A stretch of 41,012 nt of DNA. Source: Magnetococcales bacterium (GTDB taxonomy: Bacteria > Pseudomonadota > Magnetococcia > Magnetococcales > DC0425bin3). Below, in pieces: positions 1 to 41,012 of the stretch. How positions within the stretch are numbered: position 1 is the stretch's first letter; each line of letters opens with the position of its first letter. Where the stretch lies: positions 1 to 41,012 of the forward strand of contig JADGCO010000036.1 of the NCBI GenBank assembly GCA_015228935.1, given 5' to 3'. The position numbers and the translations under genes are program-made. The notes under the pieces were generated by a model. That model had not been told where the DNA came from. It was given only the letters and a program-made list of their open reading frames with translations, and did no database searches.

Positions 1-37
1 TGAAAAGTAGCTTATCCGCGATGGTCGTTTGTCGGAT

Positions 38-793
38 TCACGCTGAACCAGTACAATCCGTTCCCAGGGCATCGTTGATCATGGCATGAGAGTCGTCATC
101 ATTGGCTGCCAGTTGCCATTTCAGGATGGGGTCTATCTGGTCGCGATTGTGCCACCGAGTCAGGATATCTTGCAAACGGGCATCATCAATGTGTTCCACG
201 CGCAACGCAATCTGATCACCAAATTTTGCCAAGGCATCCATGCATTGCTGCCAATTCAACAGCCAATTCTGGTGACCAGATCCGATCAAGAGTGACTTGC
301 CTTGTCGCAACAGCACCAGTGAGTCGATTCCGGTATCCGGCAACCCGGAAGACAAATCATGAAGATGCAGGAAATCGAACAAAGCCTCTTCTTGTTGTTG
401 TTGATTCGGAGAGTTTCTGTTTTCTCGCCAATGACGTTCCACACAAGCCTGGAATTGACCCGGATGTGTCGGCATCTTCTCACGATGAAAGTTGAAAATC
501 GCCGGATAGTCCTGTTCACAAGTCAAATAAGGCCATGCCACTGAAAGATGGCGCAGAAAACCAATCCAGTCCCATTCCAGATAATGGAGATCGGTGCCAT
601 CAATTTCACCCCAGATCAGGGTTTTTTTTATGTAAAGCAAAACTCCACCCCAAGAGGCATCAGAAACGTTCGTACAGGACGCCGGATTGGGCTTTTTCCA
701 CCTGACATGGATATGCAAACCATCCGCATGGCCAAAAATCTGATCGTGACCCGAAAGATCAAAACTCGCGATATCTTTCTGACGAACTGGCAT
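38..793 (-). CDS. Unrecognised Trp-rich protein, possible ImmA/IrrE-associated partner
   Basis: This 251-residue soluble protein has no signal peptide or membrane segment. It is rich in Trp and His, with a central stretch (about residues 60-95) containing spaced Trp residues and a WPYL motif, and a C-terminal half with a LVLLRQGKS segment. From memory, this pattern resembles uncharacterised proteins encoded beside ImmA/IrrE-type metallopeptidases, but the partner gene would lie before base 1, so this is only a weak guess. The ATG at 793 has a poor ribosome site. The same frame continues upstream through a single TAA into a coding-like 29-codon stretch (800-889). It is the last gene of the minus-strand run that includes cstA and ybdD. 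I do not assign a function. Confidence 0.6.
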   Translation of the reverse strand: MPVRQKDIASFDLSGHDQIFGHADGLHIHVRWKKPNPASCTNVSDASWGGVLLYIKKTLIWGEIDGTDLHYLEWDWIGFLRHLSVAWPYLTCEQDYPAIFNFHREKMPTHPGQFQACVERHWRENRNSPNQQQQEEALFDFLHLHDLSSGLPDTGIDSLVLLRQGKSLLIGSGHQNWLLNWQQCMDALAKFGDQIALRVEHIDDARLQDILTRWHNRDQIDPILKWQLAANDDDSHAMINDALGTDCTGSA

Positions 794-799
794 TATTTT

Positions 800-889
800 T
801 TATCCAATTTCTGCTTGAACCAATTTGAATTGGGATTCCGTGAATCCGTGCTTTTTGGCACGTGCGAGAAGCTCTTTTCTCAACAGCAC
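800..889 (-). CDS. Possible 29-codon small ORF overlapping the ybdD end
   Basis: A GTG at 889 overlaps the last codons of ybdD and is preceded by a GGAGGG sequence at usable distance. It opens 29 codons of charged, helix-like sequence (LLRKELLARAKKHG...) ending at TAA 800-802. Six bases later the ATG of the next gene starts in the same frame. It could be a translationally coupled small protein, or the former N-terminus of the 38-793 gene cut off by a stop mutation. The evidence is composition and context only. Confidence 0.3.
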   Translation of the reverse strand: MLLRKELLARAKKHGFTESQFKLVQAEIG

Positions 890-1083
890 CGCCCAGGTCG
901 CCCTCCACGTCCTCCATAGCGGGCTTCCTGTCGTTCCTGGACAAAAGCCGCAAGGGTCATGACAGGTTGCTCTGGGTGGTGTTGCCGTTGGTGTTGCACA
1001 TAATTTTCATAGTCTGGCATTCCGACGACAAGGCGGGCCGCCTTGCTGAACAGGGCCCAGTAGTGGCGCAGGCGTTGGCGCAT
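880..1083 (-). CDS. ybdD: YbdD/YjiX family small protein (DUF466)
   Basis: This 67-residue protein carries the family hallmarks: GMPDYENYVQH in the middle, HHPEQPVMT, a QEARYGG motif near the end, and a terminal Cys-Cys pair. In E. coli such proteins are encoded directly after the CstA and BtsT pyruvate transporters and are thought to assist them; the mechanism is not established. The ATG at 1083 was chosen because it lies 8 bases after the cstA stop, has an AGGGA ribosome site, and gives the usual family length. A longer in-frame start at 1167 would overlap cstA by 76 bases and add an unrelated Pro/Thr-rich extension. Confidence 0.9.
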   Translation of the reverse strand: MRQRLRHYWALFSKAARLVVGMPDYENYVQHQRQHHPEQPVMTLAAFVQERQEARYGGRGGRPGRCC

Positions 1084-1091
1084 TTCCCTGT

Positions 1092-3167
1092 TTATCCGCA
1101 AGCCAACTGTGGATTTTCCGGGAGTTCCCGGGTTGTTGGTTGGGCACTGCGGCGTGCCAGGATGCAAGACCGGATGCCAAAACCCAGGATGATCAAGACC
1201 ACGGACATGAACAAAATGGCCAGGGAGACATCGACCCGGTCGTTGAAGATGATCTGGTGCATTTGATCCAGGGATTTGGCCGGGGCCAGAATTTCATTCC
1301 TGGCCAGATAATCCTGAAACCGTGCGGCATGGGCCAGGAAACCGATTCTGGGATTGGGATGGAAAATTTTTTGCCAGGCGGCGGTCAGGGTACTGATCAG
1401 GAGCCAGAGGGTGGGCAGGGCGGTCACCCAGGCATAACGATCCTGTTTCATCTTGAAAAGCACCACCGTGGCGAAAATCAGGGCAATACTGGCGAGCATT
1501 TGATTGGCAATCCCGAACAGGGGCCACAAGGTGTTGATGCCGCCGAAGGGATCCACCACCCCCTGATGGAGAAAATATCCCCAGGCACTCACACAAAGGA
1601 ACGTGGCCAGCAGGTTGCCGGTCCAGGAGCCGGTCTGTTTGAGGGGCTTGAAAAAAAATCCAAGCAAGTCCTGCAACATGAAACGGCCTGCCCGGGTTCC
1701 GGCATCGACCGCAGTCAGGATGAACAGGGCCTCGAAAAGGATGGCAAAGTGGTACCAGAATCCCATCATCTCCTTGCCGCCAAAAAGCTGGGAGAAGATG
1801 GCGGCCATGCCCACGGCCAGGGTGGGGGCACCGCCGGTTCGGGAGAGAATGGTTGTTTCGCCGACATCGGTGGCGGTTTGCTGGATCATTTCGGGAGTGA
1901 CGACAAATCCCCATTGACCGATGGCCTGGGCGGCATTCTGGACGGTGGGTCCCAGGATGGCGGTGGGGCTGTTCATGGAAAAATAGATGCCGGGTTCGAT
2001 ACAGCCGGCGGCCACCAGGGCCATGATGGCGACAAAGGCTTCCATGAGCATGCCGCCATAACCGATAAAACGGGCGTGGAGTTCATTTTCCAACATTTTG
2101 GGGGTGGTGCCCGAGGCAATGAGTGAATGAAAACCGGAAACCGCCCCGCAAGCGATGGTGATGAATAAAAACGGAAAGAGGGTACCGGACCAGACCGGGC
2201 CGGTGCCATCGGTAAATTGGGTGAAGGCCGGCATTTTCATGGGGGGAGCCACCAGGATGATGGCGATGGCCAAGCCGAAGATGGTGCCGATTTTGAGAAA
2301 GGTGGAGAGGTAATCCCGGGGTGCCAGGAGCAGCCAGACCGGCAACACCGAGGCAAAAAAGCCGTAGGCAATCAGCATCCAGGTCAAATCCTGGGCACTG
2401 AAGGTAAAGAGCGGTGCCCAGGTTGGACTCTGCATGACCCAGCCTCCGATCACGATGGAGGCCATGAGCAACACGAAACCCAGGAGGGAAACCTCGCCGA
2501 TGCAACCGGGGCGCAGGAAACGCAGATAGACGCCCATGAACAGGGCGATGGGGATGGTGGCGGCGACTGTGAAGGTTCCCCAGGGACTTTCGGCCAGCGC
2601 CTTGACCACAATCAGGGCCAGGACCGCCAGCAGGATCACCATGATCATGAAGGTGCCAAACAGGGCGATGATCCCCGGCACTTCACCCATTTCCGTTTTG
2701 ATCAATTCCCCGAGGGAACGCCCGTCCCGGCGCATGGAGATGAAGAGAATCATGAAATCCTGGACCGCACCGGCCAGAACGACACCGAAAAGCAGCCACA
2801 TCATGCCCGGATAGTAGCCCATTTGTGACGCGAGAACCGGACCAACCAGGGGACCGGCCCCGGCAATGGCGGCAAAATGATGGCCGAAAAGGACATATTT
2901 GTTGGTGGGGACAAAATCCAGGCCGTCATTTTTACGGATGGCAGGGGTCAGGCGCAGAGGATCGAGGCGCATGACCCGATTGGCGATGAAAAGACTGTAA
3001 TATCGATAGCTGACCAGATAGACCGCCAGGGCGGCGACGACGATCCAGAGTGCATTGATGGTTTCGCCGCGATGCAGGGCGATGGTGCCCAGGGCAAAGG
3101 CACCTGCCAGTCCCAACAAAATCCAGGGCAACTGCCCCAGTACACGCATGGACATGGATCTATTCAT
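1092..3167 (-). CDS. cstA: CstA-family pyruvate/peptide transporter
   Basis: This is a 691-residue polytopic inner-membrane protein of the carbon starvation CstA family, known from E. coli CstA and BtsT as proton-coupled pyruvate importers. The N-terminal core is characteristic: FVPTNKYVLFGHHFAAIAGAGP, followed by LVGPVLASQMGY and QDFMILF, then a long series of hydrophobic helices to about residue 600. The length agrees with E. coli CstA (about 700). ATG 3167 is preferred over an upstream TTG at 3212, which would run into the preceding gene; ATG 3155 and 3149 remain possible because no strong ribosome site is visible. It starts 25 bases after the SLBB gene stop and is followed 8 bases later by ybdD, so transport and helper genes probably share the transcript of the polysaccharide export genes. 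Confidence 0.95.
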   Translation of the reverse strand: MNRSMSMRVLGQLPWILLGLAGAFALGTIALHRGETINALWIVVAALAVYLVSYRYYSLFIANRVMRLDPLRLTPAIRKNDGLDFVPTNKYVLFGHHFAAIAGAGPLVGPVLASQMGYYPGMMWLLFGVVLAGAVQDFMILFISMRRDGRSLGELIKTEMGEVPGIIALFGTFMIMVILLAVLALIVVKALAESPWGTFTVAATIPIALFMGVYLRFLRPGCIGEVSLLGFVLLMASIVIGGWVMQSPTWAPLFTFSAQDLTWMLIAYGFFASVLPVWLLLAPRDYLSTFLKIGTIFGLAIAIILVAPPMKMPAFTQFTDGTGPVWSGTLFPFLFITIACGAVSGFHSLIASGTTPKMLENELHARFIGYGGMLMEAFVAIMALVAAGCIEPGIYFSMNSPTAILGPTVQNAAQAIGQWGFVVTPEMIQQTATDVGETTILSRTGGAPTLAVGMAAIFSQLFGGKEMMGFWYHFAILFEALFILTAVDAGTRAGRFMLQDLLGFFFKPLKQTGSWTGNLLATFLCVSAWGYFLHQGVVDPFGGINTLWPLFGIANQMLASIALIFATVVLFKMKQDRYAWVTALPTLWLLISTLTAAWQKIFHPNPRIGFLAHAARFQDYLARNEILAPAKSLDQMHQIIFNDRVDVSLAILFMSVVLIILGFGIRSCILARRSAQPTTRELPENPQLACG

Positions 3168-3192
3168 GACAGGAATCGGTTCATGGAAAGGA

Positions 3193-6100
3193 CTACTTTC
3201 CAACGATACCAAGCTGTTTGATGGCAGCCGTGGTGATGGTCAGATTGTAGAGAATACTGGAGACCTCTTTCAGGAATTGCATGATTTCGACCTGATCGGT
3301 CTTGAGTGGCACGACGACAGTATCTCCAGGTGTCACGTCCGGACTGCCCATGTTGAACCACGCTGAACCAAAAATGCTGTTATCGTTTTTGGGAATGACC
3401 TGACCGTTGGCCTTGACGATATACAGGCCATCCTTGTCGGCATTGCTGCTGAAACCACCACTCAGGCTGATGTAATCTTCGGGTGACTTGCCTTGGCGGT
3501 ATTGGTGGGAGGTGGGATAGTTGACCTCACCCAATACGGTCACTTCGCTGCTTCTCGGGGGCAGCAAAATCTGGTCACCATCCCGCAATCGGATGGAGAC
3601 ATTGGCTTTTTTATTAAAATCCCAGAAGAAGGAGTCGGCCACGGGTGCCTTGTCATCGGCCGCTCCCTCCAGGATGGCTGGCAGGTCAATGGCCAATCGA
3701 CCCTGGGGATGGGTCTCTTTCAATTGTGCCATCATGATACCCAGAACAGCCGGATCGACGGCCATGCCTTGATTTTTTTCGGTATTGAAGTTGGATCTGG
3801 CGTGGATCATGGTAAATTTGACAATTTCCATTTCCAGACGATTGGCCAGGGCTTCCATCTCTTTGCGTTCTCTTTCTTTCAGGTCTTCCCGCAGGAATAT
3901 GGCCCCTTCCGGGAACGCAAACTCGGTCAGGTTGCCGGCACGTTCGATCAATTGCTTGAGTGTTTCCCCTTTTTTGACTGGATAGGTACCGGGGAAACGA
4001 ACCTCTCCCTGGATGGAGACACGCATGGTTCCTGACCAGTTGGGGACCGGCTTGATGGTCAGGGTATCGAAAGGATGCAATTCCAGGTCGGCGGCAGGAT
4101 TTCCTGACAAAACATCGTTCAGGACGACGCGCAAATGTTCCATTTCCCGGTTTTTGTTATCGACGACGTAGAAGCGTGTGATTTCTGCTTCCAGGGTATA
4201 GGCCGGTTCAGCCATCCAGCCACCGGCCCGAATCAGGTCGCTGATGCGCATGTTTTCTTCCAGGGGATAGCGACCGGGAAAGCGGACCATGCCCGAGACG
4301 CCGACGATTCGGGAGGGTTGGGAAAAGGTGGCTTGGGCCTGGAGTTGTTCGAGGACGGGCTTCAGCAATCCTTCGCGGGTGCGCCGCGACCAACTGTAAA
4401 AGTGGTCGGCCAATTCCGGGGAGTTGGTGGGCACTTTGAGGAAAGAAAATTTTTCCTTGGCATCTTCTTTTGGCATGCCACCGGTCATGAAGGCTGGCAG
4501 GTCTGTGACGGTCTGGCGGAACTGCTTGAAGCGTTCACGTTGGTTGAATTGACCAAAAATGGCGTTCTGGGGCAGTTCTTCCTTTGCTGCGTCCGAGGCG
4601 GTTGCTGCCGAACCGGTTCCTCCACCCTGGAGAACATTGGCTGGAGAGCTGGTGGATTCCTGGGTACCGGGCTGCTGGAGTTGTCGATTGTTGATCATGC
4701 CTTGGCGGCCAAAATATCCTCCGGCATTGCGACCCGAAAAATCGGCACCACCGGCCATCAGTGCTTGCGAAAGGGATTTTTCATCGTCACTCGTATTGCT
4801 TTCCTTTGGATAAAAACTGTTACCGGAACCGCGCATTTTTTTGGCCGAGTTGGCATTGAAGAACTCTTCGGCGCGGGTGGGAGGGGCATTGGCCGGGGCA
4901 GTGAAAGGATTGTTTTTTTGTTCTTTTTCAGGGATGCGATCCGGGCCGCCTCCCTGGCCGGGTATTTTCAGGTCACGAAAGAACAATCCTTTTCGGCTTT
5001 GACCGGGCGCATATTCTTCAAAATAGTTGCTGCTGGCAAACACGATGAGTTTGTCTTCGGCGCGCACGAGAATGTCGCTGGGTGAACCTTCATTGCCAAG
5101 AATATCCCGCAACCGGATTGAAATCGGGGCGATACGGCCATCCTTGTCCAGGACCCGGACCAGGAGGGCATAATCGAGATCGGTTCCTGGCAAGGTTTCG
5201 GCGGCTGAGCGGAGCAATTCTGAAACATGCATGCCTTGGGCATGGGGATAGATACCGGGGAAGCGGACGTTGCCTTCGATGGCGACGACGGGTTCCAATT
5301 GATCGGATGCCGTTTGGCGGCGCAGTTCGGTGATCCAGGGTTCCAGGGTTTTGGCCCGATCTTCATTCAACCCCAGGACCAGGATTTCATCCCGGGATTG
5401 GAGAGGGATATTATAGGTGGATTTGGGGTCGGCGAGGGCTTGGTCCAACCGGGTGGAGAAAATTTTCCAGCGATGACTGCCGCCAACTTCGCGGCGAATG
5501 AGGACGTACCCGAGGTCGGGATTTTCCTGGAGGAGACGGGGGGAGGGGATGATGTCGGTCAGGCGCACGCCTGCTCGCCATTCGTAGGGACCTGAACGTT
5601 CGACATGACCGGTCAAAGTGACCACATCATCCATTTTTTCAAGAACGGACTGGATGCGGATGGTATCGCCATTTTGGACCCGGGTTTTGGTCAACCCGTT
5701 TTGGCCGAGATCCAGGGCCAGCACGCGGCGTCCTTTGCCTTCTTGAATACGTTCCAGTTGCACGCCTTTTTTATGGGCTGATGGGAGAAAGCCACCGGCA
5801 ATTTTCAAGACATCCTGGACGGTTTTTTCATTTTTCAGTTCGAAGATTCCAGGCCGGTGAACCTCGCCTTCGATTCCGACCGTGGGACCGATGGATGGTA
5901 CGAAGATGACATCGCCATCCACCAATCGAGTATCATGACTGGCATCGCCCCGCATGAGCAGGTCGTACAAGTCCAGTGTTGTCACGACCTGGTCACCACG
6001 TTTCAGTTGGATGTTACGCAACGATCCCATGGGCGTGACACCACCGCTGGCGAACAAGGCGTTGATCATGGTGGAGAGGGCATTGACGGTGAAGGAACCG

Positions 6101-6879
6101 GGGCGTCGGACATCACCCAGGACAAACACACGCATGGAACGCAAGGTTCCCATGGAGACATGGCTCAATTCGTACCCGATCAGTTGGGATTTGATGCGTT
6201 CGGCAAACAAACTGTTGAGTTCAAGAAAAGTGACCCCTGCCACGGGTATGAGGCCGATTCCAGGAAAGTTGACCATCCCTTCGCGATTGACCTTGAGGTT
6301 ATGGCTCTGAAATGCTTTCCCCGACATCTGAATCTGGATTGAATCGCCTGGTCCGACCACGTAGTTGGTTGGAATGGGAATACTTGTTACCGGGGCAAAG
6401 GACGACGGTGTTCCATCGAAGAGATCGTAGCCAAACTGCCTGAGTGCCTGGGGGGTGGAAGGACGAGATTCTCGGAAAGCATGTGTGGACTCAGGGTGGA
6501 TTTCTGCACCTTTGTTTCTTCCGGATCTGATGACAGGTCCCGGCTCAGGGATTGGCAGACGAGCTGGGTGAACCCTGTTCAGAGCGCTTTCTTGAGGAAT
6601 GGGAATCTTGTCAGTTTTTGTTTCCTTGCCTTGGTCACCGCTGGTTGGTTGACCCGGATCCATGTCACCGTCCATATTGGACGACCCACCACCACCACCT
6701 TCTGCTCCAGTGGAGGGAAAATCAAGCAAACCGCCGGAGGATTTTTTTCCTCCTCCTCGCAGAATGTTCAGCAAGCCTGCGCCCACATCCCTATCATCCT
6801 CGGCCATCATTTCCCGCGGAGGAAAAAGCGTGACCAGGGCCACAATCATCAGGATGATTCCATAAAGTCTGCTGTGCAT
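3193..6879 (-). CDS. Polysaccharide export protein with seven SLBB-like repeats
   Basis: This 1228-residue exported protein is much larger than Wza-type exporters (about 380 residues). A signal peptide covers residues 1-26, followed by a Gly/Ser/Pro-rich segment to about 165. A polysaccharide export domain starts at YVVGPGDSIQIQMSG (about 173-187). SLBB-type soluble ligand-binding folds, each opening with a V-x-G-x-V-x-x-PG-like strand, lie near residues 250, 334, 420, 532, 859, 985 and 1150. A Gln/Asn/Gly-rich linker (about 620-850) splits the array into blocks of four and three. The family forms periplasmic and outer-membrane channels for capsule or exopolysaccharide. An outer-membrane barrel gene lies 84 bases upstream on the same strand and is a likely partner. 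No glycosyltransferase or Wzc-type kinase is nearby, so the polymer source is unknown. Confidence 0.88.
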   Translation of the reverse strand: MHSRLYGIILMIVALVTLFPPREMMAEDDRDVGAGLLNILRGGGKKSSGGLLDFPSTGAEGGGGGSSNMDGDMDPGQPTSGDQGKETKTDKIPIPQESALNRVHPARLPIPEPGPVIRSGRNKGAEIHPESTHAFRESRPSTPQALRQFGYDLFDGTPSSFAPVTSIPIPTNYVVGPGDSIQIQMSGKAFQSHNLKVNREGMVNFPGIGLIPVAGVTFLELNSLFAERIKSQLIGYELSHVSMGTLRSMRVFVLGDVRRPGSFTVNALSTMINALFASGGVTPMGSLRNIQLKRGDQVVTTLDLYDLLMRGDASHDTRLVDGDVIFVPSIGPTVGIEGEVHRPGIFELKNEKTVQDVLKIAGGFLPSAHKKGVQLERIQEGKGRRVLALDLGQNGLTKTRVQNGDTIRIQSVLEKMDDVVTLTGHVERSGPYEWRAGVRLTDIIPSPRLLQENPDLGYVLIRREVGGSHRWKIFSTRLDQALADPKSTYNIPLQSRDEILVLGLNEDRAKTLEPWITELRRQTASDQLEPVVAIEGNVRFPGIYPHAQGMHVSELLRSAAETLPGTDLDYALLVRVLDKDGRIAPISIRLRDILGNEGSPSDILVRAEDKLIVFASSNYFEEYAPGQSRKGLFFRDLKIPGQGGGPDRIPEKEQKNNPFTAPANAPPTRAEEFFNANSAKKMRGSGNSFYPKESNTSDDEKSLSQALMAGGADFSGRNAGGYFGRQGMINNRQLQQPGTQESTSSPANVLQGGGTGSAATASDAAKEELPQNAIFGQFNQRERFKQFRQTVTDLPAFMTGGMPKEDAKEKFSFLKVPTNSPELADHFYSWSRRTREGLLKPVLEQLQAQATFSQPSRIVGVSGMVRFPGRYPLEENMRISDLIRAGGWMAEPAYTLEAEITRFYVVDNKNREMEHLRVVLNDVLSGNPAADLELHPFDTLTIKPVPNWSGTMRVSIQGEVRFPGTYPVKKGETLKQLIERAGNLTEFAFPEGAIFLREDLKERERKEMEALANRLEMEIVKFTMIHARSNFNTEKNQGMAVDPAVLGIMMAQLKETHPQGRLAIDLPAILEGAADDKAPVADSFFWDFNKKANVSIRLRDGDQILLPPRSSEVTVLGEVNYPTSHQYRQGKSPEDYISLSGGFSSNADKDGLYIVKANGQVIPKNDNSIFGSAWFNMGSPDVTPGDTVVVPLKTDQVEIMQFLKEVSSILYNLTITTAAIKQLGIVGK

Positions 6880-6963
6880 GTCGGACCATTTTCTTTGTCA
6901 GGACGAAACCCTGGACGCTACCAGAATTTAACCTGCCTGCCAAGGTTTCTTTTCCTGCCAGGA

Positions 6964-8139
6964 TCAAAACCCTCCCTGAATGCCCATGCTGATCAGACCA
7001 TACTGGCGATTGAATCGGGAGGATGTGTATTTGTTGTAGGAAAACGGCACTTCGCTGAGGAGCTGATGCTCCATCATTTGGGTCCTGAGAAAGAAGCCGA
7101 TACTTTTGAAAGGTTTATAGCCAAATTCCGTTGAGATGATCGTGTTGGAGTCATAATAGGGAATGCCGGAATTTTTCAGGTCTTCATCCATTTGGCGGTT
7201 GACTCTTTCGTATCGGGCACCGGCGCGAAATCTCCATCTGTCGGTAAACCACAGATATGTTCCGCCAAAATGGTGGTAGGTAGCTTTGTAACGCATGTTC
7301 AACATGTCAGGTCCCGGATATTTGGGTTCCAGGTCCACGATATGAAAGCCGATCAGTTGACAAATGCCGGCATCGCCGGAGACCAACTGGCCGGTGAGTT
7401 CATATTTGGAGGGGGAATCCAGGCTGTATTCGCAATCCCTGCCCATGTTGGCAACAAATTTTTTGAATCCAATCTGACTGGTGCCACCGCCGATAAACAG
7501 GGAAAATGAATCTCTGGGGCCGATATTCCAGGTTCCGATCAGGTCCAGTTGAGTTTGCTCATCACCCGGTTTTTCCAGGCGGACATTACGCACGGACGTT
7601 CCTTCCATGGCTGTTCCGTCCAAGGTGATGGAGGATGTTTTCCGGTTGACTTCCTTGGCCCAGTTTCCCCATTGCGTGAAGCGGATGCCCAGGGCTGGTA
7701 ATTTTCCCAGGTTGATGGTCATCTGATACTGAATAGACCTTTGCCAACTGAGACCGTCCAGTGGATCCTGGGGCGTCTGTAATACGCGACTCCAGATCGA
7801 ACCATCGATCCAGAGACGGCGTGTCAAAGCCAGACCGGCTGAGAGATGCCCTCCTTTGTAATCTCCCACATTGGTATTGGCATATTCCAGATCCTTGTCG
7901 CGCAGGTTGGCAAAATCGACCTTATTGTTCATCATATCCAGTGAAAGTTCAAATTCGCCATGCAGGGGAGGGTATCCACGTTGGGCCGTGAGGAATTCAT
8001 CAAGCGGCGCTCCAATGGCCTGTAACGAACATTCGGTGCTTCCCCAGGCAAATATCAAGAAAGCGATACACCATCTTCCGGTCTTTCGTTCTGAAACAAA
8101 TTTGGAGCGCAAAATCAACTGTCCCCTCTCTGGTGACAT
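6964..8139 (-). CDS. Outer-membrane beta-barrel protein, probable partner of the SLBB exporter
   Basis: This 391-residue protein has a hydrophobic export segment at about residues 21-42. The rest has the alternating aromatic/polar pattern of a transmembrane beta barrel, with many Trp, Tyr and Gly residues. It ends in GIQGGF; a terminal Phe is the usual BAM recognition signal of outer-membrane barrels. It lies directly upstream of the SLBB export gene on the same strand, which suggests a barrel or export-pore role in polysaccharide secretion; that is inference. ATG 8139 has no visible ribosome site. A purine-rich GAGAGGGGA just inside the gene would suit TTG starts near 8118-8112, which would also leave the signal peptide intact. 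The 182 bases upstream contain an AT-rich patch (about 8195-8225) but no convincing promoter. Confidence 0.75.
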   Translation of the reverse strand: MSPERGQLILRSKFVSERKTGRWCIAFLIFAWGSTECSLQAIGAPLDEFLTAQRGYPPLHGEFELSLDMMNNKVDFANLRDKDLEYANTNVGDYKGGHLSAGLALTRRLWIDGSIWSRVLQTPQDPLDGLSWQRSIQYQMTINLGKLPALGIRFTQWGNWAKEVNRKTSSITLDGTAMEGTSVRNVRLEKPGDEQTQLDLIGTWNIGPRDSFSLFIGGGTSQIGFKKFVANMGRDCEYSLDSPSKYELTGQLVSGDAGICQLIGFHIVDLEPKYPGPDMLNMRYKATYHHFGGTYLWFTDRWRFRAGARYERVNRQMDEDLKNSGIPYYDSNTIISTEFGYKPFKSIGFFLRTQMMEHQLLSEVPFSYNKYTSSRFNRQYGLISMGIQGGF

Positions 8140-8321
8140 GTGGCGACGCCGTTCGCGGTCTTGATCAGGTTTTCGTCAAACAGCCCATCGGGGGGATATC
8201 ATAATATTTTTATTCATGTATGGCACCCTCTTGTGGACACGAGGAGACCGGGCACCGAGAGCGTTGTCGATTGGCGATGGATCATGAAGAAAGTGTGGGA
8301 CATGATGCTGCGCAGTTGCTT

Positions 8322-8358
8322 CAAAGAAAAAAGGAGTGTGCAAGATGCACACTCCTTT
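8322..8358 (-). terminator. Intrinsic terminator of the lipoprotein gene
   Basis: Read on the minus strand, a perfect 12-bp stem (AAAGGAGTGTGC pairing with GCACACTCCTTT) with a 5-base loop is followed directly by a T-rich tail. It begins 28 bases after the stop codon of the lipoprotein gene at 8387. The geometry is that of a rho-independent terminator. Confidence 0.88.
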
Positions 8359-8386
8359 GCAAGAACAAACAGCAACTCGATGCAGT

Positions 8387-10336
8387 TTACTTCACAGTGA
8401 AGGAACCCTGAATCGTGTCAAACTTGCCGTCGCCGGTATCCGTCAATGAGCCGTTGCCAGTGGCATCGAACCCCATGGGGAGGCCAGCCAACTTGATCTG
8501 GTAGAAGTAGGAGCCTTGGGTAACGGCCGCATTCAGGACCGAAGCCAGGGTTGAGTTTGCATTATAGAGGCTGAAAATCTTGGCCTCCATTTTGGCTTCG
8601 TTGGTGCTGCCGGTGGCACCTGTCTCTGTTCCAGTGGTCACCGTTGCGCCTGACTGGTTGGTGAAACCATTGGAGCCAACGAGTACGCTGTCAAAGGCTG
8701 CGTTGGTTACGGTGAGGGTCGAAGCCGCCGTGGAATTTTGTTGGTAGTAGGTGACCGTAGCGGTACCGTTGGCAGGCAGGGTCAGCTTCAGGTTTTTGCC
8801 ATCTGCTTCGTACTGCATGTCATAGGTAGCACTGATATAGCGTTCGGAAGCAGCTCTGGTTGCCGTCGTGCCATCTTTCAGCAGCAACGAAACCGTTGCA
8901 GTACCTCTGACGACAGGAATGTTGGTCAGGGCAAAGTTGATCGAGGGCGGAACGGCCTGTGCGCCTGGATCGCGCTGGTCACCCGGATATTTGACGGTGG
9001 TCAACTTGGCCAGGTTTTGGCCGTTGATCGTCGAGGTGGATGGAATGTTGACGGTAACCGTCGAGCCGCTGAATGTCGGCGCATCGGTGGACAACACAAC
9101 GGTGCTGCCACCTGAGTTGACATCCCGGACGGACAACTTACCGGAGGCACCGTTCAGGAACACGGTGCTGCCTTTGACAGCCACATCACCCGCTGCGGCA
9201 GCGGCGGTGGCTGCTGCTGTTGAGGACTGTGTGGCTGTGCTGGCCAACACGGTCGAGTTGATGGCCGTGGTGGAGAGATTTTTGATCTGCGTCATCAGAT
9301 CGGTGAGTGTTGAAGTTGCGGTCAGGGCTGCGGCTGCACTCAGATACTTGGCACCCTCGGTGCTTGTCGAGCCGAGCAGGGCACCGGCGGTTTGCCAGAG
9401 GATTTTTGCAGCACCTACCAGCTTCAAGGAAGTCGATGCCAACGTTGAGGTCAGATTCGGAGCGCTGGTACCGAGCGTCGTGCCGTAGGCCGTCGCGACG
9501 GAGGTGAGCGGGATGGCATTGACGCCAACGGTCAGATTCCGATTGATCACCTGATTGGCCACATCAGCCGCAGCCAGATACAGGGTATTCATCAAAGCCG
9601 GATTGGTTGGCACGGTGGGCAATGAACCCAGTTTGAGTTCCGTTCCAATGTCGGCGATGACCTTGGCCATGCTGCCAAAAGAGGCACTGGCGGCCTGGAC
9701 CCGGCGCAACATTTCACCGGCGGCTTCCAGACCCAGGGCATATTCACCGGCTTGTTGTGCAGTCAGGCCCGTCACGGGTGTGGAGAAGGGATCGAAAGTG
9801 GCTGGGTTGGCAGCGACACCATCGACACCGAACCCGAAGTAGTCCAGTACCGCATCATCGACGGTTGTAATGGTTTGTTGGGTGATTGTTCCGCCGGTTC
9901 CCACGTTGGCAGCGGCAGCGGCAGCAATCAAGGAGGTGATGGCGTTGGCATTGACGGTCGCGCTGACGCTGGTCACCAGGGTGGTCAGATCCATGATCGG
10001 TGTATTACCGGTCACATCGTCGGTACCGCCGCTGAAGGCCAGCGTATAAGCGGTTGTTCCAGACGGAAGGGTTGTTTTAAAGCTGTACGTACCATGGCTC
10101 GGGGTCCCGCTGACCTTGCCGCCATTGTAGGTGATTGTCGAGCCATGCAGAGGCCCTTTGGCTGCGAAGCCGGACACTGTGGAATTTCCGGCAGCGGCGT
10201 CTCCCACCACCGGTGCAGCGGCTGACGTACTGCCACTGCTACCACCACCACACGCTGCGATTCCGACGGTCAGGATACCTGCCAGGGCGAGCAGAGTGCT
10301 CTTGTTGGCCAATGTTTTCATCCCCCACTGCTTCAT
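8387..10336 (-). CDS. Large Ala/Thr/Ser-rich surface lipoprotein
   Basis: This is a 649-residue predicted lipoprotein. A basic start, a hydrophobic helix and a lipobox ending IAAC place the acylated Cys near residue 29, followed by a GGGSSGST linker. The next segment (VSGFAAKGPLHGSTITY..., about 53-100) resembles carboxypeptidase-regulatory-like surface domains of bacterial lipoproteins. The remainder is low-complexity and rich in Ala, Thr, Ser, Val and Asn, with no catalytic motif that I recognise. ATG 10336 is supported by a GAGGAG ribosome site eight bases upstream. The gene is monocistronic, with a candidate promoter at 10467-10494 and an intrinsic terminator at 8322-8358, which suggests independent and possibly strong expression. 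Function unknown; a cell-surface or adhesion role is only a guess. Confidence 0.85.
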   Translation of the reverse strand: MKQWGMKTLANKSTLLALAGILTVGIAACGGGSSGSTSAAAPVVGDAAAGNSTVSGFAAKGPLHGSTITYNGGKVSGTPSHGTYSFKTTLPSGTTAYTLAFSGGTDDVTGNTPIMDLTTLVTSVSATVNANAITSLIAAAAAANVGTGGTITQQTITTVDDAVLDYFGFGVDGVAANPATFDPFSTPVTGLTAQQAGEYALGLEAAGEMLRRVQAASASFGSMAKVIADIGTELKLGSLPTVPTNPALMNTLYLAAADVANQVINRNLTVGVNAIPLTSVATAYGTTLGTSAPNLTSTLASTSLKLVGAAKILWQTAGALLGSTSTEGAKYLSAAAALTATSTLTDLMTQIKNLSTTAINSTVLASTATQSSTAAATAAAAAGDVAVKGSTVFLNGASGKLSVRDVNSGGSTVVLSTDAPTFSGSTVTVNIPSTSTINGQNLAKLTTVKYPGDQRDPGAQAVPPSINFALTNIPVVRGTATVSLLLKDGTTATRAASERYISATYDMQYEADGKNLKLTLPANGTATVTYYQQNSTAASTLTVTNAAFDSVLVGSNGFTNQSGATVTTGTETGATGSTNEAKMEAKIFSLYNANSTLASVLNAAVTQGSYFYQIKLAGLPMGFDATGNGSLTDTGDGKFDTIQGSFTVK

Positions 10337-10422
10337 GTCTTAAACTCCTCACAATCTTTTAATCAGGTTGATCCCATCCTTAGAGGGTTGTGTTTCCTAA
10401 GGGAAAGGGTAGAAGCCCATGT

Positions 10423-10436
10423 GGTCAACGTTGACC
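10423..10436. promoter_or_regulatory. 14-bp perfect palindrome in the lipoprotein leader
   Basis: GGTCAACGTTGACC is a perfect palindrome lying about 90 bases before the lipoprotein start codon and about 25-35 bases downstream of the predicted transcription start. It could be an operator for a dimeric regulator. On the plus strand it is followed by seven or more T residues, so a weak terminator in that direction is an alternative, although no plus-strand gene precedes it. Confidence 0.4.
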
Positions 10437-10466
10437 TTTTTTTGTGACGGCTCCTAAATGCGGACC

Positions 10467-10494
10467 AGTATACACCAATTTCCTAAAAAAACAA
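10467..10494 (-). promoter_or_regulatory. Candidate sigma-70 promoter for the lipoprotein gene
   Basis: On the minus strand, TTGTTT (10494-10489) and TATACT (10472-10467) are separated by 16 bases. The predicted start would give a 5' leader of roughly 120 bases containing the 14-bp palindrome. A weaker alternative, TTGACA with a poor -10 (CAATGT), sits at 10538-10566. Confidence 0.5.
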
Positions 10495-10599
10495 TCCTGC
10501 CATTCCATTCTCTCCATCAGTTCCGCAGCAAGGTCGCACATTGCCAAAGTTGCCACTCCGTGTCAATCCAAAACAATTTCATGATGCGATAAATATATT

Positions 10600-12873
10600 T
10601 CAGGTCTCCTCCTCAAGGCCAAGATCACCGGTATGACCCTTTCCGGCAAGGTCAGGAGACGACCCGCTCCCCTGAAATACGGCCCCGCTCAAGAATCCGT
10701 GCGGCAACATGGTCCCGCGATTGCCTCTCGGGGCGACCCATTTTTCCAGATCGGGAAAATGGCGGGTACGTTTCCCCGAGTCAAGAGTGATTCCTTCCTC
10801 GGGCTTGAAAGTCATGACATCCACCAGTTGCTCGTCTCTTTGCAGACGCTGGATACGGACACCCTTGCCGCGCGACAGGAGCGGAAACTCATTGATGTCA
10901 CAAATCAGCAGTCGCCGTCCGTGGGTGATGGATCCGACAAGGCTGCCGCGCACGGGGTGGATGGAGAGGAGTTCATCCCCATCACTGAATGACAAAACCT
11001 GCTTGCCGGTTTTTTGATTGGCGACAAAGTCGTTTCCCTTGATCCGGAATCCCTGTCCCAACCGCGTCGCAACAAAATACTCCTTTTCACTCTCAATCAC
11101 GAGGACCCATCGTATGGCATCTCCGCCTTCAATATCAAAAATCACGGTCAACGGATCCCCAAACCCTTTTCCCGAAGGCAACCGGTCCACCAGGGTGGAG
11201 TAGATCTTGCCTGATCTGGCCACAAAGGTGACGGTATCATTCGAGAAGGCATTCACCTGCATCAACAAGTCGTCGTCGCCTTTGAACCTTTGTTTGTCAA
11301 GATCGGCATCGTGGCCTTTCAGGGTCTTTACCCAACCCATGAGTGACAAAACGACCGTTTGGGGTTCACGCTGAATCAAATCTTCTGGTCGCAGGTCGAT
11401 TTCCGGGGGTACGCCACCGAGTTCGGTCCGGCGGGGATCGGCAAACTCCTTGCGGGTTTTCTGTACCTCCTGCTGCACGGCACCCCACATGCGCTGGTCA
11501 TCGGTCAGCAGGGATCGCAGATGATTGGCGCGTTCTTCTTTTTCAGTGATCTCCTTGCGGATCGCCATCTCTTCAAGTCGGCGCAGAGAGCGCAACCTCA
11601 AATTGAGAATGGCCTCGGCCTGTTCCGCGTCCAGATGAAAACGGCGCATGAGAACCGGGGCGGGATCGTCATGCTCCTTGATGATGGCGATGACAGCGTC
11701 AATGTTCAGATGGACTGTCAAAAAAGCGGCCAGTTGATGCAGACGTTGCTGGATGCGCTCCAGTTCGTGTCGGCTGCGGCGGGTGATCACCTCAAACCGG
11801 TGATTCAACCAGGCCTGCAATACCCTTTTTAGATCAAGAACTTCTGGACGGGCCTCGGCGGTGATCACATTCAGGTTGACGGAGACCCGTACCTCAAGAT
11901 CCGTGTTTTTGAACAGGTAGGCCATCACCTTTTCCGGTTCAATATTACGGACTTTCGGTTCCAGGACGATGCGCAACTGCGTGTCGGACTCGTCACGCAC
12001 GTCGGCCAGAAACGGCGACTTTTTTTCGACGATCAACTGGGCAATACGCTCGATCAAGCGTGCCTTGGGAATCTGGTATGGAATTTCGCTGATCACGAGT
12101 CGCCAACCACCTCGTTGCAGTTTTTCCACGCTCCAGCGTGCCCGCAACCGCAAGGTACCTCGGCCTGTACGGTAGGTTTCGAGAATTTCCAACTGATCCG
12201 AAACCAGTACGCCACCAGTGGGAAAATCGGGACCCGGAACAAGCGCCACCAACTCTTCGATGGTGGCCTCGGGCTTGCGGATCAACAACAGGGCTGCCGC
12301 AAGAATTTCCCCAACGTTATGCGGGGGGATCGACGTGGACATACCCACGGCGATGCCTGTGGAACCATTGGCCAGCAGATTTGGAAACCGCGCTGGCAAG
12401 ACGGTCGGTTCTTCCAGGGAGCCGTCGTAGGTGGGAACCAGGTTGACGGTCTCCTGGTCCAGATCTTCAAGCAAAGCTTGTGCCACTTTTGTCAGGCGCG
12501 CCTCGGTATAACGCATGGCCGCCGCGCCATCGCCATCGATATTGCCGAAATTTCCCTGCCCATCCACAAGTGGATAGCGGACTGCGAACTCCTGTGCCAG
12601 GCGTACCATGGCCTCATAGGCGGCCTGGTCTCCGTGGGGGTGAAACTTGCCGATCACGTCGCCCACCACCCGCGCCGACTTTTTGAATCCCGATCCCGGA
12701 TCCAGATGCAGGGCACGCATGGCAAACAAAATCCGCCGATGAACCGGCTTCAGTCCATCCCGAACGTCCGGCAGAGAGCGGCTGATGATCGTGGAGAGGG
12801 CATAGGCGAGATAACGGTCCTCCAGTTCCGTCCGGATGGGGGTTTCCCTGATGATGCCGACTGGAGAGGACAT
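10600..12873 (-). CDS. parC: DNA topoisomerase IV subunit A
   Basis: This 757-residue protein is the cutting and rejoining subunit of topoisomerase IV, which unlinks daughter chromosomes with ParE. The breakage-reunion domain is intact: [19 protein letters not shown] near the start, [16 protein letters not shown] in the quinolone-pocket region, and the active-site Tyr in [10 protein letters not shown] at about residue 122. The position equal to E. coli ParC Ser80 is Gln (about 83), as I recall is common in alphaproteobacteria; the equivalent of Glu84 is kept. The C-terminal part lacks a GyrA box, and the length fits ParC (E. coli 752) rather than GyrA. ATG 12873 is preferred to the TTG at 12885; GGAG lies 13 bases upstream. 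It follows recA after 39 bases on the same strand. No parE is in the window. Confidence 0.95.
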
Positions 12874-12912
12874 GAAAGGAATCAATCTCCCTGTTTCATT
12901 CGATTTGCCGGA

Positions 12913-14022
12913 TTATGACTCTGTGGCTTTGGAGCCGTTCTTGGCGGTTGCCCTATCGGCACCCTCTGTGGCTTTGGGTCCATTCTTGGCGGTTGCCTTG
13001 TCGGCACTCTCGCCGCCGCCGAAACGGGGTTGGAGAGCATGCTTTATGCGCAAAAGATCTTCCAATTCGTGGCAGAGCGGTTCATTGTCGCGCAGGTAAC
13101 GTTTGGCGTTTTCCCTCCCCTGACCAATGCGTTCGCCCTTGTAGGCATACCAGGCACCGGATTTTTCCAGAATGTTTTCTTCCACGGCCATGTCCAGGAC
13201 CTCCCCGGTCAGGGAAATTCCTTCGCCATAGGTGATGTCAAACTCTGCGGATCGGAAAGGGGGGGCCATTTTATTCTTGACCACCTTGACCTTGCAGCGG
13301 CTGCCGATCACATCCTCTTTTTCCTTGATTGAATTGATGCGCCGAATATCCAGGCGCACCGAAGCATAAAATTTAAGCGCATTGCCGCCGGTCGTGGTTT
13401 CGGGGCTGCCGAACATGACGCCGATTTTCATGCGAATCTGGTTGATGAATAAAACGATGGAGTTGGACCGGGAGATGCTGCCCGTCAACTTGCGGAGGGC
13501 CTGGGACATGAGCCTGGCCTGCAAGCCCATGTGGGAATCTCCCATATCCCCTTCCAGCTCGGCTTTGGGCGTCAGGGCAGCCACCGAATCCACCACCACC
13601 AGATCCACGGCCCCGGAGCGCACGAGCATGTCGGTGATTTCCAGGGCCTGTTCGCCGGTATCCGGCTGGGAGATCAACAACTCTTCCACTTTCACCCCCA
13701 GTTTCCGGGTATAGCCCGGGTCCAGGGCATGTTCAGCATCAACAAAGGCGGCCACCCCCCCCTTTTTCTGGATTTCTGCCACCACATGCAAGGCCAGGGT
13801 CGTCTTGCCGGAGGCCTCCGGTCCATACACCTCCACCACCCGGCCCCGTGGCAATCCTCCAACTCCAAGCGCAATATCCAAACCGAGGGAACCGGTGGAA
13901 ATGACCGGCACATGGTCCTGGATCGCACCATCCATACGCATGATGGAGCCTTTGCCGAATTGCCGTTCAATCTGGGTCATGGCCGCTTCCAGCGCCTGGG
14001 CCTTGTTACCATCCAGAGTCAT
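12913..14022 (-). CDS. recA: Recombinase RecA
   Basis: This 369-residue RecA forms ATP-dependent filaments on single-stranded DNA for homologous recombination and LexA cleavage. Seen directly: Walker [10 protein letters not shown] at about residues 67-75, [10 protein letters not shown], the [11 protein letters not shown] strand, and [27 protein letters not shown], the DNA-binding loop region. ATG 14022 has a GGGGA ribosome site and gives the normal N-terminus; the in-frame start at 14085 would run into the promoter. The C-terminal tail is unusual: instead of the acidic tail of E. coli RecA it ends in two 15-residue units of [15 protein letters not shown] type, produced by a 45-bp tandem duplication. 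An inverted repeat overlaps the likely promoter, and parC follows 39 bases downstream. Confidence 0.97.
12916..13005 (-). repeat. 45-bp tandem duplication encoding the RecA C-terminal tail
   Basis: Two adjacent 45-bp units encode A-D-K/R-A-T-A-K-N-G-P/S-K-A-T-E-G/S. The unit length is a codon multiple, so the frame is kept. The units differ at several bases, so the duplication is not brand new. Confidence 0.85.
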
Positions 14023-14093
14023 TCTCGTTCCCCTTGGTTGCCAGTCGGTGACAGCTTCATGTCTGCTGCCTGCGGTTTCCCACAAAGCCAGTC

Positions 14094-14121
14094 AGTATAG
14101 CATGATTCACGGCATCGTGAA
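14094..14121 (-). promoter_or_regulatory. Candidate recA promoter with overlapping inverted repeat
   Basis: On the minus strand a TATACT -10 (14099-14094) is preceded by an inverted repeat TTCACG-N4-CGTGAA (14106-14121) covering the -35 position. The distance to the recA ATG is about 70 bases. In other bacteria recA is repressed by LexA at such a position, so the dyad is a candidate SOS operator. It does not match the E. coli (CTGT-N8-ACAG) or the classical alphaproteobacterial (GTTC-N7-GTTC) box exactly. Confidence 0.5.
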
Positions 14122-14159
14122 CAAGAAAATGCAGCAAGAAGCAATTTTTCAGGCTGGAA

Positions 14160-14188
14160 GGGAGGAGGGGGACAGGAAGGGAGCAGGG
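14160..14188 (+). other. G-run tract with G-quadruplex potential in the recA-pilT intergenic region
   Basis: The 334-base gap between divergent recA and pilT contains a purine-only-like stretch of about 45 bases. Within it four runs of three or more G are separated by loops of at most seven bases (GGG at 14160, GGGGG at 14167, GGG at 14179, GGG at 14186). This meets the usual G-quadruplex pattern. The rest of the gap holds the recA promoter region and, near 14345, a GGGGAT ribosome site for pilT; no clear pilT promoter was found. Confidence 0.4.
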
Positions 14189-14356
14189 AGGCAGGAAAGG
14201 ATCGGTTGCCCGAACATATTCTTTACGTGTACGATAATAGAATCAGGTGTAGCAGAAAGCCGGGATTTTGTTTCAAGCAGAGCGTCACCCCAGGTGATGT
14301 ATCCTTGGCCTTGTCAGCCCGTTTCAATGTAATTTCAGTCGCGGGGATCATGAATC

Positions 14357-15394
14357 ATGGAAATATCCGAACTGTTGGCCTTCAGTGTCAAAAACAAAGC
14401 TTCCGACCTTCATCTGTCGGCAGGCATGCCGCCCCTCATCCGGGTTGATGGCGATATCCGCCGTATCGATGTCCCGGTTCTGGAGCATGAACAGGTTCAT
14501 GACATGATCTATGACATCATGAATGATCGGCAACGCAAAGAATATGAAGAACATTTGGAGGCCGATTTTTCTTTTGAAATTCCTGGCCTGGCTCGTTTTC
14601 GTGTCAATGCCTTCGTCCAGAACCGGGGTGCCGGCGGTGTGTTCCGGACCATTCCTTCCGAGATTCTCTCGCTGGAACAGTTGAATGCTCCGGCCATTTT
14701 CAAGGAGTTTGCCCAGACGCCCCGGGGCATGGTTCTGGTCACCGGTCCCACCGGCTCGGGTAAATCGACCACCCTGGCGGCCATCATCGACAACAAAAAC
14801 AAAACCGAATACGGCCACATCCTCACCATCGAGGATCCCATCGAATTTGTCCACCAGTCCAACAAATGCCTGATCAATCAACGCGAGGTGCATCGGGATA
14901 CCCAGAGTTTCACCAATGCTCTGCGTTCTGCTCTGCGTGAGGATCCGGATGTCATCCTGGTTGGCGAAATGCGCGATCTGGAAACCATTCGTCTCGCCCT
15001 GACTGCCGCCGAGACTGGTCACCTGGTCTTCGGTACCCTGCATACCACTTCGGCGGCCAAAACCATCGACCGTATCGTCGATGTCTTCCCGGCAGCAGAA
15101 AAAGACATGATCCGCACCATGCTTTCCGAATCCCTGCGGGCCGTCATTTCACAAAACCTGCTCAAGAAAAAAGGGGGCGGGCGGGTCGCCGTGCATGAAA
15201 TCATGGTCGCCACCAGTGCCATCCGCAACCTGATCCGGGAAAACAAGGTTGCACAAATGTATTCAGCCATCCAGACCGGCAAGGCCGTCGGCATGCAAAC
15301 ATTGGAACAAGGTTTGCAAGACCTGTTGCAGAAGGGTCTCATCACCAAGGAAGCGGCCCGTGACAAGGCCAACGTCAAGGATGCGTTTAAATAG
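14357..15394 (+). CDS. pilT: Type IV pilus retraction ATPase PilT
   Basis: This 345-residue cytoplasmic hexameric ATPase powers pilus disassembly for twitching motility and DNA uptake. Motifs in order: an N-terminal PAS-like domain with ASDLHLSAGMPP; Walker A GPTGSGKS (130-137); the Asp box around TIEDPIEF (157-164); Walker B ILVGEMRD (200-207); the His box GHLVFGTLHT (221-230); and the PilT-specific AIRNLIRE (288-295), which is required for retraction in studied species. The length matches P. aeruginosa PilT (344). It begins a plus-strand run with two FlgO-like lipoproteins, pilU and a diguanylate cyclase. The ATG has a GGGGAT ribosome site. Confidence 0.96.
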   Translation: MEISELLAFSVKNKASDLHLSAGMPPLIRVDGDIRRIDVPVLEHEQVHDMIYDIMNDRQRKEYEEHLEADFSFEIPGLARFRVNAFVQNRGAGGVFRTIPSEILSLEQLNAPAIFKEFAQTPRGMVLVTGPTGSGKSTTLAAIIDNKNKTEYGHILTIEDPIEFVHQSNKCLINQREVHRDTQSFTNALRSALREDPDVILVGEMRDLETIRLALTAAETGHLVFGTLHTTSAAKTIDRIVDVFPAAEKDMIRTMLSESLRAVISQNLLKKKGGGRVAVHEIMVATSAIRNLIRENKVAQMYSAIQTGKAVGMQTLEQGLQDLLQKGLITKEAARDKANVKDAFK

Positions 15395-15410
15395 CCAGGA
15401 TTGCAAACCC

Positions 15411-16040
15411 ATGCGCAAAATGTACCCCGGTGTTCGACTTCTCCCTTTATTGATTGCAGCCAGCCTGGCTGGCTGCAATCAGACTTGGTTGTCATCGGCA
15501 CCACCGCCACCACCGCCCATGCCGGTGGCGCAGCCCATGCCACCGGCATTCCAGGAGGTCGATCTGATCGACATGAGTCACAAGATTGCCGACTCCCTGG
15601 TCGGGGAACTGCGCAAAAACCACCCCTCGTTTCACCGCCAGAAACCCATTCTGGTCGCCAGTTTTGTGGACCGGGCCAATGTGGACAGCACCTCGGAACT
15701 GGGTCTCCTGGTCGCCGACCACATCTCCTCCCGCCTGACCCAACAGGGTTACGCTGTGGTGGAGCCGAAACTGCGCGAAGACATTTCCATCCGGGTCATG
15801 GAAGGGGAGTTTGTCCTCTCGCGGGATGTTGACAAGCTTTCCAATGAATACAGGGCTTTCGCTGTCGTGGTAGGCAGTTATACCCGCAGCCGGGATACCC
15901 TGGATTTTACGACCCGCATGATCCAGGTCAAAAACAAGCAGGTTCTGGCCTCCATCGATGCCAAAATGCCTCTGGGAACCACCTCCCGGGATCTCCTGGT
16001 TGAAACGGGCGGACCTGCCCTGAAAGTGGTGGATCGATGA
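15411..16040 (+). CDS. FlgO-family outer-membrane lipoprotein, first of two
   Basis: This 209-residue predicted lipoprotein has the lipobox LAGC with Cys at residue 22, then a Pro-rich linker. The remainder matches the FlgO domain pattern: DLIDMSHKIADSLVGEL, ILVASFVDRANVDSTSELG, a helix with LVADHISSRLTQQGY, then GEFVLSRDVDKL and a VVVGSYTRSRD strand. Vibrio FlgO is an outer-membrane lipoprotein needed for normal motility. ATG 15411 was chosen because it starts a canonical signal peptide and leaves 16 bases after the pilT stop; longer starts lie inside pilT. The stop overlaps the next gene by ATGA. A 31-base near-perfect inverted repeat covers the codons for the lipobox. Its position between pilT and pilU suggests a pilus-related envelope role; that is inference. 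Confidence 0.85.
   Translation: MRKMYPGVRLLPLLIAASLAGCNQTWLSSAPPPPPPMPVAQPMPPAFQEVDLIDMSHKIADSLVGELRKNHPSFHRQKPILVASFVDRANVDSTSELGLLVADHISSRLTQQGYAVVEPKLREDISIRVMEGEFVLSRDVDKLSNEYRAFAVVVGSYTRSRDTLDFTTRMIQVKNKQVLASIDAKMPLGTTSRDLLVETGGPALKVVDR
15451..15481 (+). other. Perfect 15-bp inverted repeat inside the FlgO-like signal sequence
   Basis: Fifteen-base arms (TGATTGCAGCCAGCC and its exact complement) flank a single T. In mRNA this would form a stable hairpin about 40 bases after the start codon, exactly over the lipobox codons. It is too far from a T-tract to be an intrinsic terminator. Confidence 0.8.
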
Positions 16041-16618
16041 AGCGCCCTGGCACCACGGTTGTGGTGGCTGGCATCCTGACCGGCACGCTGTTGGCAGGAG
16101 CCGGGTGTGCGTCGCGCCCGCCGCCGGAAACCATGCCCCTGGTCTCCCAGCCCATGACACAGCCCATGCCCCAGGATTTGACCGAGTCGGCCTATGCCGC
16201 TGTTGACATCATGGTCCAGGAACTGGAAGAGCGCATGATGCCTCAACAAACCATCCTGCCCGTCACCTTTGTCAATCTGGACAACCTGGAAGAGACCTCC
16301 TCCCTGGGGCGGCTCATTGCCAGGCAGATGGCCTCCCGGTTTACCCAGAGAGGGTACTCCATGATGGAGGTCAAGGTGCGCAAGGATCTTGTCATTCGCA
16401 AGGATGAGGGGGAGTTCATCCTCTCGCGTGAGATTGAAAAAATCGGCCAGGAACACAAAGCCAAGGCCCTGCTGGTCGGCAGCTATACGGTTGCCCAGAA
16501 CCGGATTTTCGTGAATGCCCAGATCATTCGCCTCAAGGACAAGGTGGCCCTGGCATCCAGGGATTTCAGTCTGGGCATGGGATCGGATATTCGGCATTTG
16601 TTGGGAAAGCCACTTTAA
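16037..16618 (+). CDS. FlgO-family outer-membrane lipoprotein, second of two
   Basis: This 193-residue paralogue of the preceding gene has a signal peptide with lipobox LAGAGC (Cys at about residue 24), then a Pro/Met-rich linker. The FlgO-like domain includes LPVTFVNLDNLEETSSLGRL, MASRFTQRGY, GEFILSREIEKI and ALLVGSYTVAQNR. The two copies align along their whole mature length but are clearly diverged, so the duplication is old. The start overlaps the previous stop (ATGA), indicating translational coupling, and pilU follows after 16 bases. The two lipoproteins may form a hetero-complex in the outer membrane associated with the pilus; no direct evidence is in the sequence. Confidence 0.85.
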   Translation: MKRPGTTVVVAGILTGTLLAGAGCASRPPPETMPLVSQPMTQPMPQDLTESAYAAVDIMVQELEERMMPQQTILPVTFVNLDNLEETSSLGRLIARQMASRFTQRGYSMMEVKVRKDLVIRKDEGEFILSREIEKIGQEHKAKALLVGSYTVAQNRIFVNAQIIRLKDKVALASRDFSLGMGSDIRHLLGKPL

Positions 16619-16634
16619 CCCATCGTTGCAAGGG

Positions 16635-17792
16635 ATGATGATCGTGGAACGTGACAATGCGAATCGCTTCATGCTGGATGCCCTGAAAACCATGATGGAA
16701 CAGGGTGGGTCGGATCTGTTCATCACCGTGGGCTTTCCCCCCGCCATCAAAAAACACGGGAAAATGACACCCATGGCTGACAAGGCTTTGACAGCCTCGC
16801 AGACCCAGGAGCTGGCACGTTCCATCATGACCGAAAAACAGATCAAGGAGTTCGATCTGTCCCGGGAGTGCAACTTTGCCATTCATCCCCAGGGAATCGG
16901 GCGGTTTCGGGTCAATGCCTTTGTCCAGCAGGGGCGGGTCGGCATGGTGTTGCGGACCATCACGACGGATATTCCAGATTTCGACAAGCTGGGTTTGCCT
17001 CCGGTGTTGAAGGAGGTTGTCCTGACCAAGACGGGGCTGGTTTTGATGGTGGGGGGAACGGGTTCGGGCAAATCCACTTCGCTGGCTGCCATGCTCGGGC
17101 ATCGCAATGCCATGACCCATGGTCACATCATCACCATCGAGGATCCCATCGAATATGTCCATCCCCACCACAACTGCCTGATCACCCAGCGGGAAGTCGG
17201 TGTGGACACCGAGGATTGGCACGCCGCCTTGAAAAACACCCTGCGTCAGGCCCCGGATGTCATCCTGATCGGAGAAATCCGTGACAGCGAAACCATGGAA
17301 CATGCCATCAATTTTGCCGAGACCGGCCATCTGGCCCTTTCGACCCTGCATGCCAACAGCGCCAACCAGGCCCTGGACCGCATCATCAACATGTTTCCCT
17401 CCGACAAACGCCAACAACTCCTGATGGATTTGTCTCTCAACCTCAAGGCGGTGGTTTCGCAGCGCCTGATCCCCAAAATAGGTGGGGGGCGTGTGGCGGC
17501 CATCGAAATTCTGCTCAAATCTCCCCTCATCTCCGATTTGATCTTCAAGGGGGAGGTCCATGGCATCAAGGAAATCATGTCCAAATCCAACGAACTGGGC
17601 ATGATCACCTTTGACCAGTCCCTCTTCAACCTCTATGAAAAGGGGTTGATTACCTACGAAGACGCCTTGCGCTTCTCGGATTCGGCCAACGAACTGCGCC
17701 TCAAGATCAAGCTGGAGAGCAAAACAGCCAAAAACAAGGACCTCGGAGCCAACCTGGGCGGGTTGAGCCTCAAGCCCAAAGAAGAGGGGTGA
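16635..17792 (+). CDS. pilU: PilT-dependent retraction ATPase PilU
   Basis: This 385-residue PilT-family ATPase is close to the usual PilU length (about 382). It has QGGSDLFITVGFPP near the N-terminus, Walker A GGTGSGKS (140-147), TIEDPIEYVH, Walker B ILIGEIRD (about 210-217) and His box GHLALSTLHA. Where PilT has AIRNLIRE it has SPLISDLIFKGE followed by HGIKEIMSKS, the PilU pattern. PilU works with PilT to increase retraction force. The start is uncertain: ATG 16635 or 16638, GTG 16644 (best spaced from AAGGG) or ATG 16671 would all leave the domains intact. It sits 16 bases after the second FlgO-like gene and 14 bases before the diguanylate cyclase gene. Confidence 0.92.
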   Translation: MMIVERDNANRFMLDALKTMMEQGGSDLFITVGFPPAIKKHGKMTPMADKALTASQTQELARSIMTEKQIKEFDLSRECNFAIHPQGIGRFRVNAFVQQGRVGMVLRTITTDIPDFDKLGLPPVLKEVVLTKTGLVLMVGGTGSGKSTSLAAMLGHRNAMTHGHIITIEDPIEYVHPHHNCLITQREVGVDTEDWHAALKNTLRQAPDVILIGEIRDSETMEHAINFAETGHLALSTLHANSANQALDRIINMFPSDKRQQLLMDLSLNLKAVVSQRLIPKIGGGRVAAIEILLKSPLISDLIFKGEVHGIKEIMSKSNELGMITFDQSLFNLYEKGLITYEDALRFSDSANELRLKIKLESKTAKNKDLGANLGGLSLKPKEEG

Positions 17793-17806
17793 GTGGATAG
17801 ACGCTC

Positions 17807-19150
17807 ATGGCCACAATCCTGATCGTGGATGATGATGGTCAAACAGTCGAGCAGGTCAGTCGCCTCATTGCCGACGCCGGGCATCAGCCCGATTTTTTGC
17901 TCGAAGCCCAGTATTTATTGCCCAAGCTGGAAGCCGAGCCGGTCGATCTGATCCTGCTTGATGTCAACATGCCGGAGGTGGATGGTCTGACCGTGTTGGA
18001 ACGGCTTCGGGCGTGGTCCAGTCCGGATCGGGTTCCGGTGATCATGATCACCGGTGAGACTGAAGAGGATCTCATTGCCCGTTGTTTTGACCTTGGGGCC
18101 ATCGACTTCGTTCACAAACCCGTCCAACCCATTGAGCTGCTCTCCCGCATCAAGATTGCCCTGAACACCAAGGCCTACATCAACGAAATTTCCGCCCGCA
18201 AGGCCGCCCTGCAACAGGCCAATGAGTTCAACGAGGCAGTCCTCGACAGCATCGAGGATGGACTTTGTGTCATCAATGGCAAGGATTTTCTCCTGCATCA
18301 CTCCAACCGGGTCTTTGCCGAACGGGCTGCGCTGCCCACAGCGCGCATTACGGGACGCAAATGTCAGGAAGTCATGGCAGGGAAAGGTTCCCTGTGTCCC
18401 ATCTGTCAGGGACCCACGGCAGAGCGGTGTCCGGTCCGCTTGGCCATCCATGCCACCACCACCCAGACGGATGAGCATCTCCACTATGCCCCTGACGGCA
18501 AGCGCATCTATACCAAGATCATCACCACCCTCATTCAAGGCACCCACCAGAATCCGGAACGGATTCTTTATATTTCCCGGGATGTGACGGCGCGTCGCGA
18601 AGGCGAGGAACGTCTCAAACACATGGCTTTCCATGATCCGCTGACCGGTTTGCCGAATCGGCAGTTGTTTCTGGATCGCCTGGAGCAGGCCATCATCCAG
18701 GGACGGCGGCATCGGCAATGGGTGGCTGTTCTCTACTTCGACCTGGATCGTTTCAAGGCTATCAACGACACCCTCGGGCATGCCATTGGCGATCTGCTTT
18801 TGCAACAGGTGGCCCGGCGGCTGGTCTCCTGTGTCCGGGAGAGTGACACCGTGGCCCGGCTCGGTGGTGATGAATTCACCGCCATCCTGACCAATGTGAC
18901 CCGATCCGCCGACATTCTGCAAATTTCCCAGAACATGCTGAATTCACTCAGCCAGAAATTTATTCTGGAAGAACACGAACTGACCGTGACCACGAGTATC
19001 GGCATCAGTTTCTTTCCCATGGACGGAGAAGAACCCAGCGAGTTGGTCAAAAAAGCGGATGCCGCGCTGTACAAGGCCAAACACGCTGGACGCAACAATA
19101 TCCAGTTTGCCTCCAAACGCCCGACTGCCGAGCAGCTCAGCGCCTCTTGA
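17807..19150 (+). CDS. REC-PAS-GGDEF response regulator diguanylate cyclase
   Basis: This 447-residue cytoplasmic signalling protein has a receiver domain (1-125) with phospho-acceptor Asp52 in LILLDVNMPE and Lys104 in HKP. A PAS-like domain (about 140-265) carries four Cys in a GRKC...LCPIC...RCP pattern, as seen in a subset of PAS domains. The GGDEF domain (about 275-435) starts HDPLTGLPNR and has an intact GGDEF (353-357) and the inhibitory I-site RESD (344-347) five residues upstream. It should therefore make c-di-GMP from two GTP with product inhibition, controlled by an unseen histidine kinase. Cotranscription with pilT and pilU is likely, so c-di-GMP control of pilus activity is a reasonable inference. 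The PAS Cys cluster may bind metal or sense redox; this is speculation. Confidence 0.93.
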   Translation: MATILIVDDDGQTVEQVSRLIADAGHQPDFLLEAQYLLPKLEAEPVDLILLDVNMPEVDGLTVLERLRAWSSPDRVPVIMITGETEEDLIARCFDLGAIDFVHKPVQPIELLSRIKIALNTKAYINEISARKAALQQANEFNEAVLDSIEDGLCVINGKDFLLHHSNRVFAERAALPTARITGRKCQEVMAGKGSLCPICQGPTAERCPVRLAIHATTTQTDEHLHYAPDGKRIYTKIITTLIQGTHQNPERILYISRDVTARREGEERLKHMAFHDPLTGLPNRQLFLDRLEQAIIQGRRHRQWVAVLYFDLDRFKAINDTLGHAIGDLLLQQVARRLVSCVRESDTVARLGGDEFTAILTNVTRSADILQISQNMLNSLSQKFILEEHELTVTTSIGISFFPMDGEEPSELVKKADAALYKAKHAGRNNIQFASKRPTAEQLSAS

Positions 19151-19219
19151 ATATCAAAATTTGATGCTTCCTTCCCGCAACATGCGCCCGCAGATCGATA
19201 ACGCGCACTTGCAGATCGA

Positions 19220-20188
19220 TCATTTCTTCTCTTTTGAAGTTGCAAAAATGTCGTCAATTGATTTGGCATCCAGGATTTTGTCACTCCATTGCTTCAGGGT
19301 GGTGAGATTGGCGGTTTTCATTGTGTCATGAAGAGATTTGGGCAATGGACCAAACCGTTGTTGGAGCAACCGAAGTAAAACCTCCGCAATACCGTCCTTG
19401 CGACCTTTCTTGCGGCCTGTCTCTTCACCAATGCGTTCCACACTTGAGATATAGGGCATTTTCTGGTTCTCCTCGAATTCAAGAATCTCATGCCGAAATT
19501 GCTTGTCAATGTTTTTCGGCAAGTTGAGTACCCAGTCGATGAAGCGAAAAATATCAATAACTTGTTGACGACTGAACCCCCGTTTGTACAAACTCCGGAC
19601 CAGTGTTAATTTTGCCTGATAGCGATCCGTCGGTCGATTTCTGGTTTTTTTGGCATGCAGATGTGCCAGCGTGACGACAGAAAACGGGTTGTCGGAATTT
19701 TCCAATTCGGTTTGATGTTCCAGATAATCGAGCAGTTTGACCGTGAAAAACTGGTAAGTCAGGCTTTTTCCCCACAGTGTACGGCTGTACTCCGAGGGAC
19801 GCCAGCCGATTTCTTCATCGGCCAGAATGGCCAAGCCAACCACGGGTTTTTGTTGCAAATCATAAGCCCGATACTGGCAGGTATACATCCTGGCCGCAAA
19901 TTCGGGTACCCGGTCTCCTTGCACTTCGATATGGATCAAAACCCAATGTTCGCTGCCATTGCGTTGCCATACCTTGACCAGCTTGTCCATGTGCCGATTG
20001 CCAATTATTGCCTCACGGGTAATCCTGGCCAACTCCGTATCCAAAAATTCGTAGCCGCGATCCCAATCAATGTCGTCATGCGCAATCGGCAAAAAAAAGG
20101 CCAGGAAATCCTTGAAATAGGCCTCAAGAATGTCTTTCCATGGGGTGTCAAAGGAGTCTTTGGGGGGCTTTGACTGGCGTTTTGGCAT
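19220..20188 (-). CDS. Rpn-like PD-(D/E)XK nuclease / putative transposase family protein
   Basis: This 322-residue protein has an N-terminal nuclease-like core with Asp68 in HMDKLVKV and the E-x-Q pair in IHIEVQGD (Glu88, Gln90), followed by FAARMYTCQYRAYD. This is the pattern of the Rpn (recombination-promoting nuclease) and transposase-like PD-(D/E)XK group. The C-terminal part (about 270-315) with LLRLLQQRFGPLP and ILDAKSIDDIF resembles DUF4351. ATG 20188 is preferred over the GTG at 20224 because the latter overlaps the preceding gene. It follows a Crp/Fnr gene after 17 bases and ends convergently with the diguanylate cyclase gene. Such genes are usually multicopy and their biological role is unsettled. 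No terminal inverted repeats were found around it. Confidence 0.8.
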   Translation of the reverse strand: MPKRQSKPPKDSFDTPWKDILEAYFKDFLAFFLPIAHDDIDWDRGYEFLDTELARITREAIIGNRHMDKLVKVWQRNGSEHWVLIHIEVQGDRVPEFAARMYTCQYRAYDLQQKPVVGLAILADEEIGWRPSEYSRTLWGKSLTYQFFTVKLLDYLEHQTELENSDNPFSVVTLAHLHAKKTRNRPTDRYQAKLTLVRSLYKRGFSRQQVIDIFRFIDWVLNLPKNIDKQFRHEILEFEENQKMPYISSVERIGEETGRKKGRKDGIAEVLLRLLQQRFGPLPKSLHDTMKTANLTTLKQWSDKILDAKSIDDIFATSKEKK

Positions 20189-20205
20189 GACAAGCGATTC
20201 TGTGA

Positions 20206-20922
20206 TCACCCCATGGTTTCGCACAGGTTGCCGTGTTGCTGGAATGCTTCCAGATCCAGGACCCGGATGCAGCGGCGATCCACTTCGATGATGCCTTTGT
20301 CACTCAGATCCCGCAGGATGCGGGAGAGGGTTTCGGGTTTGATGGAAATGTGTGATGCCAATAAATGTTTCGGGATATCGAGACGGATTTCGGGGAGTTT
20401 GCCCGGGTTGGCGGGCAGGGAGTCGAGCAGAAACCGGATCAACCGGCAGGGTGCGGATTGCAGACAGAGACCATCGATACTGGTCACATGACAGCTCAGT
20501 TGCCGACTCAGGTGACCCATGATCTTGAAGCAGGTTTCGGGCGACTCCCGCAATATTTCCAGAAACAGGCTGGCCTTGACGGAGAGGACATCGCTGGTAC
20601 GCACGGCCTCGGCGTTGACGGGGTAGCATTTTTTGTCGAGAAACATCAGGGCCGTGCCGAATGTATCCCCGGGTTTCACGAGGCGCAGGACTTTTTCGTC
20701 CCCGGAAGGGGAGATGCGGTTCAGTTTGATCATGCCGCTGGCCACCTGATAAAAGTGGACAAAATCCTGACCACACTGTACAAGGGACTGTTTTTCCTCA
20801 ACACGGACTTTGGCTATTCCCTTGTGGAGGCGGTCCAGTTGCTGTTCCGAGAGGGAAGTGAAAAGGGGCGTTCCCCGGATCAGTTCTTTTGACAGGATGG
20901 GTTTATGGTTTTTTGGGTGCAT
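20206..20922 (-). CDS. Crp/Fnr-family transcription regulator
   Basis: This 238-residue protein has a cyclic-nucleotide-binding-like beta roll (about 18-135), a dimerisation helix (about 135-165) and a winged helix-turn-helix (about 183-215). The recognition helix contains PETLSRILRDL, with the E..SR residues typical of FNR-type DNA readers. The four N-terminal Cys of oxygen-sensing FNR are absent, although several other Cys are scattered (50, 99, 131, 144, 153, 159). The effector cannot be told from sequence. ATG 20922 has a GGAAG ribosome site seven bases away and removes an unlikely N-terminal extension to 21006. It is divergent from the ElyC-like gene with 77 bases between starts; no FNR-type TTGAT-N4-ATCAA box is visible there. 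Confidence 0.9.
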   Translation of the reverse strand: MHPKNHKPILSKELIRGTPLFTSLSEQQLDRLHKGIAKVRVEEKQSLVQCGQDFVHFYQVASGMIKLNRISPSGDEKVLRLVKPGDTFGTALMFLDKKCYPVNAEAVRTSDVLSVKASLFLEILRESPETCFKIMGHLSRQLSCHVTSIDGLCLQSAPCRLIRFLLDSLPANPGKLPEIRLDIPKHLLASHISIKPETLSRILRDLSDKGIIEVDRRCIRVLDLEAFQQHGNLCETMG

Positions 20923-20999
20923 TTCCTGACTTCCGTGGTTCTTACAAGGCATGGAATTTTGGCTTAAAAAATGATGGAAAACAAGGAAAATTGACGAAC

Positions 21000-21767
21000 A
21001 TGCCACTTTGGCTCAAATACCATCTTGGGGGGGTGGCCAACCCTTTGACCCTGGGCCTGTTGGCACTTGTCGTCATCTTGCATGCGAGCCGGCGAAGGCC
21101 GGTTGCTGCCCGACGATGGGGATTGGGAGTGATTCTTTCGTTGTGGATGGTTGCCACGCCCCAGATGGTCAACCTGCTTGCCCTGCCTTTGGAGAGCCAA
21201 TATCCCCCGATTCCGGTCACGGCCCTGCCCCAGAGGGATGTCATCATTGTTCTGGGTGGTGCTGTCAAGATGCCTGATTTTCCCCGTCTGGAAGTGGAAC
21301 TCGGCGAGGCATCGGACCGGGTATTGTACGCCTTGCGTTTATACCAGGCCGGCAGGGCACCGCGCATATTGCTCAGTGGTGGAGGGTTTCCGGAACCGGA
21401 GGCAGCGGCCATGGCGTCCCTGTTGCAGACCTGGGGCGTCCCTGCCGAAGCCTTGATGCTGGAGACCAAAAGCCTGAGTACCCGGGAAAATGCCCTGCAA
21501 TCCCAACAGATCATGAACCGGTTCGGCCTGCACAAGGCCATCCTGGTCACCTCGGCATTGCATATGCCGCGTGCCTTGGCAACCTTTCGCACGGCGGGAT
21601 TGGATGTGATTCCTGCCACCACCGATGTCAATATTTCCATCAAAGCCGAACCTTTTCTGGTCCGTTACCTGCCTGATCCCGGTGCCATGGCGGGTGTGAC
21701 GCAAGCGGTACGGGAGCGGGCGGCCTTCTGGCTTTATCGCTCAAGAGGCTGGATCCGATCTCCATGA
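21000..21767 (+). CDS. ElyC/SanA/YdcF-family (DUF218) envelope protein
   Basis: This is a 255-residue membrane protein. Two hydrophobic segments lie near residues 12-30 and 40-65, followed by a periplasmic DUF218 domain with VIIVLGGAVK, SDRVLYALRLYQAG, ILLSGGG, the STRENALQ motif and ILVTSALHMPRA. E. coli ElyC, of nearly the same size (259), affects peptidoglycan and envelope biogenesis under stress; the enzymatic activity of the family is unknown. ATG 21000 is the best start, with AAGGA 13 bases upstream. It is divergent from the Crp/Fnr gene, ends 24 bases from the convergent YjfK-like gene, and no terminator is visible between them. Confidence 0.88.
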   Translation: MPLWLKYHLGGVANPLTLGLLALVVILHASRRRPVAARRWGLGVILSLWMVATPQMVNLLALPLESQYPPIPVTALPQRDVIIVLGGAVKMPDFPRLEVELGEASDRVLYALRLYQAGRAPRILLSGGGFPEPEAAAMASLLQTWGVPAEALMLETKSLSTRENALQSQQIMNRFGLHKAILVTSALHMPRALATFRTAGLDVIPATTDVNISIKAEPFLVRYLPDPGAMAGVTQAVRERAAFWLYRSRGWIRSP

Positions 21768-21791
21768 TGAACAGGGAGTACCGGAAAAACT

Positions 21792-22439
21792 TCAACCAGG
21801 AGATCCCGGCCACATCTCCTCGATCTTGCTCAAGGGAAAGCGGCGGGTTACGTAGACTTCCGTTTCGCCACCGTCGTAGACCTCCACCTCGATCATGTGG
21901 AGGTCATCATCGTCGGCCAGGAGGTAGAAATCCAGACCTTCCCCTTCCTGGGGCCGGGGAAAGAAGGCGTTGCCCCGATAATCCCCCTTGTGATAAATCC
22001 CTTTCAAAGCATCCACCTGCAAATGATAGAGCGGGGCGGTCCACCCGGTCATGGTCTTCGGTTCCTCAGCGCGGTGCAGGCTCAGGATGCCCTCCTTGTC
22101 CTCAAAAAGGCGTGCAAACTCTTCAAGCTTGAAAAGACGGGCCACTTCGCTCCGCTTGAGGCGACCGCTGACCGAAAAATGGGGAGGGTCTTCGCTGTCA
22201 TCCACGGCCAGATAGACAATGGCACCATCATCACCGGTCAGGGTGAATTCGGGTTGACGCTCGTTGCCGAAGAGGTAGGTATTGACATCGGTGACCTGAA
22301 AACGCCCGCCACTCAGGGCCTGGGTGTCCAGAAACCCGAAACGCAGAATGTCGGATTTGCGCAGGTCACGGGGATGCGACAAGGAACGTTCCACCGTGTC
22401 TGGTCGGGATCCGAAAATTTTTTTGAAAAAGCCCGCCAT
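21792..22439 (-). CDS. YjfK-like protein (DUF2491)
   Basis: This 215-residue soluble protein is rich in Asp and Glu and starts MAGFFKKIFGSRPD. It lacks a signal peptide or membrane helix. Length, the acidic C-terminal half with DFYLLADDDDLHMIEVEVYDGGETEVY, and its position after a PspA-family gene match E. coli YjfK, encoded in the yjfI-yjfJ-yjfK cluster. Molecular function is unknown in the family. ATG 22439 has an AAGGA ribosome site nine bases upstream and lies 28 bases after the PspA-family gene stop. It is the last gene of the minus-strand unit. Confidence 0.8.
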   Translation of the reverse strand: MAGFFKKIFGSRPDTVERSLSHPRDLRKSDILRFGFLDTQALSGGRFQVTDVNTYLFGNERQPEFTLTGDDGAIVYLAVDDSEDPPHFSVSGRLKRSEVARLFKLEEFARLFEDKEGILSLHRAEEPKTMTGWTAPLYHLQVDALKGIYHKGDYRGNAFFPRPQEGEGLDFYLLADDDDLHMIEVEVYDGGETEVYVTRRFPLSKIEEMWPGSPG

Positions 22440-22467
22440 GGGTTTGTTTCCTTGATGAAAGAGAAAA

Positions 22468-23163
22468 TCATGCCGGTTGTTGGCGGGATTTGATCCGGGC
22501 CAGAATGTCGGCAGCGGAGCCGGAGTTGGCCCCGATGCCGGCCTGTTTCAGGCGCTCCTGGAGACCTTCGCCGGTTGTTTCCATGCGCAGGGTTTCACCG
22601 GCCTTGAGGCGATCATCCAGCTCCTGTTGCCGGTTGCGGATGCGATCCAGGGACTCCTTGGCCGTCGAGATGCGGGAGGTGGTCGAGGCATAATTGTCGG
22701 TGATGGCCTGGGTGGCTTTCTGGACGCTTTCGGTGGTCTTGACCATGACCAGTTGCCGGCGCAGATCGACCAGGGAACGTTCGGTTTGCAGGACCATCTC
22801 CTTGAGCCGTTTGGCGTGCGCGACAAAATTCTCGCCACTCTTTTTTTGGTCGGCAAGTTGCACTTGCAGGTCCGCAATGCGTTGGGCCACTTCCAGAGCC
22901 AGGGTTTCATTGCCCTTGGCCAAAGCCTGGGCGACATACCCCTCATGTTCGGTAATTTCCTTTTCCAGGCGGGCCGACTCCCGATTGGCTTCCATCTCCT
23001 TGGCCATTACTTGGGTCAGGTCGCGTCTGGCCTGTTGCAAGTGATTTTCGGCATCGTGAATTTCCTGTTCAAAAATGCGGACGCTGTTGGCATCGACAAT
23101 GGATTCACCGACTTCCCGCGCACCACCGCGCACGGCGGTGACAATTTTGGCAAAGAGTCCCAT
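22468..23163 (-). CDS. PspA/IM30-family membrane-remodelling protein (YjfJ-like)
   Basis: This 231-residue, almost wholly alpha-helical protein has the ESCRT-III-like PspA/Vipp1 fold: N-terminal GLFAKIVTAVRGG amphipathic helix, then long coiled coils with Lys/Glu/Gln heptads (about 25-190). PspA-family proteins bind stressed inner membranes. The flanking DUF2170 and DUF2491 genes mark it as YjfJ-like rather than as part of the classical pspABC operon; no pspB, pspC or pspF is present here. ATG 23163 has a GGGAG ribosome site six bases upstream and gives the canonical N-terminus; the longer start at 23217 adds an unlikely 18 residues. The 292-base spacer upstream is mostly a 20-bp tandem repeat array. 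Confidence 0.92.
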   Translation of the reverse strand: MGLFAKIVTAVRGGAREVGESIVDANSVRIFEQEIHDAENHLQQARRDLTQVMAKEMEANRESARLEKEITEHEGYVAQALAKGNETLALEVAQRIADLQVQLADQKKSGENFVAHAKRLKEMVLQTERSLVDLRRQLVMVKTTESVQKATQAITDNYASTTSRISTAKESLDRIRNRQQELDDRLKAGETLRMETTGEGLQERLKQAGIGANSGSAADILARIKSRQQPA

Positions 23164-23220
23164 ACATATCTCCCACTGGTGGTTTTGTATGACTGCTCTA
23201 AAAAAATTCGTTCCCATTCA

Positions 23221-23420
23221 GTACCCGGTTTCCGGGCCGTATTCCCGGTTTCCGGAGTATATTTCAGGTTTCCGGGCCGTATTCCCGATTTCCGGAGTGT
23301 ATTTCCGGTTTCCGGACCGTATTCCCGATTTCCGGGCCGTATTCCCGGTTTCCGGGCAGTACTCCTGGTTTCCGAAGTGTATTCCCGGTTTCCGAGCCGT
23401 ATCCCCGATTTTCGGTTCCA
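23221..23420. repeat. Ten-unit 20-bp tandem repeat between DUF2170 and PspA-family genes
   Basis: Ten head-to-tail 20-bp units with consensus ATTCCCGGTTTCCGGGCCGT fill most of the spacer. There is no length variation in the register. Each good unit contains a mini inverted repeat CCCGG-TTT-CCGGG. Units 2, 4 and 8 share a variant end (GGAGT or GAAGT). The period is not a multiple of three and no ribosome site precedes it, so it is non-coding. It lies in what would be the transcribed leader of the PspA-family gene. Confidence 0.95.
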
Positions 23421-23455
23421 TGATGTTGCCACCACGTTTGCTGCGGTCGGGGGGA

Positions 23456-23872
23456 TTATTTCAGATAGGTGGCCATCGCTTCCAGGGCTTCCAGGGCATT
23501 GGCACCCAAAGCGTGGATATCCTGGAGAATTATCTCGACACTGGAATCGACGGAGAGGGCACCGAACAGGACAAAATGGCGGTCGAATTTGCCAAACGAC
23601 GACAGATGCATGGGAATGTTCATTCCCAGCATGGCCTCCAGCATCTGGCAGCGACTTTCCGGTTTGACTTCGTCTTCCTGCATCAGGTAGGTGACGCAGA
23701 GCAGCTCTTGACCCGTGACCCAGAGAAAGATGGGCATGGCCGCCGGATCGTCGAGGATCAACCGGGCCACGCCACTCTCTCCCGACAGCATGTCAATATG
23801 ATATCCCTGTCCGGCGGGTTGCTTCTGGCTGGCCGCCTGCAACTGGCGAAAGATGGTTTCGATTCCTGACAT
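23456..23872 (-). CDS. YjfI-like protein (DUF2170)
   Basis: This 138-residue soluble protein has no signal peptide. Features include VARLILDD near residue 40, LWVTGQELLCVTYLMQEDEV in the middle and a C-terminal acidic helix. Size and its place directly before a PspA/IM30 gene and a DUF2491 gene match E. coli YjfI (DUF2170). The function of the family is unknown; linkage to PspA suggests membrane-stress biology. ATG 23872 is fixed by an excellent GGGAGG ribosome site. The reading frame stays open far upstream through a repeat array, but that extension is repeat-derived and unlikely to be translated. It is separated from the upstream aminopropyltransferase-like gene by 173 bases of 50-bp repeats. 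Confidence 0.82.
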   Translation of the reverse strand: MSGIETIFRQLQAASQKQPAGQGYHIDMLSGESGVARLILDDPAAMPIFLWVTGQELLCVTYLMQEDEVKPESRCQMLEAMLGMNIPMHLSSFGKFDRHFVLFGALSVDSSVEIILQDIHALGANALEALEAMATYLK

Positions 23873-23887
23873 GTCATTTCCTCCCTG

Positions 23888-24089
23888 GCTGGTCATTGAG
23901 GTGCGGTGTTGGCCGTGGGTTGCCTGGTACCTGCCCTGCTGGTCATTGAGGCGCGGTGCTGGCCGTGGGTTGTGCCTGGTTCCGCCCTGCTGGTCATTGA
24001 GGCGCGGTGCTGGCCGTGGGTTGCCTGGTACCTGCCCTGTGCGGGTCATTGATGCGCGGTGCTGGCCGTGGGTTGCTGGTATCTGCCCT
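23888..24089. repeat. Four-unit 50-bp tandem repeat overlapping the 3' end of the aminopropyltransferase-like gene
   Basis: Four units of 50, 51, 50 and 51 bp begin at 23888, 23938, 23989 and 24039 and share the core GGTCATTGAGGCGCGGTGCT. The last unit overlaps the 3' end of the minus-strand gene at 24046 and encodes its final residues and stop. The other three lie in the spacer before the DUF2170 gene. The pattern looks like amplification of a gene end. Confidence 0.92.
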
Positions 24090-25782
24090 GTTCCCGTACC
24101 CAGGCCTCGTGATGATACCGGTACATGTGTTGGGATCCAAGGCGGTTGACCTGAATATTCTCCAACCCGGAAAAAAATCCCTGCCCGAAGGCAAAGGCTC
24201 CCACCATGATTTCCCGGGTCAGCCAGGGATCGCGCAGGCTTGCGGGATCCAGGTTGCGCAGGCGCTGGCTGGCGGGCAATTCCTGTTGGGTGGCCAGGGT
24301 CCAACCCCACTCCCCAAAACTGGGTACGTTCTGATGGTAGGGTTCGACATGCTTGAACCCTGCATGGCGCAACGTCACCCCCACACACAAAAAGGCCTCC
24401 CGCGCATGATAGGGGGAAGTGGATTGCACTGCCAATGTTCCATCGTGCGTCAGGAGATTTTTCAGTTTGGCATAGAAATAGGCGGAGTAGAGCTTGTCCA
24501 GGTCCGGATGGCCCGGATCGGGCAGATCCACCAGGATGACATCGAACGCTTGCTTGTCGGCCAGCAGGGCGTCCACCGTCACAAAGGCATCTCCATAGCG
24601 GATCCGGACCCTTGGGTCGGCGAACGAACCGCCATTGAGTTGCAAAAACGGGGCGTTGATCGGGCGGCCCGCAACCTGAACGGGATGCGAAAAGAGCGCC
24701 ACCACCTCCGGATCCAGTTCCAGAAGTGTCACCGAATCCGGATTCCAGCGCAGGACATTGCGCAGGGCCAGACCGTCACCGCCGCCGATGATCAGGATTT
24801 GTTTCTGGCGTGCGGCGGCGGCCATGGCCGGTTCCACGAGCATGGCATGGTAGATGTGTTCGTCGTTGCTGGAAAATTGCAGGCGACCGTCGATATAGAA
24901 TCGATATACCGGTTGCCGCTGCGGGGAGCCGGCCCGCCGGGTCAGCGTGAGTCGCTGGTAGGGGGTGTTGGTGCGATGAATGACCTGGTCCTGGTAGAGG
25001 GTGTCTTCCAGCCTTTCCGACCAGGATTGGCCATGATGCATGACCACGAGGGTGAGTGTCAGGACCAGAAAAAGGATCATGAGCAGCCATTTTCCACCCT
25101 GGATGAATCGCCAGTAAAGGATCAGAAACAGCAGGCCGGCCAGAACGTTGACCAGGGCCGTGGCGGCGGCGGCCCGGGTGATCTCCATGCCGAGCATGGC
25201 CAGAATCCAGCAGGCGGCCCCGATCCCGGCCCCGATATAATCGGCTCCATAGATTGCCCCCGTATTGTGGATCAAATGCTGCTCGTGCAACAGTTCCCGT
25301 ACCCGTGCTATCAGGGGAATTTCCATGCCGATCATGAATCCCATGATGATGCTCATCAGGTAGGGAGCCAGGCGGACCAGGGCGAGCAGATCGGCAAAAA
25401 AATTGCCCTGGGGTGCCAGTTCTTCGGGCAGGCCGAAGGTTTCGGCGATGATCTGTGGAAACAGATGGGCAAAGGAAAAGACCGTGGCCAGAAACAACAC
25501 CATGCCGGCTCCCAGCAGGGCTATGAGGGCCTCCAGCCAGGCAAAACCGGTAAAAGGGGCGCGTACCAGCCGGGCTGCGAATGACCCGGCACCCATGGAG
25601 ACGATCATCAAACCGATGATGGCGTAGATCACGGTCTCTACCGCACCGAGGATCCGTCCGGCATAATGGGCCAGGAGATATTCGTAGATCAGACCGCAAC
25701 CGGCAGTCAGGGCCGTGATGACGATCAAAAACAGATCGTGGCCCAGCAGGGCGGTTTGTTTCGAGCTGAAATGAATTTTCAT
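24046..25782 (-). CDS. Membrane-anchored spermidine synthase-like (SpeE-type) protein
   Basis: This is a 578-residue protein. The first about 220 residues form roughly seven hydrophobic helices (starting LFLIVITALTAGCGLIYEYLL). The C-terminal soluble domain has the aminopropyltransferase/methyltransferase core: ILIIGGGDGLALRNVLRW (near 330), VTLLELDPEVV, YGDAF and DVILVDLPDPGHPDLDKLY (near 418-432), which includes the region of the catalytic Asp. Such TM-fused SpeE homologues recur near PspA/DUF2170/DUF2491 genes; the real acceptor substrate is uncertain. ATG 25782 starts the natural N-terminus but has no ribosome site, and lies only 22 bases from the divergent FGE gene start. The last residues are encoded by a tandem repeat unit. 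Confidence 0.88.
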   Translation of the reverse strand: MKIHFSSKQTALLGHDLFLIVITALTAGCGLIYEYLLAHYAGRILGAVETVIYAIIGLMIVSMGAGSFAARLVRAPFTGFAWLEALIALLGAGMVLFLATVFSFAHLFPQIIAETFGLPEELAPQGNFFADLLALVRLAPYLMSIIMGFMIGMEIPLIARVRELLHEQHLIHNTGAIYGADYIGAGIGAACWILAMLGMEITRAAAATALVNVLAGLLFLILYWRFIQGGKWLLMILFLVLTLTLVVMHHGQSWSERLEDTLYQDQVIHRTNTPYQRLTLTRRAGSPQRQPVYRFYIDGRLQFSSNDEHIYHAMLVEPAMAAAARQKQILIIGGGDGLALRNVLRWNPDSVTLLELDPEVVALFSHPVQVAGRPINAPFLQLNGGSFADPRVRIRYGDAFVTVDALLADKQAFDVILVDLPDPGHPDLDKLYSAYFYAKLKNLLTHDGTLAVQSTSPYHAREAFLCVGVTLRHAGFKHVEPYHQNVPSFGEWGWTLATQQELPASQRLRNLDPASLRDPWLTREIMVGAFAFGQGFFSGLENIQVNRLGSQHMYRYHHEAWVREQGRYQQPTASTAHQ

Positions 25783-25804
25783 GGGAGCGATCCGGAGGAC
25801 GAGG

Positions 25805-27301
25805 ATGAAACAACTGTTGCAGGAAATCCAGAAACACCTGGCCAAGGGATCCTATCGTACCCTTGTGCAGGTTCGATTTTCCCTGGTTGGTGGTCTGCTG
25901 GTCAAACTGGGCTGGCAGATTCACGATCCTCTGGAAGTGAATGTGGCTTTCGAAGCGGTGGACGGTCGTCTGGCACCAACCATACCCCTGGCACTCATGG
26001 TTCCGGGTGAGTCGGCACCGGCGGTCATTTTTGAATTTCATCCTCCTGGCAGCATCACCAAGGATTTGTTGCCGCGTTCCCGACCTGGAACCTCATTTTA
26101 CATCATGACGGACGGTCCTGTCTGGCGGTGTTACTATCAGGAGATGCAAAAATCCCAGCCGGAACTCTGTATCAAAACCTTCGATCTGGTCCAGGCCGAT
26201 CTGGATGATGTGGGAAATTTTCTGATCAGCATTCTGGGGCGTGAGGCGCAGGTCAATGGTTCGGCCCGTCAGCGTCTGGAGAAAAAACTGGCCCTTGGGG
26301 TGAAGAAAAAACTGGAGCCATTGCGTCGCATGTTGCCCAAGGCGCAAGCCGTCGCCAGCAATCCGCCGCATCCGGAACTTTCCACGGTCCTCCAGGTCAT
26401 GGCCAAAAATGCGGGGGTTGCCGTGACTGCGGAGGAGGTTGCCATGTTTCTCCAGGAGGTGAAGGAGACCAGGGTGCAGGAGGTAACGACCCGGATTGCC
26501 GTCGCCACCCAGGAAAAAAAGGAGTGGATCGAACCTGTCACCGGCATGCCTTTCCTCTGGGTACCGGGGGGGCGTTTCATGATGGGCAGCCTGGATGACG
26601 AGGCCGGACGCCTGCCCAACGAGGGGCCGGTCCATGAAGTGACTTTGGATGGGTATTGGTTGGCCAAATATCCGGTCACCTTTGCCCAGTGGAAAAAGGT
26701 GACCGATGCCGAATCCCGCAACTCTCCCTGGGCGCGTGACCGCAAAAAAACCAAGGAAGAGCTGGAGCGGGAAGAGAACGAAAAAAAATTGCTCAAGGTG
26801 AAGGGGGATTTTCCCGTGGAGACGGTCTTGCGCCAGGAGGCTTTGGAGTTTATCGACAAGCTGGGACTGCTGGGTGGCGAGGGGTCCAAATTGCGCCTGC
26901 CGACCGAGGCGGAGTGGGAGTATGCGGCCCGTGCCGGTTTTTCTTCCACCTATCCGTTTGAAGGCGATCCGCGCAAGGAGTTGGAAAATCATGCCTGGAT
27001 CAACACCAACTCCAAGGGTGTGGTCCAGAAGATTGGCACCAGGAAACCCAATGCCTGGGGTTTTCACGACATGCTGGGCAATGTCTGGGAGTGGGTTGCC
27101 AATGCCTATTATGTTTATGGGGAAAGCCCGGTCACCAATCCCACCGGACCGGAGAGGGGCAATGTCTGGGTGCGGCGCGGCGGCAGTTGTCGCAGCAACG
27201 CCAAGGCCTGTCGCCCGGCCCGGCGCAACAATATTCAGGTGGATGAGGCCGAAGCCAAAAACAGCGGCGGACTTGGTTTTCGCCTGGCCAAGAGTGGTTG
27301 A
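25805..27301 (+). CDS. FGE-sulfatase domain protein with degenerate HsdR_N-like N-terminus
   Basis: This is a 498-residue protein in two parts. Residues 15-115 have the strand order of the HsdR N-terminal nuclease fold: VRFSLVGGLLVKLGW, an EVNVAFEAVDGRLAP strand, IPLALMV, AVIFEFHPP and FYIMTDGPVWRCYY. The usual catalytic Asp and the E-x-K pair are replaced (IPLAL; FEFH), so it is probably inactive. After a helical linker, residues 245-498 form an FGE-sulfatase (SUMF1) domain: PGGRFMMGS, a YWLAKYPVTFAQW strand, LRLPTEAEWEYAARAG, GFHDMLGNVWEWV and RRGGSCRSNAKACRPARR. Cys462 and Cys469 are spaced C-x6-C, not C-x4-C as in true FGE, so sulfatase activation is doubtful. A charged Lys/Glu insertion lies at 310-335. 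ATG 25805 has a GGAGG ribosome site. Role unknown. Confidence 0.82.
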   Translation: MKQLLQEIQKHLAKGSYRTLVQVRFSLVGGLLVKLGWQIHDPLEVNVAFEAVDGRLAPTIPLALMVPGESAPAVIFEFHPPGSITKDLLPRSRPGTSFYIMTDGPVWRCYYQEMQKSQPELCIKTFDLVQADLDDVGNFLISILGREAQVNGSARQRLEKKLALGVKKKLEPLRRMLPKAQAVASNPPHPELSTVLQVMAKNAGVAVTAEEVAMFLQEVKETRVQEVTTRIAVATQEKKEWIEPVTGMPFLWVPGGRFMMGSLDDEAGRLPNEGPVHEVTLDGYWLAKYPVTFAQWKKVTDAESRNSPWARDRKKTKEELEREENEKKLLKVKGDFPVETVLRQEALEFIDKLGLLGGEGSKLRLPTEAEWEYAARAGFSSTYPFEGDPRKELENHAWINTNSKGVVQKIGTRKPNAWGFHDMLGNVWEWVANAYYVYGESPVTNPTGPERGNVWVRRGGSCRSNAKACRPARRNNIQVDEAEAKNSGGLGFRLAKSG

Positions 27302-27369
27302 GAGGCAAAATTTTTGTAGACTTTTTGGTCCTGTTGTGGAATATTTTCCGGCAAAGGAGGCAAGAAGCC

Positions 27370-27741
27370 ATGACAACGATTACCTATGATACGTTGAAAT
27401 TCGTGCGTCGTCTCAAGGATGCCGGAATTCCGGAAAACCACGCCGAAGCCATATCCGAAGCTTTCAAAGAGGCTCAGACCTCTCAGATGGAAGATTTGGC
27501 GACCAAAAAGGATTTGTTGGAACTGGATGGACAGGTGTCCAGCAAGGCCGACGTGGCCAAGGTGGATTTTCGCATTCAGGATCTGAATACGAAAATAGAA
27601 ACCTTGAACGCAAAAATTGAAACCACCAGGATGGAGCTGCGTCGGGACATCGAAACGGCCAAACTGGAGGTCATCAAATGGTTGGTCGGTGCATCGGGAG
27701 CCATCGTTGCCTTGGTCAAACTCCTTCCCGGGGGACATTGA
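27370..27741 (+). CDS. Coiled-coil protein with C-terminal membrane helix (DUF1640-like)
   Basis: This is a 123-residue protein. The N-terminal TYDTLKFVRRLKDAGIP and AEAISEAFKEAQ helices are followed by a long coiled coil (about 40-100) with repeating K-I-E-T-L/T-N heptads, and a terminal hydrophobic helix EVIKWLVGASGAIVALV. This arrangement resembles DUF1640/CCDC90-type proteins, which are membrane-anchored trimers of unknown bacterial role. ATG 27370 has a GGAGG ribosome site nine bases upstream; the longer frame from 27298 overlaps the FGE gene and is unlikely. It lies 68 bases after the FGE gene and is followed by a truncated copy of its own N-terminal part. Confidence 0.8.
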   Translation: MTTITYDTLKFVRRLKDAGIPENHAEAISEAFKEAQTSQMEDLATKKDLLELDGQVSSKADVAKVDFRIQDLNTKIETLNAKIETTRMELRRDIETAKLEVIKWLVGASGAIVALVKLLPGGH

Positions 27742-27780
27742 TTTCGATGATGATGGTGTTCAATCTCCGGAGGAGGTTCC

Positions 27781-27948
27781 ATGACTATCGCTGCTTTTGA
27801 TACGCTTGAATTTGTTGAAACTCTTGAATCTTCCGGATTTACCAAGGAACAATCCAAGGGAATGGTTGATGCCTTCAAAAAGGCCCAGGATGCCCAGCTC
27901 AAGGAGTTGGCTACCCCGCTTCCGGCTTTGAAGACGTTGCTGGGATAA
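27781..27948 (+). CDS. Truncated paralogue of the coiled-coil protein (55 residues)
   Basis: The start MTIAAFDTLEFVETLESSG and following QSKGMVDAFKKAQDAQLKELAT align with the first 45 residues of the gene at 27370. After that the sequence diverges (PLPALKTLLG) and stops, so the coiled coil and membrane helix are missing. A GGAGGAGG ribosome site seven bases or less upstream is intact, so a short peptide could still be made. It is followed directly by a remnant of an FGE gene end. It may be a decayed duplicate or, less likely, a retained short regulator of the full-length protein. Confidence 0.6.
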   Translation: MTIAAFDTLEFVETLESSGFTKEQSKGMVDAFKKAQDAQLKELATPLPALKTLLG

Positions 27949-27956
27949 AGCTTGAC

Positions 27957-27996
27957 GGTGGACTTGGCTTTCGTCTGGCCAAAAGCGGTTGAGAGG
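27957..27996 (+). pseudogene. 3' remnant of a second FGE-sulfatase gene
   Basis: Forty bases match the 3' end of the intact FGE gene (27266-27305) at 35 of 40 positions and encode the same GGLGFRLAKSG-stop. All five differences are synonymous third-codon changes (GGC/GGT, GGT/GGC, CGC/CGT, AAG/AAA, AGT/AGC). The remnant must come from a second gene that diverged under protein-level constraint before most of it was lost. Confidence 0.75.
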
Positions 27997-28007
27997 TTGG
28001 CCGCATC

Positions 28008-28082
28008 ATGGTTGGTCATGAGTTCGATGTCCATGCAATGCTGAGGCATTTTGCCTTGGACGGGGGGATGATAAAGGAGTAG
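28008..28082 (+). pseudogene. Cut-off N-terminal segment of the nuclease gene
   Basis: An ATG at 28008, with GAGAGG upstream, opens MVGHEFDVHAMLRHFALDGG and MIKE before a TAG at 28080-28082. The frame is the same as that of the downstream nuclease CDS at 28089. Between them, frame 2 reads ESFGWSRSKDLLAL over 28082-28123, which flows naturally into the downstream VGETLKVLLGP if frames are switched. This indicates two compensating frameshifts (net in-phase) in an originally continuous gene, or sequencing errors at these points. Confidence 0.5.
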
Positions 28083-28088
28083 AGTCCT

Positions 28089-29054
28089 TTGGATGGTCGC
28101 GCAGCAAAGACCTGCTGGCACTGTCTGGTCGGTGAAACGCTGAAAGTGCTGCTGGGACCCGTTGGCGTTGAAGTGCGTTCGGAAGTCCAGGTCGTTTCTC
28201 TTCCGCCCAAGGCTGACCTGATTCTGATCCAGCGCCAGGGAGGCGGTTGGACAGAAGAACAGCGTTTGTTCCTGGTCGATGGATTGCGGGATCTCGATGC
28301 AGATCATATTCTGATCGAAATCAAGGTTACCGAAAGCCTGCATGAAGGTGTTCTGTCCCAGATCACGGTATATGATACCTTGTATCTGGAAACCGCCTGT
28401 TTGGAGCGGCGGCAGTTGCGGAGCGTCATTATCAGTTCCACAACCCCCCAACCTGGCTTCCTTGAGCGGTTTGCCTTTGAACCCGTCGGACCATGTGGTG
28501 TGTATGAAAGTAAACCGCGTTGGGGAGGTTCTGTCCGCCTGATTCTGCTGAACGAACTGACGGATGAAGCCCAAAACGCACCTTTGAAGTGTTTTTCAAG
28601 TAGGCGTGAGGAGCGAAAAAAGGCGTTCGAAACGATCAAACATGCAGGGTTGCTCAAACTCTCAATTGCATTTGAGCGAATCATGGTCGGCCTGTGGAGG
28701 TTGCTGATGAAAGGTGCATTGGATATAGATATTCCAGAAATAGAGGGGATTACACCCGAATATGTCTCCGGGCTTGGAAAGGAATGGCTTGACTGGTTGG
28801 TAGACGCGACACCCGATGAGGATCTTGCGGCTATGCCAAAATTTGGGCGTCTCTTGGTGCAAAGTCGTCAGGAAGACAAGGCATCCACCCTGCTTCGAAT
28901 CCTGCGGCGTCGTTTTTCCGACCTGCCTGTCTGGGTTGAGTCCAGGGTTCATGCTGCCAATCTGGACACCCTGGATGCATGGATAGATCGGGCAATCGAT
29001 GCGCGTTCGTTGCAGGATGTTTTTGGCGACGAAACAACCGGCAGAACGATGTAA
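28089..29054 (+). CDS. PD-(D/E)XK nuclease-like protein with DUF4351-like C-terminus
   Basis: This is a 321-residue protein from a TTG start that has an ideal AAGGAG ribosome site nine bases upstream. The nuclease core is complete: Glu32 in RSEVQVV, Asp43 in PPKADLILIQ, Glu77-x-Lys79 in ILIEIKV, and Gln91/Tyr95 in QITVYD. This is the E...D...E-x-K...Q...Y order of PD-(D/E)XK enzymes. Residues 270-315 (LLRILRRRFSDLP, AIDARSLQDVF) resemble the DUF4351 end of the nuclease at 19220, but the nuclease halves differ. The true N-terminus probably began at 28008 and has been cut by frameshifts; the first 12 residues here are likely out of the ancestral frame. The catalytic residues all lie downstream of the damage, so activity may survive by reinitiation. 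Confidence 0.78.
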   Translation: MDGRAAKTCWHCLVGETLKVLLGPVGVEVRSEVQVVSLPPKADLILIQRQGGGWTEEQRLFLVDGLRDLDADHILIEIKVTESLHEGVLSQITVYDTLYLETACLERRQLRSVIISSTTPQPGFLERFAFEPVGPCGVYESKPRWGGSVRLILLNELTDEAQNAPLKCFSSRREERKKAFETIKHAGLLKLSIAFERIMVGLWRLLMKGALDIDIPEIEGITPEYVSGLGKEWLDWLVDATPDEDLAAMPKFGRLLVQSRQEDKASTLLRILRRRFSDLPVWVESRVHAANLDTLDAWIDRAIDARSLQDVFGDETTGRTM

Positions 29055-29146
29055 ATGCAACATATTGAATCTTGCATGTAATTATAAGACAGGATCCGGC
29101 TCCCGGGATCGGTTCAATTGACGGTCCTTGATGCGCCGAGGTGAGA

Positions 29147-31948
29147 ATGCCAGAACGGTATCAAACGGTTTGCAACATGAATAAAATTATATATAAATAT
29201 ACTCCAAAAATTTTCATCAGCTATTGCACCCGTTCCGCAATCTCCGTGGCACTTGGCGATCAGTTGAAAGAACGCCTGGAAGCAAACGGATTTGACACAT
29301 TCCTGGACCGGTATGATGTGCAAGTTGGGGGGAGTTTTGTCGAGCAAATCGGTGCTTCCCTTCATGACTGCCATGGAGCCGTTCTGCTTCTTGCCGAAGA
29401 GGCCAAAAAATCTGTCTGGGTTGCCGATGAAGCGGCCTTCCTGATGACCAGGAAGCAACAGTTTGAAAATTTCAAGATTGTTCCGGTTGTGATTCCGCCG
29501 GTCAAATCTGTTGAGGCGTTTTTTGGCGAGCGGAGCGAACTTTGGAAAGTTTCCAAGATTCAGGGAGTTGTTGTTGATTCCGACAATCTGGCACGGTCTG
29601 TTGACAAGATTGTTGAAGCATTCGAACCGCTCAAAAAAATACGGGATTTTTGGGGGAAACAACTGCCTCTTTCCTCCTTTGGTACCCTTGTTGATACCCA
29701 GGGTGTGCAACGTCTGGATCCCCGGGCGCGATTTTTGCCGCTGATCGGGCGGGAAGGGGAGTTGGATGAGTTGTATGGCTGGTTGAATGGGGGTAAACCG
29801 GTTTCGGTGCGTGCCTTGATTGGTGGTGCCGGGCGCGGCAAGACCCGTCTGGCCATGGAGTTGGTTCTTGCTGTGGAGGCATGGGGATGGCATGCCGGAT
29901 TTTTGTCGGGTGAGGCTTTGACAAAGCTGGTGGCCCAGGCAGAGTGCGGGTGGTCCTGTCCGACGCTGGCCGTGATTGACTATGCTGCTCCCCAGGCTGC
30001 GATCCTTCACCAATGGCTGAAGCAGTTGTCGGAGCGCCAAAAAAAGCAGCGTCCGGTGTCCGGAAAAGTCGTTCCCTTGCGGATTTTATTGTTGGAACGG
30101 ATGGCCGAGGAGGGGTCTGGCTGGTGGCAGACTTTGCTGGGTTCTGGCAGTTGGAAGGATGCGGATGTGCGGGATTTGTTGGATCCGCCCAAGCCGGTGC
30201 ATTTGGACAGGCTCTCTTCTGCACAGGGAGAGGAAATTTTAATCCAGATGCTGCGACAATCGGGTGTGCGACACCCCACGGCACCGCAGATGCCGCCAAA
30301 AGAGCCGGAGTGGCGTGGGGAGCCGTTGTTTGCCATGATGGCTGGGCAGTTGTTGGCGGAGAGGGAGGAGCTTCCTGCCACCCGGGATGCGTTAGCGCTT
30401 ATTCTGGCCGGGCGGGAGAAGGGCCGCATCGCTGGTTTTGCGCGTCGTGGAGAGCATCAGGAAGAGCAGGGGATCATGCTCAACCATTTGGCGGCGTTTG
30501 CAACTTTGTGTGGTGGCCTGGACGGATCCGCCGTTTTTCGGTTAGCGCAAACGGAGAAAGATGCCTTGGGCCTCTCTTCGGCAGGGGATCCCTGGATCCT
30601 GGCTGACCTGTTGCACCAGGCCTTGCCTGGCCCGCAAAACGGCGTGGAGGCCTTGCGCCCGGATATCATTGGCGAGGCGTTTTTCTTGTTGGCCCTGGGT
30701 GGCGGTCGGCAAGCGGCAAGTCTGGCAGCTGTGCAGCGGGCCTTTTTGGTGGCAGATAAAAAATGTATTGCGTCCCTGGTTCGCTGTGGGCAGGATTTTG
30801 TTTATGCCGGGCACCAGGAACCCCTCGCTTGGCTCGGTGCATTGGTTGAGAATCCGGATGTTTCCCTGGATATGCTGTGGAGCATCGAACAAGAGTTGCC
30901 CCACAACAGCCTTGGCCTGGATGCCTTTGCGGCGAGATTGCGGCAGAGTTTACTGGATCGTTACAGAGCATTGGTTTCGGATGACAAAACCAACGGAACC
31001 TTTATTGCCATGCAAGCAATAGCAGCAAACAACCTGTCTATTTCCTTGGGTAATCTTGGCTGGCACGAGGCGGCGCTTGCGACGATTGAGGAAACGGTTC
31101 GGATACAGCGTGAATTGTCTGCGAATCGAACTGACGTATTTATGCTGGAATTGGCTAGGTCGCTCAACAACCTGTCCAACAGATTGAGTGCCCTTGGCCG
31201 TCGCGAGGGAGCGCTTGATGCGATTGAGGAAGCTGTGCGGATATATCGTGAATTGTCTGTGGTTCGGCCTGACGCATTTATGCCGGATTTGGCTTCTTTG
31301 CTAAACAACCTGTCCTACAGATTGCGTGACCTTGGCCGTCGCGAGGAAGGTCTTGCGGCGATTGAGGAAGCTGTGCGGATGTTTCGTGAATTGTCTGTGG
31401 ATCGACCTGGCGCATTTATGCCGGATTTGGCTTTATCGCTCAACAACCTGTCCGTTTTGTTGAGTGACCTTGGCCGTCGCGAGGGAGCGCTTGCTGCGAT
31501 TGAGGAAGCAGTACGGATACGGCGTGAATTGTCTGCGGATCGACCGGACGCATTTATGCCGGATTTGGCCCAGTCGCTCAACAACCTGTCCCTCGGATTG
31601 AGTGACCTTGGCCGTCGCGAGGAAGCGCTTGCGGCGATTGAGGGAGCTGAGCGGATCTATCGTGAATTGTCTGAGGTTCGACCTGACGCATTTATGCCGG
31701 ATTTGGCCATGTCGCTCAACAACCTGTCCCTCAGATTGAGTGCCCTTGGCCGTCGCGAGGAAGCGCTGGCGGCTGCCGAGGAGGCGGTGACGACGCTGGC
31801 ACCGTATTTCATGAAGCTGCCGGAGGCCTTTGGGCAGTGGATGGGGACGTTTGTAGGTGTTTATGAAAAGAGGTTACGCGAGTTGGAAGGTGAAGCAAAA
31901 ATTATGCCAATATTAGAAGAAATCAAAAAACTCCTGCCGGGCACGTAA
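29147..31948 (+). CDS. TIR-STAND NTPase-TPR protein, candidate immune receptor
   Basis: This is a 933-residue three-part protein. A TIR domain (about 20-160) starts KIFISYCTRSAISVALGDQL and has Glu95 in WVADEAAF, at the place of the catalytic Glu of NAD-cleaving TIR domains. A STAND-type P-loop NTPase (about 195-550) has the entry motif FLPLIGREGELDELYGWL, Walker A GGAGRGKT (226-233) and Walker B TLAVIDYA (Asp278). Six 46-residue TPR-like repeats (about 620-900) of pattern SLNNLS..LS.LGRREEALAAIEEAVRI follow. TIR effectors joined to STAND sensors are known in antiphage defence: target binding by the repeats triggers oligomerisation and NAD depletion. That role here is inference. ATG 29147 has a GAGGTGAG ribosome site. 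It starts 92 bases after the nuclease gene, with a small AT-rich gap between. Confidence 0.85.
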   Translation: MPERYQTVCNMNKIIYKYTPKIFISYCTRSAISVALGDQLKERLEANGFDTFLDRYDVQVGGSFVEQIGASLHDCHGAVLLLAEEAKKSVWVADEAAFLMTRKQQFENFKIVPVVIPPVKSVEAFFGERSELWKVSKIQGVVVDSDNLARSVDKIVEAFEPLKKIRDFWGKQLPLSSFGTLVDTQGVQRLDPRARFLPLIGREGELDELYGWLNGGKPVSVRALIGGAGRGKTRLAMELVLAVEAWGWHAGFLSGEALTKLVAQAECGWSCPTLAVIDYAAPQAAILHQWLKQLSERQKKQRPVSGKVVPLRILLLERMAEEGSGWWQTLLGSGSWKDADVRDLLDPPKPVHLDRLSSAQGEEILIQMLRQSGVRHPTAPQMPPKEPEWRGEPLFAMMAGQLLAEREELPATRDALALILAGREKGRIAGFARRGEHQEEQGIMLNHLAAFATLCGGLDGSAVFRLAQTEKDALGLSSAGDPWILADLLHQALPGPQNGVEALRPDIIGEAFFLLALGGGRQAASLAAVQRAFLVADKKCIASLVRCGQDFVYAGHQEPLAWLGALVENPDVSLDMLWSIEQELPHNSLGLDAFAARLRQSLLDRYRALVSDDKTNGTFIAMQAIAANNLSISLGNLGWHEAALATIEETVRIQRELSANRTDVFMLELARSLNNLSNRLSALGRREGALDAIEEAVRIYRELSVVRPDAFMPDLASLLNNLSYRLRDLGRREEGLAAIEEAVRMFRELSVDRPGAFMPDLALSLNNLSVLLSDLGRREGALAAIEEAVRIRRELSADRPDAFMPDLAQSLNNLSLGLSDLGRREEALAAIEGAERIYRELSEVRPDAFMPDLAMSLNNLSLRLSALGRREEALAAAEEAVTTLAPYFMKLPEAFGQWMGTFVGVYEKRLRELEGEAKIMPILEEIKKLLPGT
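31013..31840 (+). repeat. Six-unit 138-bp repeat array encoding the TPR region
   Basis: Units start at 31013, 31151, 31289, 31427, 31565 and 31703. The second to fifth are strongly similar at DNA level, with shared stretches such as CTCAACAACCTGTCC and CTTGGCCGTCGCGAGG. The first and last are more diverged, as expected for an array growing by internal unequal exchange. The unit is 46 codons, so changes in copy number keep the frame. Confidence 0.92.
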
Positions 31949-32057
31949 GATTCCGAGTCAATTTCCTTGCGTAGAACAGGGATGGCATCTCCCGGAATGA
32001 TGCGCTAAAATACTCCTTTTTTGGTCACCAATCCGCGCCAATATAAAGAGTATGCCC

Positions 32058-33005
32058 ATGTCCTGGATCTGGATTTTGCCCGCATTGCTGGGAATCACCC
32101 TGGGGGTGACATTCTACCCCCTCTTTTCCCGTCGCGGCAGTATGCCCCTGCCCGTGGGACTGGAAGGCAATCCCCGCGTGGTCCTCGAAGACCGACGGGA
32201 TATGCTGCTCCGGCAGATCAGGGAACTGGAACTGACCGGGGGGGAGACAACCCCACCCTCCGGAAATGACCCGGGTGCCGGGACGATACGCGCCGACCTG
32301 GAAGAGGAACTCGGCTCCATCCTGGATCAACTGCAAACCGCCGACCGGACAACATCCCCCGCCAAAACCGCCGACAATCCCCGCAATGCCGTGGATATCG
32401 CCGCCGGAATATCGGTCCTGCTGGTGATTACGGTGTTGAGCGGCGGCCTGTACCTGTTTCTGGGTACCCCTTTTCCCCCACAAGCATCGGCCATGCGCCA
32501 AGCCTCGCCGCATGGCGCGGGCGGCAATGCACCGGATATCAATACCATGGTGACCAATCTGGCCGCCAAAATGCGGCAGAATCCGGATGATCTGGTCGGC
32601 CATATCCGCATGGGACGCGCCTATGCCGTCCTGGAACGCTACACCGAAGCCATCACGGCATACACCCACGTCCTGACCCGCGATCCCCAGAATACGGATG
32701 CCGCCGCCGGCCTGGCCAGAATTCTCGTGGAAAGCGACCAGGAAGATCAATTCAAACGCGGTGTCGAACTGTTCCAGGGTGTCCTGCAACAACAGCCAAA
32801 CCACCTCGAAGCCCTGTGGGTCATGGGATCCATCGCCTTTCAAACCGGGGATCGCGACATGGCCCTGACCCAGTGGCGAAAACTCCTCAAACAGGCCCCA
32901 GCCGATTCACCCATGCGCCAGGAAGTGGAACAGGCAATCCGCCAGGCCGAAGCCTTGCCCCCCAGGGCACAGAAATCCGCTCCGGAAACCAGGAGTTCCC
33001 CGTGA
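32058..33005 (+). CDS. CcmI-like TPR protein of cytochrome c maturation type
   Basis: This is a 315-residue protein. TM1 lies at about residues 3-22. The following loop contains EDRRDMLLRQIRELE, a Leu-zipper-like helix typical of CcmI. TM2 lies at about 112-135, and a periplasmic TPR region at about 155-290 includes RMGRAYAVLERYTEAITAY and EALWVMGSIAFQTGDRDMA. CcmI delivers apocytochrome c to the heme ligation complex. The architecture fits, but no other ccm gene is nearby, so a different TPR adaptor is possible. ATG 32058 is preferred because AAGAG lies seven bases upstream; ATG 32052 is only one base from it. It is followed after 121 bases by tatA. The 103-109 bases before it show no clear terminator for the TIR gene. 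Confidence 0.72.
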   Translation: MSWIWILPALLGITLGVTFYPLFSRRGSMPLPVGLEGNPRVVLEDRRDMLLRQIRELELTGGETTPPSGNDPGAGTIRADLEEELGSILDQLQTADRTTSPAKTADNPRNAVDIAAGISVLLVITVLSGGLYLFLGTPFPPQASAMRQASPHGAGGNAPDINTMVTNLAAKMRQNPDDLVGHIRMGRAYAVLERYTEAITAYTHVLTRDPQNTDAAAGLARILVESDQEDQFKRGVELFQGVLQQQPNHLEALWVMGSIAFQTGDRDMALTQWRKLLKQAPADSPMRQEVEQAIRQAEALPPRAQKSAPETRSSP

Positions 33006-33126
33006 GCCAACCAGGCCAACTGGCGCACCTTGCTCTCTTTTGTTAGGATAGGCTCCAGGAGTGCGGGTTTCTCTTTTCGCCTCACACTTTTTTTCCCTTT
33101 TACCTGAATACAAAGGAAAACCGACC

Positions 33127-33390
33127 ATGTTAAGCACGTGGCACATTTTCATCGTTCTGCTGATCGTCCTGGTCGTCTTTGGTGCCGGCAAACTGCCCAA
33201 GGTGATGGAAGACATTGGCCGTGGCGTCAAGGGGTTCAAGAGGGTCATGGAGAGCGACGACGAACCGGCAACCGCCAAACCTCAACAAATCCAGCCCCAG
33301 GCCCAGCCCCAGCCCCAGCCGTCCCACCCTCAACCAGCCCAGACCGCAGCCACCATCGAGGGCGAAGTCAAAAAAGAGACCAAAACCTGA
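33127..33390 (+). CDS. tatA: Sec-independent translocase subunit TatA
   Basis: This 87-residue protein has a short N-terminal membrane helix (IFIVLLIVLVVF), the FG hinge motif (VVFGAGKLP), an amphipathic helix (VMEDIGRGVKGFKRVM) and a Gln/Pro-rich tail with QPQ repeats. TatA oligomers form the passage for folded proteins at the inner membrane. ATG 33127 has an AAGGA ribosome site nine bases upstream. It opens a tatA-tatB-tatC cluster: tatB starts 23 bases later. Confidence 0.95.
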   Translation: MLSTWHIFIVLLIVLVVFGAGKLPKVMEDIGRGVKGFKRVMESDDEPATAKPQQIQPQAQPQPQPSHPQPAQTAATIEGEVKKETKT

Positions 33391-33413
33391 TTCGATAGAA
33401 CGGGGTACCCCTC

Positions 33414-33866
33414 ATGTTGGGATTCGACTGGTCAGAGGTTCTGGTCATCATGGTGGTTGCCCTGATTGTGATCGGGCCGGACAAACTTCCCGAAGTGGCC
33501 CGTGGTCTCTCCAAAGCCATGCGCCAGATCCGGCGGCTGACAAATGAAATTCGGAACAGCATCAATCTGGAAGAAATCACTCACCAGGGACGCGAGTATA
33601 TCGGTGCGGAAGGCATGCCGCCTTTCACCCCCGCATCCACATACACACCACCGCCATCAGTCGATTTTGACAGGGAATTTTCAACCTCGGAACCCCCACC
33701 AAAAGATATCGTCGCAGAATCAGCCAAAACATCCCCGGTCTCCGAACCGGCTCCCAAAAGTGTCGCAGAATCAGCCAAAACATCCCCGGTCTCCGAACCG
33801 GCTCCCAAAAGTGGCGCAGAATCGACCAAGGAAGGTGGGGAAACACGCCCCAGTCCCCAATCATGA
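33414..33866 (+). CDS. tatB: Sec-independent translocase subunit TatB
   Basis: This 150-residue protein has the conserved Glu8 in the N-terminal membrane helix, the GPDKLPEVARGLSKAM hinge and amphipathic helix, and a long Pro/Ser/Glu-rich tail. The tail contains a perfect 51-bp tandem duplication (VAESAKTSPVSEPAPKS twice) and the start of a third copy. TatB forms the twin-arginine signal receptor with TatC. Its stop codon overlaps the tatC start (ATGA), so the two are translationally coupled. Confidence 0.94.
   Translation: MLGFDWSEVLVIMVVALIVIGPDKLPEVARGLSKAMRQIRRLTNEIRNSINLEEITHQGREYIGAEGMPPFTPASTYTPPPSVDFDREFSTSEPPPKDIVAESAKTSPVSEPAPKSVAESAKTSPVSEPAPKSGAESTKEGGETRPSPQS
33711..33812 (+). 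repeat. Perfect 51-bp tandem duplication in tatB
   Basis: Units 33711-33761 and 33762-33812 are identical over all 51 bases, and a third, shorter and diverged unit begins at 33813. Identity over the full length points to a very recent duplication or ongoing copy-number exchange. The unit is 17 codons. Confidence 0.95.
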
Positions 33867-34645
33867 TGCAGGAAGATGAAAAAGCCCCTTTTCTCGATCA
33901 TTTGATCGAGCTGCGCCACCGTCTGGTGGTCTCCGCCGCAACCATCATCGGCTCTTTCCTGCTCTGCTGGGGACTCTTTTCCCAGGAGCTGTTCGCCTTT
34001 CTGTCCCAACCGTTGCGTGACATTCTCGGACCGACCGGCAAGATGGTCATGACCGCCCCGCATGAGGCTTTTTTCACCTATGCCAAAATTTCCTTTTTCA
34101 CCGGCCTGTTTCTGTCAATCCCGGTGGTTTTGACCCAGCTTTGGCTCTTTGTCGCGCCCGGCCTGTACAAAAATGAAAAAAAGGCCTTCCTGCCCTTTCT
34201 CATCGCGGCCCCGGTGCTGTTCTTCGTCGGTGGTGCTGCGGCGTATTACGTGGTTTTTCCAACGGCTTTCCGCTATTTTCTCGGCCTGGTCACCGATCAA
34301 TCGATTGAAACCATGATCACGATGCGCTCCTATCTGGACCTGGTGATCGCCTTGATCTTTGCCTTTGGCCTGACCTTTGAACTGCCCGTGGCCCTGCTGC
34401 TGCTGATCAAGTCGCGGATCCTCTCCACCGCCAGCCTGATCAACAAACGCCGCTACAACATCGTCCTGGTCTTCGTCATTGCCGCCTTCCTGACCCCGCC
34501 GGACCCGATTTCCCAAATATTGTTGGCAATTCCGATGCTTGCCATGTACGAAATTTCCATACTCCTGGGTCGCCGGATCGAGAAGAATCGCGCCCGGGAA
34601 GAGATGGACGAGGCACATGGCCAAGAGGAGGAATCCGGCTCTTGA
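33863..34645 (+). CDS. tatC: Sec-independent translocase subunit TatC
   Basis: This 260-residue inner-membrane protein has the six-helix TatC pattern. The conserved N-terminal FLDHLIELRHRL is present, followed by PHEAFFTYAKISFFTGLFLSIP, LWLFVAPGLYKNEKK, the FGLTFELPV segment and AAFLTPPDPISQILLAIPM. TatC recognises twin-arginine signal peptides. The ATG overlaps the tatB stop; a second ATG follows at 33866. No own ribosome site is visible, which fits coupling. The stop overlaps the TTG start of the RNase J gene. Confidence 0.96.
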   Translation: MMQEDEKAPFLDHLIELRHRLVVSAATIIGSFLLCWGLFSQELFAFLSQPLRDILGPTGKMVMTAPHEAFFTYAKISFFTGLFLSIPVVLTQLWLFVAPGLYKNEKKAFLPFLIAAPVLFFVGGAAAYYVVFPTAFRYFLGLVTDQSIETMITMRSYLDLVIALIFAFGLTFELPVALLLLIKSRILSTASLINKRRYNIVLVFVIAAFLTPPDPISQILLAIPMLAMYEISILLGRRIEKNRAREEMDEAHGQEEESGS

Positions 34646-36324
34646 AAGCAGCTCCCGCACAACCGATCCATATCGTCCCCCTGGGTGGTCTGGGCGAGAT
34701 CGGCTTGAATCTCATGGTCTATGAATACGACGGTCACCTGTTGCTCGTCGATTGCGGTGTGACGTTTCCCGCTTCGGATACGCCAGGGGTGGATTTCATC
34801 ATCCCGGATGTGCGCTATCTGCTGGAAAACCGGGAGCGCATCCTGGCCCTGGTCCTGACCCACGGTCACGAAGATCACCTGGGAGCCGTCCCGTTCATCC
34901 TGCCCGATCTGCCGCTGCCCATCTATGGCACGGCCATGACCCTGGCCATCCTGAGTGGCAAATTGAAGGAACATGGTCTGGCCGACCAGATTCAAACCAT
35001 CCGCGTCCAGCAGCGGGATCGCGTCCAGATCGGTCCGTTTTCCGTGCATTTTCTGCCCGTGACCCACTCCATTGTGGACTCATCCGCCCTGGCCATCACC
35101 ACCCCCCTGGGGACCATCATCCATACGGGTGACTTCAACTTTGACCACACCCCGGGAGATGCCCACACCACGGACATCTACCGTTTGGCGGAATACGGTC
35201 ACAAAGGGGTCCTGGCCCTGCTTTCCGACTCCACCAATGTGGTGCGCAACGGCAGCACCGTTTCCGAGCAGAATGCCCGTGCCACCCTGGCGTCCCTGAT
35301 TCCCAAGGCCAAAGGCCTGCTGGTCGTCTCCCTGTTCGCCTCGAATATACGCCGGATCCAGAATGTCCTGGAACTGGCAGCGGAGCATGGTCGAAGGGTG
35401 ATTCTCAATGGTCGTTCCCTGGTCACCAACGTTCAGTTGGCCCGGGAACTCGGTTTTATCAATCCGTCGCCGGACCTGCTGCTGGACATCAGGTCATTCG
35501 GTTCCCTGCCGCGTGATCAACTGCTGATCCTCTCCACCGGCAGCCAGGGGGAGCCCAACTCCTCTCTGGCCCGCATCGCCAGCGGCGAACACAAGGAGAT
35601 TCACATTCTCCCCGGGGATACCGTCATTTTGTCCTCGCGTTTCATTCCCGGCAACGAACGCACCATCTGGACCCTGATCAATCTTCTCTCCCATCGCGGG
35701 GCCGAGGTGATTCATGAAAAATCCCTGCCCGCCATCCATGTTTCGGGTCATGCCCCGCGTGATGACCTGAAATTGATGCTGGCCCTGACCCGCCCACGTT
35801 TTTTCATTCCGATCCACGGCGAACTTCGCCACCTCCATCTGCATCGGGAGCTGGCCATCGAGATGGGCGTCAAACCGGAAAATACCCTGGTGGCAACCAA
35901 TGGGGACCGGGTAGAATTGACCGGAACTACCCTGCGTATCCTGGAGCAGGTCATCCATGGACGGGTCTTTGTGGACGGCAAGGGCATTGGCGATGTCCGG
36001 GATCTTGTCCTCCGGGATCGCCTGCATCTTTCCCAGGATGGTCTGGTCGTGGTCGTCCTGCTCGTGGAAAAAGATACGGGCCGCATCCTGGAAGGCCCGA
36101 AACTGCTGACCCATGGCGTGATCCGGGAGGAGGAACACCAGGATTTGTTGGAAAATGCCCGCCAGGCCGTGCAGGATGCCCTGGCGCTCGGCCCCAAGGG
36201 AATGGATTTCAGCGACGAAGAAGATGTGGGTATCAAGGATCTGGCCCTGCGTGCCCTGCGGCGGTTTTTCAAAAAAAGGTTGGGTCGCAGGCCAGTCGTT
36301 CTGCCGCTGATCATGGAGATGTAG
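34642..36324 (+). CDS. rnj: Ribonuclease J
   Basis: This 560-residue metallo-beta-lactamase/beta-CASP nuclease acts in RNA decay and rRNA maturation with 5'-3' exonuclease activity in studied members. Motifs: LGGLGEIGLNLMVYEYD at the N-terminus, the zinc-binding THGHEDHLGA (His74, His76, Asp78, His79), THSIVDSSALAI, HTGDFNFD, the beta-CASP region with ILSTGSQGEPNSSLARIA, and HVSGHAPRDDLKLML. The start is TTG 34642, overlapping the tatC stop, with GAGGAGG nine to ten bases upstream inside tatC. The length matches typical RNase J (about 550). ftsK starts four bases after the stop. Confidence 0.95.
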   Translation: MKAAPAQPIHIVPLGGLGEIGLNLMVYEYDGHLLLVDCGVTFPASDTPGVDFIIPDVRYLLENRERILALVLTHGHEDHLGAVPFILPDLPLPIYGTAMTLAILSGKLKEHGLADQIQTIRVQQRDRVQIGPFSVHFLPVTHSIVDSSALAITTPLGTIIHTGDFNFDHTPGDAHTTDIYRLAEYGHKGVLALLSDSTNVVRNGSTVSEQNARATLASLIPKAKGLLVVSLFASNIRRIQNVLELAAEHGRRVILNGRSLVTNVQLARELGFINPSPDLLLDIRSFGSLPRDQLLILSTGSQGEPNSSLARIASGEHKEIHILPGDTVILSSRFIPGNERTIWTLINLLSHRGAEVIHEKSLPAIHVSGHAPRDDLKLMLALTRPRFFIPIHGELRHLHLHRELAIEMGVKPENTLVATNGDRVELTGTTLRILEQVIHGRVFVDGKGIGDVRDLVLRDRLHLSQDGLVVVVLLVEKDTGRILEGPKLLTHGVIREEEHQDLLENARQAVQDALALGPKGMDFSDEEDVGIKDLALRALRRFFKKRLGRRPVVLPLIMEM

Positions 36325-36328
36325 AGTC

Positions 36329-39300
36329 GTGGCCCCACCGAAAAACGAGTTCATCCATAAGCGCAAGCTGGCCAAGGATAAAAGAGACTCCCTGCTGCGA
36401 GAGGTGTTTGGCGTCCTGCTGATCGGGGTCAATGCCTTTCTGGTGGTGAGTCTGGTCACCTTCAGTCGGGATGACGCCTCCTTCAACAATACGGGCGGCG
36501 AGGTCATTCACAACATGGCCGGTCTGTCCGGGGCTTATCTGGCGGATGTCATGTTCCAGGTTTTTGGTCTGGCTGTCGCCTGGGTGCCTCTGGTGCTGGC
36601 CATGATCAGCTTCCGTTTATTGCGGAAAAGCTCGCTTGCCCTGCTTCTGGAGCAGTTCATCTCCCTGCCCATGCTGACCCTGGTCTCTGCCCTGCTGGCC
36701 ACGGTCCTGGTCCCCCCGGAAATGACGCCATGGCTCCCGGCCGGACCGGGTGGGGTCACGGGGCTTTTCGGTTCCAACGCCCTGACCTATACCCTCGGTA
36801 CGCCGATCACTGTCCTGCTGTTGGGTGTTTTGGGTTTGATCTCCCTGTTCATTCTGACCCATTTTTCCCCAGGCCGGTTTATGGGGATTTTTGGCGGAGA
36901 GAGTTCCGGCAAAGGCAAAAAATCGGACTCCGGCAGGCATGACCCGGTCAAACAACATCCGCAGCACCAGGAATTGCCACACCATCAACCAGCGGCTGCC
37001 CGTACCTCGCCCGGCATTGTGCGGCGAGGTGTCAATCTGGTGGGAAACGGCATTCGCCTCACGGCGACCGGAACAAGTGCCCTGGTCGTGGGGGGGGTCG
37101 TCGGCAGTTTTGGCCTGCTTGGCAGGGGAGTCAAAAAAGGGTTTGGTTGGTTGGGAAACATGCGTGTTCCACTCCTGCCTAGACCTGGCCGCTCCTCGCC
37201 GGTCACGCCTCCGCTTCCCGCGCCTCCGCCTCTCCAGGAAGCCAAACCCGTACAGGACGCCGAGCCTGGACCAGCCGATATTTTCCAGGCTGATGCAGAA
37301 CGTGTCGAGCCGTCTATCGATCCGGTTCCCGAGGTTATGCACCTGGAACCGGTTCTTGATATCGATCCGGTCGCCGAGAAGAGGCAGAGTGTTCCCCCTG
37401 CTGCGCCGGCCTCCCATGAGAACGAGCCTGTTTTCGATCCGGAACCGGAGTTGAGCCTGCCGCCGGTCGCTTCTGCAACCGGACCTGAAGCATCCCGGTC
37501 GCCATCCGAACCGGTTCCGCCGCCAATGGCTCCCGTCATCATGCCCGCCGCGCCCCGGATGCAACCTGAGCCGGATGCATCCCGGATCATTTCATCGCCA
37601 TTTTCGCATCGGCAGCGGATGGCTCCCCCCGCGCCGACCCAGGAGGGATCTCCCGAGGAATTTTCCTTTCCTCCGACCGTGGTGCCCATCACCTCGCCGA
37701 CATCCGCCGCCATTTCGCCGGCCATGCATGCGGAGAGTTCGGATGATGATCCCGATTTGCCGCCCCGGGAATTGTCGGTTGGGCCTTGGGGCTTGCGCCC
37801 GAGTGCGACTTCATCGCCGGATGCGGTTCCAGCGGAGAAAAATGTCTCCCAGACCCCTGCGGAGAAACATGTTCCCCATGCCTCTGACAAAACCTCCTCC
37901 GGCGGGGCGATCCATTCCCCTCCCCAGTGGATTACCCGGGTATTGGCCCGTTCGCATCCAGAGGCCGTATCCTCGTTGCCGGTGGTTGACAAGACCCCAC
38001 CTGCATCTGGTGCCGCGCTGCCTGGTGTTTCCAAAAGCACCTTGTCTCGCGCCCAAGGTGTATTCGAACCGCGACACGCACCTCCTTCCGTCTCTCCGGA
38101 AAACACCCTGTCCCGGGAACAGGGTACCCCGCAGACGGGGCATGAATCTTCTCCCGACTCTTCCCCTGCCAGCGCGTCATCTCCGGTGCAGGATGCCCTG
38201 GAGTCACGGCATGAACCTTCTTTCGATTCTCCTGCGGCAGGCATGTTTTCTCCGGAACAAGCGGCCCCTGAGTCACGGCATGAACCCTCTCTCGATGTAT
38301 CGGCAAAGAAGTTGATGTCGCCGGTACCAGGTGCCCCTGAGCCGCAGCGTGAACCCTCTCTCGATGTATCGGCAACAGGGGTGATGTCGCCGCTACAAAG
38401 TGCCCCTGAGCCGCAGCGTGAACCCTCGCTCGATGTATCGGCAACAGGGGTGATGTCGCCGCTACAAAGTGCCCCTGAGCCGCAGCGTGAACCCTTTCTG
38501 GATGGTGCGGAGAACGATGTATCCCAAGAGCATCTCTCTCCCGAGCCAGGGCATGCACCTCCTCTCAGACCGGTGATCCTGGAGGTCAAATCATCCCGAA
38601 AACCGGACGAGGATCCTTTTGGCGATGAACAGGAATCTGGCATGGCTGCCGCGCCGGATCCGTTACTGACATCCCCTCTGCCTTCCTTGCAACCATTTCT
38701 GGATACCGCTCCCCGGCCCATGCAGCCGGTAGCGGACACTGCCGGACCTGTTCGGACGGATCATGGACGGATGGCAAGTGACTTGGCCGGGGATATGCCT
38801 GCCGGTTCTCCAAGCGGCCATGACGGCAGTACCCATGCCGGAACAGGCGCAATGAGGGGCTTTCATTCCGGACTGGATCAGGTGGCAGAAGCGGATACGG
38901 CGGTTGGCGGCATTCATTCCGGACTGGATCAGGTGGCAGAAGCGGATACGGTGGTTACCGAATCGGATACGATGACCGAATCGGATATCCTGGAGGATTC
39001 TCTCGCCGGTCCCGAAGAGGATCTCCTTGCCCAGGCAAGGCGTGCCCAGATGCTGGATTCGGGAGATGTGGAAGAGTTTTTTCCGGGTCTGGACACGGCA
39101 GCCGACACCCCGGATGAGTCACCCGATGAAATTCCGGACGTGAATAAAACCCTTTTGCCGCCAATCTCCATTCTGGCACCCAAGCCACCCAACGTGCATC
39201 GCGAGGCGGACCGCCAGGTCCTGGAGATGAAGTCGCGCCTGATCGAACACAAACTGGCCGACTTCAAGGTCAAAGGCCAGGTGATCGATGCCCGGCCCGG

Positions 39301-40681
39301 CCCAGTGGTGACAACCTTCGAATTGGATCCGGCACCCGGTCTCAAGGCCTCCAAGGTGATCGGTCTGGCCGATGATCTGGCCCGTTCCATATCGGCCCTT
39401 TCGGTGCGGGTGGTCGGCAATATTCCCGGCAAGAGTGTCATTGGTATCGAAGTTCCGAACGACAACCGGGAAACCGTCTATCTGCGGGAAATTCTTGAAT
39501 CGGAGACGTTCGTTTCCCAATCACAGAAAAATCCCTTGAGCGTGGCGCTCGGGTGTGACATCAACGGCAATCCGGTGGTGGCGGACCTGGCCCGCATGCC
39601 CCATCTTTTGGTGGCCGGGACCACAGGGTCCGGCAAGTCCGTGGCCCTCAATGCCATGATCTGTTCCATTCTGTACCGCAACACCCCCGAACATGTCCGG
39701 TTTTTGATGGTGGATCCGAAAATGTTGGAACTCTCCATTTATGAAGGGATTCCACATTTGCTGGCCCCGGTGGTTACCGAGGTCAAGAAAGCCGCGACCC
39801 TGATCAAGTGGGCCGTGGCGGAAATGGAACAGCGCTATCATCTCATGTCGGAATTGTCGGTGCGCAATCTGGCCGGCTACAACCGTCATATCCGCGAATT
39901 TCGCCGTACCGGCCAGGTTCCCACCCGCAAGGTGAAGGTGGGATTCGATCCGGAAACCGGTCTGCCGGTGGAGAAAGAGGTACCCCTGCCCCTGGAAACC
40001 AAACCCCTGATCGTCATTGTTGTGGACGAGCTGGCCGATTTGATGATGCAGGTCGGCAAGGAGGTGGAACCTGGTATTGCCCGGCTGGCCCAGATGGCCC
40101 GGGCTGCCGGACTCCATTTGATTCTTGCCACCCAACGTCCCTCGGTGGATGTCATCACCGGCTTGATCAAGGCCAATTTTCCCACCCGTCTGGCCTTTCA
40201 GGTGGCCACCCGGATTGACTCCCGCACCATTCTCGACGCCAGCGGTGCCGAACGTCTGTTGGGCATGGGCGACGGACTCTATCTTCCCCCCGGGACCTCC
40301 CACATGCAACGGGTCCATGCCCCCTTTGTGGCCGATGGGGAGGTTCAGGAGCTGGTTGAATTTCTCAAGACAACCGGTCAACCCCAATACGACGCCTCCG
40401 TTCTGGTGGAACGGGATGACGACGATGACGATGAATCCGCTTTCGGCGGCCCTGGTTTGCGTGCAGATGGCGACGATGGCGATTATGATGAACTCTATGA
40501 CCAGGCCGTCGATATCGTCCTGCGTGCCCGCAAGGTGAGCGCCAGCATGATCCAGCGCTACTTCAAGATCGGCTACAACCGCGCCTCGCGCATTGTCGAA
40601 CGCATGGAGAAAGATGGGTTGATTTCGGAGTCCAACTCCCAGGGAAAACGCGAGGTTCTGGTCCCGGCCCGGCCTGAATAA
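36329..40681 (+). CDS. ftsK: DNA translocase FtsK with an exceptionally long linker
   Basis: This 1450-residue FtsK is large; the E. coli protein is 1329 and most are about 800. Residues 25-180 hold the four membrane helices that anchor it at the septum. Residues 190-935 form a Pro/Ser/Ala/Glu-rich linker with several tandem repeats. The motor domain (about 940-1370) has VTTFELDPAPGLKASKV, Walker A GTTGSGKS (about 1097-1104), Walker B LIVIVVDELADLMM (about 1227-1240) and ILATQRPSVDVITGLIKANFPTRLAFQV. The C-terminal gamma winged helix (about 1388-1445) has YDQAVDIVL and GYNRASRIVERMEKDGLI, which reads KOPS-type sites. The start is GTG 36329 with GGAG ten bases upstream, four bases after the RNase J stop. 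FtsK moves chromosome termini for dimer resolution at division. Confidence 0.95.
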   Translation: MAPPKNEFIHKRKLAKDKRDSLLREVFGVLLIGVNAFLVVSLVTFSRDDASFNNTGGEVIHNMAGLSGAYLADVMFQVFGLAVAWVPLVLAMISFRLLRKSSLALLLEQFISLPMLTLVSALLATVLVPPEMTPWLPAGPGGVTGLFGSNALTYTLGTPITVLLLGVLGLISLFILTHFSPGRFMGIFGGESSGKGKKSDSGRHDPVKQHPQHQELPHHQPAAARTSPGIVRRGVNLVGNGIRLTATGTSALVVGGVVGSFGLLGRGVKKGFGWLGNMRVPLLPRPGRSSPVTPPLPAPPPLQEAKPVQDAEPGPADIFQADAERVEPSIDPVPEVMHLEPVLDIDPVAEKRQSVPPAAPASHENEPVFDPEPELSLPPVASATGPEASRSPSEPVPPPMAPVIMPAAPRMQPEPDASRIISSPFSHRQRMAPPAPTQEGSPEEFSFPPTVVPITSPTSAAISPAMHAESSDDDPDLPPRELSVGPWGLRPSATSSPDAVPAEKNVSQTPAEKHVPHASDKTSSGGAIHSPPQWITRVLARSHPEAVSSLPVVDKTPPASGAALPGVSKSTLSRAQGVFEPRHAPPSVSPENTLSREQGTPQTGHESSPDSSPASASSPVQDALESRHEPSFDSPAAGMFSPEQAAPESRHEPSLDVSAKKLMSPVPGAPEPQREPSLDVSATGVMSPLQSAPEPQREPSLDVSATGVMSPLQSAPEPQREPFLDGAENDVSQEHLSPEPGHAPPLRPVILEVKSSRKPDEDPFGDEQESGMAAAPDPLLTSPLPSLQPFLDTAPRPMQPVADTAGPVRTDHGRMASDLAGDMPAGSPSGHDGSTHAGTGAMRGFHSGLDQVAEADTAVGGIHSGLDQVAEADTVVTESDTMTESDILEDSLAGPEEDLLAQARRAQMLDSGDVEEFFPGLDTAADTPDESPDEIPDVNKTLLPPISILAPKPPNVHREADRQVLEMKSRLIEHKLADFKVKGQVIDARPGPVVTTFELDPAPGLKASKVIGLADDLARSISALSVRVVGNIPGKSVIGIEVPNDNRETVYLREILESETFVSQSQKNPLSVALGCDINGNPVVADLARMPHLLVAGTTGSGKSVALNAMICSILYRNTPEHVRFLMVDPKMLELSIYEGIPHLLAPVVTEVKKAATLIKWAVAEMEQRYHLMSELSVRNLAGYNRHIREFRRTGQVPTRKVKVGFDPETGLPVEKEVPLPLETKPLIVIVVDELADLMMQVGKEVEPGIARLAQMARAAGLHLILATQRPSVDVITGLIKANFPTRLAFQVATRIDSRTILDASGAERLLGMGDGLYLPPGTSHMQRVHAPFVADGEVQELVEFLKTTGQPQYDASVLVERDDDDDDESAFGGPGLRADGDDGDYDELYDQAVDIVLRARKVSASMIQRYFKIGYNRASRIVERMEKDGLISESNSQGKREVLVPARPE
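38261..38502 (+). repeat. 69-bp tandem repeat array in the ftsK linker
   Basis: Units start at 38261, 38330, 38399 and 38468 (the last partial) and encode SAPEPQREPSLDVSATGVMSP-type sequence of 23 residues. The second and third units differ at almost no base. More diverged relatives of the unit can be seen upstream to about 38050. The array lies in the disordered linker, where length changes should be tolerated. Confidence 0.92.
38864..38956 (+). repeat. 51-bp direct duplication in the ftsK linker
   Basis: The unit CATTCCGGACTGGATCAGGT... starts at 38864 and again at 38915, encoding HSGLDQVAEADTAVGGI and then HSGLDQVAEADTVV. It is followed by a short SDTMTESD repeat. The two copies are nearly identical over 42 bases. 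Confidence 0.88.
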
Positions 40682-40687
40682 ATACGA

Positions 40688-40909
40688 GTGGATCGATACC
40701 ACGCCCCGGGCCAGACCCCGGTTCGCAACCGTCCGCTCTTCGTGGCAAACTCACTGGCACCCAACGTCCATGAAAAACTCAAGGAACAAGGCATCCATGG
40801 CAAACCGTTGCGCGCCATCACAGGCAGGGATCTGGCCTTGTTGATCATGCAAAGGCTGACAGATCCATGTTTTCATGTTGAGTTGGAGTTCAGACGGATT
40901 TTTATGTAA
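40688..40909 (+). CDS. Possible short unrecognised protein after ftsK
   Basis: A GTG seven bases after the ftsK stop opens 73 codons. The middle part (VHEKLKEQGIHGKPLRAITGRDLALLIMQRL) looks coding by composition, but no ribosome site is visible and I recognise no family. It may be a small gene, a decayed fragment or chance. The rest of the 331-base end region is AT-rich (about 40905-40975) and then holds an inverted repeat at the window edge. Confidence 0.25.
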   Translation: MDRYHAPGQTPVRNRPLFVANSLAPNVHEKLKEQGIHGKPLRAITGRDLALLIMQRLTDPCFHVELEFRRIFM

Positions 40910-40991
40910 TAATATTTAAATGACTTAGAAAATGTCTGATAACTTGTTCATTTCAAGAAAAACGAATGAAAAACTGGGATGGAGGTCCAGG

Positions 40992-41012
40992 AGGAAGGGC
41001 TGTGCCCTTCCT
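40992..41012. repeat. Inverted repeat at the window edge, REP-like or terminator stem
   Basis: AGGAAGGGC and its exact complement flank TGT, and the sequence before it (GGAGGTCCAGG) could extend the stem if the complement continues beyond base 41012. It could be a repetitive extragenic palindrome or the stem of a terminator; the window ends before any T-tract could be seen. Confidence 0.5.

Follow-up and report, generated by a model that had tools for sequence, protein, structure and literature searches.

The locus considered here raises the question of how the end of a gene comes to stand a second time, downstream of an intact copy of that gene. The window, which is the whole 41,012-nucleotide stretch of DNA that was analysed, is contig C36 of a 4.7-Mb draft Magnetococcales genome in 197 contigs. 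Within it, a gene of the FGE-sulfatase fold (referred to here as the FGE gene) is followed by two coiled-coil genes, CC and CC', and these are followed by 40 bases that match the 3' end of the FGE gene. The original prediction took this arrangement to be what is left of a duplicated FGE/coiled-coil cassette, one of a former array of paralogous cassettes, from which a working FGE gene had been deleted. Alternatively, the 40 bases could be the old 3' end of the same FGE locus, displaced by recombination.

The 3'-end remnant (27957..27996, + strand) and the end of the intact gene that it matches (27266..27305, + strand) are identical at 35 of 40 bases, or 87.5%, and each consists of twelve codons including the stop, plus GAGG. 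The runner-up site for the FGE 3' end inside the window reaches 23/40 and the chance maximum is 25/40, as obtained from 60 order-2 Markov simulations of 41 kb on both strands, so the match is real. The five differences (remnant/intact GGT/GGC, GGC/GGT, CGT/CGC, AAA/AAG and AGC/AGT) are all synonymous third-position transitions, a claim of the original prediction which the codon comparison bore out, and the two ends encode the identical peptide GGLGFRLAKSG followed by a stop (TGA) and GAGG. Five synonymous changes out of five would arise in the absence of selection with p ~0.001-0.003, indicating that both FGE ends diverged inside working genes. The remnant is a genuine, slightly changed copy of the last twelve codons of the FGE gene. 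A degenerate tail pattern with 3 mismatches allowed occurs at only two sites genome-wide, both at this locus, and is absent from 60 relatives; the viral contigs searched for the pattern gave no match either. The original prediction would have fallen had the 40 bases been a dispersed repeat unrelated to FGE genes, and that pattern of occurrence is not what was found. Derivation of the tail from one of the other FGE-fold hits in the genome, of which there are 27 in all, was rejected, as none of the FGE loci retrieved reaches 27/40, and the recovered 3' ends of the remaining 26 hits have no resemblance to the remnant. A search elsewhere in the genome for nucleotide-level pieces of a second FGE copy returned none.

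The intact FGE gene (25805..27301, + strand) encodes a protein of 498 aa, which belongs to the FGE-sulfatase fold (PF03781) with a profile score of 155.4 bits against a cut-off of 23.3 (E 2.8e-45, residues 251-496). Its N-terminal domain of ~230 aa has no Pfam match and is conserved in the protein and nine orthologues. True formylglycine-generating enzymes have two copper-binding cysteines after a GGS motif (GGSxxCxxxxC). The ten aligned orthologues instead read GGS-x-R-S-x-x-x-x-C, the second Cys being invariant, and since the first Cys is replaced by Ser in all of them the protein is, judging from this motif, probably not a formylglycine-generating enzyme. Amino acid identity among the orthologues is 81% with a species of the same genus (G002), 60% with one of the same family (G003), and 42-50% further out, and the GGLGFRLAKSG motif is conserved across the family. 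Every related Magnetococcales genome that has an orthologue has a single copy. A protein search of the contigs of other genomes returned only distant relatives and the G003 contig, and the literature on FGE in Magnetococcales or on DUF1640 held nothing informative. Upstream of the FGE gene, a 20-base repeat array (GGTTTCCGGxCCGTATTCCC) lies at 23184-23435, beside 51-base repeats at 23888-24091.

The extent of divergence between the two FGE ends gives some indication of their history. The tail and the intact gene differ at 5/11 third positions, while the intact gene and its G002 orthologue differ at 167/405 third positions (41%) in codons for the same residue; the distance between the two FGE ends is thus close to that between two species of the genus. 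At 4/5 of the differing sites it is the remnant that carries the G002 base, which hints that the intact gene may be the changed version and the remnant the older local version, though a 4:1 split has a one-sided p of ~0.19 and eleven codons do not suffice to build a tree. G003 sides clearly with neither end. No mosaic break is visible inside the intact FGE gene, whose third positions differ from those of G002 to a fairly uniform extent over its length.

Between the two FGE ends lie the coiled-coil genes. CC (27370..27741, + strand) encodes a CCDC90-like (DUF1640) coiled-coil protein of 123 aa that is a member of PF07798 (E 3.1e-14; 53.6 bits, above the cut-off of 33.5). The CC region has matches of 80% nucleotide identity on contigs C21 (27355-27587) and C147 (27358-27477), and homology of CC to other genomic copies begins at ~27355, which places the FGE gene outside the repeated unit. 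CC' (27781..27948, + strand) encodes a CCDC90-like paralogue of 55 aa whose score of 31.7 bits narrowly misses the gathering cut-off of 33.5. Its nearest relative is an 80-aa gene on contig C9 (C9:38409), itself a sub-threshold PF07798 match, with 85% amino acid identity over 46 residues. The two align end to end except for a single 75-nt gap, so that CC' has lost 25 codons in frame from its interior, between GCYACC repeats, and with them the hydrophobic segment. Since CC' retains the native C-terminus LPALKTLLG and its stop codon, the FGE remnant, which starts 8 bases past that stop, did not truncate it; the junction (27949..27956) reads AGCTTGAC, and here the FGE homology stops. The original prediction took 27781-27948 for a truncated copy of its coiled-coil neighbor. 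With 37% amino acid identity to CC, this is ruled out, and CC' is a different paralogue. CCDC90-like genes are very abundant in the genome, with about 34 profile hits, and are often paired.

The order in which a CC-type gene is followed by a CC'-type gene recurs on contigs C3 and C10, in both cases without an FGE gene; in the C10 pair, the CC' member has decayed and has an in-frame stop. Among 27 FGE-fold and 40 CC-type hits in the genome, the two kinds of gene are neighbors only at the locus under study and in one loose case on contig C176, where they are 1.2 kb apart. The repeated unit is the coiled-coil pair, and not an FGE/coiled-coil cassette. The further cassettes that the original prediction led one to expect are thus wanting in this genome beyond the C176 case, and in relatives as well, where neither a second FGE gene nor a CC gene occurs in the FGE 3' flank of any of the eleven genomes whose flank was read. 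Gene order at the locus itself does not bear out a duplicated cassette either. The order is FGE, CC, CC' and FGE tail. Had an FGE-CC cassette been duplicated, the second FGE end should be followed by a coiled-coil gene, but a DUF4351 gene is found there. A former array of paralogous cassettes fares no better, given that FGE is single-copy in relatives and that CC and CC' are not recent duplicates.

The sequence right of the remnant, from 27997, begins TTGGCCGCATC and soon passes into the DUF4351-family gene unit (28014..29071, + strand; ORF 28089-29054), whose PF14261 score of 24.7 bits is just under the cut-off of 25.0. About ten copies of this family (eleven matches in the genome), 72-88% identical, are present here, and the family also occurs in relatives. 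Three copies have upstream sequence of 55-75 bases in common, which at this locus starts at 28014-28033. The tail was considered as part of this mobile-looking unit and rejected, as the common sequence starts no earlier than 28014 and no other copy has the tail. The FGE tail is therefore wedged between two unrelated multi-copy units, CC' on one side and DUF4351 on the other. Further right is a gene (29141..31948, + strand) for a 935-aa protein with a TIR, NTPase-like and TPR architecture (Pfam TIR_2 1e-12, TPR_10 7e-30). It has weak matches to Thoeris-type TIR models and from its sequence is a possible defence gene. Tandem repeats of 138 bases are found within it, at 31028-31879.

The right edge of this region is marked by a CcmH-like TPR gene (32052..33005, + strand), the first gene of a CcmH/tat block (32052 onward) that is conserved in all three closest relatives and does not lie beside FGE in G002. 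A 51-base perfect tandem duplication (33711-33812) is present in the conserved block, inside the ORF 33414-33866 between the CcmH-like gene and RNase J. G002 has both the block extending from pilus genes to FGE and the CcmH/tat block in conserved form, on separate contigs. CC, CC', the FGE tail, the DUF4351 gene and the TIR-TPR gene form an accessory stretch between the two conserved blocks. The right-hand neighbors of FGE vary by genome, being an M20 peptidase gene in G002 and other DNA in G003, and the synteny break sits at the FGE 3' end. The orthologue of the M20 peptidase gene of G002, considered as a candidate for the original downstream neighbor, is on contig C122 in this genome, whereas the tail pattern is confined to C36.

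The reading that we favor, with moderate confidence, is that the 40 bases once formed the 3' end of the same FGE locus and were displaced, which makes them a recombination scar. Donor DNA from a related lineage would have carried the 3' part of an FGE gene followed by the CC-CC' pair. The donor FGE part would have paired with the resident FGE gene as a homologous anchor, and the other side would have been joined illegitimately within the final codons of that resident gene, leaving the 8-base junction past the CC' stop. FGE would have stayed intact, wearing the incoming 3' end, and the last 12 codons of the resident gene would have been shifted 0.69 kb rightward together with the DNA downstream. 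The footprint would be no different in the mirror case, with the remnant side imported. Both this one-sided-homology mechanism and its direction are what we infer from the layout. The insert has a homologous start at the FGE 3' end and has its other end at 8 unmatched bases past the CC' stop, as illegitimate recombination would leave it. The divergence of the tail matches the distance between this genome and G002, so the tail fits an orthologue from a related lineage. Neither the donor arrangement nor the arrangement before insertion, with the FGE end running straight into the sequence from 27997 onward, was found in any genome, the nearest being ~77% identical over FGE with different right-hand neighbors, and the junction has no microhomology that would prove the mechanism.

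Several other explanations have to be weighed against displacement. It is possible, though clearly less probable, that a second, paralogous FGE gene stood under selection between CC' and the DUF4351 gene and was deleted from just past the CC' stop as far as its own final 12 codons. This is the model of the original prediction, which is supported in so far as the remnant stems from an FGE gene that diverged under purifying selection, whether the gene body was then lost or displaced. Synonymous-only differences and third-position divergence at the 40% level suit an old functional paralogue, and its deletion would leave a footprint identical to that of displacement. On the other hand, no relative that has FGE has two copies, and if the duplication dated back to the species split, G002 should show it, which it does not. 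CC and CC' are not duplicates of one another, linkage of FGE to CC elsewhere amounts to the one loose C176 case, and no CC follows the tail. Displacement is favored over a lost paralogue because a single event suffices, whereas the paralogue requires duplication, divergence, insertion of CC' and deletion.

The layout of the locus also resembles that of elements which integrate at the 3' ends of genes, with direct copies of the FGE end exactly bracketing a 691-bp unit. The last 40 bases of FGE might accordingly have been duplicated locally when the CC pair was inserted, as a target-site duplication or attachment-site-like repeat, and then have diverged. We consider this unlikely since the 0.69-kb insert has two coiled-coil ORFs only, with neither a recombinase nor inverted ends, and a non-coding copy should have gained non-synonymous changes, of which there are none, unless the element brought a replacement end with it. 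Joining of two strains' versions of the locus during metagenome assembly is more doubtful still. The draft genome is fragmented, the related genomes are MAGs, and the two FGE ends differ in the way that two related lineages do, but the exact matches that the two ends share (10 bases at most) offer an assembler no long exact repeat at the junction to join through, and the genome is estimated to be 100 for completeness and 1.75 for contamination. Conservation of GGLGFRLAKSG in the family could be taken to favor a convergent match, yet a score of 35/40 against a null maximum of 25/40 leaves chance or convergence with practically no standing, and the lack of a third copy in the genome and 60 relatives leaves a short dispersed repeat with none to speak of.

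Displacement of a 3' end by incoming DNA has precedents. In the immunity-gene arrays of the Vibrio cholerae T6SS, displaced 3' ends of effector genes are found, for which homology-facilitated illegitimate recombination was proposed (PMC5361080). As here, the incoming module matches one end of the resident gene, and the resident 3' end survives downstream beside its older neighbors. The systems differ in that toxin/immunity modules were repeated into arrays in V. cholerae, whereas a single event with a CCDC90-like insert would account for the FGE locus, where no toxin or immunity pair was identified. Rhs C-terminal displacement, as it is cited within PMC5361080, leaves orphaned 3' regions in strings, and there too a 3'-end remnant sits downstream of an intact homologue; in that account, however, Rhs tips diverge in sequence, while the FGE 3' ends encode an identical peptide. 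Homology-facilitated illegitimate recombination is on record for three naturally competent species and for conjugation in E. coli (PMC3240628). Ordinary decay of a paralogue, by tandem duplication and then partial deletion, would also produce a short gene end next to an intact gene, but the flanking genes here are not duplicated and none of the relatives has a tandem copy. Elements that integrate at the 3' end of a gene similarly bracket the inserted DNA with direct repeats of that end, attL and attR, but the insert here is without an integrase and the repeats are 87.5%, not nearly 100%, identical.

The FGE remnant is an ordinary, known kind of genome scar, and a cassette array is not needed to explain it. 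A gene-end remnant with synonymous-only differences does not by itself prove a former array of paralogues, as a displaced orthologous end looks alike. One could go further and propose that the FGE 3' end is a recurring exchange point in Magnetococcales, at which accessory genes are swapped by C-terminal displacement as in Rhs and the T6SS, but this is a long shot; equally speculative is the suggestion that the genes swapped there would include coiled-coil pairs, DUF4351 genes and TIR-TPR defence-like genes. If the displacement reading is true, the scrap of FGE sequence is the trace of a single exchange between related lineages, at a junction of accessory genes, and the coiled-coil pair would be shown to move as a unit.
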